Of a stretch of 64,000 bases of DNA, positions 1 to 64,000 are shown piece after piece. The notes beneath the pieces are model-generated. The model searched no databases and had not been told where the DNA came from. It saw only the letters and a list, made by a program, of their open reading frames with translations. The stretch spans positions 1-64,000 of the forward strand of contig NZ_SLZZ01000010.1 of the NCBI RefSeq assembly GCF_004346165.1, in the 5' to 3' direction. Position 1 is the first letter of the stretch, and the number at the start of each line of letters is the position of its first letter. Source of the DNA: Muricomes intestini. GTDB taxonomy: Bacteria > Bacillota > Clostridia > Lachnospirales > Lachnospiraceae. The translations under genes and the position numbers were made by a program.

Positions 1-273
1 GAGAACCAGTTACACTGGCAGTTGGATTTCACGTTCCAGGATGATAAAAATACAAGCATGGCCAAAACGGGGGCCAAAAATCTGCAGATTATGAAGAAGA
101 TAGTAATGTCGATCTTACGGTTGGTAAAAGAAAGCTATAAGATAAGCATGAAAAGGATTCGGTATGAACTCTCCTTGGATTATGAAAATGAAACCGAACG
201 TATGCTCTCCATGTTGGATATAAATAGTATACAGAAAGCATTAGAGTCTACAGGGGGTTCTTCCCTGAAATAA
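1..273 (+). CDS. ISAs1-like transposase, C-terminal part (cut by window edge)
   Basis: The reading frame is open from base 1, so this is the 3' end of a longer gene; the ATG/TTG codons inside it are not the true start. The visible ~90 residues carry the motif ENQLHWQLDFTFQDDKNTS followed by a Lys/Arg-rich tail. That is the C-terminal signature of DDE transposases of the ISAs1 ('H-repeat associated') family, including the last catalytic-domain Glu (ENQLHW). It would cut and join IS ends. Whether the upstream part is intact cannot be seen. A perfect 12-bp inverted repeat lies just downstream. No terminal inverted repeat or target duplication of the IS can be assigned from this edge. Confidence 0.8.
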   Translation, partial: ENQLHWQLDFTFQDDKNTSMAKTGAKNLQIMKKIVMSILRLVKESYKISMKRIRYELSLDYENETERMLSMLDINSIQKALESTGGSSLK

Positions 274-290
274 GACAACTCTCTATATTT

Positions 291-320
291 TTCAAGCAGC
301 ACAGTACGGTGCTGCTTGAA
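291..320. repeat. Perfect 12-bp inverted repeat after the transposase
   Basis: TTCAAGCAGCAC at 291-302 is mirrored by GTGCTGCTTGAA at 309-320 with a 6-base loop. It can form a stable hairpin 18 bases after the transposase stop. There is no U-run on the 3' side in either direction, so it is terminator-like but not a classical intrinsic terminator. It could also belong to the IS end. Confidence 0.5.
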
Positions 321-362
321 ATAACAATTTATAAGTTTAACCTGGACTTGGAAACAGAGGTG

Positions 363-391
363 TTGCGAAGTTCTGGAAGATATGTTATATT
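363..391 (+). promoter_or_regulatory. Sigma-70 type promoter of the antitoxin-like RNA
   Basis: TTGCGA (363-368), a 17-bp spacer and TATATT (386-391). Transcription would start near 398-400 and run towards the terminator at 450-490. Confidence 0.55.
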
Positions 392-397
392 ATACAT

Positions 398-490
398 ATG
401 AAGAGAACAACCGCCCACAAGGGGTTGACTCCCGGAAGCATTTATTATGAACTGCCCTAGCTCGTCAAAGTCTCAGGGCAGTTTTTATTT
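398..490 (+). ncRNA. Putative antitoxin RNA, convergent to the small toxin gene
   Basis: A transcript of about 90 nt is bounded by a 17-bp-spaced promoter (363-391) and a U-rich intrinsic terminator (hairpin 450-483, U-run to 490). Its 3' part overlaps the terminator and last codons of the toxin gene on the other strand. Its 5' part (about 401-436: GAACAACCG, ACAAGGGGTTG, CTCCCGGA) closely matches the 5' leader predicted for the toxin mRNA (606-641 on the minus strand). Both 5' parts can fold into a CAACC/GGTTG hairpin. A 20-codon frame starts at base 398 (MKRTTAHKG...) but has no ribosome binding site; I treat the RNA as non-coding. By architecture it resembles the antitoxin RNAs of type I systems of the Fst/par and TxpA/RatA kind. 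The role is inferred. Confidence 0.6.
450..490. terminator. Shared terminator between convergent toxin and antitoxin transcripts
   Basis: AACTGCCCT at 450-458 pairs with AGGGCAGTT at 475-483 around a 16-base loop. On the plus strand it is followed by TTTTTATTTT. On the minus strand the toxin stop codon lies inside the U/A-run at 485-487, so the toxin message reads into the same hairpin. Confidence 0.75.
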
Positions 491-580
491 TCGCTTATTA
501 ATCCTATCTATGTAGGTAAGCAGTGCAATCAGGAAAATCCCGAATGATATTATCAAAGAAATAGCCTCTTGTATGTTCAT
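485..580 (-). CDS. Small hydrophobic holin-like toxin peptide, 31 aa
   Basis: The ATG at 578-580 is preceded by a strong ribosome binding site (GGGAGGTGG, 6 bases away). It opens a 31-codon gene, MNIQEAISLIISFGIFLIA..., ending in DRINKRK. There is one hydrophobic membrane span (about residues 7-22) and a basic tail. This is the pattern of the putative holin-like toxin family (TxpA/BsrG/Fst-type type I toxins), which insert in the membrane when the antisense RNA is absent. A longer frame extends to 676, but its extra residues fall in the leader and have no ribosome binding site. It is controlled by its own promoter at 648-676 and probably by the convergent RNA at 398-490. Function is inferred from size, hydropathy and locus architecture. 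Confidence 0.75.
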   Translation of the reverse strand: MNIQEAISLIISFGIFLIALLTYIDRINKRK

Positions 581-647
581 CTGCACCACCTCCCTTCTTC
601 GGTGAAGTCCGGGAGGCAACCACCCTGTACACGGTTGTTCTGTTGGA

Positions 648-676
648 AGCATAGCATACATTGAACTTGTAATCAA
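648..676 (-). promoter_or_regulatory. Promoter of the toxin mRNA
   Basis: On the minus strand: TTGATT (676-671), 17-bp spacer, TATGCT (653-648). The start would be near 641, giving a leader of about 60 nt that begins with the block also found in the antitoxin RNA. Confidence 0.55.
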
Positions 677-701
677 TACTATAGAAGTACTAAAACCAAA
701 C

Positions 702-730
702 TTGATTTTGTCTTCTCATAAGTGTATGAT
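702..730 (+). promoter_or_regulatory. Promoter of the VanZ-like gene
   Basis: TTGATT (702-707), 17-bp spacer, TATGAT (725-730), 37 bases before the start codon at 768. Confidence 0.5.
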
Positions 731-767
731 AGTAAAATATTTACTTAAGAAAAGGATGTGACATGGG

Positions 768-1364
768 ATGCTTAAAAAGCTCATTTTATTTATATTAAAA
801 CCTTTATCTTTTCTTCCTGCAATTATTATGATGTATGTGATTTTCAGTTTTTCTGCTCAGTCCGGCATGGATTCCGGAAATTTAAGCTACACTGTGAGCC
901 ACAAGCTTGTGGAGGTAGGCAATGAGGTGTTAGATAAGAACCTGGAGGACTGGGAGATTGATGAGGCTGCCCAAAGAATAGAATATCCAGTAAGGAAGGC
1001 GGCACATATGACGGAATATTTTGTTCTGGCAGTTACGGTAGCTCTTCCGTTTTATGTGTACGGTCTTCGAGGCTTTGGACTGGTACTGGTTGCCGGCCTG
1101 ATATGTGTCGGATTTGCCTGCGGAGATGAGTACCATCAGTCCTTTGTGGAGGGACGCGGGCCTTCCATCAAAGATGTAGGGATTGACAGCATTGGTGTCT
1201 TTCTCGGGATCATGGTTGTACGTATTTTTTGCTGGACAGCTCTCGCCCCGGCCAGGATAATGGAGCGCGACAAACGGCGTCTAGAAAGAAAAGTACAGCG
1301 TGAAAAGCAGAGAGCACGCCAGAGAAGAACGGGCAGAACACACGGCAGGTGGGAAGAATATTAA
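768..1364 (+). CDS. VanZ-family membrane protein
   Basis: 198 residues. An N-terminal membrane span (about 8-28) is followed by the VanZ core: FSFSAQSG near residue 26, RKAAHMTEYFVLA near 78, DEYHQSFVEGRGPSIKDVGID near 121-141. These are the conserved His/Glu/Asp-bearing segments between the membrane spans of this family. The last ~35 residues are very basic (RRLERKVQREKQRARQ...) and should be cytoplasmic. VanZ homologues are linked to low-level teicoplanin resistance and other envelope phenotypes, but the biochemical role is unknown. There is no van cluster nearby, so this is a stand-alone housekeeping homologue. The promoter at 702-730 and the hairpin at 1408-1455 suggest a single-gene transcript. 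Confidence 0.85.
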   Translation: MLKKLILFILKPLSFLPAIIMMYVIFSFSAQSGMDSGNLSYTVSHKLVEVGNEVLDKNLEDWEIDEAAQRIEYPVRKAAHMTEYFVLAVTVALPFYVYGLRGFGLVLVAGLICVGFACGDEYHQSFVEGRGPSIKDVGIDSIGVFLGIMVVRIFCWTALAPARIMERDKRRLERKVQREKQRARQRRTGRTHGRWEEY

Positions 1365-1407
1365 AATTAGAAGAATATTAGAGCATACTGAGCCAGGCAA
1401 AGTAAAA

Positions 1408-1455
1408 GGGACCGTCTCCTTCTGTATTTTTTCAGAGAAGACGGCCCCGGTTTGT
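1408..1455. terminator. Imperfect bidirectional terminator between convergent vanZ-like gene and proC
   Basis: GGGACCGTCTCCTTCTG (408-424 of this kilobase) pairs imperfectly with CAGAGAAGACGGCCCC (433-448). The reverse strand continues into CCCTTTTACTTT, which suits termination of proC. Confidence 0.5.
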
Positions 1456-1484
1456 CCATTTTTACAATTTTTTAATTTTACAGT

Positions 1485-2282
1485 TTACAGTTCCTTTGAT
1501 TTTTCGGTAGCGGCTTTGATGCAATTCATAACGGAATAACGGAAACCGCCCTTTTCTAAAGCCTCTACACCTTCTATAGTAGTTCCGCCGGGGGAGCTGA
1601 CCATATCTTTTAATGCCCCGGGATGAATTTTTGTATCTAGTATCATTTTTGATGTTCCAAGACAAGTCTGGGCGGCAAGTTTGTAAGCTGTGTCACGAGG
1701 CAGCCCCTGTTTGACGGCTCCGTCAGCCAACGCTTCAATAAACATTGCCGTGTAGGCAGGACCGCCTCCGCTTAGTCCGCATGCAACATCAATTAATTTT
1801 TCGGGAAGCCATTCAATAATTCCGATGGAGGAAAATAACTGGCTCATGAGAGTAATTTCCTCCTCATTCAAGGTGTTGTCTGAGCAAAGGACAAACATAC
1901 CTTCTGAAACTAAGGCGGGAGTGTTGGGCATCACTCTCAATATGCGTACATTTTCATCAATCATGGCTGCAATGCGCTCTGCCCAGAGCCCGGCAACGAT
2001 GGAAACCAGTACTTTACCTTTCAAATGGCCTTTGCAGCTTTCCAGTGCTTCGGCTGCATTCTGTGGCTTTACTGCTAGAAGTATGATATCGCATTCGTCA
2101 CACAGCCGGGCATTGCTGTCAGCTGTGCTGATGCCCAGATCCTCTGCCCGCTTCATGGGCCCAGAAAGGATATCGTAAACTGCAAAATCCTCCTTGCTAA
2201 AAGCATCTGTACCAATTGCACCGCGCAAAATTGCACTTCCCATATTTCCGTATCCAATAACACCAATCCTCTTTTTTAACAT
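1485..2282 (-). CDS. proC: Pyrroline-5-carboxylate reductase
   Basis: 265 residues, the usual family length. It catalyses the last step of proline synthesis, NAD(P)H-dependent reduction of 1-pyrroline-5-carboxylate. The N-terminal Rossmann motif is IGVIGYGNMGSAILRG (residues 5-20). Further marks are LLAVKPQN (about 69), RVMPNTPALVSEG (about 116) and the C-terminal family signature near 220-235 (HPGALKDMVSSPGGTTIEG). It is monocistronic and convergent with the VanZ-like gene. The R1 repeat copy at 2339-2530 lies behind it, so its promoter is probably between 2283 and 2340, though I see no strong boxes. No other proline genes are nearby. Confidence 0.95.
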   Translation of the reverse strand: MLKKRIGVIGYGNMGSAILRGAIGTDAFSKEDFAVYDILSGPMKRAEDLGISTADSNARLCDECDIILLAVKPQNAAEALESCKGHLKGKVLVSIVAGLWAERIAAMIDENVRILRVMPNTPALVSEGMFVLCSDNTLNEEEITLMSQLFSSIGIIEWLPEKLIDVACGLSGGGPAYTAMFIEALADGAVKQGLPRDTAYKLAAQTCLGTSKMILDTKIHPGALKDMVSSPGGTTIEGVEALEKGGFRYSVMNCIKAATEKSKEL

Positions 2283-2338
2283 AGCGTTCTCCTTCCTTCA
2301 TGTATGTATTTTAATTATCGACATGGATGATTTTATAC

Positions 2339-2530
2339 ATATGATGATGTTGGGGTCAAAAAGTATTTTGCCCCCTGATACCTACGGATTGCTCCGCATT
2401 TTGTGCTCCCGCAATCCTAAAAACATTCGAAATCCGCCCTACTCGGGCTTCTTTCTCATGTTTTGCGGGTCCCAAAGTCATGCTTTTTCATGCAAGCATG
2501 AAACGCATGACCTTTTGACCCTGGTATCAT
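2339..2530. repeat. R1 modular palindromic repeat, copy 1
   Basis: Long copy of a dispersed element. It holds a GGGGTCAAAAAG/TTTTGCCCCC hairpin, a GATACCTACGG block, the unique core (CATTCGAAATCCGCCCTACT) and the terminal hairpin with TCATGCTTTTTCATGCAAGC, ending GACCCTGGTATCAT. Other copies are at 8893, 12565, 38232 and 56484. The right 53 bases are read as the last codons of the minus-strand gene ending at 2478. Confidence 0.85.
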
Positions 2531-3221
2531 ATGATTTCTCTAATACGTCCAGATATTCTTTGCCAAATGTATTTGCAAATTCCTGCTTTGCCTTATCAAT
2601 GGCGGGCCGTGCCTTGTCCCCAAGTTCTTCCAGCAAAGTTTCGGAAATACTATGTAGTAAATGTGCGGTATGAAAGTTGAAGTCTTTCATGCGGGAGGTT
2701 CCCAGCTCTTTCTTTTTTTCCTGCAGTTTTATTACATCCTCATCTGTGAGAGGTGCTCCCCAGTCAAATTCACATCTGTCCCCTCCAAAACTCATGCTTT
2801 CTGTCAGGTGCGAACAGACGAAATCCGGACGAAATCCTTGGAATACAGCGTTGTCCACATCTACGCAGTAATATTTTCCATATTCCAGAAGGCCATGCTT
2901 TTTCCAGGCCTCGCACCATGCACATTTGCTGATGTAGGTTTGAAGTGTGGGCTGTGTCCTGAGCTGCCCGAATGTCATCTGCCCGTCATAATCAGGCTGC
3001 CATTCTCCATAGGCCTGGTTTGTCATAACTGTGAGCTCATCACCATTTTTCAAGGCATTCTGAGCCATTCTGGCACCGCGCTCATTCCCATATTTTGTCA
3101 TGGCCGTTAAAATTGCATCTTTGCCCTCCACATGAAATTGTTTTATAACATTTTTAGATAGCAATGCGAACATAACGGCATGATGTTCAATTTTACAGTG
3201 CACATCTTTGTCAGCAGACAT
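2478..3221 (-). CDS. L-2-amino-thiazoline-4-carboxylate hydrolase-like protein
   Basis: 247 residues. It resembles the ATC hydrolase family (PF14196 type), which in characterised members opens the thiazoline ring of ATC on the way to L-cysteine. Conserved-looking features are the Cys pair in KCAWCEAW (about 99-106), YGKYYCVDVD (about 115-124), FRPDFVCSHLTESMSFGGDRCEFDW (about 129-153) and an early His pair (CKIEHHAV). The gene follows the adenosyltransferase by 15 bases on the same strand, so it is probably the last gene of the dehydratase operon. The last ~14 residues (YDTRVKRSCVSC...) are encoded by repeat R1, not by the original gene. The substrate is not proven; many homologues have unknown function. 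Confidence 0.75.
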   Translation of the reverse strand: MSADKDVHCKIEHHAVMFALLSKNVIKQFHVEGKDAILTAMTKYGNERGARMAQNALKNGDELTVMTNQAYGEWQPDYDGQMTFGQLRTQPTLQTYISKCAWCEAWKKHGLLEYGKYYCVDVDNAVFQGFRPDFVCSHLTESMSFGGDRCEFDWGAPLTDEDVIKLQEKKKELGTSRMKDFNFHTAHLLHSISETLLEELGDKARPAIDKAKQEFANTFGKEYLDVLEKSYDTRVKRSCVSCLHEKA

Positions 3222-3236
3222 ATATGTATCATCTCC

Positions 3237-3809
3237 TTAAATACGTTTGTTAAACGTCTGCATTACATTTTTAATGACTTGCTGCATTATTTCATCGTTT
3301 GGCTCGGAGGAAGCTTTATAATCGGCATATCTTGCTGTTTCGTACAGAAAATCGGAGAGTCGGTTGATATATTTCAAGGCTGTGTGATCTGCTCCGTAAT
3401 TCTGGGCAACTTTATGGAATCTCCGCTCGGCCCTTCTTGCCACGGCCCTTGCCACATCCAGCCGGGCGGATTGTTCGCATCCGCCATACAGGACAAAAAG
3501 CTTAGGGCGGGGAAATGAATTCTCCATTCTGTCGATTTCTACTTCCAATACCTGAATCTGTTCATCGGAAACACGATATTCAGGATTCCGGGGATCGGCG
3601 ATTCCCCCCATGATCAACATCAATTCCCTCTGTATTTTAGAAAGACGCCCCTGAAGCTTGGGCTCTGCAATTACTTTTGCCAGCCCTAAGTGGCTGTTGA
3701 GCTCATCGATAGCTCCAAGCAGTTCGATTCTGGCATCGCACTTGGAAACTCTGATTCCGTTCATGAGAGAGGTTTTGCCCTTATCCCCGCCTTTGGTATA
3801 GATTTTCAT
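3237..3809 (-). CDS. pduO: PduO-type cob(I)alamin adenosyltransferase
   Basis: 190 residues. It transfers the adenosyl group of ATP to cob(I)alamin, making coenzyme B12. The N-terminal ATP-binding signature is TKGGDKGKTSLMNG (residues 5-18). Helical-bundle motifs follow: ELLGAIDELNSHLGLAK (about 29-45) and DVARAVARRAERR (about 117-129), the last being the conserved Arg-rich stretch. It lies downstream of the reactivase genes and would keep the dehydratase supplied with adenosylcobalamin, including cofactor released from inactivated enzyme. The gap to the preceding reactivase gene is 45 bases. Confidence 0.9.
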   Translation of the reverse strand: MKIYTKGGDKGKTSLMNGIRVSKCDARIELLGAIDELNSHLGLAKVIAEPKLQGRLSKIQRELMLIMGGIADPRNPEYRVSDEQIQVLEVEIDRMENSFPRPKLFVLYGGCEQSARLDVARAVARRAERRFHKVAQNYGADHTALKYINRLSDFLYETARYADYKASSEPNDEIMQQVIKNVMQTFNKRI

Positions 3810-3854
3810 TGTAAAGCCCTCCTTCGCCTAATAGATAAAGGTAAACATAAGTAA

Positions 3855-4184
3855 CTATTTAAACGCCAGTTTCTTAATGGCTCTTGCACTGTTTGCGCCC
3901 AGTTTCCTGCACTGTTCTTTAGTAGGATTTTGATAGCTTTGTATATTGCGGCCTTTATTGAGACCACGCATCTGAAGTGCAGCATACTTTCCCTTTATGG
4001 CAATTCCAGAACCAAGCATGGAGTCATTGGCTGCATTCCAGGCAAGGTCATCTAAATTGGATGTCTCCATTTCTTTCAGTTCAAAAAATACGCCTTCTTC
4101 TTCAATGCCGGCGCATATTTCCGTTAGAGCAGCAGCATCGGGTTCATTTGTATATATAAAAATAGAAGGTTTTTTAATAATCAT
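3855..4184 (-). CDS. pduH: Diol/glycerol dehydratase reactivase, small subunit
   Basis: 109 residues from the ATG at 4182-4184, which overlaps the TGA of the large reactivase subunit by four bases (ATGA). A GGAGAG box sits 5 bases before it. A longer upstream frame exists but lies inside the neighbour and is not needed. Sequence marks are PSIFIYTNEP at the start and DDLAWNAANDSMLGSGIAIKG in the middle, a segment shared with the dehydratase medium subunit ([13 protein letters not shown]). That fits the swapping mechanism of this chaperone, in which the small subunit takes the place of the medium one. With the large subunit it releases damaged cobalamin from the enzyme in an ATP-dependent way. 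Confidence 0.9.
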   Translation of the reverse strand: MIIKKPSIFIYTNEPDAAALTEICAGIEEEGVFFELKEMETSNLDDLAWNAANDSMLGSGIAIKGKYAALQMRGLNKGRNIQSYQNPTKEQCRKLGANSARAIKKLAFK

Positions 4185-5998
4185 TGTATCTCTCCTGCAT
4201 ATGAAAGCACAAGTCCGGTTGCCACAGCATTTCGGGGGCCTTCCTGTCCTCGAATGTTTCCCCTGCCGCATACAATACGATAATTGGAAAACTCATCCAT
4301 GAGCATTTCAGGTATCTCAAAGTCTTCAGCAGATCCTCCGACAAGCACCACATTTGATATGTTTTTCAGGTCATGATCAGGTGCTACTTTTTGAAGGGCA
4401 CGAAAAGCGTTTGTTACAAATACTTTGCGCTTTGCATCCTGGCGCACTTGTACAATCTTCTCCATGGGGATATCTTCCTCAATGCGGATAAAACCTTCTT
4501 CCGCGAGAAGAACAACACGCCCATAAAACCGCGGGTCGATAGATTCGTCCACAAAAGTCATCTGTCCATTTTCCATGCGCATGTGGAAAAGGCTCTCCAC
4601 TTTTGCAAGGGGATATTTTTTAATCTGTTCCGCCATATGCCGGTCTGACAAGCCCAATTCCGTTTCAATCAGCATGGAGACTAATTCGCCGGCTCCTGCC
4701 TGATGTGTCATGATAACCCGTCCCTCTTCGGATATTACAGCTGCATCGGTAGAGCCTCCTCCCATGTCCAAAATGGCAAGGGGGAGCTTTGTGCCCGGAG
4801 TGGTGAGCGCACCGAGGCCGGCCATAACCGCCTCAACTCCAGCTACCTTTACGTCTGTGTGGAGCTCTGACTTTAAAATCTCAGCGATTTTCTGCATGGG
4901 AAGCTGCTGGGTTTTTACCATAGCTGCAATACCCACTGCTTTTTCCAGACAGGTTTCCCCTGCCAGGGCACCGGAAATTAAAACGGGTGCCATTGTATCG
5001 ACGGCCAAAATATCTGTGATATGTATATCTGCGTCCGGTATATTATCGACTTCGCTCATGCCCTTTTTGATTCGGTTGAACATGTTGCCGACGTTCGTGT
5101 CCGGCTGGCCGCTGAGGTCCCGGATATTCCCGGCATCAGAAACAACCTGCATGATTTTTTCTGCGCCTTCATCCAGGTTAATTGAAGTACTGTTCTCTGC
5201 CTCCAGATATATTTCTCCGGCAGGGAGTGCATTTTCACGGACGTTGCCTCCGGGAGTTTTCAGGACAACTGCACTGCGTTTCCCAATCAGACTCTTGGCA
5301 ATTGGAGTGACTGTGCGTGTCTCTTCTGCATTCAGGTGAAGAAGGGTTGCAATTCCGTAGGGATTGGACAGCATGCGTATGGTCTGCCCGGGCAGTGCAA
5401 CTTCGATTGCTGCCGGAACTCCATCGGGGAGCTTGTTAATCCGCGCCACCTCATCGATAATAGGTACTTTTTTATGGAGACGGTTTTCTACGAGAACGGC
5501 CTCGTCAGCCTGCAGAATCACTCCGGTGATATCCAAGGAATCTGCGGATTGGTTCAGAAGAGCAGCAACCTCCTCGTAGGAAAAGGAGGATGGTGCCGCC
5601 ACAATATAAGCAGTTCCAGAAACGCCCCGGGAGAGGTTGTCAATAAGCAGAATCTCCCCAACAGCCTGGCCTGCACCGGCGGGAGTGGAAGGGTTGTGCC
5701 CAATCATGGATGAATCTGTAATGATCGTCTCTGTCAAAGTTTCCATAGCAGTGTCACCGATGACCGGTGCTGCCTCATTGAGGCGGATCAGGGTGATATC
5801 TTCCATGTTCCTGTTTATTTTGCTCATGGCCTGCTTTAAGGCTGTTTTGATGCCGTGGGTATTGGAAAGCGTACCTTTCGTTCCTGTTGTAGGGCAGGAA
5901 GAGCTGGTCAGGAAATGAATACTGCCGTTTAAGTCAGCTTCCCCGACACATACTTCAGTAGTAGAATTTCCTATATCAACTCCGGCAATATAAGTCAA
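4181..5998 (-). CDS. pduG: Diol/glycerol dehydratase reactivase, large ATPase subunit
   Basis: 605 residues, normal for DdrA/PduG. The actin/Hsp70-like ATPase fold shows as the phosphate-1 motif IAGVDIGNSTTEV (residues 4-16) and the second motif LAILDMGGGSTDAAV (about 410). The C-terminal nucleotide motif is VVLVGGSAEDFEIPE. The start is a TTG at 5998-5996 that overlaps the TGA of the small dehydratase subunit (TTGA), with an AGAGGTG box 6-7 bases upstream. Together with the small subunit it exchanges inactive cyanocobalamin-like cofactor for fresh coenzyme. The tight overlaps on both sides show translational coupling with the enzyme it serves. Confidence 0.95.
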   Translation of the reverse strand: MTYIAGVDIGNSTTEVCVGEADLNGSIHFLTSSSCPTTGTKGTLSNTHGIKTALKQAMSKINRNMEDITLIRLNEAAPVIGDTAMETLTETIITDSSMIGHNPSTPAGAGQAVGEILLIDNLSRGVSGTAYIVAAPSSFSYEEVAALLNQSADSLDITGVILQADEAVLVENRLHKKVPIIDEVARINKLPDGVPAAIEVALPGQTIRMLSNPYGIATLLHLNAEETRTVTPIAKSLIGKRSAVVLKTPGGNVRENALPAGEIYLEAENSTSINLDEGAEKIMQVVSDAGNIRDLSGQPDTNVGNMFNRIKKGMSEVDNIPDADIHITDILAVDTMAPVLISGALAGETCLEKAVGIAAMVKTQQLPMQKIAEILKSELHTDVKVAGVEAVMAGLGALTTPGTKLPLAILDMGGGSTDAAVISEEGRVIMTHQAGAGELVSMLIETELGLSDRHMAEQIKKYPLAKVESLFHMRMENGQMTFVDESIDPRFYGRVVLLAEEGFIRIEEDIPMEKIVQVRQDAKRKVFVTNAFRALQKVAPDHDLKNISNVVLVGGSAEDFEIPEMLMDEFSNYRIVCGRGNIRGQEGPRNAVATGLVLSYAGEIQ

Positions 5999-6387
5999 AG
6001 CAGAACACCTCTCTTTTCATACACTTCTGCGGCTTCCATAACAAGCCGTGCACAGTTTTTGGCGTTATATTTTTCCAAGAGCTCCTGGGCCATCATTACT
6101 AACTCCAGTTTGGTGGAGCGGTTGGGGCGGAGCTTGTCGTACATTTTCAAAATCACATCGTCCGGCACATCTACCAGCTCTGCAGCGCGCTCAAAGTTCT
6201 TTTCCATAGGGGCATTTCCAGCTTCCTTTGCAACCTGCCCTTGGGCTTTGAGCATTTCTTTTGATATCTTGATATCATCGGGAGCAACATGATTTTTCAT
6301 GACCTCATCTAGTGTGATGTCAGTTAATTTTTTACCAGTTCTGGATGTGATTTTTTCTTTCTCGTGTTCACCTAATGGATACTGCAT
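5995..6387 (-). CDS. pduE: Diol/glycerol dehydratase, small subunit
   Basis: 130 residues. The core motifs of the gamma subunit are present: LTDITLDEVM, NFERAAELVDVPDDVILKMYDKLRPNRST (about 64-92) and a C-terminal YNAKNCARLVMEAAEVYE. It starts directly at the base next to the medium-subunit stop. Compared with enteric PduE (about 170 residues) it lacks the N-terminal extension. It is part of the (alpha-beta-gamma)2 enzyme that turns 1,2-propanediol or glycerol into the aldehyde. Confidence 0.93.
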   Translation of the reverse strand: MQYPLGEHEKEKITSRTGKKLTDITLDEVMKNHVAPDDIKISKEMLKAQGQVAKEAGNAPMEKNFERAAELVDVPDDVILKMYDKLRPNRSTKLELVMMAQELLEKYNAKNCARLVMEAAEVYEKRGVLL

Positions 6388-7074
6388 TTACTTTCCCTCC
6401 CATTCAATAATTCCTACCTCGGGGTCAAGCTGCTCTGTCTCTGCAATATGCATCAGTGCAGCCTTTACCTGATACTTTGGCCGGGTCATGGGATCGTTGG
6501 CAGAAGGGATAGGCACGACCTGCTCACCCTTTACATATTTTGCCGCATTCTGTCCGATCCTTCGATAGGTCTCCAGAGTCATCAAAGGTGCCTGGGGAAA
6601 TAACTCCAGGTTCGAGAGGGGGTACAGATCCCTCTGATGGATAACAGTGGTTCCTTTGGACTGAATTCCGACACCGATGCCGGAGCCTGACAGCTTGGCA
6701 GATTCCAGAGCCATAAAGCAGACATCGGAGGTGTCAAGAATTTTAACAACTCTCGGAATCATGCCTTCCTCTTCAATTCCGGCTTTTACATTTTTCAAAA
6801 CCTCCTCCAGGGGTATGCCGCAGATTGTTTTTTTAATCTCTTTCTGAAATGCGGCGCCGACTCCGATTACAACCTCTTTGGGGTCAGTCCCCTTTTTGGC
6901 TTTTGGATAGGAAACGTAGGAAGTTTTTACTTCGTTGATTCTTTCATGCCCTGTCATAGACGGAACCTCAGAAGAGACAGGAGCATCTGCCGGGTTTACC
7001 TCGCCACTTTTTGGCGCCATCTGGGCGAGAACCGCATTTGTTATCTGTTTTACTAAATCTTCATTTATCTGCAT
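6388..7074 (-). CDS. pduD: Diol dehydratase, medium subunit with an N-terminal targeting-like helix
   Basis: 228 residues. Core motifs are [52 protein letters not shown] and [19 protein letters not shown]. The first ~20 residues ([19 protein letters not shown]) form an amphipathic helix followed by a Pro/Ala/Ser linker. They resemble the N-terminus of enteric PduD, which directs the enzyme into microcompartments, whereas short glycerol dehydratase medium subunits lack it. A GGAGGAG box precedes the ATG. No shell-protein gene is present in this window. Confidence 0.93.
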
Positions 7075-7085
7075 GTCTTCTCCTC

Positions 7086-8750
7086 CTATATATCCTGTGG
7101 GTTTATAATGTGAGGAATCTTCTTAATCTCTTCCCAGCGCTTTCCCTCCACACGATAGCCGGTTCCGGGGCCCATGTAGTCGTTCGGCGTATTTACTCCG
7201 GACATAACGTGGAAATTCTTGTCTAGTATAGCAGATGTCTGCATATAGTCTCCGGCAACACGCTGCTTGAGCATACTCAACACGCTTTCTGCGATATCCT
7301 GGAAGCCCGACTCGGCAAGCGCCTTTACTACGTCGATTCCGGTAATGCCCCGTTTCAGCACATCTTCTGCAGCCATCAAGTCTGCTGTGACATCACGGGG
7401 AAGGGTATCTTTACTTCCGTGGGCGTAGGTGACAGCCTCTACCTGCTCGTCGGAAACCGGTGATAATCCAAGATATTTGAATACTGCCTGCACGGCTTTT
7501 GCGGCTTTTTCCCTGACATGAATGACTTCTTCTTCCGTCACAGGACGAAGGCCCCCGTCCACTTGCATATCTCTCTGTAATACATTATAGTCATCAAAAT
7601 CTTCGGCATCAAAGTTGGAGCCTGCAAACATATTGTCATAGTTGGGTTCTCCCGCATAGCCGGAGAAAATGAAATCTGTTCCCGGAAGAAACTGGAGCAT
7701 AGTCCTTGCAGTCCGTCTCATGTCAGAGTTGGAAAAGCTCTGATCATTGGAGGAAGCACATTCTAGCCCCAGAAGTGCAGCCACCAGATTCTCGCTCATG
7801 ACTTCGCGGATACCTCCCGGCACTGCGCCGGGTACTCCGATACAGCTGACGGAGCCATTCTGAATCCCCTGGCTTCCTGCCCCTTTTGTGGCATAAAGAC
7901 AGCGGCACTCCAGATAAAGCATGGACTTCTTTTCACTGCTTCCCATCAGAACCTCGGAGCCGGAGCCAGAGGTGAAACGAACCTTCAATCCTCTGGAAGC
8001 ATAGGCTGAGTTCAAAAATGCCTTGGAGTAAGGGGTGTCATCCCCATCTATAAATACTTTTTCCGTGCCGTATACGGAAAGTGTTTCGGCGTATGTAGTC
8101 AGACCTCTGATGCCAAGTTCCAGCTCGGTTGCCTCCTCGGCGGAACATTGTGTCAGTACGCCCGGCCGGCCCACCTGGGAGCCGATTAAAAGTGCCATGG
8201 CACTAAGGGGTGCATATCTGGCAACACCCATAGTGGTTTCTTCCTCAGCAAAGCCACGGAGCGCACCTTCTGCAGCATCTGCGGCTATCTGCACCGGATC
8301 GTCCTTCAGGTTGGTAATGTGTGCCTGATTACCCGGAGTCCTGCGGGCTCGGATTTTCTGCATCCCCATCATCAGCTCTACAACATTTAAATGGTTCATG
8401 ACCGCTGTCATCTTGGCAGGAGTGATGCCGCTGACAACCTCCAGGATCTCTTTTCTAGACACATGAATATCCACAATCATACGTGCAATATCCAGGGAAG
8501 GAACAGTCATAGACCTTTCGGCCCTTTCAATATTAATTGCATAATCGGCAATAAACTGGTCGATAAAGTCAAAATCTTCTCTCTTTTTGCCGTCCAGCTC
8601 TGTAATTCGGCTATTCTCTATTTTAATAGAAGGCTTTGGGTCGTAAGGGCTTGTCATTGCCACAAAACCCATCTCCGGCCATTCATTGATATAACCGTCC
8701 AGATTGACAGGACGTTTGTCCAATGTTTCAATACGTTTTGATCTTTTCAT
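7086..8750 (-). CDS. pduC: Coenzyme-B12-dependent diol/glycerol dehydratase, large subunit
   Basis: 554 residues, full length. This is the catalytic TIM-barrel subunit that, with adenosylcobalamin, abstracts a substrate hydrogen and yields propionaldehyde from 1,2-propanediol or 3-hydroxypropionaldehyde from glycerol. Active-site marks are visible: the His of GNQAHITN (about 144), the Glu of [13 protein letters not shown] (about 171) and [19 protein letters not shown] with the catalytic Asp region (about 333-352). The conserved [19 protein letters not shown] follows. It is first gene of the minus-strand operon, with an AGGAG box 9 bases upstream. The PduD-type partner favours 1,2-propanediol as substrate, but sequence reading alone does not settle diol versus glycerol. 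Confidence 0.95.
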
Positions 8751-8797
8751 CTCTTTCTTCTCCTATCGGATGATAACCCACGATTTACAATAAATTC

Positions 8798-8826
8798 ATT
8801 ATACAACAACCACAGGAAAATAGCAA
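8798..8826 (-). promoter_or_regulatory. Promoter of the dehydratase operon
   Basis: On the minus strand: TTGCTA (8826-8821), 17-bp spacer, TATAAT (8803-8798), about 47 bases before the pduC start. No cobalamin riboswitch is visible in the short leader. Confidence 0.6.
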
Positions 8827-8852
8827 TGTATTATCGCATAAAACATACAGAA

Positions 8853-8879
8853 AACCACACGAATAACAAAAGAAACCAC
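8853..8879 (-). promoter_or_regulatory. Two GTGGTT direct repeats spaced by 21 bp, candidate activator sites
   Basis: On the minus strand the block TGTGGTTT occurs at 8879-8874 and again at 8858-8853, exactly 21 bp apart (two helical turns). A third GTGGTT lies at 8813-8808 inside the promoter spacer. Position just upstream of the -35 box suits an AraC/PocR-like activator. No such regulator gene lies nearby. Confidence 0.4.
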
Positions 8880-8892
8880 AAGAAACAACAGG

Positions 8893-9017
8893 CGAAGCAA
8901 TCCTAAAAACATTCGAAATCCGCCCTACTCGGGCTACTTTCTCATGTTTTGCGGGTCCCAAGGTCATACTTTTTCATGCTTGCATGAAAAAGTATGACCT
9001 TGGGACCCTGGTATCAT
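8893..9017. repeat. R1 modular palindromic repeat, copy 2
   Basis: Contains the CAATCCTAAAAACATTCGAA block, the CCGCCCTACTCGGGCT segment and the terminal hairpin with arms GGGTCCCAAGGTCATACTTT and AAAGTATGACCTTGGGACCC, ending TGGTATCAT. It lacks the left GATACC end. A TATAAT at 9020-9025 abuts it and may serve the downstream gene. Confidence 0.85.
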
Positions 9018-9085
9018 GTTATAATATAGAAGAGAAACTTAAGGTGGCAGATACACGATACTTTTAAGAGGGAGGGGGCAGGGAA

Positions 9086-10384
9086 ATGAAAGACAATGCA
9101 ATATGGGAGACATGGTTCGAGAAAAATAAAGAAGAGATGATAAGGACAGCCGATGATATATTCTGCCATCCGGAATTATCGGAAAAGGAACTATATTCAT
9201 CCAAATGTCTGGCAGATTTTTTGGCAGAGCGGGGGTTTTCAATCCAGTGGAATATCGCCGGATTTGCTACGTCATTTATTGCCCAGTGGGGGGACGGGAA
9301 ACCAATTTTGGGGTTTCTGGCAGAATATGATGCACTTCCGGGATTGGGGCAAAAGGCAGTACCTAAACACCATCCCGAGACTGGCCCTGGACATGGATGT
9401 GGACACAATCTTCTGGGTACTGCCTGTGCCGGTGCCGCCTGTGCACTGAAAGCTCAGATGGAGAAAGCAGGAACTACAGGGACAATCCGAGTATACGGTT
9501 GTCCGGCAGAGGAGATTGTGATTGGAAAAATTCGAATGAACGAGCAGGGTGCATTTGAGGATCTGTCGGCGGCCATCACATGGCACCCCTTTGACAGGAA
9601 CCGGGTAAGTTATGATATCTGGCTGTCCCAGGATATAAAAAATTACAAATTTTATGGCACCACAGCGCACGCTGCCAAGAATCCTGAGATGGGGCGCAGT
9701 GCTCTGGATACTGCGGAGCTGATGAACGTAGGTGTCAATTATTTGCGGGAGCATGTGCCGGATGATGTGCGGATGCATTATGCTTATACCAGCCCAAATG
9801 GCCCGGCGAATATTGTGCCGGACTTTGCATCTACAAATTATTTTATCCGTTCCAGTAAGCATGAACGGACGCAGAATGCCTCACGGAGAGTAGATGACTG
9901 TGCACGGGGCGCTGCACTGATGACGGGAACCAGAGTTGAAATAGAGCGTGTGACCCAGAACAAAGAGATGAAGGTAAATCGGACTCTGGCTGAAGTGTTC
10001 TATGAAGCAATGAAACGAATTCCCCTTCCGGAGCATACCGAAGAAGAACTTGCATTTGCAAAGGAAATCAGTGAACAGGCAGGGCTGCACAATGATGGTG
10101 TTTATTTTGCAGGGCTGGAGCCTCTTGAGGATGAGCCTGTAGTATTGCCTATTGGAACAGATGTGTCGGATGTCAGTCATACAGTACCTACAATAATGCT
10201 CAGTGCAGCTGCCCTCTGCAAAGGTACTCCATTGCACCATTGGTCGGCGACTGCCCAGGCAGGGATGAGTATCGGGCACAAGGCCATGCTGTATGTGGCA
10301 AAGTGCATGGCACTAGGGTCCTGGATGCTGGTTCAACAACCAGAAAAGTTAAAGGAAGCCTGGGAGGACTTTGGAAAAGAATGA
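9086..10384 (+). CDS. M20-family amidohydrolase (AbgB/aminobenzoyl-glutamate-type)
   Basis: 432 residues. Metal-dependent peptidase/amidase fold. Metal-ligand motifs are GFLAEYDALPG (about 71-81), GPGHGCGHNLLG (about 98-109), the catalytic Glu in GCPAEE (about 140) and TWHPF (about 167); the dimerisation domain begins near YGTTAHAA. Overall it is closest to the M20D branch that includes AbgB and IAA-amino-acid hydrolase-like enzymes, which cleave N-acyl amino acids. The exact substrate is unknown. A GGGAGGGGGCAGGG box precedes the ATG. Its stop overlaps the maf start (ATGA), so the two are co-translated. Confidence 0.9.
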   Translation: MKDNAIWETWFEKNKEEMIRTADDIFCHPELSEKELYSSKCLADFLAERGFSIQWNIAGFATSFIAQWGDGKPILGFLAEYDALPGLGQKAVPKHHPETGPGHGCGHNLLGTACAGAACALKAQMEKAGTTGTIRVYGCPAEEIVIGKIRMNEQGAFEDLSAAITWHPFDRNRVSYDIWLSQDIKNYKFYGTTAHAAKNPEMGRSALDTAELMNVGVNYLREHVPDDVRMHYAYTSPNGPANIVPDFASTNYFIRSSKHERTQNASRRVDDCARGAALMTGTRVEIERVTQNKEMKVNRTLAEVFYEAMKRIPLPEHTEEELAFAKEISEQAGLHNDGVYFAGLEPLEDEPVVLPIGTDVSDVSHTVPTIMLSAAALCKGTPLHHWSATAQAGMSIGHKAMLYVAKCMALGSWMLVQQPEKLKEAWEDFGKE

Positions 10385-10965
10385 AAAAGATTATACTTGC
10401 CTCCGGATCCCCCCGCCGAAAAGAGTTGATGGAACAAATTGGACTGAAATTTGAGGTTGCAGTAAGTCATAAAGATGAATATTATAAAAGCGTCCTGCCG
10501 GAAGAAATTGTAAAAGAACTTTCTTTAATGAAAGCAGAGAATGTTGCATCAGAACAGGACGCAAGAAATATGATAGTGATTGGCGCAGATACAATTGTGA
10601 CACTGGATGATAAGATTTTAGGGAAACCAAAAGATGAAAAAGATGCATATTACATGCTGAAGAGTTTACAGGGAAAGGCTCATCAAGTATTTACCGGGGT
10701 GGCAATTCTGGACTATGACAGCAACGGGGGGTGTCAGGTCAGCAGCCATGCTGAGGCAACAAAGGTGTATGTGCATAAAATGGAAGATGACGAAATCTGG
10801 AGATACATTCACAGCAAAGAACCCATGGATAAGGCAGGAGCATACGGAATCCAGGGAAAGTTTGCAGTCTATATAGATAAAATAGAGGGAGACTACTATA
10901 ATGTAGTGGGGCTTCCAGTCTCTTACGTGTATCAGAAAGTGAAAAAAGGGGTCAGACCCTTTTGA
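10381..10965 (+). CDS. maf: Maf-like nucleotide pyrophosphatase
   Basis: 194 residues from the ATG at 10381, which overlaps the TGA of the amidohydrolase; a longer frame to 10240 lies within that gene and is rejected. Motifs are ILASGSPRRKELMEQIG (residues 4-20), GADTIV (about 70), GKPKDEKDAYYMLKSLQGKAHQVFTGVA and the Lys/Asp/Ala/Gly-rich EPMDKAGAYGIQGKF (about 143-157). Maf proteins hydrolyse modified or canonical nucleoside triphosphates and are tied to cell division arrest. The last five codons and the stop (GVRPF*) come from repeat R2. Confidence 0.93.
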   Translation: MKKIILASGSPRRKELMEQIGLKFEVAVSHKDEYYKSVLPEEIVKELSLMKAENVASEQDARNMIVIGADTIVTLDDKILGKPKDEKDAYYMLKSLQGKAHQVFTGVAILDYDSNGGCQVSSHAEATKVYVHKMEDDEIWRYIHSKEPMDKAGAYGIQGKFAVYIDKIEGDYYNVVGLPVSYVYQKVKKGVRPF

Positions 10966-10987
10966 GCTCCATTTTCAGAATATTCTG
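10943..10987. repeat. R2 bipartite palindromic repeat, copy 1 (inverted)
   Basis: AAAAAAGGGGTCAGACCC then TTTTGAGCTCC and TTTTCAGAATATTCTG. It holds the same two palindromes as the other copies but in opposite order, and it supplies the end of maf. Confidence 0.85.
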
Positions 10988-11010
10988 GCTTTAATGAGAG
11001 GGGATAATAG

Positions 11011-11886
11011 GTGAAAAAAAGTAAAAAAAGGAATACAAACCGCTTTCGTACTATGTGGAAGGCACTCCAGATGGAGCAGAGGGAACATAGAAGCTCATTT
11101 CTGGTTTATTTCATTTTGCGGCTGCTTGTAATTGCCGTCATGATTTTACAGATTTTTAACAGAAATTATGAGAATGTGTTTTTATGCATATTGACATTGC
11201 TGCTTCTGATTATCCCAAGTTTTGTGCAGGTTACTATGAGAGTGGAGCTGCCTACCACTCTGGAGATTATTATTCTCGTGTTTATATTTGCAGCGGAAAT
11301 TCTTGGGGAAATCAGTGAATTTTATCTTATGTATCCATTTTGGGACACAGTCTTGCATACTATCAATGGATTCCTTGCAGCAGCCATAGGTTTTTCGATG
11401 GTCGATTTACTGAACCGCAGCGAAAAGATGGTATTTCAGCTTTCGCCGGTGTTTACGGCAATTGTAGCATTCTGCTTTTCTATGACCATCGGTGTAATAT
11501 GGGAATTCTTTGAATTTGGAATGGACTGTATTTTTGGATACGATATGCAGAAGGACACTGTAATCCAAACCATCAGATCGGTTATGCTTAATCCGGCGGG
11601 AAGAAACGTGCCGATGGAAATCGACAACATAACCAGTGTGGTGATTAACGGAAAGGACTTGGGACTTGGCGGCTACCTGGATATTGGCCTGATAGACACA
11701 ATGAAAGATTTACTGGTAAACTTTATTGGTGCAGCCATATTTTCGATAATAGGATACTTTTATGTAAAAAACAGAGGAAAAGGCAGTGTGGTGAGAAGAT
11801 TTGTGCCCAGCAAAAAGAAAGAGGGCCGAGATTTCCTGAAAATTGTCCGGGAAGAAAGAACAAATCATGAAGAACAGGAAAAATGA
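11011..11886 (+). CDS. Polytopic membrane protein of unknown function (DUF2238/YjdF-like)
   Basis: 291 residues from a GTG with an AGAGGGG box 8 bases upstream. A basic N-terminus is followed by about six or seven membrane spans between residues 30 and 255, and a basic cytoplasmic tail (RFVPSKKKEGRD...). Acidic residues within spans (AEILGEISEFY near 91; GVIWEFFEFGMDC near 162) and WDTVLHTINGF (about 110) recall the YjdF/DUF2238 group, whose function is unknown. The family match is from memory of motifs and is uncertain. It overlaps the convergent gene at 11865 by 22 bases. Confidence 0.65.
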   Translation: MKKSKKRNTNRFRTMWKALQMEQREHRSSFLVYFILRLLVIAVMILQIFNRNYENVFLCILTLLLLIIPSFVQVTMRVELPTTLEIIILVFIFAAEILGEISEFYLMYPFWDTVLHTINGFLAAAIGFSMVDLLNRSEKMVFQLSPVFTAIVAFCFSMTIGVIWEFFEFGMDCIFGYDMQKDTVIQTIRSVMLNPAGRNVPMEIDNITSVVINGKDLGLGGYLDIGLIDTMKDLLVNFIGAAIFSIIGYFYVKNRGKGSVVRRFVPSKKKEGRDFLKIVREERTNHEEQEK

Positions 11887-12539
11887 GAAATAAGCATCCA
11901 GACACAAAAAAGAATGGAAGCTCCGAAAACCGTAGCTAAAATATAAATTAAAATAGCCAGATTGTTTCCACAATATCTCACAAGAGAAGTGAATCCAATC
12001 TGCTGCATCCTGTAGTAAGGATTAATATAAAACATATTGATACTGCCGAAGGCACCAAAAAGGTGATTTATAAGGGAAGCAATAAGGCAGCAAAGAAAAT
12101 AAATCAAAGTGCCGTCTATAGATTGGCGCCAGCTAAGAATATGGCTGCTGCTTTCTATGATACAAGTGATACCGGCTATTACTCCAACGGTAATAAGCAT
12201 AATATGCCACAAATAAGAATGCACCGTCAGGCAGAGCGAAGGATACTGGAGTCCGCTGGTATCAGCGAAAACAGCGATTCCCCCCAAGAGTCCATAGCAC
12301 ATCAGAAAAGTAAGAAGGGCATTGCGTGCGCGAAAGTTCCTGATTCGGGGAAGAATCACGAGAACATACATGGGTACACTGCATAGCTGAAAAGGAAAAA
12401 ACCACCACTGATAAAAACCGCCATTTAAGACAAAGGTCAGATACCATTGCTTCCACACCTCGCTGGCGGCCATTAGAATGCCGCAGCCAAGGAAAAAGCT
12501 GTTGAATTTGTAAGAAGTATTCATTCTAAATTTATTCAT
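11865..12539 (-). CDS. YwaF/TMEM164-like integral membrane protein
   Basis: 224 residues with about six or seven membrane spans. Marks are FPFQLCSVPMYV (about 48-59), LTVHSYLWHIMLITVG (about 104-119) and FGSINMFYINPYY (about 163-176). These are the conserved segments of the TIGR02206/YwaF family, related to eukaryotic TMEM164. TMEM164 is reported to act on phospholipid acyl chains, but bacterial members are uncharacterised. It is a single gene and convergent with the previous one. An R1 copy begins 25 bases upstream of its start. Confidence 0.7.
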   Translation of the reverse strand: MNKFRMNTSYKFNSFFLGCGILMAASEVWKQWYLTFVLNGGFYQWWFFPFQLCSVPMYVLVILPRIRNFRARNALLTFLMCYGLLGGIAVFADTSGLQYPSLCLTVHSYLWHIMLITVGVIAGITCIIESSSHILSWRQSIDGTLIYFLCCLIASLINHLFGAFGSINMFYINPYYRMQQIGFTSLVRYCGNNLAILIYILATVFGASILFCVWMLISHFSCSS

Positions 12540-12564
12540 AGTAAACCCTCTCGTATAATATTAA

Positions 12565-12718
12565 GATACCTACGGATTGCTTCGCACTTTGTGCTCCCGC
12601 AATCCTAAAAACATTCGAAATCCGCCCTACTCGGGCTACTTTCTCATGTTTTGCGGATCCCAAGGTCATGCTTTTTCATGCAAGCATGAAAAGCATGGCC
12701 TTTTGACCCTGGTATCAT
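12565..12718. repeat. R1 modular palindromic repeat, copy 3 (complete)
   Basis: The cleanest full copy, 154 bp. It starts GATACCTACGGATTGC and ends CCCTGGTATCAT, so the ends read GATACC/GGTATC as inverted repeats. Inside are the TGCTCCCGCAATCC block, the CATTCGAAATCCGCCCTACT core and the TCATGCTTTTTCATGCAAGC hairpin. Confidence 0.88.
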
Positions 12719-12974
12719 TTAATAGTATACTCCAGATATGCAGAGTTTTGTATTTTATATAGAAATATGGGCAATATGATGGGTAAAATAACGAAAAACA
12801 CTGCTCTTTACGTGTGGTGTGTGGATTCAATTGTTACTTTTGCTCCCCTGAAAGATTTAGAATTAAAAATTAAGATTAAATTTTTATGAAAATTGATAAA
12901 AATTGCTTTAAATCGCATAAAAGTTGGATAAAAAATGTTGCCTTTATGTATGTAAAAAATGTCGCTTTTTATCG

Positions 12975-13003
12975 TTGACAAGCTAAAAGTTTGGGTGTAA
13001 ACT
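12975..13003 (+). promoter_or_regulatory. Promoter of the F-type ATPase operon
   Basis: Consensus TTGACA (12975-12980), 17-bp spacer, TAAACT (12998-13003). It leaves a leader of about 280 nt before atpB. The ~250 bp between the R1 copy and this promoter are AT-rich, with no convincing gene. Confidence 0.65.
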
Positions 13004-13050
13004 TTAGGCAACTTTTGGGGATATTACACCTTAAAAGGGGGCACGGGGAT

Positions 13051-13175
13051 GGAATTTCGAGAGCGAAATTTCCTTTTTTATTTCCGCGAGCAATGAGCCA
13101 AGCGGAAATGCTTGCATTTCCATTTGGCGACTGCCGCGAGGGTCAAAGACCCCGCAGCTTGCTGCGGGGTCTTTG
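13051..13175 (+). promoter_or_regulatory. Leader of the atp operon with three hairpins, one terminator-like
   Basis: First hairpin: GGAATTTCG/CGAAATTTCC at 13051-13073, followed by CTTTTTTA, an intrinsic-terminator shape. Second: GGAAATGC/GCATTTCC at 13104-13121. Third: a near-perfect palindrome at 13144-13175 (CAAAGACCCCGCAGC with a TT loop). An outer pairing of GAGCCAA with TTGGCGA encloses the second. The block also looks like a Lachnospiraceae intergenic repeat, so an attenuator role is only a possibility. Confidence 0.5.
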
Positions 13176-13288
13176 GCTTATACAGTAAATTATGAAGAAA
13201 TGCCCTTTCCCGATGCAGGCTTTCTTGGACGGCAGAGGTTCAGAAAGCAAATCTTATTGGATATTAACAATCTGATAGGGAAATAAAT

Positions 13289-13999
13289 ATGAAAAGAAAG
13301 GGAGGGAGCAATACGGAAAGTTTAACAAAGAACTTGTTGGAAGAGTTGAACGTGGAAACTGTGTTTACGATTCCTGTCTTTGGTGGGATTGATGTGTCGG
13401 AGTCAGTAGTCGTCACCTGGATTATCATGGCAGTCGTGATTCTGCTTTCCATCATTTTTGTCCGGAATCTTCGTGTTGAGAACCCCGGGAAGAAGCAGCT
13501 TGTGCTGGAATCCGCAATTGGCTGGATACAGGATTTCTTTGTAGATGTTATGGGCAAGGAAAATAAGCGCTATGTCCCGTATTTGATTACTGTGATTCTC
13601 TATCTGGGCATTTCCAATATTATAGGTCTATTTGGTTTTAAGCCGCCCACAAAGGATCTAAATGTAACGGCAGCACTGGCTATTATGAGTATGTTCCTAA
13701 TTGAATATTCAGGAATACACAGAAATGGCCTGAAGCATTGGGTCAAACATTTTGCGGAGCCGGTACCCGTTGTGGCGCCTATTCTCATTTTGGAGATTAT
13801 AATCCGCCCGTTGTCTCTTTGCATGCGGCTGTTTGGCAACGTACTGGGAGCCTTTGTTATTATGGAGCTCTTGAAGCTGGTCGCACCGGTGCTGATACCC
13901 ATACCATTTAGTTTTTATTTTGATATATTTGACGGATTTTTACAGGCCTATGTATTTGTGTTCCTGACGGCATTATTTATGAACGAGGAACAAGAATAA
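13289..13999 (+). CDS. atpB: F-type ATP synthase subunit a
   Basis: 236 residues. This membrane subunit forms the ion half-channels of Fo. About five or six hydrophobic spans are present. The essential Arg is in [17 protein letters not shown] (about residues 172-188). The N-terminus [14 protein letters not shown] is typical of short Firmicutes a-subunits. First gene of the atp operon; no atpI gene precedes it. The ATG at 13289 has only a weak AGGGA box, so a slightly later start is possible. Confidence 0.93.
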
Positions 14000-14033
14000 A
14001 AAATTAAAAAACAGTATAAAGGAGATTAATATT

Positions 14034-14252
14034 ATGACAATCGCAATTGGAGCAGCTATAGCAGTTTTAACAGGTGTTGGAGCAGGTATTGGAATTGGCC
14101 TTGCAACAGGAAAGGCAGTGGATGCAATCGCAAGGCAGCCGGAGGCAGAGGGCAAGATTAGTAAGAACCTTATTCTGGGGTGTGCACTGGCCGAGGCGAC
14201 AGCTATTTACGGTTTTATTATTGGTTTGCTGATTATATTACTTTTGAAATAA
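14034..14252 (+). CDS. atpE: F-type ATP synthase subunit c (rotor ring)
   Basis: 72 residues, two membrane helices joined by the polar loop ARQPEAEGK. The ion-binding carboxylate is Glu54 in [11 protein letters not shown]. Compared with sodium-binding c subunits such as that of Ilyobacter, the helix-1 Gln is Ile21 and the Ser after the Glu is Ala55, while Thr56 and Tyr59 remain. Loss of the Gln and Ser points to proton rather than sodium coupling (inference). Good GGAGAT box before the ATG. Confidence 0.95.
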
Positions 14253-14274
14253 TAACAGTTACTTAGAAAGGCAG

Positions 14275-14790
14275 GTGGGACAGGTGTTACAATTAAGTGT
14301 GAGCAACCTTCTCTTTACCATTATAAACCTTGTTGTTTTCTATCTTCTGTTGAAAAAGTTTTTAATCAAACCGGTCACTAATATCATGGAAAAACGTGAA
14401 AAAATGATTGCTGATGGCTTGAATAACGCCAGTGCTGCTCAGGAAGAGGCTGCACAGATGAAGCAGGAATATACAGCAGCCCTGGCAGGAGCCAAGGAAG
14501 AATCCGTCAAGATTGTGGAAAAAGCACAGACACAGGCGAAAGCCGAGTATGACAGGATTGTGGCTGAGGCTGATGAAAAAGCCGGAAGCTTGCTGGATTC
14601 TGCTAAATCTAATATTCAATTAGAACAGGAGCAGACAAAGAAAGCGCTGCAGTCAGAAATTGCAGGCCTTGCTATGGCGGCGGCCACAAAGATTGTAAGC
14701 GAAAAGACAGAGAATCAAGGAAATCAGGGAATCTATAATCAATTTCTGGAAGAAGTAGGTGACGCTCATGAAGACCCAGACAACGACTAA
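14275..14790 (+). CDS. atpF: F-type ATP synthase subunit b
   Basis: About 170 residues. A single N-terminal membrane span (LFTIINLVVFYLLLKKFL) is followed by a long Ala/Glu/Lys-rich coiled coil, which is the peripheral stalk. The start is a GTG at 14275 or more likely the GTG at 14284, which has AGGTGGG 5 bases upstream. The 3' end overlaps atpH by about 23-32 bases. Confidence 0.92.
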   Translation: MGQVLQLSVSNLLFTIINLVVFYLLLKKFLIKPVTNIMEKREKMIADGLNNASAAQEEAAQMKQEYTAALAGAKEESVKIVEKAQTQAKAEYDRIVAEADEKAGSLLDSAKSNIQLEQEQTKKALQSEIAGLAMAAATKIVSEKTENQGNQGIYNQFLEEVGDAHEDPDND

Positions 14791-15304
14791 TCATTTGTAC
14801 TGCCCGCAGGCGGCAGTGAGATATGCGCGTGTGCTGTATGAGCTGAAGATTCCAGAGGAAGCCGTACAAAAAACCAGGGAAATTTTTGCCGAGGTTCCTC
14901 AGCTTCATGATGCTCTTATAAACCCGACGATCCGGGAAGAACAGAAGCTGAAGGTGATAGATAAGACATTCCCTGAAGAGATCAGGAATTTCCTGAAAGT
15001 GACCTGCAAGTATCAGAGAATTAACCTTCTCATGGATATTTTTACGGCGTATGACAGATACTGCGATGAACAGAAGCAGATTCTGAAAGCGGTACTGACT
15101 TGTGTAGAACCTCCAAGCGAGGTACAGTTAAAACAAATGCAGGCGTTCCTCTGCAAAAAATATGATGTCCGCAGCGCAGATATTGAAATCAGGGAAGATA
15201 AGGAGCTGCTCGGCGGCTTTGTGTTATATGCAAATAGTGACGAGTACGACTGGAGTCTAAAAGGACGCTTGAATCGATTAGAAGAAAAATTGACCTGGAG
15301 GTGA
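14759..15304 (+). CDS. atpH: F-type ATP synthase subunit delta
   Basis: About 178-181 residues; the ATG at 14768 (GGTG box before it) is the better start than the GTG at 14759. The N-terminal helical domain ([18 protein letters not shown]) binds subunit alpha. The C-terminal segment [34 protein letters not shown] carries the conserved GG/D/S/R pattern of OSCP/delta. It joins the b stalk to F1 and is coupled to atpA by a GTGA overlap. Confidence 0.93.
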
Positions 15305-16818
15305 ACAAGGTGAGTTCAATCAATTCAGATGAAATTATTTCTATTCTGAAGAACGAAATAGAAAATTTTGATGCAATCAGCAAGAACAGTGAAGTTGGAA
15401 CTGTCATCTCAGTAGGCGACGGTATTGCCACTGTTTACGGGATTGATCACGCCATGTATGGGGAAATTGTGACTTTTGAAAATGGACTGAAGGGAATGGT
15501 ACAGGATATCCGCAAGGATTCTGTGGGATGTATCCTTTTTGGCCATGAGACAGGAATTAAGGAAGGCACAAAAGTAAGCCGTACAAAGAAAAAAGCCGGC
15601 GTTCCGGTTGGAGATAAGTATATAGGAAGAGTTGTGAACTCTCTGGGTGCGCCCATTGACGGGAAAGGTGAAATCCCTGCAGATGATTACCGGCCGATTG
15701 AAGAGGAGGCCCCGGGCATCGTCGACCGCAAATCAGTTTCCGTGCCTCTTGAAACAGGTATTTTGTCTATTGATTCTATGTTTCCCATAGGACGCGGACA
15801 AAGGGAGCTGATTATTGGGGACAGGCAGACAGGCAAGACGTCTATAACGTTGGACGCGATTATCAATCAAAAAGGTAAAGATGTAATATGCATCTATGTT
15901 GCAATCGGACAGAAGGCTTCTACAGTGGCAAAGGTGGTAAATACTTTGTCGGTAAATGGCGCAATGGACTATACCATAGTGGTTTCCTCCACCGCAAGTG
16001 ACTGTGCACCGCTCCAATATATTGCACCTTATGCGGGAACAGCATTGGCAGAACACTTTATGTATCAGGGAAAAGATGTACTGATTGTATATGATGATTT
16101 GTCCAAACACGCGGTTGCCTACCGTGCATTGTCCCTGCTTCTGGGAAGGTCACCGGGACGTGAAGCTTATCCCGGAGATGTATTTTATCTGCACTCCAGG
16201 CTTTTGGAGCGCTCCAGCCGCTTAAGTGAGGCCAAAGGAGGCGGCTCTATTACAGCGCTGCCTATTATTGAGACACAGGCAGGCGACGTATCTGCATATA
16301 TTCCTACGAATGTTATTTCCATTACAGACGGCCAGATATTCCTGGAGAGTGACTTGTTCTTTTCCGGCATGAGGCCGGCGGTCAATGTGGGATTGTCTGT
16401 ATCCCGTGTAGGTGGTGCGGCCCAGACAAAAGCTATGAAGAAGGCAGCGGGAAGTATTCGTATTGATCTGGCCCAGTACCGTGAGATGGAAGTGTTTACG
16501 CAGTTCAGCTCGGATTTGGATGCGGCAACAAAAGAACAGCTGCAATATGGCGGTGGGCTGATGGAACTCCTCAAACAGCCATTAAGTCATCCTTTGAGTA
16601 TGCATGAGCAGGTGATTACCCTCTGTGCGGCGACTCATAAGATATTCTCAGATGTTGAAAAGAAAAAGGTAAAACAGTGCCAGATGGATATGCTGCATTA
16701 TTTTGACACAGACCATCCGGAGATTGGAAAAGAGATTGAAGATAAAAAGGTTCTTACTGATAAACTGACAGAAAAGATTGTGGAGACGGCGAAGGAATTT
16801 AAGAAGAGCAGGTGTTAG
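15301..16818 (+). CDS. atpA: F-type ATP synthase subunit alpha
   Basis: 505 residues, standard length. Walker A is GDRQTGKTS (about 171-179). The alpha signature [17 protein letters not shown] appears as [22 protein letters not shown] (about 361-382) and includes the Arg that reaches the catalytic site of beta. It is the non-catalytic nucleotide-binding subunit of F1. The start is a GTG overlapping the delta stop (GTGA). Confidence 0.97.
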
Positions 16819-16819
16819 T

Positions 16820-19172
<2,353 letters not shown>

Positions 19173-19184
19173 AGGTGTATGCAT

Positions 19185-19592
19185 ATGGATACATTTGGGC
19201 TGAAAATAATAGCAAGCGATAAAATCTTCTATGAAGGGCGCTGCAGAAAATTGATTTTGCCTGCCCCCGATGGGGAAATAGGGATTCTTGCAAACCACGA
19301 GAATGCGGTGATTGCCCTGGGCGTCGGCGATGCACGGCTGGAGCATGAAGAGGGTCAGTGGGTAGAAATTGCGTTGGGCGAAGGTTTTGCCGAAATTGTA
19401 AATAACCGTGTCACTATCCTGGTGGATACTGCCGAACGTCCGGATGAAATTGACGTACACAGAGCTGAGGAAGCGAAAGAACGTGCAGAAGAACGTCTGA
19501 GACAGAAACAAAGCACCCAGGAGTACTACCAGACACAGGCCGCATTGGCACGGGCAATGAACCGTCTGAGAATATCTCAGAGAAAGAAATAG
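19185..19592 (+). CDS. atpC: F-type ATP synthase subunit epsilon
   Basis: 135 residues from the ATG at 19185, chosen because the AGAGGTG box lies 7 bases before it; an ATG at 19179 is too close. The N-terminal beta-sandwich (FGLKIIASDKIFYEGRCRKLILPAPDGEIGILANHENA) is followed by a two-helix C-terminal domain rich in Arg/Glu (RAEEAKERAEERLRQ). It is the regulatory rotor subunit and closes the operon. Confidence 0.93.
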   Translation: MDTFGLKIIASDKIFYEGRCRKLILPAPDGEIGILANHENAVIALGVGDARLEHEEGQWVEIALGEGFAEIVNNRVTILVDTAERPDEIDVHRAEEAKERAEERLRQKQSTQEYYQTQAALARAMNRLRISQRKK

Positions 19593-19610
19593 ATGCATGT
19601 TTTTAAAAAG

Positions 19611-19666
19611 AAACAGCGCCGTAACGGCCGGGCTGCCCGGCAGATCATATTGCGGTGCTGTTTTTG
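19611..19666 (+). terminator. Terminator of the atp operon
   Basis: AAACAGCGCCG pairs with CGGTGCTGTTTTT around an inner GGCCGGGCTGCCCGGC hairpin, ending in a U-run at 19661-19665. Confidence 0.75.
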
Positions 19667-19670
19667 CGTC

Positions 19671-19699
19671 TTGCAATTTAAATAAGATTATACTACAAT
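19671..19699 (+). promoter_or_regulatory. Promoter of the GGDEF/EAL-like gene
   Basis: TTGCAA (19671-19676), 17-bp spacer, TACAAT (19694-19699), directly after the atp terminator. Confidence 0.55.
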
Positions 19700-19730
19700 A
19701 AACCTATCAAAACTCAGGAGAGAGAAGTTC

Positions 19731-21350
19731 ATGGGAGAAAAATATCGACAACGTTCAATCATAGAAATTATGAATGAAATATTGAGTACAATACGCGATT
19801 ACTATGATTCTGAATATGTTTATTATATAGAAAAAGATGATGAGGACATCCTCACCATTTATGAGTGGTGCGCAGAAAATGTACCGTGGCAGAGAGACCG
19901 TCTTAAGATGCTGGATGCGGACCAGCTGCCAAAGTGGATAAAACAGGAGATTACTGATACGAGGGAAGAGGATTATAGCATATTCAGCCCCTTAAGTGAC
20001 GGCGAGGTGGCTATACTGGCCGCAGTGGGTGTACACAGAGGGGGATGTGATCTTTCTCTTATGCGTGCTGTTATCCCATATATTTCACAGTCTATTGCGC
20101 TGCAGAAAGTACAAAAGCAGCAGGAATATCTGAGTTATCATGATGATCTGACGGGACTGCTCAACAGAAACAGCTTTGTAGCATATCTGTCAGACTCCGA
20201 ACAAGACAAGCTTAAATCTGTAGGAGTTGTATCGCTGGATATTAACGGTCTGAAGGATTTTAATAAAGAGTTTGGGCGTGAGTATGGGGACGAAGTGGTG
20301 ATCCGTGTCGGAGAAGTTCTGGAAGAATACTTCAGAGGTGCCATGGTATTTAGGATGACCGGCGATGAATATCAGGTAATCATGGAAAATGTATCATACG
20401 AAGACTTTATGAAGAATGTCCACGGAGTCCATAAGAAGCTGGATAACATTAGTCTTGGGCTTGTCTCTATGGGATATGCCTGGGAGAAGGTGGATATCAA
20501 TGTAGGCAGGCTTGCAGGACGGGCCGAGAATATGATGCAGGAGGAAAAACAGAAGTATTATAAGCATCTGAAAAAAGGGCATCATGAACCGATTATCAAG
20601 GAAGATTTGCTGGAGGATATCAGACAGGGGAATTTTATTGTATGTTTCGTCCCCAAAATGGATGTCACAACAGAAGAGGTAGTCGGAGCCGAGGCTATTG
20701 TACGTTATCACCATAAAGACTTGGGGATTATGAATCCGGGAAAATATATTACTCTCTTAGAAGAGACCAAACTGTCACATTATCTGGACATGTATGTATT
20801 TGAGCAGGTCTGCAAAACCTTAAGACACTGGGAGACGGAGGACATGCCTATGCTTCCGGTTTCTGTTAATTTTTCAGAGACAACGCTGGTGCAGGAGGGA
20901 ATCATTGAGAAAATGATGTCTCTTGTAGAAGAATACCATGTTTCTTGTGAATATCTTGAAGTGGAGCTTTCTGAGTCATATGTATCCATGAGTCAGGGCA
21001 TGCTGGCCGAGACAAGTGACAAGATCAGAAAAGGGAATATCCGTGTTACGTTAGACCATTTTGGTGCAAAGGATTCTAGCTTTTCGATTCTCTCTATGAT
21101 GGAATTTGATGGTTTGAAACTCGACCGCAGCCTTATCACCAATATAGTGGGAAACAAACGGAGTCAGATTACGGCAAGAGCTGTTATTGATATGTGCAGG
21201 CAGCTTGGCGTCCATGTAACTGCTGCAGGAGTAGAGACACAGGATCAGTTAAATGTAGTGAAAGAACTTGGCTGCGATTATGCACAGGGAACTTTGTTCA
21301 ATAAACCAATTACAATAGATACTTTTGAAGTACGCTATATGAAAGGTTAA
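19731..21350 (+). CDS. Degenerate GGDEF-EAL protein, probably not a standard c-di-GMP enzyme
   Basis: 539 residues. About 130 N-terminal residues form an unassigned sensor region. A GGDEF-like domain starts at YHDDLTGLLNRNSF (about 135-148), but its active loop reads TGDEY (210-214) in place of GGDEF. The EAL-like domain (about 290-539) has EAI (321-323) for EAL. ELSES (412) and KLDRS are kept. The metal motif is DHFG (442-445) instead of DDFG, and TAAGVET replaces the usual AEGVET. The first Glu, the Asn of SVNFS, ELSES Glu and the Lys remain, but the second Asp of the metal pair is His. I infer a nucleotide-binding or regulatory protein, or one of altered activity. There is a small gap before the next gene; they may be co-transcribed. 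Confidence 0.85.
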   Translation: MGEKYRQRSIIEIMNEILSTIRDYYDSEYVYYIEKDDEDILTIYEWCAENVPWQRDRLKMLDADQLPKWIKQEITDTREEDYSIFSPLSDGEVAILAAVGVHRGGCDLSLMRAVIPYISQSIALQKVQKQQEYLSYHDDLTGLLNRNSFVAYLSDSEQDKLKSVGVVSLDINGLKDFNKEFGREYGDEVVIRVGEVLEEYFRGAMVFRMTGDEYQVIMENVSYEDFMKNVHGVHKKLDNISLGLVSMGYAWEKVDINVGRLAGRAENMMQEEKQKYYKHLKKGHHEPIIKEDLLEDIRQGNFIVCFVPKMDVTTEEVVGAEAIVRYHHKDLGIMNPGKYITLLEETKLSHYLDMYVFEQVCKTLRHWETEDMPMLPVSVNFSETTLVQEGIIEKMMSLVEEYHVSCEYLEVELSESYVSMSQGMLAETSDKIRKGNIRVTLDHFGAKDSSFSILSMMEFDGLKLDRSLITNIVGNKRSQITARAVIDMCRQLGVHVTAAGVETQDQLNVVKELGCDYAQGTLFNKPITIDTFEVRYMKG

Positions 21351-21363
21351 AGGCAGCTTATCT

Positions 21364-21990
21364 ATGATAAGAACTTGGATTTTAGATATTCGTCCGCTGT
21401 ATGAAGCAGACAAATATCAGGCATGCTATAATGCCCTTCCGGCATTTAGGAAGGAAAAGGCCGACAGACTTCAGTCCCGAAGAGGAAAGGCACAGAGCAC
21501 AGGTGCCTGGATATTGTTGGACAGAATACGAAAAGAATATGGAATTGCAGAGGAGGCAGCATTTAATCTCTCACACTCGGGGGATTACGTGCTGTGTTCT
21601 ATTGATATGGACTGTGGAAATAAAACCCAGGTGGGCTGTGATATAGAAGCGGTGAAAAGGGCAAAACTAAAGATTGCGAGACGGTTCTTCTGCCCCTCGG
21701 AATATGACACGATTTTGAGAGAGCACAACAAAGAATCGCAGAATGATATGTTTTACCGGCTATGGGTACTCAAAGAAAGCTTTATGAAGGCAACCCTCCA
21801 GGGAATGGCTATGGACACAAAAAGCTTCGAGATTCAGATGACAGATCCGCCAATCCTTTTAAAAAAGCCGGACTGTTATCCGCAAAGATACTATTACCGG
21901 GAATATGATGCCGGAATACCTTATAAGATAGCGGTTTGTTCCACTGATAAAGAAATAGATTCAAGGATACGGATGGAGTTGAAGTTATGA
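21364..21990 (+). CDS. 4'-phosphopantetheinyl transferase, Sfp family
   Basis: 208 residues. It moves the phosphopantetheine arm of CoA to a Ser of carrier proteins. Visible motifs are FNLSHSGDYVLC (about 61-72), VGCDIEAVKR (about 91-100) with the Mg-binding Asp/Glu, and the signature FYRLWVLKESFMKA (about 124-137; WxxKES). The carrier protein is not in the window, and an AcpS gene probably exists elsewhere. Its last codons overlap the next start (ATGA). Confidence 0.92.
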   Translation: MIRTWILDIRPLYEADKYQACYNALPAFRKEKADRLQSRRGKAQSTGAWILLDRIRKEYGIAEEAAFNLSHSGDYVLCSIDMDCGNKTQVGCDIEAVKRAKLKIARRFFCPSEYDTILREHNKESQNDMFYRLWVLKESFMKATLQGMAMDTKSFEIQMTDPPILLKKPDCYPQRYYYREYDAGIPYKIAVCSTDKEIDSRIRMELKL

Positions 21991-22793
21991 ATGTAAAGTT
22001 TACCAAAAGGATGAAAAAGGTATTGATTCTGGGAATAGTATGCGGCACAGTGCTGGGAACGGTGATTACTTTCGCTGCGGCAAGAAGAGCGGTTGACAAA
22101 AAGAAAACCGTTATGGCCGAGACAGAAAAGAAATGGCAGGCGGAGAATAAAAGACTCCAATCTCAGATTCAGACAGAGTCAGAAGTGGGAAAGTCAGTGG
22201 AGGCAGCTGCGAGCCTTTCGGAGAAACAGCCGGATGACTGGGCTCTTGTACTGGTGAATGACTGTCATCCCCTGGACACAAAGTATGTTCCGGAGCTCAC
22301 GGAGATTACCTCGGAGAATTCCGTGGATGCCAGAATCGCTGAGGATACAAAAAAGATGCTCTCAGATGCAAAGGGTGCAGGGCTTAATGTTCATATTTTG
22401 TCTGCATACCGTTCTTATGACGATCAGACGGCAGTGTTTAACGATACAATGCAGGATTGGGTCAATCAGGGAGAGAGCTATCTGGATGCCTACAATGAAA
22501 CGAAAAAATCTGTAGCAGTGCCGGGATACAGTGAACATGCGTTGGGGCTGGCTCTGGATATTACCTCTGAGGATTATCAGGGCCTGGATGAAAAGCAGGC
22601 AGATACGCCTGAAACAAAGTGGTTGATGAAGAATTGCTATAAGTATGGATTTATTCTGCGGTATCCTTCAGAAAAAATGGAAACCACAGGCATTACCTAT
22701 GAACCATGGCACTACCGCTATGTAGGAAAAGACGCGGCAAAAGAGATTACAGAAAAAGGAATCACCCTGGAAGAATACCTTGGTGTAAAATAG
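21987..22793 (+). CDS. Membrane-anchored D-Ala-D-Ala carboxypeptidase, M15B/VanY family
   Basis: 268 residues. An N-terminal signal/anchor span (about 10-28) is followed by a charged linker. The zinc peptidase domain shows SAYRSYDDQTAVFND (about 134-148), PGYSEHALGLALDI (about 177-190, with the zinc His and Asp) and EPWHYRYVG (about 239-247, with the catalytic Glu/His). It trims the terminal D-Ala of peptidoglycan stems. It is translationally coupled to the preceding PPTase gene, though the functions are unrelated. Confidence 0.92.
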   Translation: MNVKFTKRMKKVLILGIVCGTVLGTVITFAAARRAVDKKKTVMAETEKKWQAENKRLQSQIQTESEVGKSVEAAASLSEKQPDDWALVLVNDCHPLDTKYVPELTEITSENSVDARIAEDTKKMLSDAKGAGLNVHILSAYRSYDDQTAVFNDTMQDWVNQGESYLDAYNETKKSVAVPGYSEHALGLALDITSEDYQGLDEKQADTPETKWLMKNCYKYGFILRYPSEKMETTGITYEPWHYRYVGKDAAKEITEKGITLEEYLGVK

Positions 22794-22806
22794 AACGGCT
22801 GCAATC

Positions 22807-22835
22807 TTGACGTGTTTTCATGCATTTGTTAAAAT
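22807..22835 (+). promoter_or_regulatory. Promoter of the HTH-protein / dgt transcript
   Basis: TTGACG (22807-22812), 17-bp spacer, TAAAAT (22830-22835). Confidence 0.6.
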
Positions 22836-22922
22836 GAAAAAAGGGGAAAAAGATAGGTTTATGAGGAAACTATATTGTTTCTAACCACCGGTTATAAGTT
22901 CGTTTTAATAAGGAGGAAAATA

Positions 22923-23900
22923 ATGGAAGATCTTACGTTTGGAGAACAAGTCAAAATTATTCTTGGCCGCAAAGGCATGACTATCAAAGAACTTGCAGAG
23001 ACAATTGAGAAACGTACCGGACAGAAGATGTCAAGGCAAAATCTGACACAGCGTCTGGGAAGAGATAATTTTCAGGAACAGGACATGCGCAAAATTGCAG
23101 AGATTCTGGGATGCCCGTTTCACTTAAGTATTCTATCAGGTGATATCCCGGAGGTCAAAGAGGATGAGTCCGCAGAAACTGAAAAATCTGTTGATATTGT
23201 AAAATCCATAGAATCAGTAAATTCCGCAGAACCGGCAAACTTTGTGAAAGAGCTGGAAGGGCAGACGCTGGAAGAGCGGGATATGACGATTGGCGAACTT
23301 TATAAGATTCATGAGGGACTATCCCAGCTGGAAGAGAATATTCAGGAAGGTAAGCCAATTGAAAACATTAAAGAAGAGCTGCAGAAGACCGAAGCTTCAG
23401 TTATAGGCACACAGAAGAAGCCCGGGGAAGAAAAGAAGGGACTCTTCCGCACCGGTGCAATTTTCCTCAGGAAGAAAGGCGATTCTGCAGAAGAGGTGAA
23501 GGACTCTGCGGCTGAGTTAGGTCTGGCGGGTGAGCCGAAGCCGGCGGATGAGCCTGCAGCCGGGACGGAAAATGTGGCTGAGCCGGAGATTTCGGATGCA
23601 CAGGGATTGGATATATCGGAAGGCGAGGTGCCTGTTTCGGAGCCGGATGATTTTGAGCCGGTTATCAGGCATGACGATGCCGAGGAGGACAGGGAGCTGG
23701 GTGATGTAAATCCATATACAGGCCGGGAATATCAATCTAACAGTGTCCGCATGCATCCCACCAGAATAGGATATGTTCAAGTGTATGACCGGGCTACTCA
23801 CAAATGGACGGATATGACAGAGTGGGCTTTTCTGGGTTATCAGGAGCGGAAGAAAGCTCTGCTTGGCAAAGAATATGAACCGCCGATTTATCTTGACTAG
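22923..23900 (+). CDS. Helix-turn-helix protein with acidic linker and conserved C-terminus, function unknown
   Basis: 325 residues from the ATG at 22923, which has a textbook AAGGAGG box; an earlier frame start at 22875 lacks one. An XRE-like HTH occupies about residues 5-65 (LAETIEKRTGQKMSRQNLTQ, IAEILGCPF). A long low-complexity Glu/Pro-rich stretch follows (about 75-260). The end is compact, NPYTGREYQSN...RIGYVQVYDRATHKWTDMTEWAFLGYQERKKALL. The C-terminal tail looks conserved rather than disordered, but I do not recognise it as a named domain. It lies 18 bases before dgt, so the two are likely one transcript. Confidence 0.7.
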   Translation: MEDLTFGEQVKIILGRKGMTIKELAETIEKRTGQKMSRQNLTQRLGRDNFQEQDMRKIAEILGCPFHLSILSGDIPEVKEDESAETEKSVDIVKSIESVNSAEPANFVKELEGQTLEERDMTIGELYKIHEGLSQLEENIQEGKPIENIKEELQKTEASVIGTQKKPGEEKKGLFRTGAIFLRKKGDSAEEVKDSAAELGLAGEPKPADEPAAGTENVAEPEISDAQGLDISEGEVPVSEPDDFEPVIRHDDAEEDRELGDVNPYTGREYQSNSVRMHPTRIGYVQVYDRATHKWTDMTEWAFLGYQERKKALLGKEYEPPIYLD

Positions 23901-23918
23901 TTTAAGGAAAGGCAAATT

Positions 23919-25331
23919 ATGGAGTGGAGTACATTACTCTGCACCGAGCGCATGCGGAGCGGTGCAGGAAACCGGAGAATAAAGACAACAGATTTGAGAA
24001 GCGAGTTTGAAAAGGATTACCATCGTATCATCGGCAGCGCCTCTTTTAGGCGCCTGCAGGATAAAACTCAGGTATTTCCTCTGGATAAGAGTGATTTTAT
24101 CAGAACCAGGCTTACCCATTCACTCGAAGTCTCTTCATTGGGAAAGTCTCTCGGACAGAATATAGGAGAAAACATTATTAACTGCAGAAAAGACCCTGGT
24201 TTTACTCCTAAGATGAAAGAGGACATCTGTCATATACTTCAGTGTGCAGGACTGATTCATGATATTGGAAACCCTCCCTTTGGGCATTTTGGAGAAAATG
24301 CAATCAGGGAATGGTTTATAAAAAATCTGCCATGTATGACTTACCAAGATGAGCCCGTAGAGAGGATGCTGACACCCCAGATGAAGGCAGATTTCTACCA
24401 TTTTGAGGGAAATGCTCAGGCACTGCGGCTGGTGACAAAACTACATTATCTTGTGGACGAGTACGGTATGAACCTGACTTATGCACTTTTGAACACGATT
24501 GTAAAATATCCGGTTCCTTCTACAAAAATTAGCATACATTCAGGAAATATCAAAGAGAAGAAAATGGGCTATTATTATGCCGATCAGGATATATTTGAAG
24601 CAGTTTCTACAGCAACCGGTGCAAAAAACAACCGCCATCCATTGACTTACATTCTGGAGGCGGCAGATGACCTGGCCTATAAAACTGCGGATATTGAAGA
24701 CGCATTTGTGAAAGGATTCCTTTCATTCCATGAGCTGAGCCGGGAACTGGAAAAGCTGCAGAAGGAGAATCCGGAGGCGGACTTTCAGACATTGGACAAG
24801 TTGAAATCTTTGTATGAACGAGGAATAGAGAAAAAAGTGAGCCACCCGGAATCTTATGCAGTTAAGAACTGGATTGTGCGGATACAAGGATATCTCATCA
24901 GCTGCGCGACCTTTGGATTTACATCCCACTATGAGGAGATTATGGCGGGAACTTTTAAGCATGATTTATTTTATGGGAGTTTTGGCGGCAGGCTTATGGA
25001 CTTGCTGGGCGATATTGCATACCGTTATGTATTTACTTCCACAGCAATATATAAGATGGAAGTTACGGAATCTGTGATACTGGACTTTCTCATGGACAAG
25101 ATGGTACATGCGGTACTGTACTACGATACAGATGAGATGTTGGATCCCATTGACAGCAGGGTGGTGTCGTTTATCTCTGATAACTACAAAAATGCATATA
25201 AGCATCAGGCAGAGGGGAAGAGCGAGGCAGAAAAATTATATCTCCGCCTGCTGCTTGTGACGGATTACGTGTGCGGCATGACAGACAGCTATGCCAAACG
25301 CCTGTATCAGGAAATGAATGGGTTGATTTAA
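23919..25331 (+). CDS. dgt: dGTP triphosphohydrolase
   Basis: 470 residues. HD-domain phosphohydrolase that releases triphosphate from dGTP. Metal ligands are in RTRLTHSLEVSSLG (about 67-80) and LIHDIGNPPFGHFGENAI (about 112-129), plus the downstream FEGNAQALRLVTKL and LEAADDLAYKTADIEDA (about 245-261). Such enzymes balance nucleotide pools or limit foreign DNA. The region just after the stop duplicates 14 bases of the gene end (ATGAATGGGTTGAT), followed by the terminator. Confidence 0.93.
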   Translation: MEWSTLLCTERMRSGAGNRRIKTTDLRSEFEKDYHRIIGSASFRRLQDKTQVFPLDKSDFIRTRLTHSLEVSSLGKSLGQNIGENIINCRKDPGFTPKMKEDICHILQCAGLIHDIGNPPFGHFGENAIREWFIKNLPCMTYQDEPVERMLTPQMKADFYHFEGNAQALRLVTKLHYLVDEYGMNLTYALLNTIVKYPVPSTKISIHSGNIKEKKMGYYYADQDIFEAVSTATGAKNNRHPLTYILEAADDLAYKTADIEDAFVKGFLSFHELSRELEKLQKENPEADFQTLDKLKSLYERGIEKKVSHPESYAVKNWIVRIQGYLISCATFGFTSHYEEIMAGTFKHDLFYGSFGGRLMDLLGDIAYRYVFTSTAIYKMEVTESVILDFLMDKMVHAVLYYDTDEMLDPIDSRVVSFISDNYKNAYKHQAEGKSEAEKLYLRLLLVTDYVCGMTDSYAKRLYQEMNGLI

Positions 25332-25349
25332 AAAATGAATGGGTTGATA

Positions 25350-25394
25350 AAAAGAAAGTCGGACATTGCTATACAGATGTTCGACTTTCTTTCG
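25350..25394. terminator. Bidirectional terminator between dgt and the convergent repeat-rich gene
   Basis: AAAGAAAGTCGGACAT pairs with ATGTTCGACTTTCTTT, a 16-bp stem with a 10-base loop. The A- and U-rich flanks suit both directions. Confidence 0.75.
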
Positions 25395-25427
25395 TGGAAT
25401 GAAACAATATAAATTTTTTCGTATGAT

Positions 25428-27878
25428 CTACATCATATAACGGCACCAGTGTCCGAACTCCTCAGAATCATCTCTCTCATCATCGCTCAGAGTCAGCCGC
25501 TTAACATGAGACTTGGTGAACTGGGGGAACCCGAACAATTCTGCCGCCCGTGCTTCCCGGGGACTGAAGACCCCCGGAACTCCAAGCCAGTAGTGGCCGT
25601 TCGACTCCACAAGCATCAGATGATGATAATTGTGATATCCATGCATCAGAAAACTGTTGTTGGCAATGTTCCAATATTTGCGTGGGAGAATGGAAAGGTC
25701 TGAACGCTGGATTTTTCGCACATTCTCCAAATATTGGGGTTGAGATTCGGAAAAGGAGGACTGCGTTGTCTTAGGTTCTGCCCCTGCAATTGTTGTGCTG
25801 TTTACTTCTGGAGGAAGTTCCTCATGGGTTTCCATTGCCGGTATATTGTCTGCTGTTTCTGCAGCAGGTTGCCTATCTGTACTTATGTTTGGAGGAGTTT
25901 CCGTGTTCATAGTCGGTTGTCGCCCCATATTTGCAGTTGGAGGAGTTCCTGTATTCATAGTCGGTTCCTGCCCCATGTTACCAGTCGGTTGTCTGCCTGT
26001 ATTTGGAGAAGTACCGATATTCATGTTAGGTTGTCGCCCCATATTGCCAGTTGGCTGCCAACCTATATTTGCATTTGGAGGGGTTCCTATATTACCAGTC
26101 GGCTGCCTGCCTGTATTTGCATTTGAAGGAGTACCGATGTTCATGTTAGGTTGTCGCCCCATATTACCGGTCGGTTGCGTGCCTGTACCTGTGTTTGAAG
26201 GAGTTCCCATGTTACCAGTCGGTTGCGTGCCTGTATTTGTATTTGAAGGAGTACCGATGTTCATGTTAGGTTGTCGCCCCATATTGCCAGTCGGCTGCCA
26301 ACCTATATTTGCAGTTGAAGGAGTTCCCATGTTACCAGTCGGCTGCCTGCCTGTATTTGCATTTGAAGGAGTACCGATGTTCATGTTAGGTTGTCGCCCC
26401 ATATTGCCAGTCGGCTGCCAACCTATATTTGCATTTGGGGGAGTTCCTATATTACCAGTCGGCTGCGTACCTGTATTTGCATTTGGAGGAGTACCGATGT
26501 TCATGTTAGGTTGTCGCCCCATATTACCGGTCGGTTGCCTGCCTGTACCTGTGTTTGAAGGAGTTCCCATGTTACCAGTCGGCTGCCTGCCTGTATTTGC
26601 ATTTGGAGGAGTACCGATGCTCATGTTAGGTTGTCGCCCCATATTACCGGTCGGTTGCCTGCCTGTACCTGTGTTTGAAGGAGTTCCCATGTTACCAGTC
26701 GGCTGCGTGCCTGTATTTGCATTTGAAGGAGTACCGATGTTCATGTTAGGTTGTCGCCCCATATTGCCAGTCGGCTGCGTGCCTGTATTTGCATTTGAAG
26801 GAGTACCGACATTCATGTTAGGTTGTCGTCCCATATTACCAGTCGGTTGCCTGCCTGTACCTGTATTTGGAGGAGTACCGATGTTCATGTTAGGTTGTCG
26901 TCCCATATTACCAGTCGGCTGCCTGCCTGTATTTGCATTTGAAGGAGTATCGATGTTCATGTTAGGTTGTCGTCCCATATTACCAGTTGGCTGCGTGCCT
27001 GTATTTGTGGCCGGTGGTGTTCCTATATTAACAGCCGGCATTCCTTCTGTTGTAGGAGCCGGCATTCTTTCCGCAGGAGGGACAGGTATTCCTTCTGTTG
27101 TAGGAGCCGGTATTCTTCCCACTGCAGTATCCGGAGGGGTCCCATTTACGGTAGTAGGAATTCCTCCTATACCTGCCGCCGGAGGCACTCCGGTTATGGC
27201 AGTAGGAATTCCTTCTATACCTGAAGTTGGAGGCACTCCGGTTACAGTAGTAGGGATTCCTTCTATACCTGCCGCCGGAGGCACTCCGGTTACAGCAGTA
27301 GGAATTTCTCCTATACCTGAAGCTGGAGGCACTCCGGTTACAGCAGTAGGAATTTCTCCTATACCTGAAGCTGGAGGCACTCCGGTTACAGCAGTAGGGA
27401 TTCCTTCTATACCTGTAGCTGGAGGTGCTCCAGTTACGGCGGCAGGTATCCTACCTGTTTCTGCACCCGGTGCATTTTCTGTCTCGCTCGGTTCGGGCAC
27501 TTCCTCTCTGATGTTTCTCGTGTCAAAATTTGATTCTTCTGTGGCTGCGACAATAAACTGCAGAGTAGGAGTGCGGAAGAAAAATCCATCTATCGACTCC
27601 AGTGTTTTATTTCCGGGGAGCATGGAATCTGGTATAGAAAGATTTGCCGTGACACTTTCATTTTCACAGGGGATTACAGCAATTTTGCGTGAAATAATAT
27701 CCGGGCTCTGTTCGTAGAATGCGAAAAGGTCAACTGTATCACCGGATTGGACAGGAATCCTGCGGGCATTGATTTTCAGGACAATCGTGTGATAGTTCTG
27801 TGAAACCCTAAGAAAACCTACATTTCTGAGCTTATCTTGATTTTTATATTCATATAAATAATAGATACCGGGGTTCAT
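25428..27878 (-). CDS. DUF6128-like protein with large Gly/Pro/Asn/Thr repeat region
   Basis: 816 residues in three parts. The N-terminal ~140 residues (MNPGIYYLYEYKNQDKLRN...) form a folded domain with alternating hydrophobic pattern. Residues ~145-290 hold 16-residue repeats of the type GIEGIPTAVTGVPPAS. Residues ~290-660 hold repeats built from NTGRQPTGNMG and RQPNMNIGTPSNA units. The C-terminal ~90 residues (ILPRKYWNIANNSFLMHGY, GHYWLGVPGVFSPREARAA, ELFGFPQFTKS) match what I know as the DUF6128 domain of Lachnospiraceae. No signal peptide or sortase motif is visible, so it is likely cytoplasmic. Function unknown. The DNA repeat makes the array prone to length change and also leaves a 640-codon open antisense frame. 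Confidence 0.8.
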   Translation of the reverse strand: MNPGIYYLYEYKNQDKLRNVGFLRVSQNYHTIVLKINARRIPVQSGDTVDLFAFYEQSPDIISRKIAVIPCENESVTANLSIPDSMLPGNKTLESIDGFFFRTPTLQFIVAATEESNFDTRNIREEVPEPSETENAPGAETGRIPAAVTGAPPATGIEGIPTAVTGVPPASGIGEIPTAVTGVPPASGIGEIPTAVTGVPPAAGIEGIPTTVTGVPPTSGIEGIPTAITGVPPAAGIGGIPTTVNGTPPDTAVGRIPAPTTEGIPVPPAERMPAPTTEGMPAVNIGTPPATNTGTQPTGNMGRQPNMNIDTPSNANTGRQPTGNMGRQPNMNIGTPPNTGTGRQPTGNMGRQPNMNVGTPSNANTGTQPTGNMGRQPNMNIGTPSNANTGTQPTGNMGTPSNTGTGRQPTGNMGRQPNMSIGTPPNANTGRQPTGNMGTPSNTGTGRQPTGNMGRQPNMNIGTPPNANTGTQPTGNIGTPPNANIGWQPTGNMGRQPNMNIGTPSNANTGRQPTGNMGTPSTANIGWQPTGNMGRQPNMNIGTPSNTNTGTQPTGNMGTPSNTGTGTQPTGNMGRQPNMNIGTPSNANTGRQPTGNIGTPPNANIGWQPTGNMGRQPNMNIGTSPNTGRQPTGNMGQEPTMNTGTPPTANMGRQPTMNTETPPNISTDRQPAAETADNIPAMETHEELPPEVNSTTIAGAEPKTTQSSFSESQPQYLENVRKIQRSDLSILPRKYWNIANNSFLMHGYHNYHHLMLVESNGHYWLGVPGVFSPREARAAELFGFPQFTKSHVKRLTLSDDERDDSEEFGHWCRYMM
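25998..27010. repeat. Tandem repeat array of 120-bp and 72-bp higher-order units
   Basis: Marker CATGTTAGGTTGTCGCCCC recurs at exactly 120-bp steps, ending at 26040, 26160, 26280, 26400, 26520, 26640 and 26760. Three 72-bp steps follow near 26832, 26904 and 26976. All are whole-codon lengths (40 and 24 codons), so copy changes keep the frame of the minus-strand gene. Confidence 0.9.
27025..27450. repeat. Second tandem array, 48-bp units
   Basis: Blocks such as GGAGGCACTCCGGTTACAGC recur every 48 bp (16 codons), with exact neighbours around 27270-27400. They encode the GVPPASGIGEIPTAVT-type repeats of the same protein. Confidence 0.85.
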
Positions 27879-28002
27879 ATTACACCTCTGGTCTTGTCTC
27901 TCTTTCCATCTAATCTATTCATAGAACTTTTGAAAAAGAACTGGATTTATGGTAAATTAATAAAAAGGCGAAAAAACATCGGAAAGGCCAAGGGTAAGAA
28001 GA

Positions 28003-28482
28003 ATGGATTTAGATATAAAATATATGAAAGAGGCAATCAGACAGGCAGAAAAGGCATATGCACTGGAAGAGGTGCCTATAGGCTGTGTTATTGTTTATCA
28101 GGACAAAATCATTGGAAGGGGATATAACAGAAGAACCACGGACAAAAATGCACTGGCTCATGCAGAACTTCTGGCAATCAAAAAGGCCAGCAGAAAGATG
28201 AATGACTGGCGTCTGGAAGACTGTACCATGTATGTTACTCTGGAGCCGTGCCAGATGTGTTCCGGTGCAATTGTTCAATCAAGGATTAAAAGAGTGGTGG
28301 TGGGGTGCATGAATCCGAAAGCAGGCTGTGCCGGTTCGATTTTGAATATGTTGGAAATGAAAGAATTTAATCATCAGGCAGAACTTACAACAGGAGTACT
28401 GGAGGAAGAATGCAGTAATATGATGAAACAGTTTTTTAAAGAGCTCAGGGGAAAACAGAAGAGGAAAAAGAAAAAAGACTGA
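28003..28482 (+). CDS. tadA: tRNA-specific adenosine deaminase
   Basis: 159 residues. It converts A34 to inosine in tRNA-Arg(ACG). The zinc-deaminase motifs are AHAELLAI (about 53-60, with the catalytic HAE) and LEPCQMCSGAIVQSRIKRVVVG (about 83-104, PCxxC), plus NPKAGCAGS. The tail is strongly basic (KRKKKKD). It starts from the ATG at 28003. The 124 bases separating it from the divergent repeat gene hold no clear boxes. It is convergent with the SRP RNA. Confidence 0.95.
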   Translation: MDLDIKYMKEAIRQAEKAYALEEVPIGCVIVYQDKIIGRGYNRRTTDKNALAHAELLAIKKASRKMNDWRLEDCTMYVTLEPCQMCSGAIVQSRIKRVVVGCMNPKAGCAGSILNMLEMKEFNHQAELTTGVLEEECSNMMKQFFKELRGKQKRKKKKD

Positions 28483-28487
28483 TTTTA

Positions 28488-28755
28488 TTACGTGCATTAC
28501 GCTTCGAATGCATCTCCACAAACGTTACCTTGGCAGTTAACTCAATTCAGGCGCCCTCACGGCACCCGGAAGGTTCTGCTTAGTGCTGCTTCGTTCCCGA
28601 CCTGACACGATTCACAGATTTCCGTCGCGTAAGACCCAAATCTCAACGCCACTTTCCAAGGGCAGCTTTGTAAATCAGCACCCTCCGCGTAATATCACCC
28701 CTGCTATAGCGGATTGCAGGTACAAGGTACCGCTAGCACCCCGGCTGCACGGAAC
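28488..28755 (-). ncRNA. ffs: Signal recognition particle RNA, long Gram-positive type
   Basis: About 268 nt on the minus strand. The Alu-domain block GGTGCTAGCGGTACCTTGTA, CTGCAATCCGC and GCAGGG matches the Bacillus scRNA pattern. The domain IV loop reads GTCAGGTCGGGAACGAAGC, followed by AGCACTAAG. The 5' CGTGCA pairs with TGCACG at the 3' end. The Ffh-binding stem keeps the GGAA tetraloop, but its closing pair is G-C where the usual form has C-G, a compensated change. It guides membrane-protein ribosomes to FtsY. The 3' end estimate rests on the closing helix. Confidence 0.93.
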
Positions 28756-28758
28756 TTA

Positions 28759-28787
28759 ATTTTACATTGTTTTTACCCATATGTCAA
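28759..28787 (-). promoter_or_regulatory. Strong promoter of the SRP RNA
   Basis: Minus strand TTGACA (28787-28782), exactly 17 bp, TAAAAT (28764-28759), with the RNA starting about 6 bases on. It sits just upstream of the divergent radical SAM gene. Confidence 0.85.
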
Positions 28788-28808
28788 CGGATAGGAGAAT
28801 TTAATTTT

Positions 28809-30515
28809 ATGAAGGTTTTATTAACAGCGGTCAATGCTAAATATATACATTCTAATCTGGCAGTCTATAGTCTCAAGGGCTATGCGTCAGAGTATAGCGA
28901 GAATATAGGTATTTCAGAGTATACAATCAATCAGGGGACAGATGAGATTCTGGCAGATATCTACAGACAGGCTCCGGAGGTATTGTGCTTCTCCTGTTAT
29001 GTGTGGAATGCAATCTATGTAAGACAGCTTATCACAGAAATAAAAAAAGTCCTGCCCCATGTCCATATCTGGATCGGAGGGCCGGAGGTTTCCTACAATG
29101 CGCTGGATTTTTTAAAAAGACATCCCCAGGTGGAAGGAGTCATGCGCGGAGAAGGAGAGGAAACGTTTCTTGAGCTGATGCATTATTTTACTGGAAAGAT
29201 AACCGGGCTGGAAAATGTGAAAGGGATTGTGTACCGCAGGCCGGGGGATGTTGACACTGAACCGGTGATTGTGGAAAACCCCTGGAGACCGGCAATGGAT
29301 ATGGATAAGCTTCCTTTTGTGTACTATCATAATCTGGAAAAGTTTGAGAATAAGATTATTTATTATGAATCCGGAAGAGGTTGTCCGTTTACATGTAGCT
29401 ATTGCCTTTCTTCTATTGACAGGTGCCTTCGTTTTCGGAGTCTGCAATTAGTAAAGAAAGAACTGCAGTTTTTTATAGATTCTGGAGTTCCTCAGGTAAA
29501 GTTTGTAGACAGAACTTTTAATTGCAGCCATAAACATGCAATGGGTGTCTGGTCTTATCTTGCTGAACATGACAAAGGAAAAACCAACTTTCATTTTGAG
29601 GTGGCGGCAGACCTGCTGAGTGAGGAGGAACTGGAGCTTATAGAGTCCATGCGTCCGGGTTTGATTCAGCTGGAAATAGGAGTGCAGTCTACGAATCCGG
29701 ATACAATACGGGAAATCCGGCGTGTTATGAAATTTGATAAAGTCAGTAAGTGTGTAAGCCGTGTAAGGGCAGGAGAAAATGTTCACCAGCACCTGGATTT
29801 GATAGCAGGGCTTCCATATGAAGACTATGAAAGTTTTCGTCATTCTTTCAACGATGTTTATGCTCTGAGACCTGACCAGCTTCAATTGGGTTTCTTGAAG
29901 GTGCTGAAAGGCTCCCATATGCATGAGATGGCCGGGGAATATCAGCTTCAATATCAGGATAGGCCGCCCTTTGAGGTTTTGTCCACAAGCTGGCTGCCCT
30001 ATAGTGATGTGATACGTTTAAAAGGTATAGAGGAAATGGTGGAGGTATATTATAACAGCGGCCAGTTCACGAACACACTGCTGTTGTTGGAAAGAGCTTT
30101 TCCCAATGCTTTTGCCATGTATGAGGAGCTCAGCGGATATTATAAAAAAAATGACTTGAATATGGTAAACCATTCCCGGATTGCCAGATATGAGATACTG
30201 TTTGATTTTGCGGCAGAGAGTGATGTGATGAATAAGAAAACGTATCGGGAACTACTCACCGTGGATCTATATCTGCGGGATAATGTGAAAAACAGGCCTG
30301 CCTTTGCGGGGGAGCCCACTGTAACAAAGGAGGAGGCCGCCAAATTTTACACCGAGGAAGCCGCTTGGCATAATTATCTCAAAGGATATGAAGCTTATGA
30401 CAAACGCCAGATGCGTAAGATGACCCATTTGGAGAAAATAAATGGCAGGCTTTTGCTGTTTGATTATAAAAATAGAAGTTTACTCACAAATCAGGCATCG
30501 ATTTTTTATATTTAG
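28809..30515 (+). CDS. Cobalamin-binding-domain radical SAM protein (DUF4080-like C-terminus)
   Basis: 568 residues from the ATG at 28809; the frame further upstream overlaps the SRP promoter. The N-terminal ~130 residues form a B12-binding-like Rossmann fold (MKVLLTAVNAKYIHSNLAVYSL; VHIWIGGPEVSYNA; EGVMRGEGEETFLEL). The radical SAM cluster motif is ESGRGCPFTCSYCLSS (about 193-208; CxxxCxxC). LIAGLPYEDYESF follows, then a helical C-terminal region typical of DUF4080 proteins. It would use SAM and a 4Fe-4S cluster for radical chemistry; the substrate is unknown. The ribosome binding site is weak. Confidence 0.9.
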   Translation: MKVLLTAVNAKYIHSNLAVYSLKGYASEYSENIGISEYTINQGTDEILADIYRQAPEVLCFSCYVWNAIYVRQLITEIKKVLPHVHIWIGGPEVSYNALDFLKRHPQVEGVMRGEGEETFLELMHYFTGKITGLENVKGIVYRRPGDVDTEPVIVENPWRPAMDMDKLPFVYYHNLEKFENKIIYYESGRGCPFTCSYCLSSIDRCLRFRSLQLVKKELQFFIDSGVPQVKFVDRTFNCSHKHAMGVWSYLAEHDKGKTNFHFEVAADLLSEEELELIESMRPGLIQLEIGVQSTNPDTIREIRRVMKFDKVSKCVSRVRAGENVHQHLDLIAGLPYEDYESFRHSFNDVYALRPDQLQLGFLKVLKGSHMHEMAGEYQLQYQDRPPFEVLSTSWLPYSDVIRLKGIEEMVEVYYNSGQFTNTLLLLERAFPNAFAMYEELSGYYKKNDLNMVNHSRIARYEILFDFAAESDVMNKKTYRELLTVDLYLRDNVKNRPAFAGEPTVTKEEAAKFYTEEAAWHNYLKGYEAYDKRQMRKMTHLEKINGRLLLFDYKNRSLLTNQASIFYI

Positions 30516-30573
30516 GTAAAGGGGATTCTTGCAAAAATGAAGTAAAGAGTATAAAATGTAACCTACATTGTAC

Positions 30574-30638
30574 TAGTGCATTGTCCCATTGATATTTCGC
30601 AAAATAGCTTGTCTGAAAGCCAATGAGACAGTACACTA
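30574..30638. repeat. Imperfect 18-bp inverted repeat
   Basis: TAGTGCATTGTCCCATTG (30574-30591) mirrors CAATGAGACAGTACACTA (30621-30638) with a few G-U-compatible mismatches and a 29-base loop. It lies between the radical SAM gene and the small membrane peptide. It could be a terminator without U-run, or a small mobile remnant. Confidence 0.45.
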
Positions 30639-30669
30639 AAACTATTGAATAACAGAAAGGTGAGAGAAA

Positions 30670-30771
30670 ATGAATTTTTATGATAAAAAGGTAAGGAGAA
30701 TTATTTCCACTATAGTTATAGTAGTTATTGTGGCTATGGTCGTAACTATGATTATTCCGTATCTGATATAG
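30670..30771 (+). CDS. 33-residue single-span membrane peptide
   Basis: ATG at 30670 with a GAAAGGTGAGAG box 3-10 bases upstream opens MNFYDKKVRRIISTIVIVVI..., ending PYLI and TAG. A short basic N-terminus (KKVRR) is followed by about 22 hydrophobic residues, so it is an N-in membrane peptide. Size and pattern resemble the DUF4044/Prli42 class of tiny Firmicutes membrane proteins, some of which anchor the stressosome. That assignment is tentative. It lies 45 bases before the VanW gene's chosen start and may be co-transcribed with it. Confidence 0.6.
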   Translation: MNFYDKKVRRIISTIVIVVIVAMVVTMIIPYLI

Positions 30772-30816
30772 TAATCATATGGATATATGGCTTTTGGGAA
30801 AAACAGAGGAAGATTT

Positions 30817-32331
30817 ATGGGGGACAAAAGAGAAAAACGCAGAAGGACAGAGCGTTCAGAGAGAAGAGCACTCTTGGGGGCCGGTCTGACAATATTGTGT
30901 GCATCCGTAGTGATTATTCTTGTAAATATTTTTCTTCGAAACTATATCAGGAAATTTGATGCACATAAAATCATACAGGGGGTTTCAATCGGAAGTACGG
31001 ATGTATCTGGTCTAACGGAAGATAAAGCAAGGGAAAAGGTCGAAACAGAGCTGCTGTCCTACGGGAAACAGAAAGTAGAGATTACCCTTGAGGATGGGCG
31101 AAAAGGCGAAGTTACCCTGAAAGATATGGGGCTTGCTGCAAAGAATTTGGACAGTGCTGTGAAAGCTGCTGTTGACTATGGAAAAAAGGGTGATGCCGTA
31201 GATTGCTATAAAATTCTCAAAAAAGCAGAAAGTAATCAGAATAAAAAAAGCTTTCCGGTAGAATATGAGGTGACGGAAAAGCCTGCCGGGGAGGCACTGG
31301 AAAACGCGATGGTGGGGGTACTAAATCCCCCCGAGAATGCACGGGTGACCCAGGAGGATTCTAAGGTAGCCGCAGTTGAAGGGAAGCAGGGAGAAGTTTT
31401 AGATATAAAGAAGACGATAAAAAGTATTAACAGGCTGCTTGGCTGGGATTGGGATAAAAAGGGCACAAGTGTCAGGGCTACAGTCACCTATATAGATCCA
31501 GACGTGACAAAACAGGATTTAGCAGATATCACAGATTTATTAGGGAGCTATAGTACTTTTTACGGAAGCGACGGCTCCGGCAGGTCGCAGAATATTGAAA
31601 GGGGTGCAGCTCTCATTAACGGGACGCTGCTTAAGCCGGGAGAGGAATTTTCTGCCGATGCTGCCATGCGGCCATACACAGAGGAAAATGGCTTTACGGA
31701 AGCGGCATCCTACGAGGATGACAAAGTGGTACAGTCTATGGGCGGAGGAATCTGTCAGATTTCCACAACTCTATATAATGCCGTGCTGTATGCAGAGCTG
31801 GAAGTAACTGAAAGGTTCCCCCACACCATGCTGGTGGCTTATGTACAGCCGTCTATGGATGCAGCCATTGCAGATGATGTAAAGGATCTAAAGTTCAAGA
31901 ACAACCAGCAGACATCCATTTATATAGAGGGAATAGTTGCAGATGGAAACCTCACCTTCAATATATATGGAAAAGAAACAAGGAATCCTGGAAGAACATT
32001 GGATTTCATCAGTGAGACCACAAATCAGACCGAATCCCAGGGAAAGCGGTTTGTCGCAACAGAAGATTCGGTTGGCAGTTATTATACTCTAAGCCAGGCA
32101 GAAAACGGAATATCGGCACAGCTTGTGAAAGTTGTTTACCAGGACGGTGCAGAACAGAGCCGGGAGGTTATAAATTACAGTGAATATGTTCCTTCAAAAG
32201 AGACAATCGCAGTGGGGACGGCCTCCGAGAACCAAGAATATGCAGATAAGATTAATAATGCAGTCCAGACCCAGGACGAGACTCAGATTATGAAAGCAAT
32301 TCAGGCAGTCACGGGGCAGGCAGCAGGATAA
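30817..32331 (+). CDS. VanW-family cell-wall protein with peptidoglycan-binding-like domains
   Basis: 504 residues from the ATG at 30817, chosen for its AGAGGAAG box; an in-frame ATG at 30787 (514 residues) has none. A basic N-terminus leads to one membrane span (about 20-42). A PG_binding_4-like region (VSIGSTDVSGLTEDKAREKVE onwards, to about 235) follows, then the VanW core RGAALINGTLLKPGEEFSADA (about 266-286) and MGGGICQISTTLYNAVLYAE (about 310-330). The outer C-terminal part is beta-rich. It is likely anchored and extracellular. VanW proteins occur in vancomycin clusters and widely elsewhere with unknown biochemistry; there is no van cluster here. Confidence 0.88.
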   Translation: MGDKREKRRRTERSERRALLGAGLTILCASVVIILVNIFLRNYIRKFDAHKIIQGVSIGSTDVSGLTEDKAREKVETELLSYGKQKVEITLEDGRKGEVTLKDMGLAAKNLDSAVKAAVDYGKKGDAVDCYKILKKAESNQNKKSFPVEYEVTEKPAGEALENAMVGVLNPPENARVTQEDSKVAAVEGKQGEVLDIKKTIKSINRLLGWDWDKKGTSVRATVTYIDPDVTKQDLADITDLLGSYSTFYGSDGSGRSQNIERGAALINGTLLKPGEEFSADAAMRPYTEENGFTEAASYEDDKVVQSMGGGICQISTTLYNAVLYAELEVTERFPHTMLVAYVQPSMDAAIADDVKDLKFKNNQQTSIYIEGIVADGNLTFNIYGKETRNPGRTLDFISETTNQTESQGKRFVATEDSVGSYYTLSQAENGISAQLVKVVYQDGAEQSREVINYSEYVPSKETIAVGTASENQEYADKINNAVQTQDETQIMKAIQAVTGQAAG

Positions 32332-32366
32332 GGTAACGATTCAAAACCAAACTCAAAAACCTACAG

Positions 32367-32404
32367 TTTTCTCACTGTTTGGCTCTCGCCAAATAGTGAG
32401 AAAA
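32367..32404. repeat. 17-bp palindromic hairpin between vanW-like and hypE-like genes
   Basis: TTTTCTCACTGTTTGGC pairs with GCCAAATAGTGAGAAAA around a TCTC loop (one mismatch). The U-run lies on the 5' side, so it is a poor terminator on this strand. It is a strong RNA stem 20 bases before the next start codon. Confidence 0.6.
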
Positions 32405-32423
32405 TAAGAAAGGCACATAAAAT

Positions 32424-33440
32424 ATGAAGGTCGGAAATATATCTCAGACCGTGTGGAACAGGTCGGTGTGCAGACAACTACATATTGAGGAAGATGAAAT
32501 CTTTTTTCCTCCATCCCTGGAAGAACCTTGTTCCGCTTTTTGCCTTCCTGCAGAACAGGAGAAAAGTAAAAAGCGGAAGAGAGTTGTCATATACACTAAT
32601 GCTGAGGTCTTTGGAGATGCTGTGAATGTCGGGAATTTTGCGATTTACAGGGCGTTGAATGATCTGGCAGTCCGGGGGGCATGCCCGGTTAGTGTGTCCT
32701 TGAGAATTCTTCTGACACCTTCCATCGTTGAGGAAAGACTGAAAGAGATGATTGTATGTATGGAGGCAGTGTGCCAAACCGCAGGTGTCTCTATTACAGG
32801 AGTAAAGGCAGAAGTCAGTCCTGCGGTAACTTACCCGATCGTTTTTGCTGTTGCTGCCGGATATATGGGGGCCGAAAGTATGACTCGTGCCTCCGAGGCC
32901 CTTCCGGGACAGGAACTTGTATTGTGTGGGTATGCAGGGCTGGAGGGCACCTTAAGGATTCTTGCAGAGCAAAAAGATGAACTTGCCAAGAGATTTGTTC
33001 CGGCATTTATCCGCAAGACAAAGGAACTTGAGAATCAGCTAGCGGCGCTGGATGCAATTGCAGCGGCCAGATGTGCAGGAGCCTCTGCAATACATCAGGT
33101 CGGGGAGGGTGGTATCTTCGCAGCGCTGTGGGAGTTAGGGGAGGCTTCCAAGGTTGGAATGGATGTGGACATGCTGAAGCTGTCCGTGAGACAGGAAACC
33201 ATAGAAATATGTGAATACTATGGTGTGAATCCATATCAACTGACATCTGCGGGATGTATACTTATGACATCGAATGACGGTGATTCGCTTGTAAAGACAC
33301 TGGAGGGGGTGGGCGCACGAGCCACCAGGCTTGGGGTTATCAGGCATAAGAAGGCCAGAGTAATCACAAGCAAAACAGAACAGCGATATTTGGACCGGCC
33401 GGCACCAGACGAGCTGATGCTATGGTGGGAGCGGGAATGA
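32424..33440 (+). CDS. AIR-synthase/HypE-like ATP-binding protein
   Basis: 338 residues of the PurM-like fold. The N-terminal AIRS domain shows VVIYTNAEVFGDAVNVGNFAIYRALNDLAVRGACP (about 54-88), and the C-terminal AIRS_C domain shows ELVLCGYAGLEGTLRIL and GASAIHQVGEGGIFAALWELGEASKVGMDVD. It is closest to HypE (the dehydratase that makes the cyanide ligand of NiFe hydrogenases). It lacks the C-terminal PR[I/V]C cysteine tail, ending in LMLWWERE instead, and no hyp or hydrogenase gene is nearby. I therefore call it HypE-like with unknown substrate. It is followed by an Lrp regulator 21 bases on. Confidence 0.8.
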   Translation: MKVGNISQTVWNRSVCRQLHIEEDEIFFPPSLEEPCSAFCLPAEQEKSKKRKRVVIYTNAEVFGDAVNVGNFAIYRALNDLAVRGACPVSVSLRILLTPSIVEERLKEMIVCMEAVCQTAGVSITGVKAEVSPAVTYPIVFAVAAGYMGAESMTRASEALPGQELVLCGYAGLEGTLRILAEQKDELAKRFVPAFIRKTKELENQLAALDAIAAARCAGASAIHQVGEGGIFAALWELGEASKVGMDVDMLKLSVRQETIEICEYYGVNPYQLTSAGCILMTSNDGDSLVKTLEGVGARATRLGVIRHKKARVITSKTEQRYLDRPAPDELMLWWERE

Positions 33441-33461
33441 AATGATATAAGGAGAAGAAAA

Positions 33462-33953
33462 ATGGATGATTTGAGATATGAAATCTTAAAGTATATGGAA
33501 AAGCAAAGCAGGGTAAATCTTGGAGAACTGGCAGTTATGCTGGGTGTGGATGAGGTAACAGTGGCAAATGAGATTGCTGACATGGAAAAGCAGAAGATTA
33601 TCTGTGGTTATCACACACTGATAGACTGGGACAAGACAGGGATAGAGTCAGTGAGTGCCTTAATAGAAGTAAGAGTGACCCCTCAGCGCAATCGGGGCTT
33701 TGACAGGTTAGCAGAACGTATTTATAACTATGATGAGGTGCATGCGGTATATCTGATATCCGGGGGCTATGATTTACTTGTGTCAATGGAAGGGAAGACC
33801 CTAAAAGAAGTATCACATTTTGTTTCGGAACGTTTATCTACAATTGAGGGTGTGATAGGTACGGCAACCTATTTTATTTTGAAGAAGTATAAAGATCACG
33901 GGACGATTATGGTTCCAAAGAAAGAGGAAGAAAGGATGCCGGTGACGCCATAA
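33462..33953 (+). CDS. Lrp/AsnC-family transcriptional regulator
   Basis: 163 residues. The N-terminal winged helix (LRYEILKYMEKQSRVNLGELAVMLGVDEVTVANEIADME, about 3-41) is followed by an AsnC/RAM ligand domain (SALIEVRVTPQRN, VHAVYLISGGYDLLVSMEGKTLKEV). It binds DNA as a dimer or octamer and senses amino acids. Its stop shares one base with the start of the aminotransferase, so it probably regulates that gene and its own operon. Confidence 0.93.
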   Translation: MDDLRYEILKYMEKQSRVNLGELAVMLGVDEVTVANEIADMEKQKIICGYHTLIDWDKTGIESVSALIEVRVTPQRNRGFDRLAERIYNYDEVHAVYLISGGYDLLVSMEGKTLKEVSHFVSERLSTIEGVIGTATYFILKKYKDHGTIMVPKKEEERMPVTP

Positions 33954-35122
33954 TGAGAAATCCTTTATCGAAAAAAATAGTAGAAATAGAACCCTCCGGC
34001 ATACGCAAGTTTTTTGATCTGGTAAGTGAGATGGAAGATGCCATATCTCTTGGCGTGGGAGAACCTGATTTCGATACTCCCTGGAGGATACGTGAAGAAG
34101 GAATCTTCACGCTGGAAAAAGGGCGCACTTTTTATACATCCAATGCAGGACTCCAGGAATTAAGGACGGAAATCTGCAGCTATCTGGACAGAAAAATACA
34201 TGTGAAATATAATCCGGATACTGAGACGTTGGTTACTGTCGGAGGAAGTGAAGCAATAGATGTAGCTCTGCGCTGTATGCTGGACCCAAAAGATGAGGTG
34301 CTGATACCCCAGCCATGTTATGTATCCTATCTGCCGTGTGCAGTTATGGCGGACGGAGTTCCGGTGGTAATTCCCCTACAGTATGACAATGAATTCAAAT
34401 TGACTGTGGAGGATTTGGAAAAATACGTCTCTCCTAAAACAAAAGTCCTGATTATGCCTTTTCCAAATAATCCTACAGGTTCTATTATGACAAAGGAAGA
34501 TCTGGAGCCGGTGGCAGAGTTTGTAAAAGAACATGACCTGTATGTTTTGTCGGATGAGATTTATTCCGAGCTGACCTATAAGTCTGAGCACGTTTCTATT
34601 GCAAGCCTGCCGGGAATGAGGGAGAGGACCATTGTCATTAACGGGTTTTCCAAAGGCTTTGCTATGACAGGCTGGCGGCTTGGATACTGCTGCGGACCGG
34701 AAGCGATTATTGAGCAGATGATAAAGCTGCATCAGTTTGCAATTATGTGTGCACCTACAAACAGTCAGTATGCGGCTGTCGAAGGGTTGAAGAACTGCGC
34801 TTATGAGGTGGAGGAAATGCGAAAATCCTACAATCAGAGAAGACGGTTTCTGCTGCACGAGTTTGCCCGTATGCAATTAGAATGTTTTGAGCCCTTTGGG
34901 GCATTTTACGTGTTCCCCAGTATCCAGGAGTTTAATATGACATCGGAAAAATTTGCTAACCGTCTGTTGCATGAAGAAAAGGTGGCTGTGGTTCCGGGAA
35001 CTGCGTTTGGCGCCTGCGGGGAAGGCTTTTTAAGGATTTCTTATGCCTATTCTCTGGAAGATCTGAAAGAAGCGCTTGCGCGGCTGGGATATTTTATACA
35101 GCGCCTTAGAAATGAGAGGTAA
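33953..35122 (+). CDS. PLP-dependent class I/II aminotransferase
   Basis: 389 residues. Fold-type I transaminase. Substrate/PLP motifs are DAISLGVGEPDFDTPW (about 28-43), VTVGGSEAIDVALR, MPFPNNPTGSIMT (about 163-175) and LYVLSDEIYSELTY. The PLP Lys is in NGFSKGFAMTGWRLGY (about 226-241). It is of the aspartate/aromatic aminotransferase (PatA-like) group, and the exact amino acid is not readable. It is translationally coupled to the Lrp regulator; trmL follows after 6 bases. Confidence 0.93.
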   Translation: MRNPLSKKIVEIEPSGIRKFFDLVSEMEDAISLGVGEPDFDTPWRIREEGIFTLEKGRTFYTSNAGLQELRTEICSYLDRKIHVKYNPDTETLVTVGGSEAIDVALRCMLDPKDEVLIPQPCYVSYLPCAVMADGVPVVIPLQYDNEFKLTVEDLEKYVSPKTKVLIMPFPNNPTGSIMTKEDLEPVAEFVKEHDLYVLSDEIYSELTYKSEHVSIASLPGMRERTIVINGFSKGFAMTGWRLGYCCGPEAIIEQMIKLHQFAIMCAPTNSQYAAVEGLKNCAYEVEEMRKSYNQRRRFLLHEFARMQLECFEPFGAFYVFPSIQEFNMTSEKFANRLLHEEKVAVVPGTAFGACGEGFLRISYAYSLEDLKEALARLGYFIQRLRNER

Positions 35123-35128
35123 GAAAAA

Positions 35129-35635
35129 GTGCTAAATATTGTGCTGCATGAGCCGGAAATTCCGGCAAACACGGGAAATATCGGACGTACCTGTGTGGCC
35201 ACAAACACCCGCCTTCATTTAATTGAGCCGTTAGGATTTAAACTGAATGAAAAGGCACTGAAACGTGCTGGGATGGATTACTGGCCGAGCCTTGATGTAA
35301 CAACCTATATTGACTTTCAGGATTTTCTTGAGAAAAACCCCGGGGTGAAGATCTATATGGCCACAACAAAAGCACCGAAGGTCTATACGGAGGCGAAGTA
35401 TGAACCAGATTGCTATATCATGTTCGGGAAAGAAAGTGCCGGTATACCGGAGGAGATATTGGTAAAGAATAAAGAAAACTGTGTGCGTATACCGATGGTC
35501 GGAGATATACGATCTTTAAATCTGGCCAATTCAGTGTCAATTATTTTGTATGAAGCATTAAGACAGAACCAATTTAATGGCATGAATATGGAAGGACATC
35601 TGCATCGGTTAAATTGGGATGAAACAATGAAATGA
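35129..35635 (+). CDS. trmL: tRNA (cytidine(34)-2'-O)-methyltransferase
   Basis: 168 residues from a GTG start. SPOUT-fold enzyme that methylates the wobble-base ribose of leucine tRNAs. Knot motifs are VLHEPEIPANTGNIGRTC (about 4-21), YIMFGKESAGIPEEIL (about 92-107) and RIPMVGDIRSLNLANSVSII (about 117-136). It is a short, single-domain member, as expected for TrmL. Confidence 0.93.
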   Translation: MLNIVLHEPEIPANTGNIGRTCVATNTRLHLIEPLGFKLNEKALKRAGMDYWPSLDVTTYIDFQDFLEKNPGVKIYMATTKAPKVYTEAKYEPDCYIMFGKESAGIPEEILVKNKENCVRIPMVGDIRSLNLANSVSIILYEALRQNQFNGMNMEGHLHRLNWDETMK

Positions 35636-35656
35636 TTATAACGGGGTTAGAGTTTT

Positions 35657-38275
35657 ATGGGAGAGAATGGATATAGCTTTATAGTAAACGGAATAGAAAG
35701 AACGACAAATGAAGAGAAAATGTTGCTTCGTTATCTGCGGGATGATCTGCATCTTCATTCAGTAAAAGATGGCTGCAGCGAGGGGGCCTGCGGGACATGC
35801 ACCATCGTTGTGGATGGAAAAGCTGTAAAGTCCTGCGTTCTTACAACAAAAAGAGCGGCTGGCAAAGATATTCTTACAGTAGAAGGATTAAGCGGTTTTG
35901 AAAAAGAAGTTTTTGTGTACGCCTTTGGGGCAAAGGGGGCTGTCCAGTGCGGCTTTTGTATACCCGGAATGGTGATGGCCGGAAAAGCTCTGCTTGATAA
36001 AAATCAAAACCCCACAGAGGAAGATATAAAAATTGCGTTGAGAGGAAATATCTGCCGGTGCACCGGCTACAAGAAGATTATGGAAGGAATCCAGCTTGCG
36101 GCGGCGATTCTGCGCGGAGATGAAGAGATCGACTATGAGTTGGAAAAAGGCGATGACTATGGCGTAGGGAAACGTGCTTTCAGGGTTGATGTGCGGGAGA
36201 AAGTGCTTGGATATGGTCAATATGTCGATGATATGACTGTCCAAGGCATGGTTCATGCATCTGCTGTCCGCACAAAATACCCCCGCGCAAGGATTCTGGA
36301 CATTGACATATCAAAGGCCGAGGCTCTTGACGGTGTTATTGCAGTTTTAACAGCCGAGGATGTTCCAAATAATAAAGTTGGGCATATCCAGCAAGACTGG
36401 GATGTAATGATTGCAAAAGGCGATATTACACGTTGTATAGGTGATGCAATATGCCTTGTAATAGCAGAGACAGAAGATATTCTTGCGAAAGCCAAAAAAC
36501 TTGTAAACATTGATTATGAGGTGCTGGAGCCTGTAAGGGACATACATGAGGCTGCTGCTAAAGGGGCGCCGCAACTGCATAAACATGCCCCGGGGAATAT
36601 ATGCCAGTCCCGCCATGTCACTCGGGGAGATGCAAAAAAGGCTCTTGAAAAATCTAAATATACCGTAACAAAAAACTATACAACGCCATTTACCGAGCAT
36701 GCTTTTCTGGAGCCGGAGTGTGCCATCGGCATGCCTTATAAGGATGGGGTGAAAGTATACAGCAGCGATCAGGGTGTGTATGACAGCCGCAAGGAAATTG
36801 CAATTATGTTCGGTTGGGATGAGGAACGGGTTGTGGTGGAAAATGCACTTGTGGGCGGCGGCTTCGGCGGCAAGGAGGATGTCTCTGTGCAGCACATAGC
36901 AGCTCTTGCAGCCTACAAAGTGCAGCGGCCTGTGAAAATAAAACTTTCACGCCAGGAGTCTTTGTTCTTCCATCCTAAGAGACATGCAATGGAAGGAACC
37001 TTTACACTTGGGTGTGACGAAAACGGGATATTTACAGGTCTTGACTGCGAAATCAACTTTGACGGCGGTGCTTATGCATCTTTGTGTGGACCAGTTCTGG
37101 AGCGCGCCTGTACACATTCGGTGGGACCTTACTGTTATCAGAATACGGATATACGGGGATACGGATATTATACCAACAATCCTCCGGCAGGAGCATTTCG
37201 AGGCTTCGGTGTCTGCCAGAGTGAGTTTGCCCTGGAGTCAAATATCAATCTGCTGGCTGAGAAGGTTGGAATTTCTCCCTGGGAGATTCGCTACCGCAAT
37301 GCTATAGAGCCCGGCAAAGTCCTTCCCAACGGACAGATAGCAGACTGTTCCACGGCGCTGAAAGAAACACTTGAGGCCGTGAAAGATGTCTATGAGAAGA
37401 ATCCCGGACGCGCTGGAATTGCCTGTGCGCTGAAAAATGCAGGTGTTGGTGTAGGTCTTCCTGACAAGGGACGTGCGAAGCTGATAGTAAATAACGGAGT
37501 CGTAGAAATTTATGCTGCTGCCTCGGATATTGGACAGGGCTGTTTTACAGTATTTATACAGATGGTGGCGGAAACTACGGGTTTACCCCTTAAAAATATT
37601 AAGAGTATGGGAAGTAATTCCGAGGTGGCGCCGGACTCAGGAACTACATCTGGTTCCCGCCAGACGCTGCTCAGCGGAGAAGCTGTCCGCGGCGCGGCAT
37701 TTGATCTGAATGTGGATCTGAAAGAAGCAGGAGGCGATTTGAATAAACTTCAAGGCAAGGAATATTTCTATGAATATTTTGAACCCACGGACAAGCTGGG
37801 GGCGGATAAACCCAATCCAAAGAGCCATATTGCCTACGGTTTTGCAACCCATGTGGTGATTTTGGATGACGACGGGCGCGTCAAAGAAGTATACGCCGCA
37901 CACGACTCCGGCAAGGTGGTAAATCCCATTGCCATTCAGGGACAGATTGAAGGCGGTGTTTTGATGTCACTTGGCTATGCACTCACGGAAAGTTTTCCAC
38001 TAAAAGACTGTGTGCCCCAGGTGAAGTTCGGAACTCTTGGTCTTATGCGTGCCAATCAGATTCCGGATATACATGCCATTTATGTGGAGAAGGAAGAATT
38101 GCTTGGCGTAGCATATGGGGCAAAGGGTATCGGTGAGATAGCAACGATTCCGACAGCTCCGGCGGTTCAGGGGGCGTACTATGCAATGGACCATGTTTTA
38201 CGTACCAGCCTGCCGATGGAAAACACATATTATGATACCAGGGGCCCAAAGTCATGCTTTTTCATGCAAGCATGA
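35657..38275 (+). CDS. Fused molybdenum hydroxylase (selenium-dependent xanthine dehydrogenase type)
   Basis: 872 residues. The N-terminal 2Fe-2S domains show CSEGACGTCTIVV (about 40-52) and QCGFCIPGMVMAG (about 97-109) with RGNICRCTGYKKIMEG. The Mo-cofactor domain runs from about 170: TPFTEHAFLEPECAIGM, ALVGGGFGGKEDVSVQ (about 398), PPAGAFRGFGVCQSEFA (about 512), a DIGQGCFTVF segment and GAKGIGEIATIPTAPA near the end. There is no FAD domain. This iron-sulfur/Mo fusion fits the selenium-dependent xanthine dehydrogenase family (labile Se, not selenocysteine), but purine versus other heterocycle substrate is open. The last ~13 residues (YDTRGPKSCFFMQA) come from repeat R1. Confidence 0.85.
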   Translation: MGENGYSFIVNGIERTTNEEKMLLRYLRDDLHLHSVKDGCSEGACGTCTIVVDGKAVKSCVLTTKRAAGKDILTVEGLSGFEKEVFVYAFGAKGAVQCGFCIPGMVMAGKALLDKNQNPTEEDIKIALRGNICRCTGYKKIMEGIQLAAAILRGDEEIDYELEKGDDYGVGKRAFRVDVREKVLGYGQYVDDMTVQGMVHASAVRTKYPRARILDIDISKAEALDGVIAVLTAEDVPNNKVGHIQQDWDVMIAKGDITRCIGDAICLVIAETEDILAKAKKLVNIDYEVLEPVRDIHEAAAKGAPQLHKHAPGNICQSRHVTRGDAKKALEKSKYTVTKNYTTPFTEHAFLEPECAIGMPYKDGVKVYSSDQGVYDSRKEIAIMFGWDEERVVVENALVGGGFGGKEDVSVQHIAALAAYKVQRPVKIKLSRQESLFFHPKRHAMEGTFTLGCDENGIFTGLDCEINFDGGAYASLCGPVLERACTHSVGPYCYQNTDIRGYGYYTNNPPAGAFRGFGVCQSEFALESNINLLAEKVGISPWEIRYRNAIEPGKVLPNGQIADCSTALKETLEAVKDVYEKNPGRAGIACALKNAGVGVGLPDKGRAKLIVNNGVVEIYAAASDIGQGCFTVFIQMVAETTGLPLKNIKSMGSNSEVAPDSGTTSGSRQTLLSGEAVRGAAFDLNVDLKEAGGDLNKLQGKEYFYEYFEPTDKLGADKPNPKSHIAYGFATHVVILDDDGRVKEVYAAHDSGKVVNPIAIQGQIEGGVLMSLGYALTESFPLKDCVPQVKFGTLGLMRANQIPDIHAIYVEKEELLGVAYGAKGIGEIATIPTAPAVQGAYYAMDHVLRTSLPMENTYYDTRGPKSCFFMQA

Positions 38276-38305
38276 AAAAGCATGACCTTTTGACCCTGGT
38301 ATCAT
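38232..38305. repeat. R1 repeat, copy 4 (short hairpin form)
   Basis: The minimal 74-bp form, with perfect 12-bp terminal inverted repeats: ATGATACCAGGG at the left and CCCTGGTATCAT at the right. The interior is the TCATGCTTTTTCATGCAAGC hairpin. It runs through the stop codon of the molybdenum hydroxylase. Confidence 0.9.
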
Positions 38306-38350
38306 ATTATTCTAAAAAGAAAAATAAATAGATTGATAAAAGAAAAACAA

Positions 38351-38380
38351 CAGGATACTTGCAGCATCTTGTTATTTTTT
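38351..38380 (+). terminator. Terminator after the molybdenum hydroxylase
   Basis: ACAGGAT pairs with ATCTTGT (one G-U) and TATTTTTT follows. The next ~110 bases up to 38489 are AT-rich and must hold the V-ATPase promoter; a TTGTTA...TATACA pair near 38369-38397 is possible. Confidence 0.5.
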
Positions 38381-38489
38381 AAACAAAAATATATACAATA
38401 TGGACAACAGATATTCTAATTCAATTGTAGACTATTGCTAACATATGTGGTACGCTAAAAGGAATATGGGAAAAGGGGGTGACTGGTGT

Positions 38490-38798
38490 ATGGTGGAAGA
38501 GACTATTGAGTTGATTCGAGAGACAGAGGCAAATGCCGAGGCTATTGTGAAGGATGCAGACGAACGGTATAGGATAATACTGGAAGAAGCAAACCAAAAG
38601 GCTCAGCGGTTAAAGACAGAGCAAAGGGACACAGTTCTGAAAGAAGCAGAAGCCGTGAGGGAGGCTGCCCGCAGGAGCGGAGAAGACCTTCAGAGAACGG
38701 CAGCGTCTGATATTGAGAATGAAATCAAGCTATTGAAGGAAAACGCTTCAAAAAGGGAGCAAGAAGCCATAAGTCTCGTAGTGTCACAATTGGTTTAA
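38490..38798 (+). CDS. V-type ATPase peripheral-stalk subunit G/H-like (NtpF position)
   Basis: 102 residues from the ATG at 38490, which has a GGGGGTGA box; the longer frame to 38445 has none. Almost entirely Glu/Ala/Lys/Arg heptads (ETEANAEAIVKDADERYRII... to VSQLV), a coiled coil without membrane span. The place at the head of the operon, before subunit I, matches NtpF in Enterococcus, the partner of subunit E in the stator stalk. Confidence 0.8.
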   Translation: MVEETIELIRETEANAEAIVKDADERYRIILEEANQKAQRLKTEQRDTVLKEAEAVREAARRSGEDLQRTAASDIENEIKLLKENASKREQEAISLVVSQLV

Positions 38799-38820
38799 CA
38801 AGAGAAGGGAGGGCAAGAAT

Positions 38821-41312
<2,492 letters not shown>

Positions 41313-41377
41313 TAGGAGAGAAGGCAATAGAAAATAAAGTGTAAAGTTGCATTTACCAAGAAAGGGAGAGTTTATAA

Positions 41378-41968
41378 ATGAGTGGATTGGACAAAATGAA
41401 AAACCAGATTTTGGATGAGGCGAACCACTCGGCGGATAAGAAAATAGCAGAGGCCCAGGCAAAAGCAGAAGAGATTTTAGAACAGGCAAAAGCTCAGGCT
41501 AAAGCAGAAGCTGAGACAATCCTTCATAAGGCTGAAGAAGATGCCGGACAATATGCACAGAAGATTGCCTCCTCCTGCGATATGCAGCGGAGACAGGCAA
41601 TTCTGCGTGCAAAGCAGGGTATGATAGCCGAAGTACTTGACAAGGCTTACGATAAAATTATAAACCTTGAAACAAGTGAGTATTTTGATATGATCCGTCA
41701 GATGCTGGATAAATATGTGCTGACCGAAGAAGGAAAAATCCTTTTTTCGGAAAGGGATCTGGCCCGTATGCCTGCGGGATTTGAGGCAGAACTTCGGGAA
41801 ATTGCCGTCTCCAAGGGCGGTGCCTTAGAAGTTTCCAAAGAAGCAAAGGAGATTGACGGCGGCTTTATCCTGGTCTATGGCGGGATCGAGGAAAATTGTA
41901 CAATCAAAGCTTTGTTTGATGCCAGGAGGGATGAATTGTCTGATGGAGTGCAGGAGGTTTTATTTTGA
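41378..41968 (+). CDS. ntpE: V-type ATPase subunit E (peripheral stalk)
   Basis: 196 residues. The N-terminal coiled coil (KIAEAQAKAEEILEQAKAQAKAEAE...) and the C-terminal globular part (GGALEVSKEAKEIDGGFILVYGGIEENCTIKALFDARRDEL) are typical of the E subunit. An AAGGGAGAG box precedes the ATG. It overlaps subunit C (TTGA). Confidence 0.92.
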   Translation: MSGLDKMKNQILDEANHSADKKIAEAQAKAEEILEQAKAQAKAEAETILHKAEEDAGQYAQKIASSCDMQRRQAILRAKQGMIAEVLDKAYDKIINLETSEYFDMIRQMLDKYVLTEEGKILFSERDLARMPAGFEAELREIAVSKGGALEVSKEAKEIDGGFILVYGGIEENCTIKALFDARRDELSDGVQEVLF

Positions 41969-42936
41969 ATGAATTAGAGTATACCTATGCGGTTGCCCGT
42001 ATACGTGCTTTGGAAAATTCTTTGCTTTCGGATGCCGATATTGAGCGCCTGCTTGCATGCCCGGACGAAGGTCAGTGTCTGCAGCTTTTGATTGAAAAAG
42101 GCTGGGGAGACGGAACCGGCTCTATGGATGCACCTGCGATGCTGAAGAAGGAGGAGGAGAAAGCCTGGGAAGTGATTGAGGACGTGGCACCGGATATGTC
42201 GGTGTTTGATGTACTCTCTTACCCTAAGCTATTTCACAATCTGAAGGCTGCGGTGAAACAGGTATGCACGGGAAAAGTAACGGAAAATGTCTTCTACGAA
42301 GACTGTGCAATTCCCGGCAGCGAAATGCTTCGGATTGTGCAGAACAAGGAATTCCAGCGCCTTCCCGGGAATATGGGAGCAGCTGCGGCGGAGGCTTATG
42401 ATACTCTGCTGCATACAAAGGATGGGCAGCTGTGTGATGTTATTGTAGATAGAGCTACACTGGATGCCATTTATGAGGCCGGCCTGAAAGCTGAAGATGA
42501 AATTATTCAAGAATATGCAGAATCTACAGTTGCAATTGCAGATATTAAAATAGCTGTGCGTTCCCAGAAGACTGCAAAATCAATTGATTTTATGAAACGT
42601 GCGATGGCACACTGCCGGAGCATCAATACAGAACAATTGGCAAAGGCGGCTGCATCCGGTATAGATGCAATCCGGGACTACCTGTCCGGGACATCCTATG
42701 CGGAGGGGGCAGCGACGCTTATGGAATCACCGTCCGCATTTGAACGGTGGTGTGACAACCGCATGATTGAGACAATCAGGCCGCAGAAGTATAATACTTT
42801 TTCTGTGGGCCCCCTGGTAGCCTATGTGGTTGCCAGAGAAAATGAAATAAAGACAGCCCGGATTATTCTGACCGCAAAACAGAATGGGTTTCCGGAGGAT
42901 TCAATCAGGGAAAGGATAAGGGAGATGTATGTATAA
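41965..42936 (+). CDS. ntpC: V-type ATPase subunit C (d-like)
   Basis: 323 residues. It starts at a TTG overlapping the subunit E stop. Helix-rich, with the family's YAVARIRALENSLLS at the N-terminus and a C-terminal RENEIKTARIILTAKQNGFPEDSIRERIREMYV, the ending typical of V/A subunit C/d. It caps the rotor ring and connects it to the central shaft. The 3' end overlaps subunit F by 8 bases. Confidence 0.93.
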   Translation: MNELEYTYAVARIRALENSLLSDADIERLLACPDEGQCLQLLIEKGWGDGTGSMDAPAMLKKEEEKAWEVIEDVAPDMSVFDVLSYPKLFHNLKAAVKQVCTGKVTENVFYEDCAIPGSEMLRIVQNKEFQRLPGNMGAAAAEAYDTLLHTKDGQLCDVIVDRATLDAIYEAGLKAEDEIIQEYAESTVAIADIKIAVRSQKTAKSIDFMKRAMAHCRSINTEQLAKAAASGIDAIRDYLSGTSYAEGAATLMESPSAFERWCDNRMIETIRPQKYNTFSVGPLVAYVVARENEIKTARIILTAKQNGFPEDSIRERIREMYV

Positions 42937-43249
42937 GATAGCAGTAATCGGTGATTATGACAGCATTTATGGATTTGCTACGCTGGGTCTTAGTATCTGC
43001 CCTGTCCGGACGCCAGAGGAAGCGAAGCAGAAGCTGTGGCAGCTGGCCGAAGAAAAATATGGAATCATTTATATTACAGAAGCACTCTCAGCGGAGCTGA
43101 CGGATGTGATCGAGCATTATAAAGAGCGGACACTGCCGGCGATTATCCAGATACCGGGAGTATCCGGCAACACAGGGGCAGGTGTGGAAGGCGTAAAAAA
43201 GACCGTGGAACAGGCAGTAGGATCGGATATTATCTTTTCACAAAAATAA
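42929..43249 (+). CDS. ntpG: V-type ATPase subunit F (NtpG position)
   Basis: 106 residues with the short Rossmann-like F fold: IAVIGDYDSIYGFATLGLSI, GIIYITEALSAEL, PAIIQIPGVSGNTGAGVEGVKKTVEQAVGSD. It is part of the central rotor stalk with subunit D. Confidence 0.93.
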   Translation: MYKIAVIGDYDSIYGFATLGLSICPVRTPEEAKQKLWQLAEEKYGIIYITEALSAELTDVIEHYKERTLPAIIQIPGVSGNTGAGVEGVKKTVEQAVGSDIIFSQK

Positions 43250-43273
43250 AGGAAGGTTGGTTGATGCATCAAA

Positions 43274-45040
43274 ATGAGTACAGGGATAGTGAAAAAGGTA
43301 GCAGGCCCTCTGGTTATTGCGGAGGGAATGCGTGATGCGAACATGTTTGATGTGGTTCGTGTGAGCAGCCAGCGATTGATTGGCGAAATTATAGAAATAC
43401 ATGGAGACGAGGCCTCCATACAGGTGTATGAGGAGACTTCAGGACTGGGGCCGGGCGAACCGGTGGAATCTATGGAAGTGCCCATGTCTGTGGAGTTAGG
43501 GCCGGGGCTTATTTCCAGCATTTATGATGGAATTCAGAGACCGTTGGATGATATTATGAAGATTTCAGGTAATAATCTGAAGCGTGGAGTAGAAGTTCCT
43601 TCTCTGAAAAGGGATTGGAAATGGGAGTTTATTCCTACCGTTTCCGAAGGAGATGAAATGGAAGCAGGGGATGTGATCGGCACAGTACAGGAGACCCCTG
43701 TTGTTCAGCAGAAAATCATGGTGCCTTACGGTATGAAAGGTAAAATCAAGGAGATAAAGGCGGGAGAGTTTACCGTAGAGGAGACTATTGCGGTGCTTGA
43801 GACTGCCCAAGGTGATCAGAATCTGACTCTGATGCAGAGATGGCCTGTACGCAGGGGGCGTCCATACCAGAAAAAACTTTCTCCCAAAAAGCCTCTTGTA
43901 ACCGGGCAGAGAGTAATTGACACATTTTTCCCGATTGCAAAAGGAGGTGTGGCGGCAGTTCCGGGGCCGTTTGGAAGCGGAAAGACCGTAATACAGCATC
44001 AGCTGGCAAAGTGGGCTGAGGCAGATATCGTGGTCTATATCGGATGCGGCGAGCGTGGAAATGAAATGACGGATGTTCTTAATGAGTTTCCGGAGCTGAA
44101 GGACCCGAAGACAGGGCAGTCTCTGATGCAGAGGACCGTGCTGATTGCAAACACATCGGATATGCCTGTGGCAGCCCGCGAGGCATCCATCTATACAGGC
44201 ATTACGATTGCTGAATATTTCCGGGATATGGGATATTCTGTTGCACTGATGGCAGACTCCACATCCCGCTGGGCAGAGGCCCTCCGCGAGATGTCGGGAC
44301 GTCTGGAAGAAATGCCTGGTGAGGAAGGTTATCCTGCATATCTGGGAAGCCGCCTGGCACAGTTCTATGAGCGTGCAGGACAGGTCATTTCTCTTGGAAA
44401 AGAAGGCAGAGAAGGAGCACTGTCGGTTATCGGTGCGGTTTCTCCTCCCGGTGGTGATATTTCTGAGCCGGTTTCACAGGCTACTTTGCGTATCGTGAAG
44501 GTATTTTGGGGGTTGGATTCTGCGCTTGCTTATAAGAGGCACTTTCCGGCAATCAACTGGCTGACCAGCTACTCTTTATATTTGGATGATATGGAGAAAT
44601 GGTTCAATGCAGAGGTTGCTTCCGACTGGATGGAAAACCGTCAGAAGATGATGAACCTTCTGCAGGAAGAGGCGGAGCTGGAGGAGATTGTAAAGATGGT
44701 CGGCATGGATGCTCTTTCACCGGGGGACAGACTAAAGATGGAGGCAGCGCGCTCTATACGAGAGGACTTCCTGCATCAGAATTCTTTCCATGAGATTGAT
44801 ACTTACACCTCACTGAAAAAACAGTACATGATGATGAAGCTGGTTCTGGCATATTATGAGCAGGCCGTGGCAGCACTTGAAGAGGGGGCGCCCCTTAAGG
44901 AGCTGGTGAGTCTGTCGGTAAGAGAGCAGATCGGACGTTTCAAATACACGACAGAAGATCAGACAGACGAGGTATATGAAGAAGTTAAAAAAGAATTACA
45001 CGCAGAAATTGACCATACATTGGGGAAGGAGGACTTCTAA
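43274..45040 (+). CDS. ntpA: V-type ATPase catalytic subunit A
   Basis: 588 residues. Walker A is [17 protein letters not shown] (about 236), followed by the catalytic [17 protein letters not shown] (about 261-277). The ~90-residue non-homologous insert typical of A subunits precedes it (residues ~115-200). [24 protein letters not shown] is the signature near the adenine site. Spacing to subunit B is zero bases. Confidence 0.97.
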
Positions 45041-46414
45041 ATGCCAAAAGAGTATAGAACCATACAGGAAGTAGCCGGCCCTTTGATGCTAGTGCGCGGT
45101 GTTGAGAATGTTGCCTACGATGAGCTGGGGGAAATAGAACTTGCAGACGGTGAAATACGCCGCTGCAAGGTATTGGAGATTAACGGCGGTGATGCGCTGG
45201 TACAGCTGTTTGAAAGTGCGACGGGGGTCAACTTGTCCAACAGTAAGGTGCGTTTTCTGGGGCGCACTATGGAACTTGGCGTTTCCGAAGATATGCTGGG
45301 CCGTGTTTTTGATGGTCTGGGGCGTCCTATAGACGAGGGACCGGAGATATTGCCCGATGCCCGGATGGATACCAATGGGCTGCCCATGAATCCGGCAGCG
45401 AGAAGCTATCCTGAAGAATTTATTCAGACAGGCATCTCTGCCATTGATGGTTTGAACACACTGGTCCGCGGCCAGAAGCTGCCTATCTTTTCCGCATCCG
45501 GTCTGCCTCACGCACAACTGGCGGCTCAGATTGCCAGACAGGCAAAGGTATTGGGAAAAGATGAGAATTTTGCCGTTGTATTTGCGGCTATGGGTATTAC
45601 ATTTGAGGAATCTAACTTTTTCATTGAAAGCTTCAAAGAAACAGGAGCTATTGACAGAACCGTTCTGTTTGTAAACCTGGCAAATGACCCGGCTATTGAG
45701 CGTATCGCTACGCCACGTATGGCACTGACGGCAGCAGAATATCTGGCTTTTGAGAAAGATATGCATGTTTTGGTTATTCTGACGGATATTACAAATTACG
45801 CAGATGCGCTGCGCGAGGTGTCTGCAGCCCGCAAGGAAGTTCCCGGGCGCCGTGGGTATCCGGGATATATGTACACCGACCTTGCCTCACTGTATGAGAG
45901 AGCAGGCCGGCAGAAAGGCAAAAAGGGAAGTATCACGATGATACCTATTCTGACCATGCCCGAGGATGATAAGACCCATCCGATTCCTGATCTGACAGGA
46001 TACATCACAGAGGGGCAAATTATCCTGAGCCGTGATTTGTACCGCAAAGGTGTGATGCCGCCAATCGATGTACTCCCGTCGCTGTCCCGTCTTAAAGACA
46101 AAGGGATCGGCGCAGGTAAGACCCGGGAGGATCACTCAAATACAATGAATCAGCTGTTTGCGGCATATGCACGTGGAAAAGACGCCAAGGAGCTTATGGT
46201 AATTCTTGGGGAAGCCGCATTGACGGAAATAGATTTGATGTATGCAAAGTTTGCAGACGCGTTTGAGGCCGAATATGTATCTCAGGGATATAGTACAGAC
46301 CGGGATATCGAAGAAACATTGGATATCGGATGGAAGTTACTTTCCATGCTGCCGAGAGCAGAATTGAAACGTATCGATGATAAATTTCTGGATCAGTATT
46401 ATGGCAAAGAGTGA
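45041..46414 (+). CDS. ntpB: V-type ATPase regulatory subunit B
   Basis: 457 residues, starting right after the subunit A stop. The nucleotide fold lacks a true Walker A ([18 protein letters not shown]), as usual for [29 protein letters not shown] carries the Arg finger region. It forms the A3B3 head. Confidence 0.97.
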
Positions 46415-46444
46415 GGATAAGTTGGAAAAGCGAGGTGATTACAT

Positions 46445-47104
46445 TTGGCATCAACACAGGTAAATCCAACCCGTATGGAGCTGACCCGGCTAAAAAAGAA
46501 GCGGATTACAGCCGTTCGCGGCCATAAGCTGCTGAAGGATAAACGTGACGAGCTGATGCGCCAGTATCTGGATTTGGTGCGGGAAAATATGGAAGTGCGT
46601 TTGAAGGTAGAAAAGGGAATTCTTTCTGCCAATAAAAATTTTGTTATTGCCAAGGCCGGAATGTCCGAGGAGGCACTCAACACAGCTCTTATGGCACCAA
46701 AGCAGGAAATCAGGCTGGTCCCCGGTGCAAGAAATGTCATGAGTGTGAATGTGCCGGCTTTTGAGTGTGAAACAAGGACAGCGGATGAAAATGACATTTA
46801 TTCCTACGGTTTTGCATTTACTTCCAGCGATTTAGATGGGGCAGTTAAATCCCTGGCAGATATCCTGCCGGATATGATACGGCTTGCAGAATGCGAGAAA
46901 GCGTGCCAGCTTATGGCAGCAGAAATAGAGAAGACAAGAAGGCGTGTAAATGCGCTGGAGCATGTCATTATTCCCGAGACTGAGGAAAGCATTAAATATA
47001 TTACCATGAAATTGGATGAAAATGAGAGAAGTACTCAGGTTCGTCTGATGAAAGTAAAGGATATGATGCTGGAAGAACAATATCATTATAAAGAGCGGGC
47101 TTAA
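46445..47104 (+). CDS. ntpD: V-type ATPase subunit D (central shaft)
   Basis: 219 residues from a TTG start with a GAGGTGA box. Long helices at both ends (VNPTRMELTRLKKKRITAVRGHKLLKDKRDELM; RRRVNALEHVIIPETEESIKYITMKLDENERS) form the rotating shaft. It is the last gene of the operon; no ntpJ-like potassium transporter follows. Confidence 0.95.
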   Translation: MASTQVNPTRMELTRLKKKRITAVRGHKLLKDKRDELMRQYLDLVRENMEVRLKVEKGILSANKNFVIAKAGMSEEALNTALMAPKQEIRLVPGARNVMSVNVPAFECETRTADENDIYSYGFAFTSSDLDGAVKSLADILPDMIRLAECEKACQLMAAEIEKTRRRVNALEHVIIPETEESIKYITMKLDENERSTQVRLMKVKDMMLEEQYHYKERA

Positions 47105-47173
47105 AAGTTTGCCCGCTTAAACAGTTACAAAACATATGTGGCGGCTTGCTGAAATAAAATGGCAGGCCGCTTT
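47094..47173 (+). terminator. Two hairpins closing the V-ATPase operon
   Basis: AGCGGGC (47094-47100) pairs with GCCCGCT (47111-47117), with the ntpD stop in the loop. GCGGCTTGC (47141-47149) pairs with GCAGGCCGC (47162-47170), followed by TTTATG. The rest of the gap to 47274 holds a TATAAT at 47246-47251, likely for the next gene. Confidence 0.55.
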
Positions 47174-47274
47174 ATGACTATTACAGAGGAATATCTTAAA
47201 GGATTTCTAAACGAACGCTTCAATTTCTGCCGCATATACTAATCATATAATGTCTTGAAATGGAAGTGTGAGTT

Positions 47275-47862
47275 ATGAATCCAAAACTGCCGTATTACAT
47301 GGTGTACCCTATGCCCCTTGCCTATGATGATGAGAAAATTGAGCGCAGAGATTTTGAGTATATGAAGAGTCTTTATCCGGACGTGGCGAAAAAACTCCTG
47401 CCATATGTGGAAGATGAATGTGACAGGATGGAGTATGACTGCAGTATGATGTATGATGAATATCCGGATAAACTGCAGCTTCGTATGATGGGCAGCCGGG
47501 TATATGACAAGGTAAAAAGTGATAAAAGTTTTCTCAATCTTTTGATACCGGAAGAGCAGAATGACAGAGCAGCCGCGCAGGAGACAGAGATATCGGAACA
47601 GGCAGTGTACGCACCGGGGCGCCCGCCTCAGGGAAATCGTCCGCCCCATGGAGGTCGTCCGCCTCAAGGTAACCGTCCGCCACAAGGGAATCGTCCGCCT
47701 CAGGGAAATCGTCCGCCGAAACCGGGAAGGCCTCCTTTTGATAACAGGCCCGGGGGTAAGGGAAATCCTGATTGGCTGAGGGATTTAATTGATGTAATTC
47801 TTTACCAGGAATTGTATAGACGCAGATGCGATAACCGTCGATGCGGGCGCAGATTTTACTAA
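47275..47862 (+). CDS. Hypothetical protein with Pro/Arg/Gly/Gln repeats, Lachnospiraceae type
   Basis: 195 residues. A compact N-terminal part (YYMVYPMPLAYDDEKIERRD; MKSLYPDVAKKLLPYVEDE; MMYDEYPDKLQLRMM) is rich in Tyr, Met and acidic residues. Residues about 115-160 repeat RPPQGN-like units (GRPPQGNRPPHGGRPPQGN). The end is PDWLRDLIDVILYQELYRRR and RCGRRFY. There is no signal peptide. The first and last parts look like a conserved but unnamed family; I do not know its function. Confidence 0.7.
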   Translation: MNPKLPYYMVYPMPLAYDDEKIERRDFEYMKSLYPDVAKKLLPYVEDECDRMEYDCSMMYDEYPDKLQLRMMGSRVYDKVKSDKSFLNLLIPEEQNDRAAAQETEISEQAVYAPGRPPQGNRPPHGGRPPQGNRPPQGNRPPQGNRPPKPGRPPFDNRPGGKGNPDWLRDLIDVILYQELYRRRCDNRRCGRRFY

Positions 47863-47873
47863 TCAGAAAAAAC

Positions 47874-48020
47874 ATGATATAATGCTCTTACTTGGCGAGG
47901 TATTTCCGAGCCTAGAAAGACATATACCTAAACACTTAGCGAGGTAGTTCACGAGCTTAGTATTTATGGTATAATGCTCTTACTTGGCGAGGTATTTCCG
48001 AGCCTAGAAAGACATAAATG
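47874..48020 (+). repeat. Three-unit repeat with promoter-like TATAAT boxes before the shikimate-kinase-like gene
   Basis: A ~46-bp block (ATAATGCTCTTACTTGGCG, GAGGTATTTCCGAGCCTAG, AAAGACATA) occurs exactly at about 47878-47923 and 47971-48016. A diverged copy of its core (ACTTAGCGAGGTAGTTCACG, AGCTTAG) lies between. Each exact copy is preceded by TATAAT. The first has TTTACT 17 bp upstream, the second only TTCACG. Confidence 0.8.
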
Positions 48021-48047
48021 TAGTTAAGATAAAGGGCGGATATACAT

Positions 48048-48566
48048 ATGAAGAATAATCTTGTTTTTATAGGCATGCCGGGGGTCGGCAAAAGTACGGT
48101 GGGTGTTGTTGTCGCAAAGCAGTTAGGCATGCATTTTATTGATACGGATTTGCTGATTCAGGAACAGGAGAAGAGACTTCTGCGTGAGATTATTGTAGAT
48201 GAGGGAGAAGAAGGGTTTCTGAAAATTGAAAATCAGGTCAATCGGAATGTAAATGTGGAAAATGCAGTAATTTCTCCCGGCGGAAGTGTTGTCTACTGTG
48301 ACGAGGCGATGAAGCATTTTAGGGAAATCGGAACGATTGTATATTTAAAGGCCTCTTATCAGGTAATAAAAAAGAGGATACAAAATCCTAAAAAAAGGGG
48401 AGTTCTCCTTAAAGAAGGGCAGTCGTTCAGGGATTTGTACAATGAGAGAATAAGACTTTTTGAAAAGTATGCAGATATAACTGTGTGTGAAGATGGATGC
48501 CGGATTGAAGAGACAATCGAAAACGTTTTATCAGCAGTGGAAAGTATGAGAAATGCCAGTGAATAG
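48048..48566 (+). CDS. Shikimate-kinase-like protein with altered substrate site
   Basis: 172 residues. P-loop kinase: GMPGVGKST (residues 9-17), Asp pair DTD (32-34), and lid Arg in KKRGVLLKEG and NERIRLFEKYAD. Compared with AroK, the shikimate-binding Arg of EEGFRxxE is Leu58 (EEGFLKIE), and the GGG loop reads SPGGSV (first Gly is Pro77). The ATP side is intact; the shikimate side is not. It may be a diverged shikimate kinase, or a kinase for another small alcohol. It is not clustered with other aro genes. The ATG at 48048 has a GGGCGGA box. Confidence 0.75.
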   Translation: MKNNLVFIGMPGVGKSTVGVVVAKQLGMHFIDTDLLIQEQEKRLLREIIVDEGEEGFLKIENQVNRNVNVENAVISPGGSVVYCDEAMKHFREIGTIVYLKASYQVIKKRIQNPKKRGVLLKEGQSFRDLYNERIRLFEKYADITVCEDGCRIEETIENVLSAVESMRNASE

Positions 48567-48596
48567 GCGGATTGCCCGATGATATAAAAAAATGAT

Positions 48597-48624
48597 TTTA
48601 CAAATGCCGGTTTTATGATATAAT
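48597..48624 (+). promoter_or_regulatory. Extended -10 promoter of murA
   Basis: TTTACA (48597-48602), 16-bp spacer, TGATATAAT with the -10 at 48619-48624. It gives a leader of about 136 nt. Confidence 0.6.
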
Positions 48625-48630
48625 ACCCTA

Positions 48631-48766
48631 GTATATGAAAAACCGGACTTGAGGACGGTGCGAGAAAGTCAAATCTGAGGTAACAGTTTGCCGGAATCAA
48701 GCTGTGGCTGAACTGTTACAATTTAAGAAACATAAGCATATATCAGAATGATAATTGAGGTGCGAA
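48631..48766 (+). promoter_or_regulatory. Structured leader of murA, no known riboswitch recognised
   Basis: GACTT pairs with AAGTC around a purine-rich loop (about 48646-48669). A stronger stem, GTAACAGTT (about 48680-48688) with AACTGTTAC (about 48711-48719), follows. A GGAC/GAGG-rich segment lies between two CCGG blocks. I match it to no class I know. Treat as a candidate cis-element only. Confidence 0.35.
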
Positions 48767-50059
48767 ATGGAGCAATATATTATTAAGGGCGGCAGTCCGC
48801 TTGTAGGGGAAGTTGAGATAGGCGGAGCAAAGAATGCGGCATTAGCCATTCTGGCAGCAGCCATTATGACGGATGAAACTGTCCTGATTGATAATCTTCC
48901 GGATGTAAATGATATCAACGTGATGTTGGAGGCCATTGCCGGAATTGGAGCCGTGGTGCAGAGAATCGGCAGGCATACAGTAAAGATTAACGGAAGCGCA
49001 GTTGGTGATTTCAGTATTGAGTATGACTATATTAAGAAGATCAGAGCATCTTATTATTTACTGGGAGCACTTCTGGGCAAATACAGAAAAGCAGAGGTGG
49101 CTCTTCCAGGCGGGTGCAATATCGGCAGCCGGCCGATTGACCAGCATCTGAAAGGATTTCGTGCTCTCGGGGCTGATGTGGACATTGAACATGGAAAGAT
49201 TGTAGCGGAGGCAGAAGTCCTTAGAGGAACACATCTTTATTTCGACGTGGTTACAGTGGGAGCTACCATTAATGTGATGATGGCCGCAGCTATGGCAGAA
49301 GGTCTGACTATTATGGAGAATGTGGCGAAGGAGCCTCATGTGGTTGATGTGGCGAACTTTTTGAACAGCATGGGCGCCAATATCAAAGGTGCAGGAACGG
49401 ATGTAATTAAAATCCGCGGGGTGAAATCACTGCATAAGACGGAGTATTCTATTATTCCCGATCAGATAGAAGCGGGAACTTTTATGTTTGCAGCTGCGGC
49501 TACCAGAGGAGATGTGACGGTACTCAACGTTATACCGAAGCATTTGGAGGCAACGATTTCCAAGCTGGTTGATATTGGCTGTGAGGTGGAGGAATTTGAT
49601 GATGCAGTGCGCGTAGTGGCTAAGGGAAGACTGCATTCCACGCAGGTGAAGACGCTGCCGTATCCCGGGTATCCCACAGACATGCAGCCGCAGATTGGTG
49701 TGACACTTGCACTGGCTGCAGGGACGAGTACGATTACGGAAAGCATTTTTGAGAATCGATTTAAATACTTAGATGAGCTGGCCAGAATGGGTGCAGCGAT
49801 TAAGGTTGAAGGAAACTCTGCAACAATTGAAGGAGTAGAGAAGCTGTCGGGTGCGAGAGTGAGTGCCCCTGATTTGCGTGCAGGTGCGGCGCTTTGCATT
49901 GCGGGACTTGCAACGGACGGAATTACGATTATTGACGATATTGTCTATATCCAGAGAGGATATGAAAGATTTGAAGAAAAGCTGCGCACTCTGGGCGGAA
50001 TGATTGAGAAGGTGTCCAGCGAGAAGGAAATACAGAAATTTAAGCTAAAGGTCGGTTAA
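48767..50059 (+). CDS. murA: UDP-N-acetylglucosamine 1-carboxyvinyltransferase
   Basis: 430 residues from the ATG at 48767 (TGAGGTG box). First committed step of peptidoglycan synthesis: enolpyruvyl transfer to UDP-GlcNAc. The Lys of GGAKNAALAILAA (about 19-31) and the Cys of LPGGCNIGSRPID (Cys117, the fosfomycin target) are present. YPTDMQPQ and ITESIFENRFKYLDEL mark the second domain. Many Clostridia carry two MurA paralogues; this window shows one. Confidence 0.96.
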   Translation: MEQYIIKGGSPLVGEVEIGGAKNAALAILAAAIMTDETVLIDNLPDVNDINVMLEAIAGIGAVVQRIGRHTVKINGSAVGDFSIEYDYIKKIRASYYLLGALLGKYRKAEVALPGGCNIGSRPIDQHLKGFRALGADVDIEHGKIVAEAEVLRGTHLYFDVVTVGATINVMMAAAMAEGLTIMENVAKEPHVVDVANFLNSMGANIKGAGTDVIKIRGVKSLHKTEYSIIPDQIEAGTFMFAAAATRGDVTVLNVIPKHLEATISKLVDIGCEVEEFDDAVRVVAKGRLHSTQVKTLPYPGYPTDMQPQIGVTLALAAGTSTITESIFENRFKYLDELARMGAAIKVEGNSATIEGVEKLSGARVSAPDLRAGAALCIAGLATDGITIIDDIVYIQRGYERFEEKLRTLGGMIEKVSSEKEIQKFKLKVG

Positions 50060-50103
50060 AGCAGCTTCGGGAAAGTAAAGTGGTGACCAGCCTGTAAGAA
50101 TTC

Positions 50104-50141
50104 AGAGCCGGTAATTGTGGGCATCCACATTTATCGGCTCT
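50104..50141 (+). terminator. Hairpin after murA
   Basis: AGAGCCGGTAATTGTGG pairs with CCACATTTATCGGCTCT around GCAT. A weak U-rich tail (ATGTGATATTT) follows. Confidence 0.6.
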
Positions 50142-50194
50142 ATGTGATATTTCGGTGAGGGAACAGTGCACCTAAGGATAAGGGGGGCGGCAGC

Positions 50195-51709
50195 TTGCAG
50201 AATGACCGATATGATGAGGAGATGCGCAGGCGTCAGATTGCGAGACAAAGAAGACAGATTCTACGTAGGAAACAGGTTCGGTGCAGGAGGCTGATTGTTC
50301 TGGGAAGCACAGCTTTTTTTGTGGTACTTGTTGCAGTGCTTTGTGTGCGGGGTATTAAGGACCATGGAGTCAAGAAGCAGCAGGCTGCGAGGCTGGAGCA
50401 GGGAATAGAAGCTGTACAGAGCTGTTACGAGAGGTTTCTGAACGAGCAGGAAAGTGCAGGCAATACAGAGATTCCTGCTGTGACTGATACATCAGTTGAG
50501 GCTTCGGCGGATGCGGGGAAAAAGCTGGACAACTCTTTTGCCTTATGGTTTATGAAAGCTTACCCTGAATGCAAAGAGGCTATTTTACAGGAGACACAGG
50601 ACGGAAAGTTTTCCACCGAGGATATTTATACAGCGGTGGGAGAGACTATGTACGTTGTCTATGACAGGTATAGGGGGTATTTGGACAATGCCAAAAAGGC
50701 GGAAGAACAGGGGATTTATCTAAAGGCTGGGGAAGCCGGAAAACCTGTAGAGGTAGTGATTGCAGGGGATCTTTGCCTGGCCGAGAATGGATTTGTATTG
50801 GACTATTATGATACAGTAAATAATCTGTCGGAATGCATTTCACCACAGTTGTTAAAAATGTCCAATGCTGCCGATGTTTTTTACCTGAATCATGAGTATT
50901 GTATCAGTGACAGGGGAGAGCCGCTGGAAAACAAGTTGTACACGTTTCGGGCGAAGCCAGAGCGTATGAAACTTTTGGAAGAAATGGGAACAGATTTGGT
51001 TTCTCTGGCCAATAATCACATTTACGATTACGGAAGGGATGCGATGCTGGATACGTTAGAGTTGCTGGATGAAGCAGAACTTCCTTATGTGGGAGGCGGC
51101 AGGAACAGTAAAGAAGCCGAACTCCCCATTTATTTTGTGGTAAATGGTATTAAGGTTGGTTTTGTTGCAGCAACAAATGCGGAGATTGTTTACTATACTC
51201 CTGCTGCTGAGGCGAATTCTCCGGGGGTGCTGGAGGCTTATGATACGACAGAATATAATAAGGTAATCAGAAAAGCAGCCGGGCAGTGTGATTACCTTAT
51301 TGCCTATATTCACTGGGGCGAAGAGGATACAAATGCTTATTCACAGTATCAGCATGATATGGGAAAGGAATTTCTTGAAGCGGGTGCCGATATTGTGGTA
51401 GGGGGGCATCCCCACGTACTGCAGGGGATGGAATATATAGAGGGCAAACCGGTTATTTACAGTATGGGAGACTTCTGGTTTAATGATGAGACAAAATATA
51501 CCGGACTTCTGAAGTTGGATATCAGTGCAGAGGGATTGGATGAGATGTCATTTGTGCCCTGTCTGCAGACAGGATACACAACACAGTATATTGAAGGTAA
51601 AGAGGAGCAGGCTGAGTTTTACAAGTTTTTTGAAGAATTGAGTCCTAATGTAAAAATTAATTCTAAAGGCATATTTAAAGAAACAGCCGGTGAGAAATGG
51701 TTGAGGTGA
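50195..51709 (+). CDS. CapA/PgsA-like metallophosphatase-fold membrane protein
   Basis: 504 residues from a TTG start behind AGGGGGG. A basic N-terminus (RRRQIARQRRQILRRKQ) leads to one membrane span (about 32-52). A ~130-residue linker follows, then the CapA domain: VIAGDLCLAENGF (about 187-199), FYLNHEY (about 227-233), LANNHIYDYG (about 270-279), IHWGEE and GGHPHVLQGMEYI (about 406-418). The Asp/Asn/His metal-like motifs sit outside the membrane. Members act in poly-gamma-glutamate capsule or teichoic-type polymer handling; no capsule operon is adjacent, so the polymer is unknown. Confidence 0.88.
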   Translation: MQNDRYDEEMRRRQIARQRRQILRRKQVRCRRLIVLGSTAFFVVLVAVLCVRGIKDHGVKKQQAARLEQGIEAVQSCYERFLNEQESAGNTEIPAVTDTSVEASADAGKKLDNSFALWFMKAYPECKEAILQETQDGKFSTEDIYTAVGETMYVVYDRYRGYLDNAKKAEEQGIYLKAGEAGKPVEVVIAGDLCLAENGFVLDYYDTVNNLSECISPQLLKMSNAADVFYLNHEYCISDRGEPLENKLYTFRAKPERMKLLEEMGTDLVSLANNHIYDYGRDAMLDTLELLDEAELPYVGGGRNSKEAELPIYFVVNGIKVGFVAATNAEIVYYTPAAEANSPGVLEAYDTTEYNKVIRKAAGQCDYLIAYIHWGEEDTNAYSQYQHDMGKEFLEAGADIVVGGHPHVLQGMEYIEGKPVIYSMGDFWFNDETKYTGLLKLDISAEGLDEMSFVPCLQTGYTTQYIEGKEEQAEFYKFFEELSPNVKINSKGIFKETAGEKWLR

Positions 51710-51713
51710 GAAG

Positions 51714-52286
51714 ATGAAGCTTGATGAAATTATGATTCGGATGGCATCTTTGAAGGATGCAAGGGGTATACTGGATATTTATGCTCCTTATGTTACAGAT
51801 TCAGCAAATTCGTTTGAATATGAGGTGCCCCACCTGAGAAAATTTCGCAGGAGAATGCTTGGTATTATGGAGAAATTTCCTTATCTTGTAGCAGAAGAAA
51901 AAGGCAAGATTATAGGATATTGCTATGCCTGTTCTTTCAAAGACCGGGCTGCTTATGACTGGTCGGTGGAGACTACAATTTATATTGGGCAGGGATACAA
52001 GAGCAGAGGAATAGGAAGGAAGTTGTACCAGAAACTGGAGGAGATTCTCGTGGAGCAGCATATTCTGAACCTGAATGCCTGCATCACCTATCCAAATCCG
52101 GAAAGCATTGCATTCCATGAGAAAATGGGATATGAGACGGCAGCTCATTTTCATAGATGCGGTTATAAGGCAGGAATGTGGTATGATATGATATGGATGG
52201 AAAAGATGCTGGGGAGGCATGAGACTGCGCCTCTTCCGGTGATACCTGTGAGCAGTGTTGATATAGACCGGACTGAATATAGGTGA
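51714..52286 (+). CDS. GNAT N-acetyltransferase, phosphinothricin acetyltransferase-like
   Basis: 190 residues. GNAT fold close to the Pat/Bar group: IRMASLKDARGILDIYAPYV (about 6-25), SVETTIYIGQGYKSRGIGRKLYQ (about 82-104, with the acetyl-CoA loop QGYKSRGIG), and NACITYPNPESIAFHEKMGYE (about 121-141). It would acetylate a small amine such as phosphinothricin or methionine sulfoximine/sulfone analogues. It starts 4 bases after the capA-like stop. Confidence 0.9.
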   Translation: MKLDEIMIRMASLKDARGILDIYAPYVTDSANSFEYEVPHLRKFRRRMLGIMEKFPYLVAEEKGKIIGYCYACSFKDRAAYDWSVETTIYIGQGYKSRGIGRKLYQKLEEILVEQHILNLNACITYPNPESIAFHEKMGYETAAHFHRCGYKAGMWYDMIWMEKMLGRHETAPLPVIPVSSVDIDRTEYR

Positions 52287-52386
52287 AATAGAATCGGCTA
52301 CAAAATTTATAAGATGTATATTGACTATATGCGCAATACGGTGTAAAATATCATATGAATCTATAACAATTTAATAAGCAAGCTTT

Positions 52387-52484
52387 CTCTTATTCAGAGC
52401 GGTGGAGGTACAAAGGACCTGTGAAACCGCGGCAACCCCTGTAAAGGAAGGTGCCAACCTGAGCGAGTAATCGAACAATAAGAG
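52387..52484 (+). promoter_or_regulatory. SAM-I (S-box) riboswitch controlling metK
   Basis: The outer helix CTCTTATT (52387-52394) pairs with AATAAGAG (52477-52484). The core holds CAGAGCGGTGGAGG, CCTGTGAAACCGCGGCAACC, AAGGTGCCAACCTGAGCGAG and the last loop AATCGAAC, which is the S-box consensus. SAM binding should favour the terminator at 52504-52536, a negative feedback on SAM synthase. Confidence 0.95.
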
Positions 52485-52503
52485 GATTGATTTATGGTAT
52501 ATA

Positions 52504-52536
52504 AACAGTCCGCTTTTTGTGGACTGTTTTCTTTAT
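52504..52536 (+). terminator. Expression-platform terminator of the SAM riboswitch
   Basis: ACAGTCC pairs with GGACTGT around GCTTTTTGT, followed by TTTCTTT. Confidence 0.85.
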
Positions 52537-52630
52537 ACTTCTGAAGAAGTACATAGAAAATGGCCCCGAGGAGAAAGAGCTGATTTGGATTGCAGAAAAT
52601 GCAATCCCAACATGTCAAAGGAGAAACAAT

Positions 52631-53818
52631 ATGGAAAGACAATTATTTACATCAGAATCAGTAACAGAAGGGCATCCGGATAAAATGTGCGATCAGATAT
52701 CAGACGCAATTCTGGACGCACTGATGGAAAAAGACCCAATGAGCCGTGTGGCGTGTGAGACCTGCACAACAACGGGGCTTGTGATGGTAATGGGCGAGAT
52801 TACGACTAACGCATATGTGGATATCCAGAAAATTGTGCGAGATACAGTACGTGAGATTGGATATACGAGAGGAAAATACGGATTTGATGCAGATACATGT
52901 GGTGTAATTGCAGCAATTGATGAGCAGTCCCCGGATATAGCTCTGGGTGTCGACAAGGCGCTTGAAGCCAAAGAAAATAAAATGCAGGATCATGAAATTG
53001 AGGCGATAGGGGCCGGAGATCAGGGAATGATGTTTGGATACGCTTCCGATGAGACGGAGGAATACATGCCTTATCCTGTGGCATTGGCCCACAAACTGGC
53101 AAGACAGCTGACAAAGGTAAGAAAGGATGGTACGCTTTCTTATCTTCGTCCTGACGGAAAGACACAGGTAACGGTAGAATATGATGAAAACGGAGTACCC
53201 AAAAGGCTGGATGCAGTTGTACTTTCCACCCAGCATGACCCGAATACATCCCAGGAGCAGATTCATAAGGACATTAAAAAGTATGTCTTTGATGAAGTTA
53301 TACCGGAACAAATGGTAGATAGCAATACAAAATTCTTTGTCAATCCGACTGGACGTTTTGTAATTGGCGGACCACACGGGGACAGCGGACTTACAGGGCG
53401 CAAGATTATTGTAGACACATACGGCGGAATGGCGCGGCACGGCGGCGGCGCATTTTCAGGAAAAGACTGCACGAAGGTGGACCGTTCCGCAGCATATGCT
53501 GCCCGCTACGCAGCAAAAAATATTGTGGCGGCAGGTTTGGCCCGGAAGTGCGAAATACAACTTTCCTATGCCATCGGGGTAGCGCAGCCCACCTCCATCA
53601 TGGTTGATACCTTCGGCACAGGAAAAATTTCCGAAGATAAGCTGGTAGACATTATTCGTGAAAACTTCGATCTGCGTCCGGCAGGCATTATAAAAATGCT
53701 GGATCTGCGCCGTCCCATCTATAAGCAAACGGCAGCATACGGCCATTTCGGGCGCAATGATTTAAATTTACCATGGGAAAAGTTAGATAAAGTTGACGCA
53801 TTAAAAAAATACCTGTAA
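52631..53818 (+). CDS. metK: S-adenosylmethionine synthase
   Basis: 395 residues from the ATG at 52631 (AAAGGAGA box); the longer frame to 52517 crosses the riboswitch region. It makes SAM from methionine and ATP. Signatures are [19 protein letters not shown] (about 6-24), [12 protein letters not shown] (about 125-136) and [23 protein letters not shown] (about 273-295). It is controlled by the S-box riboswitch. Confidence 0.97.
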
Positions 53819-53850
53819 TATAAGTAGTCAGGTGCGTTAAGGAAAAGGTA

Positions 53851-53880
53851 GGGCAGGCACCGTCGGTGTCTGCCTATTTT
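53851..53880 (+). terminator. Terminator of metK
   Basis: GGCAGGCACC pairs with GGTGTCTGCC (G-U aside) around GTC, followed by TATTTT. Confidence 0.75.
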
Positions 53881-53926
53881 CAGAATATTCAGAAAACGAA
53901 CTGCAAAAGGGTCAGACCCCTTTTCG
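53880..53926. repeat. R2 bipartite palindromic repeat, copy 3
   Basis: CAGAATATTCAG, a short spacer, then TGCAAAAGGGTCAGACCCC with TTTT. It lies between the metK terminator and the histidine kinase ribosome binding site. Confidence 0.85.
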
Positions 53927-53946
53927 CTTTTCGAAAGGAGTGCGCT

Positions 53947-55002
53947 ATGAAGCTTAAGACGAAGCTGGTGATTGCCTTTATGACGGTGATGGTATTGCCG
54001 ACTATTTTTACCACAGCAGCAGTGTACACATTTAGCGGGAGCAGGGGCGGGGAGTTTCAGCAGCTTTATCTGCTGATTGTTTTCATGACAGCTGCAATTT
54101 TGATTTACTGGATTTACAGAACAGTATCTGTGCCGCTTGCTAAGCTGCAGAGGGCCGCGAGGAATATTAAGGAAGGGAATCTTGATTTCGAAATAAAAAG
54201 TGAGACAGACGACGAGATTGGGCAGCTCTGTCAGGACTTTGAAGAAATGCGTCTGCGGTTAAAGGCGAATGCGGAGGAGAAAATTGCATATGATAAAGAA
54301 AATAAGGAATTAATAAGTAATATTTCCCATGACCTTAAGACGCCGATTACCGCCATTAAAGGCTATGTGGAAGGAATCATGGATGGTGTTGCGGATACGC
54401 CGGAAAAGATGGACAGATACATCAAAACAATATACAATAAGGCTAATGAGATGGATCTGCTTATTAACGAGCTGACGCTGTATTCTAAAATTGATACAAA
54501 CCGTATTCCCTATAACTTTACGACTATATCCGCAAAGCAGTATTTTGGAGACTGCGCGGAGGATATGTCTCTTGAGCTGGAAGCAAAGGGTGTGGAATTC
54601 ACATACCGTAATTATGTGGAGACAGATTCAAAAGTAATTGTAGATCCAGAACAGCTCAGGCGCGTTATTAACAATATTGTGACAAATTCTCTGAAATATA
54701 TGGACAAACCAGAGGGCAGGATTACAATGAATTTAAAAGATGTAGGCGATTTTATTCAAGTTGAACTTGGAGATAATGGAAAAGGAATCGCTGCAAAGGA
54801 TCTGTCAAATATTTTTGACAGATTTTACCGGACGGATGCTTCCCGGAATTCCTCGAAAGGAGGAAGCGGCATCGGACTTTCTATTGTCAAGAAGATTGTA
54901 GAAGAGCATGGCGGTAAGATTTGGGCCGCCAGTGAAGAAGGGGTTGGAACAACAATGTATTTAGTAGTTAGAAAATATCAGGAGGTACCATTAGATGAGT
55001 AA
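53947..55002 (+). CDS. HAMP-domain sensor histidine kinase
   Basis: 351 residues from the ATG at 53947 (AAAGGAG box); the longer frame passes through repeat R2. Two membrane spans (about 6-26 and 39-59) flank a very short outer loop, so it probably senses the membrane itself. A HAMP region follows (VSVPLAKLQRAARNIKEGNLDFE). The His box is SNISHDLKTPITAIKGYVEG (about 123-142), and the ATPase boxes are RRVINNIVTNSLKYMDKPEG and GDNGKGIAAKDLSNIFDRFYR. It overlaps the response regulator by 8 bases. Confidence 0.93.
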   Translation: MKLKTKLVIAFMTVMVLPTIFTTAAVYTFSGSRGGEFQQLYLLIVFMTAAILIYWIYRTVSVPLAKLQRAARNIKEGNLDFEIKSETDDEIGQLCQDFEEMRLRLKANAEEKIAYDKENKELISNISHDLKTPITAIKGYVEGIMDGVADTPEKMDRYIKTIYNKANEMDLLINELTLYSKIDTNRIPYNFTTISAKQYFGDCAEDMSLELEAKGVEFTYRNYVETDSKVIVDPEQLRRVINNIVTNSLKYMDKPEGRITMNLKDVGDFIQVELGDNGKGIAAKDLSNIFDRFYRTDASRNSSKGGSGIGLSIVKKIVEEHGGKIWAASEEGVGTTMYLVVRKYQEVPLDE

Positions 55003-55687
55003 GAAAATCTTGATTGTCGAGGATGAAGAAAGCATCGCTGATCTGGAAAAGGATTATCTGGAGCTAAGTGATTTTGACGTATCAGTGGCAAATGACGGGG
55101 AACTGGGACTGAAAAAGGCTTTGGGGGAGGATTATGATTTAATAATCCTGGATCTGATGCTCCCGGGAGTTGATGGATTTGAAATATGCCGGCAGGTGAG
55201 GAGCCAGAGGAACACACCGATTATTATGGTGTCCGCCAAAAAGGACGACATTGATAAAATCAGAGGGCTGGGCCTGGGGGCAGATGACTATATGACGAAG
55301 CCATTTAGCCCGAGTGAACTTGTAGCACGCGTCAAGGCGCATTTGGCAAGATATGAGCGTCTGATTGGAAGTAATGTAGAAGAAAACGAAATTATAGAAA
55401 TCAGAGGATTGAAGATAGATACTACAGCAAGGCGTGTGTGGGTAAATGGAGAGGAAAAATCTTTTACTACGAAGGAATTTGATTTGCTGACTTTCCTTGC
55501 GGGACACCCAAACCATGTATATACGAAGGAAGAGCTGTTCCGGGAAATTTGGGATATGGAGTCTATCGGAGATATTGCAACAGTCACAGTCCATATCAAG
55601 AAAATCCGGGAGAAAATAGAATATGACACCTCCCATCCACAGTATATTGAGACAATCTGGGGAGTCGGGTACCGATTTAAGGTGTAA
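54995..55687 (+). CDS. OmpR/PhoB-family response regulator
   Basis: 230 residues. The receiver domain shows ILIVEDEESIADL (about 5-17), the phospho-Asp in LIILDLMLPGVDGFEIC (about 50-66) and Lys in DDYMTKPFSPSELVARV. The C-terminal winged helix ends VHIKKIREKIEYDTSHPQYIE and TIWGVGYRFKV. It is encoded after its kinase, the less common gene order in this family. Confidence 0.95.
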   Translation: MSKKILIVEDEESIADLEKDYLELSDFDVSVANDGELGLKKALGEDYDLIILDLMLPGVDGFEICRQVRSQRNTPIIMVSAKKDDIDKIRGLGLGADDYMTKPFSPSELVARVKAHLARYERLIGSNVEENEIIEIRGLKIDTTARRVWVNGEEKSFTTKEFDLLTFLAGHPNHVYTKEELFREIWDMESIGDIATVTVHIKKIREKIEYDTSHPQYIETIWGVGYRFKV

Positions 55688-55691
55688 AAAG

Positions 55692-56471
55692 ATGATTACA
55701 AGTACAAGCAATCAAAAAGTAAAGGAACTGCTGCAGTTTCAGAAAAAGAGCAAAGCAAGAAATCAGGAGCGGGTATTTATTGCAGAAGGCAGCCGTATGG
55801 TCGGGGAGACACCCCGGAAATCTTTGTTGAAGCTGTATGTGTCGGAGACTTACTATAATAAGCACCGGGAAGAGCTGGAGAAAATGAAAAGCCATCCGGA
55901 GGTACTGACGGATACGGTATTTGCATATGTTTCCGACACAAAAAGCCCCCAGGGCATTTTAGCGGTTATCCGGCAGATGGATTATAGACTGGAGGATATA
56001 CTCAGAAAGAGAACACCGCACATACTGGTTCTGGATAATTTACAGGATCCGGGAAATGTGGGGACCATTTTCAGAACCGCGGAGGCCGCCGGAGCGACCG
56101 GAATACTGATGAGCAGGGACTGTGTGGATATTTACAATCCCAAGACGATTCGTTCTACTATGGGGGCAATCTACAGGATGCCGTTTCTTTATCTGGATGA
56201 TTTGCAAAAGGGTATCCGCACATTGAAAGAGAAAAATATTCGCATCTACGCCGCTCATCTGAAAGGGGATAATTCCTACGACAAGGAAGATTACCGCCGG
56301 GGAACCGCATTTTTAATCGGAAATGAGGGAAATGGCTTGAACTCTGACATTGCCCGGTGTGCCGATACCTGGCTCCGCATTCCTATGGAAGGACAGGCAG
56401 AGTCGCTGAATGCAGCTATGGCGGCAGGAATATTGATGTTTGAAGTGAGCAGGCAGAGACGGAAGGGATGA
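55692..56471 (+). CDS. TrmH/SpoU-family RNA 2'-O-methyltransferase
   Basis: 259 residues from the ATG at 55692, 4 bases after the response regulator stop. The N-terminal substrate-binding domain (TSNQKVKELLQFQKKSKAR, ERVFIAEGSRMV) and the SPOUT domain (VLDNLQDPGNVGTIFRTAEA; AFLIGNEGNGLNSDIARCAD; RIPMEGQAESLNAAMAAGI) give a 23S rRNA ribose methylase of the RlmB/TrmH group. The exact nucleotide is unknown. Confidence 0.92.
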   Translation: MITSTSNQKVKELLQFQKKSKARNQERVFIAEGSRMVGETPRKSLLKLYVSETYYNKHREELEKMKSHPEVLTDTVFAYVSDTKSPQGILAVIRQMDYRLEDILRKRTPHILVLDNLQDPGNVGTIFRTAEAAGATGILMSRDCVDIYNPKTIRSTMGAIYRMPFLYLDDLQKGIRTLKEKNIRIYAAHLKGDNSYDKEDYRRGTAFLIGNEGNGLNSDIARCADTWLRIPMEGQAESLNAAMAAGILMFEVSRQRRKG

Positions 56472-56483
56472 AGCCTGTTTGCT

Positions 56484-56552
56484 GGGAGCACAAAGTGCGG
56501 AGCAACCCGTAGGTATCAGGGGGCAAAATACCTTTTGACCCCCTACATCATA
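56484..56552. repeat. R1 repeat, copy 5 (partial, inverted)
   Basis: Reads GGGAGCACAAAGTGCGGAGC, CCGTAGGTATC and AGGGGGCAAAATACC, then TTTTGACCCCC. This is the reverse of the left half of copy 1. It sits between the rRNA methylase and argF. Confidence 0.85.
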
Positions 56553-56584
56553 AGATACTAATGAATGCAGGAGAGGAAGATAGT

Positions 56585-57577
56585 ATGAACTTAAAAGGAA
56601 GAAATTTTTTGACACTGAAAGATTACACTCCAGAGGAAATTTCTTATCTGCTTGATTTGGCTGAGGAGCTGAAGAAAAGAAAAAAGAATGGAGTACCTGT
56701 GGATCATTATAAGGGCAAGAATGTAGCTCTTATCTTTGAAAAGACAAGCACCAGAACACGCTGCGCATTTGAAGTGGCAGCTCATGATCTGGGGATGGGG
56801 ACCACATATCTGGAGCCAAGCGGTTCACAGATCGGAAAGAAAGAGAGCATTGAGGACACTGCCAGGGTACTGGGCAGAATGTATGACGGTATTGAATACC
56901 GCGGCTTCGGTCAGGCGATAGTAGAAGATCTGGCTGAGAATGCCGGGGTCCCCGTGTGGAACGGACTTACAAATGAATACCATCCGACTCAGGTTATGGC
57001 AGATATGCTGACAATCCGGGAAAATTTCGGCAGATTAAAGGATGTCAAGCTGGTGTACATGGGAGACGCAAGATTTAATATGGGCAATTCTCTGATGATA
57101 GCATGTGCAAAAATGGGAATGCATTTCGTGGCATGTACGACAGAAAAATATTTTCCAAATAAAGAACTGGTAGAAATCTGCGAAGGATATGCAGAAAAAT
57201 CCGGTGCGACTATCACATTAACAGAAGATGTAAAAGCCGGGACAAAAGACGCAGATGTTATTTACACCGATGTCTGGGTATCTATGGGCGAGCCGGACGA
57301 AGTGTGGGAAAAACGGATTAAAGAACTTTCTCCATATAAAGTGACAAAGGAAATTATGGCTAATGCAGGCAAAAAAGCGATTTTCCTGCATTGTCTGCCG
57401 GCATTTCACGATTTAAAGACAAAAATTGGAAAAGAAATGGGAGAAAGGTTCGGAATCGAGGATATGGAAGTGACAGATGAAGTCTTCGAGTCTGAACAGT
57501 CCAAAGTATTTGATGAAGCAGAAAACCGGATGCATACTATCAAGGCAGTAATGGCTGCGACATTAGGAGAATTTTAA
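56585..57577 (+). CDS. argF: Ornithine carbamoyltransferase
   Basis: 330 residues from the ATG at 56585 (GGAGAG box); a start at 56561 lacks one. It forms citrulline from ornithine and carbamoyl phosphate, the sixth step of arginine synthesis or the reverse in arginine catabolism. Motifs are [17 protein letters not shown] (about 57-73, carbamoyl phosphate site), [12 protein letters not shown] (about 135) and HCLPAFHD (about 273-280, with the Cys). No other arg gene lies in the window. Confidence 0.96.
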
Positions 57578-57620
57578 GAATATTCTGAAAACGGTGCTCA
57601 AAAGGGTCAGACCCCTTTTA
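57577..57620. repeat. R2 bipartite palindromic repeat, copy 4
   Basis: AGAATATTCTGAAAACGGTG then CTCAAAAGGGTCAGACCCC and TTTT. It starts at the last base of argF and ends 17 bases before the birA start. Confidence 0.88.
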
Positions 57621-57636
57621 GACTTGAGGTGGAAAA

Positions 57637-58617
57637 TTGAAAGCGCAAATATTGAAAATGCTGCGTGAGAGTGAAGGGTTTGTATCTGGTCAGCAGTTGT
57701 GTGAAGTACTGCGGGTGTCCAGAACAGCGGTGTGGAAGGCAGTCAACCAGCTGAAAGAAGAGGGGTATCAGATCGAAGCTGTTCGAAACCGCGGTTATCA
57801 TATGGTGGACAGTCCAGATATCCTCACCAGAGAAGAGCTTATCAGCATGATGGATACGGACTGGGCAGGCCAAAAGATATATTATTTTGATGAGATAGAT
57901 TCTACAAATACTTGCGCAAAGCAGCTGGGAGAGCAGGGCGCTTCTCACGGAACGCTTATTGTTGCCGAGGAGCAAAGTGCAGGACGCGGCAGGCGCGGCA
58001 GGACATGGGAATCACCGGCCGGCAGCAGCATATATATGTCCATACTCCTCAGACCCGAAATACCGCCGGTAAATGCCCCCATGCTCACGCTGGCAATGGG
58101 ATTAAGTGCTGCTGAGGGTCTGCAGGAATACACCAGTCTGGATATTCAGATAAAATGGCCCAATGATATTATTCTCAACAGGAAAAAGCTGGCCGGTATC
58201 CTGACCGAAATGAGTACAGAAATGGATTGCATCAATTATGTTATTATAGGAACCGGCATTAATGTAAATATGAAGCAGCTGCCTGCAGAGCTGGCCAAAA
58301 AGGCAACCTCCCTTCGTCTGGAAACGGGGCGGATTATGAGGCGGAGTGAAATAATAGCCCTTATCATGAAGAAATTTGAAAAAAATTATCAACTGTTTAT
58401 GGAGAACGGGGACTTACGGCGGCTGCAGGAGGAATATAATAATTTACTTATAACCCGGGAAAAGGAAGTGCGGATAATAGAGAGTCAAGAGGAGTATGAT
58501 GCATATGCGCTGGGTATCAATGAAAAAGGTGAGTTGCTGGTGCGCGAGAGCGACGGGACTACGAAAGCAATTTCCAGCGGAGAAATTTCCGTACGGGGAA
58601 TTTACGGGTATGCATAG
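57637..58617 (+). CDS. birA: BirA biotin-protein ligase and biotin-operon repressor
   Basis: 326 residues from a TTG start behind GAGGTGG. The N-terminal HTH (FVSGQQLCEVLRVSRTAVWKAVNQLKEEGY, about 15-44) marks the repressor type. The ligase core has EQSAGRGRRGRTWESPAGSSIYMS (about 112-135, biotin/ATP loop) and KWPNDIILNRKKLAGILTE (about 175-193). The C-terminal SH3-like domain ends GTTKAISSGEISVRG. It biotinylates carboxylases and senses biotin. Confidence 0.95.
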   Translation: MKAQILKMLRESEGFVSGQQLCEVLRVSRTAVWKAVNQLKEEGYQIEAVRNRGYHMVDSPDILTREELISMMDTDWAGQKIYYFDEIDSTNTCAKQLGEQGASHGTLIVAEEQSAGRGRRGRTWESPAGSSIYMSILLRPEIPPVNAPMLTLAMGLSAAEGLQEYTSLDIQIKWPNDIILNRKKLAGILTEMSTEMDCINYVIIGTGINVNMKQLPAELAKKATSLRLETGRIMRRSEIIALIMKKFEKNYQLFMENGDLRRLQEEYNNLLITREKEVRIIESQEEYDAYALGINEKGELLVRESDGTTKAISSGEISVRGIYGYA

Positions 58618-58623
58618 TTAAAT

Positions 58624-58677
58624 ATTCAGAATATTCTGAAAACGGAGTGCAAAAGGGTCTGACCCCTTTTTGCACTG
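58624..58677. repeat. R2 bipartite palindromic repeat, copy 5 (longest stem)
   Basis: CAGAATATTCTG, a spacer AAAACGGA, then GTGCAAAAGGG with CCCCTTTTTGCAC, a full-length second stem including GTGC/GCAC. It is placed between birA and the next gene. Confidence 0.88.
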
Positions 58678-58697
58678 CCCAACAGAAAGGACTATAG

Positions 58698-59039
58698 ATG
58701 GAAGAGGAAGTTGTACTTTGTGCCGCGAGTCATTATGAGCGGAAGTTTTACTTGAATCCTGAGTTTGAGATGCTGCCGGAGAGCATCAGGCAGGAGCTGC
58801 AGATTATGTGTGTGCTGTTCACAGAGGATGTGGGTGGTGTGCTGTTGATAGTATATGATGATGCAGGCAATTTGGAGCTGCGCGTGGAACATCAGGAAGA
58901 TGATTTTACATTTGATGAGATTGGAAGTGTCCTGAAGATAAAGGAACTTCAGCAGACTAAGACAGAATTGTTTGAGGCTCTGGAAATGTTCTACAGGGTA
59001 TTTTATTTAGGGGAGGACGTAGATGTTACTGACGATTGA
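58698..59039 (+). CDS. DUF6145-like protein of unknown function
   Basis: 113 residues, small, acidic and soluble. Conserved-looking segments are [45 protein letters not shown] and [20 protein letters not shown] recognise it as a Lachnospiraceae family (DUF6145) without known function. Its end overlaps coaX by 17 bases, implying co-translation. Confidence 0.7.
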
Positions 59040-59796
59040 TGTTGGGAATACAAACATAACGCTGGGAGTGTTCGATAATGACAAACTGACCGGAACTTTT
59101 CGTATGACTACGAAACAACCAAGAACTTCGGACGAGTATGGTTTTTCCATCTGTGACATCCTGCAGCATCGAGACATACATGTCCGTGATGTGGATGCGG
59201 TTATTGTAGCTTCCGTAGTACCGGATATCATGCATTCTCTGATAAATGGGATTATCAAGTACTTAAGTGTGAGCCCTCTGGTGGTGTCCTCAGGAACAAA
59301 AACAGGAATCCGGATTGTGACTGAGAATCCTAAGGAAATCGGGCCGGACCGTATTGTGGATGCGGTGGCAGGATATGAGCTTTATGGAGGACCTGTCCTT
59401 GTAGTAGATTTCGGAACTGCAACCACCTATGACTTGATTGGCCCGGGCGGAACCTTTGAGGCAGGCATCACGGCTCCCGGCATTGAAACTGCGGCACGTT
59501 CTCTTTGGGGAGGAGCTGCTATGCTCCCGGCTATTGAAATAAAGAAGCCCAAATCCATATTGGCAAAGGAAACAATATCCAGTATGCAGGCCGGGCTTGT
59601 GTACGGTGCTATTGGGCAGACAGAGTATATTGTTAACAAAATAAAAGAAGAATCCGGATACGAAAATTTGACCGTAGTGGCCACGGGCGGTCTTGGAAAA
59701 ATCATTGCCAGGGAGACAGAAAGTATCGATATATATAAATCAGACTTAACTCTGAACGGACTTCGTCTCATTTATAATAAAAACAAAAAACGGTGA
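59023..59796 (+). CDS. coaX: Type III pantothenate kinase
   Basis: 257 residues. First step of CoA synthesis, potassium-dependent and acetyl-CoA-insensitive. ASKHA-fold motifs are [16 protein letters not shown] (residues 2-17), [16 protein letters not shown] (about 107-122), [13 protein letters not shown] (about 127-139) and [12 protein letters not shown]. Confidence 0.95.
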
Positions 59797-59806
59797 GATA
59801 ATAGAC

Positions 59807-60766
59807 ATGAAACATCTGAGAATTGGAAATGTTGAACTTAAAAATTCTTATATACTGGGTCCCATGGCAGGAGTAACAGACCTGCCATTTCGCTTGCTCT
59901 GCAAGGAGCAGGGTGCCGGGCTTGTATGCATGGAAATGGTAAGCGCCAAGGCAATTATGTACCATAATAAAAATACAGAGAGTCTTTTGACAATCCACCC
60001 TGAAGAGCTTCCCGTATCCCTGCAGCTTTTTGGCTCCGACCCGAAAATTATGAGCGAAATAGCTAAGAGAATCGAGGAACGTCCCTTTGCATTTTTGGAC
60101 ATCAACATGGGCTGCCCGGTTCCTAAAGTTGTGAAAAACGGTGAAGGTTCAGCTCTTATGAAGGAGCCGAAGCTGGTATACGAGCTTGTCAGTGCTGTTG
60201 TAAAGGCCATTGAAAAGCCGGTAACTGTGAAAATTAGAAAAGGTTTTGACGGCAGGCATGTCAATGCGGTGGAGATAGCAAAAATCATTGAAAGCGCCGG
60301 TGCCGCAGCTGTGGCCGTTCACGGGAGAACGAGAGAGCAGTATTATTCCGGCGAAGCAGACTGGGATATTATCCGTCAGGTAAAAGAAGCGGTATCAATT
60401 CCTGTTATTGGAAGCGGAGATGTGACATCAGGCGAAAAAGCAATCTCTATGCGTGAACAGACCGGTTGTGACGGAATCATGATAGCCCGCGGTGCTCAGG
60501 GAAATCCCTGGATTTTCTCTGAACTGACAACGTATGAACAAACGGGAGAGCTGTCCTCCAGGCCGACGAAGGAGAAAATTAAGAAGACCATGTTGCGGCA
60601 TGCGAGGCTCCAGCTTCAATATAAGGGAGAATATTTGGGAATCCGTGAAATGAGAAAGCACGTGGCATGGTATGTGAAAGGGCTTCACGGCGCAGCAAGG
60701 CTGAGAGATAAAATTAATAAGGTAGAGTCTTATGAAGGCCTCGAAAATATCTTGACATCACTATAG
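59807..60766 (+). CDS. dusB: tRNA-dihydrouridine synthase
   Basis: 319 residues. FMN enzyme reducing uridines in the tRNA D-loop. Motifs are LGPMAGVTDLPFRLLCKEQG (about 17-36), DINMGCPVPKVVKNGEGSAL (about 98-117, with the catalytic Cys), AVHGRTREQYYSGEADW and GSGDVTSGEKA. Its last codons carry the -35 box of the next promoter. Confidence 0.95.
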   Translation: MKHLRIGNVELKNSYILGPMAGVTDLPFRLLCKEQGAGLVCMEMVSAKAIMYHNKNTESLLTIHPEELPVSLQLFGSDPKIMSEIAKRIEERPFAFLDINMGCPVPKVVKNGEGSALMKEPKLVYELVSAVVKAIEKPVTVKIRKGFDGRHVNAVEIAKIIESAGAAAVAVHGRTREQYYSGEADWDIIRQVKEAVSIPVIGSGDVTSGEKAISMREQTGCDGIMIARGAQGNPWIFSELTTYEQTGELSSRPTKEKIKKTMLRHARLQLQYKGEYLGIREMRKHVAWYVKGLHGAARLRDKINKVESYEGLENILTSL

Positions 60767-60780
60767 GTATTGGTTATAAT
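60752..60780 (+). promoter_or_regulatory. Perfect consensus promoter for greA, embedded in the end of dusB
   Basis: TTGACA (60752-60757), exactly 17 bp, TATAAT (60775-60780). The -35 box encodes Leu-Thr of the DusB C-terminus. It leaves a leader of about 105 nt. Confidence 0.85.
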
Positions 60781-60892
60781 ATTGAAATTGTGAAATATAA
60801 ATTTAAACAGGATGAGAATTGAGGCTGAAACCGCCTATTATAAAGAGACTAAAATACGGAAAAGAAAGAGAAAAGAAAGGGAGCAAATAACA

Positions 60893-61378
60893 ATGGCAGA
60901 AGCAAAGAAAAGATTACTTACTTATGCAGGTCTGAAGGCACTGGAAGATGAACTGGAGAATCTGAAGGTTGTCAAACGTAAGGAAGTCGCTGCAAAAATC
61001 AAGGAAGCAAGAGAACAGGGGGATTTATCTGAGAATGCAGAATATGATGCCGCGAAGGATGAACAGCGTGACATTGAGGCCCGCATCGAAGAATTGGAAG
61101 GCATCCTTAAAAATGCAGAAGTAGTAGTTGAGGATGAAGTAGATTTTGATAAAATCAATGTAGGATGTAAAGTCAAAGTATTTGATGTAACATATGATGA
61201 GGAAATGGAATTCAAAATTGTTGGCTCCACAGAGGCAAACAGCCTGGAAGGTAAGATTTCCAATGAATCACCGGTAGGGCAGGCTCTGATCGGCAAGAAG
61301 GCCGGAGAGCTGGTAGATGTAGAAACACAGGCTGGGCAGATTCAGTATAAGGTGCTTGAGATCAGCCGTTCCATGTAA
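60893..61378 (+). CDS. greA: Transcript cleavage factor GreA
   Basis: 161 residues from the ATG at 60893 (AAAGGGAG box); a longer frame to 60812 has no such box. The N-terminal coiled coil carries the tip acids in SENAEYDAAKDEQRDIEARI (about 44-63), and the C-terminal FKBP-like part has ISNESPVGQALIGKKAGELVDV. It rescues backtracked RNA polymerase. Confidence 0.95.
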   Translation: MAEAKKRLLTYAGLKALEDELENLKVVKRKEVAAKIKEAREQGDLSENAEYDAAKDEQRDIEARIEELEGILKNAEVVVEDEVDFDKINVGCKVKVFDVTYDEEMEFKIVGSTEANSLEGKISNESPVGQALIGKKAGELVDVETQAGQIQYKVLEISRSM

Positions 61379-61398
61379 CAGAAAATTAAAGCAGTGTC

Positions 61399-61424
61399 CA
61401 GACCCCTTATTTACCAGGGGTCTG
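61399..61424. terminator. Short hairpin between greA and lysS
   Basis: CAGACCCCT pairs with AGGGGTCTG around TTATTTAC. No U-run follows on either side, so it may only weaken read-through. Confidence 0.45.
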
Positions 61425-61453
61425 AATTCGCATATAAAGGGAGGGGAAAAACA

Positions 61454-63424
61454 TTGTCCGAACAGCAGAAAAATAATCAAAAGAACCCGCAGCAGAAAAA
61501 TGTACAGGAGCCGGACCTGAACCAGCTGAGAAAGGTCCGCCGTGAAAAACTGGCAGAGCTGCAGGCAAATGGAAAAGATCCATTTGTTATCACAAAATAT
61601 AATCAAACCCGCCACAGTCAGGAACTGAAAGATAATTTTGAGGAACTGGAAGGAAAAGAAGTCTCCATCGCCGGCCGCATGATGTCCAAGCGTGTCATGG
61701 GAAAGGCATCCTTCTGTAATGTCCAGGATCTGGCGGGAAACATTCAGTCCTATGTGGCGAGAGACAGCATAGGAGAAGACGCCTACAAAGAATTCAAGAA
61801 AATGGATGTGGGTGATATTGTAGGAATCACAGGTGAAGTATTTAAGACCAAGACAGGGGAGATATCAGTCCATGCGGCATCCGTCACACTGCTCTCTAAG
61901 AGCCTTCAGATTTTGCCTGAGAAATTCCACGGCCTGACAAACACAGATATCCGTTACCGCCAGAGATATGTAGACTTAATCATGAATCCCGAAGTAAAGG
62001 ATACATTTATCAAACGTTCAAAAATCTTAAGCGCCATCAGAAGATACCTGGACGGTGAAGGCTTCATGGAAGTGGAAACCCCTATGCTGGTGAGTAATGC
62101 CGGCGGTGCAGCTGCAAGGCCTTTTGAGACACACTTTAATGCCTTAGATGAAGACTTTAAACTCCGCATTTCTCTGGAGCTTTACTTGAAGAGGCTGATC
62201 GTAGGCGGCATGGAGCGTGTATACGAGATTGGCCGTGTATTCCGCAATGAGGGACTGGACACAAGACATAACCCCGAATTTACGTTGATGGAGTTGTACC
62301 AGGCATATACAGATTATCACGGTATGATGGACCTGACAGAGAACCTGTACCGCTATGTAGCGCAAGAAGTGCTGGGAACTACTACAATCGAATATAGTGG
62401 AGTCGCAATGGATCTGAGCAAGCCGTTTGAAAGAATCACAATGGTAGATGCTCTGAAAAAGTATGCAGATATAGATTTTAATGAGATTAAGACTACAGAG
62501 GAAGCAAAGGCCTTGGCAAAGGAAAAGGGAATCGAATTTGAGGACAGGCATCAAAAGGGGGATATCCTGAGTCTGCTTTTTGAAGGGTATGTTGAGAAAC
62601 ACTTGATTCAGCCTACCTTTGTCATGGATCATCCCATAGAAATATCTCCATTGACAAAGAAGAAACCCAAAAATCCAGAGTATGTAGAACGTTTCGAATT
62701 CTTCATGAATGGCTGGGAGATGGCAAATGCCTACTCAGAGCTTAACGATCCGATTGACCAAAGAGAAAGATTCAAGGCACAGGAAGCACTGCTGGCACAG
62801 GGAGACGAAGAGGCAAATACAACTGATGAAGACTTCCTAAATGCATTGGAAATTGGGATGCCTCCTACTGGAGGGATTGGATTCGGGATAGACAGAATGT
62901 GCATGCTGCTGACAGACTCGACCGCGATCAGAGATGTACTGCTGTTTCCGACAATGAAGTCCTTAGATGGTGTAAATAAGAAAAATGATGTAAATAATAC
63001 AGCTTCTGAAGCACCTGAAAAAAATGTAAAAACTGAGTCTGAAAAGATTGATTTTTCTAAGGTAAAGGTAGAGCCTTTATTTGAGGAATTTGTTGATTTT
63101 GATACATTCAGCAAGTCAGATTTCCGTGCAGTAAAGGTTAAGGCTTGCGAGGCTGTTAAGAAGTCGAAGAAGCTTTTACAGTTCACTCTTGATGACGGAA
63201 CAGGCACAGACAGAACCATTTTAAGCGGTATTCATAGCTTTTATGAGCCGGAAGAACTGGTTGGAAAGACTCTTATTGCTATCACAAATCTTCCGCCGAG
63301 AGCTATGATGGGCATTGACTCTTGCGGTATGCTCCTCAGTGCTATTCATGAAGAAGAAGGCGAAGAAAAGCTTCATCTTCTGATGGTTGATGACCACATT
63401 CCGGCAGGTGCAAAGCTTTATTAA
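61454..63424 (+). CDS. lysS: Class II lysyl-tRNA synthetase with a C-terminal tRNA-binding (EMAP II/Trbp111-like) domain
   Basis: 656 residues from a TTG start behind GGGAGGGG. The OB anticodon-binding domain (about 55-160) is followed by the class II core: motif 2 in [29 protein letters not shown] (about 257-285) and motif 3 in [14 protein letters not shown] (about 475-488). A normal LysRS ends near residue 505. Here a low-complexity linker ([20 protein letters not shown]) leads to about 125 extra residues: [61 protein letters not shown]. This matches the domain found at the end of MetRS and in Trbp111/CsaA. It should increase tRNA affinity. The added part has lower GC than the body. Confidence 0.93.
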
Positions 63425-63573
63425 GATGATGTAAAGATGTACCGTTTTACCGAATAGACGGGACGTACTTCATTTGATAAAAAACTAAAAAAACAGCGAT
63501 TTACATCAAACTTACATCATTTGATGCAGAAATCGGTGCAAGCAAGAAAAAATCGCATAATTAGTGCAATGAG

Positions 63574-63606
63574 TGGGCAATTCCAATCGGAGTTGCCCAT
63601 TTTTAA
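63574..63606 (+). terminator. Terminator after lysS
   Basis: GGGCAATTCC pairs with GGAGTTGCCC around AATC, followed by ATTTTT. The preceding ~150 bases repeat TTACATCA-like words (63490-63530) but hold no gene. Confidence 0.8.
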
Positions 63607-63644
63607 AACAAACAGAAATACAAATCGGAATTTGAGGTGGAAAT

Positions 63645-63965
63645 ATGGCATCAAGCAAGGAATACTTAGAGTTTATTTTAGGGCAGCTATCTGAGTTAGA
63701 AGAAATTACTTATCGAGCTATGATGGGAGAATTTATTATTTATTATCGTGGCAAGATTGTAGGCGGTATCTATGATGATAGATTACTTGTTAAACCAGTA
63801 AAATCAGCAATTAGTTATATGCCGACAGCTCCGTATGAATTACCCTATGAGGGAGCAAAAGAGATGTTGTTGGTAGATGAAGTTGATAATAAGGAATTTT
63901 TGACAGGCTTGTTTCATGCAATGTATGATGAACTGCCAGCCCCAAAACCGAAAAAGAAGAAATAA
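63645..63965 (+). CDS. TfoX N-terminal domain-like protein
   Basis: 106 residues, start at ATG 63645 (GAGGTGG box). It has the TfoX_N pattern: ITYRAMMGEFIIYYRGKIVGGIYDDRLLVKP (about 22-52), YEGAKEMLLVDEVDNKEFLTGLFHAMYDELP and a basic tail (KPKKKK). In gamma-proteobacteria this domain is part of the competence regulator Sxy/TfoX; stand-alone versions in Firmicutes are of unknown function. It is AT-rich relative to the window. Confidence 0.8.
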   Translation: MASSKEYLEFILGQLSELEEITYRAMMGEFIIYYRGKIVGGIYDDRLLVKPVKSAISYMPTAPYELPYEGAKEMLLVDEVDNKEFLTGLFHAMYDELPAPKPKKKK

Positions 63966-64000
63966 ACAACTCCCAGTTTGGAGAATTAGAATTGAGAAAC

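Follow-up and report, generated by a model that had tools for sequence, protein, structure and literature searches.

A DUF6128 protein of Muricomes intestini with a modular 24-bp repeat linker and a probable role in sporulation

What does a protein do that holds several hundred repetitive residues between two conserved ends? This question is raised by an 816-aa CDS at 25428..27878 (minus strand) of the 64,000-nucleotide stretch of Muricomes intestini DNA analysed here, which we refer to as the window. The ORF is intact, with its ATG at 27878 and a stop ending at 25428, and according to ORF and Pfam analysis it encodes an N-terminal domain of about 125 residues, a repeat linker of about 577 residues, and a C-terminal DUF6128 domain.

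Two conserved ends and a linker of 24-bp modules

The C-terminal domain (residues 703-816; 25431..25772, minus strand) passes the curated Pfam cut-off for DUF6128 (PF19623) at residues 720-792 with E = 3e-7 and 30.9 bits vs 27, confirming the DUF6128-like character that an earlier note on this DNA had proposed. That note had suggested a domain search of both ends, which identifies the C-terminal end as DUF6128 but finds no direct Pfam family, DUF7922 (PF25538) included, for the N-terminal domain (residues 1-125; 27504..27878, minus strand) at E up to 1. In NCBIfam, the window protein has no match at E up to 1. The alignments of the N-domain (A1, 35 rows) and of the C-domain (A2, 36 rows, mean column identity 46%) agree with the conserved ends described earlier, and this conservation suggests that both ends are folded domains. 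A hydrophobic leader is not evident by eye at the N-terminus, as would be expected if assembly takes place from the mother-cell cytoplasm.

The linker spans 577 of the 816 residues, about 70% of the protein and not about half as previously estimated, and contains two repeat blocks. The first (27146..27437, minus strand) has a 48-bp period of two 8-residue modules of the type IPTAVTGV PPASGIGE; in its 8-residue rhythm, proline occupies one position in 100% of the modules and glycine another in 75%. The second (25906..27007, minus strand), delineated by Tandem Repeats Finder, a module list, and autocorrelation, consists of 24-bp modules arranged in higher-order units of 120, 72, and 48 bp, with the three recurrent types QPTGNMGx (e.g. 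QPTGNMGR), QPNMNIGT, and P(S/P)NANTGx (e.g. PSNANTGR). At a score threshold of 50, Tandem Repeats Finder reports 7.0 copies of 120 bp at 25972-26804 (88% matches, score 1239; 1393 if the same segment is taken at period 360), 4.5 copies of 72 bp at 26685-27007 (90% matches, score 548), and 6.1 copies of 48 bp at 27146-27437 (88% matches, score 423). The periods of 120, 72, and 48 bp given in the earlier note are thus recovered, but all are multiples of one 24-bp (8-residue) module, and we reject three independent nested units. The self-identity of the window linker peaks at lags of 16, 40, 24, 48, 56, 32, and 8 residues (0.52 to 0.35, mean 0.12); at the best lag, it exceeds that of shuffled versions of this linker by 55 s.d.

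The near-identity of the DNA copies is borne out by shared module spellings. QPNMNIGT has a single DNA spelling in six of its seven copies, while among ten copies of QPTGNMGR two spellings are each used three times. Such identical spellings indicate recent duplication or homogenisation, in line with the in-frame expansion or homogenisation proposed before. No exact repeat in the gene is longer than 86 bp, so collapse is not expected with reads well over 100 bp, but the copy number, taken from a 69-contig draft, is provisional.

The order of N-domain, linker, and C-domain is found in all 34 relatives for which a single ORF was seen to hold both domains, with linkers ranging from 16 to 625 residues. 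The linker sequence varies by lineage and is often Glu/Lys-rich, and Pro/Thr/Gly/Asn-rich in the window genus. Tandem repetition exceeding shuffles by more than 5 s.d. occurs in 13 of 69 linkers, one of which was too short to score, and the units differ. In the same genus, C105KSO13 and a MAG carry other 16-residue repeats in the linker. Counted from the start codon they share, the proteins of relatives have 700 aa (C105KSO13), 864 aa (a MAG), and 507 aa (VE202-21). Length change without frame loss, which the earlier note had predicted between strains, is thus seen between species in the genomes compared, one per species. In a Faecalicatena contorta assembly, a 355-N gap lies within the array (3230-3584), so that the apparent array length is provisional. 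Thus, relatives retain a linker but neither its repeat sequence nor its length, and one way of lengthening it that recurs is tandem expansion.

The family reaches beyond the Lachnospiraceae. The C-domain profile is positive in 126 of 200 genomes of the same family, and two further carriers come from N-domain matches (128/200). Class-wide, 41 of 291 genomes match the C-domain, 34 of them outside the order and weakly (E = 3e-10 to 7e-4). Twenty class-wide matches were read out (18 from the class, two from the order), and 17 of these distant members match the family N-domain profile in the same ORF (domain E up to 0.01). DUF7922 matches seven of ten distant members scanned (E up to 0.1), and three of these exceed its cut-off; two further distant members gave no DUF7922 match, and none of the ten is over a cut-off in NCBIfam. 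Profile comparison by hhalign connects the N-domains of the window family (A1) with those of the 20 distant members (A3) at 98.4% (E = 8.9e-15) and the respective C-domains at 99.4% (E = 3.8e-21). The window N-domain is therefore a profile homologue of the DUF7922-type N-domain of other Clostridia, though it has no direct match to the DUF7922 HMM. The combined N-domain profile has a match in 89 of 291 class genomes. PF19623 is without a match in the 14 control genomes, among which is the spore-former B. subtilis, and one scan of viral contigs with the window C-domain gave no match. In three genomes (G011, G096, and G117), one stop is counted inside the C-domain match, which may be a normal gene end, a pseudogene, or a sequencing error.

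Structure searches added no relative. AlphaFold2 models the window C-domain from seven rows with a pLDDT of 65.6, and a compact relative from eight rows with an unusable mean pLDDT of 41.6. Foldseek with the C-domain model retrieves nothing from the PDB better than E = 1.5, and PDB sequence searches reach at best E = 0.19 (A1) and 0.77 (A2), which we rejected. The best VIA-align result, a likeness to RsbV/RsbW (6m36; Z 4.4, rmsd 3.0, 70 aligned), is within the range of unrelated folds; on this basis we assign no fold and dismiss none.

Co-occurrence with spore genes and upstream elements

The distribution of the gene follows that of sporulation genes. Among the 200 family genomes, gene and spoIVA occur together in 122, the gene alone in four, spoIVA alone in 12, and neither in 62 if the C-domain only is considered (phi 0.83); with the two N-domain matches added, the counts are 124, 4, 10, and 62 (phi 0.85). 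Here, spoIVA is counted only over the cut-off, and one genome with a match below it (G064) is scored negative. Across the 291 class genomes, both are present in 84, the gene only in five, spoIVA only in 124, and neither in 78, which places spoIVA in 84 of 89 carriers vs 124 of 202 non-carriers (p = 5.6e-10). The association holds without the family (80/5/124/72, p = 1.3e-8). Moreover, eight of the nine carriers without detected spoIVA have spoIIIAE (three of four at the family level, all five at the class level), and none of 12 double-negative genomes tested does. At both levels, the gene is restricted to genomes with spore genes, with the one exception of G094 (460 contigs), a carrier with neither SpoIVA nor SpoIIIAE.

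The reverse does not hold. Ten spoIVA-positive family genomes have no detected member, eight of which have spoIIIAE; among the cases is the clade of G100, G160, and G183, putative sporulators in which SpoIVA and SpoIIIAE are present at 97-99% completeness and no family member is detected. At the class level, 124 spoIVA-positive genomes lack a detected N-domain. Hence, the gene is either not indispensable or has diverged beyond detection in these spoIVA-positive family genomes; a lineage-specific spore protein need not occur in every spore-former.

A second line of evidence comes from the upstream region. In the window, the candidate mother-cell sigma -10 element GAATAGATTAG (27910..27920, minus strand), which is conserved upstream in near relatives, differs from the published sigma-E -10 sequence KCATANANT by one mismatch (C to A), and the window clade carries a conserved GAATAGATT-type variant in place of the exact CATA -10. 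A usable start was available for 54 of 55 alignment rows, and removal of the near-duplicates L039 and L089 left 52 upstreams, with starts chosen by script and a G+C content slightly below that of the controls (0.33 vs 0.36). An unsupervised motif search of these upstreams returns gCATAtAtTa. CATAHANW is present in 24 of 52 upstreams, compared with 36 of 340 control ORFs from these loci (p = 6.5e-9) and a shuffle expectation of 4.4, and GAATAGA in 8/52 vs 9/340 (p = 0.00054). The CATA patterns were picked after viewing the upstreams; a test of the published consensus followed. The sigma-E -10 consensus of B. subtilis, given as KCATANANTN in Table 4 of PMC3416734, occurs in 13/52 vs 15/340 (p = 7.6e-6), and the sigma-K -10 in 5/52 vs 4/340 (p = 0.0028). 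As the sigma-G -10 consensus is marginally enriched as well (6/52 vs 15/340, p = 0.046), the sigma factor is not settled. TATAAT (8/52 vs 59/340, p = 0.7) and the combined sigma-K -35/-10 pattern (6/52 vs 24/340, p = 0.19) are not enriched, and CATNNTA is not clearly so (11/52 vs 41/340, p = 0.06). The upstreams of the family are thus enriched in sigma-E/K-like -10 elements.

A probable part of the spore envelope

The earlier note had left open what such a spacer does in a cytoplasmic protein; where the gene occurs, the motif upstream of it, and its surroundings in other Clostridia suggest sporulation. The explanation we favour, with a probability of roughly 0.65, is a sporulation protein made in the mother cell that most likely contributes to the structure or morphogenesis of the spore envelope, on the coat side. 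Expression would fall into sporulation, and the protein would probably be placed in the spore coat, where each of the two conserved domains may bind a partner or layer of its own. The two would be tethered by the fast-evolving linker, which is Pro/Thr/Gly/Asn-rich in the window genus. In this genus, the linker may grow and shrink by recombination or slippage among in-frame 24-bp modules; a change in length would be tolerated if only the presence and extension of the linker matter.

A spore protein with a variable linker is of a known kind. BclA-type exosporium proteins contain in-frame repeat regions whose length varies between strains. These repeats are collagen-like (Gly-X-Y) and surface-exposed, whereas the 8-residue modules of the window protein are not Gly-X-Y, and its ends differ from those of BclA. 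The mother-cell coat morphogenetic proteins SipL, SpoVID, and SafA have conserved ends and a long variable region. They offer a comparison by mode of action only, as SPOCS and LysM do not occur in the window protein and no sequence relationship was found. PMC4358009 describes SipL as a functional homologue of the SpoIVA-interacting protein SpoVID. For C. difficile, PMC3789822 describes CD3522 as a sigma-E-controlled protein of unknown function that was detected in the spore proteome, and proposes it as a new component of the coat. We regard CD3522 as the best published lead, and as a lead only; that it belongs to this family would be a conjecture from gene order, by which it may lie in the ksgA region.

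The proposed assignment of DUF6128 and DUF7922 to this kind, and their unification, appear to be new. Pfam gives neither family a function, and no paper naming either was found in the literature searched. Compared with the Pfam description of DUF6128, of which the window C-domain is a member, the family is here tied to sporulation, joined to the N-domain in all full members measured, and traced by profile into other Clostridia. Two Pfam families without an assigned function thereby gain a testable role, and the gene adds a marker of spore-forming capacity in Lachnospiraceae. Spore formation decides the host-to-host travel of many gut Lachnospiraceae, and the coat proteins of Clostridia are poorly known. 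The family also clearly illustrates how evolution can preserve a linker as such without preserving its sequence or length. A bolder and rather doubtful extension would see DUF7922-linker-DUF6128 as a widespread but so far overlooked clostridial spore-envelope scaffold bridging two layers, with the linker as a molecular spacer. If so, the 24-bp minisatellite of the window genus would turn spore-envelope spacing or surface properties into a contingency trait, altered in steps of whole 8-residue modules.

A position outside the coat is possible, though distinctly less likely than the coat side: the protein might serve in engulfment, cortex formation, a mother-cell enzyme complex, or germination. 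Co-occurrence and upstream motif indicate sporulation, and probably the mother cell, but not the structure concerned, and at E up to 0.01 Pfam yields only PF19623 for the window protein, with no coat-type domain such as LysM or SPOCS. On the other hand, a repetitive, length-tolerant linker between conserved ends fits a structural tether, and in a few Clostridia genes of the SipL and YabG types are found nearby, whose products act in coat assembly or processing (for SipL, PMC4358009). Among 40 loci outside the family (20 regions from C-domain matches and 20 from combined N-domain matches), YabG lies within four ORFs in three, and a SipL-type gene is present in four of the stretches.

It is improbable that the gene has nothing to do with sporulation and was lost alongside genome reduction in former spore-formers. 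The genomes of former spore-formers among gut Firmicutes are given as 36% smaller on average (PMC8340488), and many genes would have been lost together. However, the comparably patchy flagellar gene FliF, the single control gene run (109/200 genomes), is associated with neither the gene (phi 0.03) nor spoIVA (phi 0.04). Independent contrasts on an rpoB tree separate the two as well. This one-gene FastTree phylogeny covers 98 genomes, 53 carriers and 45 non-carriers, taken from the 182 of 200 that have an rpoB match. On it, the gene agrees with spoIVA in 8.8, opposes it in 0.1, and is unchanged in 1.1 of ten supported independent pairs differing in spoIVA (averages; median p = 0.0039, range 0.00195-0.18), while FliF yields 2.7 vs 2.6 (median p = 1). 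The upstream motif, in addition, is independent of the loss pattern. The control and the contrasts argue against genome reduction as the sole cause, and the co-occurrence with spore genes goes beyond shared ancestry.

Genomic neighbourhood and antisense frame

In the window, the gene is flanked by a divergent tadA-type deaminase gene (28003..28482, plus strand; PF14437/PF00383) and a convergent gene for an HD-domain phosphohydrolase (dGTPase-like; 23919..25331, plus strand; PF01966, PF13286). At the family level, 32 regions were collected, 30 from the 126 C-domain positives and two from same-genus genomes outside that draw; the neighbour counts leave out the same-genus L064-L066 and thus cover 29 regions plus the window. 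tadA is found within four ORFs in 20 of these 30 loci, the window belonging to this group, and ksgA nearby in 10. In the 40 loci outside the family, ksgA directly adjoins the gene in 24 and lies within four ORFs in 28, a distance that also includes yabE-like genes in 25, rnmV in 12, and tatD in 11. Pfam confirms SipL, YabG, Veg, KsgA-type, and G5/3D (YabE-type) proteins in representatives.

These tadA, ksgA, and rnmV neighbours could suggest that a translation-linked role accounts for the gene position, which we consider very improbable. To our knowledge, all three are near-universal among bacteria, whereas the gene is missing from non-sporulators, and its orientation to tadA flips among relatives, so that gene and tadA do not form one operon. 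A vegetative tadA-linked function was considered and rejected.

Two observations concern gene arrangement. Compared with the relatives L060 and L061, which have the same flanking genes in unchanged order, the gene is inverted in the window segment 22875-28482. In a distant genome (L209), a 114-aa Tyr/Gly/Pro/Met-rich ORF of coat-like look and without Pfam match (1761-2102, plus strand) lies just upstream of the yabE-like gene.

The opposite strand carries a 640-aa ORF across the repeats (25795..27717, plus strand), which we read as a by-product of the stop-free 24-bp modules. That this ORF is a real gene, or that the array is an assembly artefact, is hardly credible: its length, the frame it shares with the longest antisense frame in two of three relatives (440 and 193 codons; the third, of 352 codons, uses another frame), and the gap inside the F. 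contorta array are countered by the differing in-frame arrays of independent genomes, by the position of both conserved domains in the sense frame, and by the antisense frame having no Pfam match at E up to 0.01 and falling to 440 and 193 codons in relatives, on which grounds we rejected it as a gene.

Elsewhere in the window, at 47275-47859 (plus strand), a 195-aa protein without Pfam match has PPQGNR units from an 18-bp tandem repeat, and an end rich in Arg, Cys, and Tyr; it could be another repeat-bearing spore protein.
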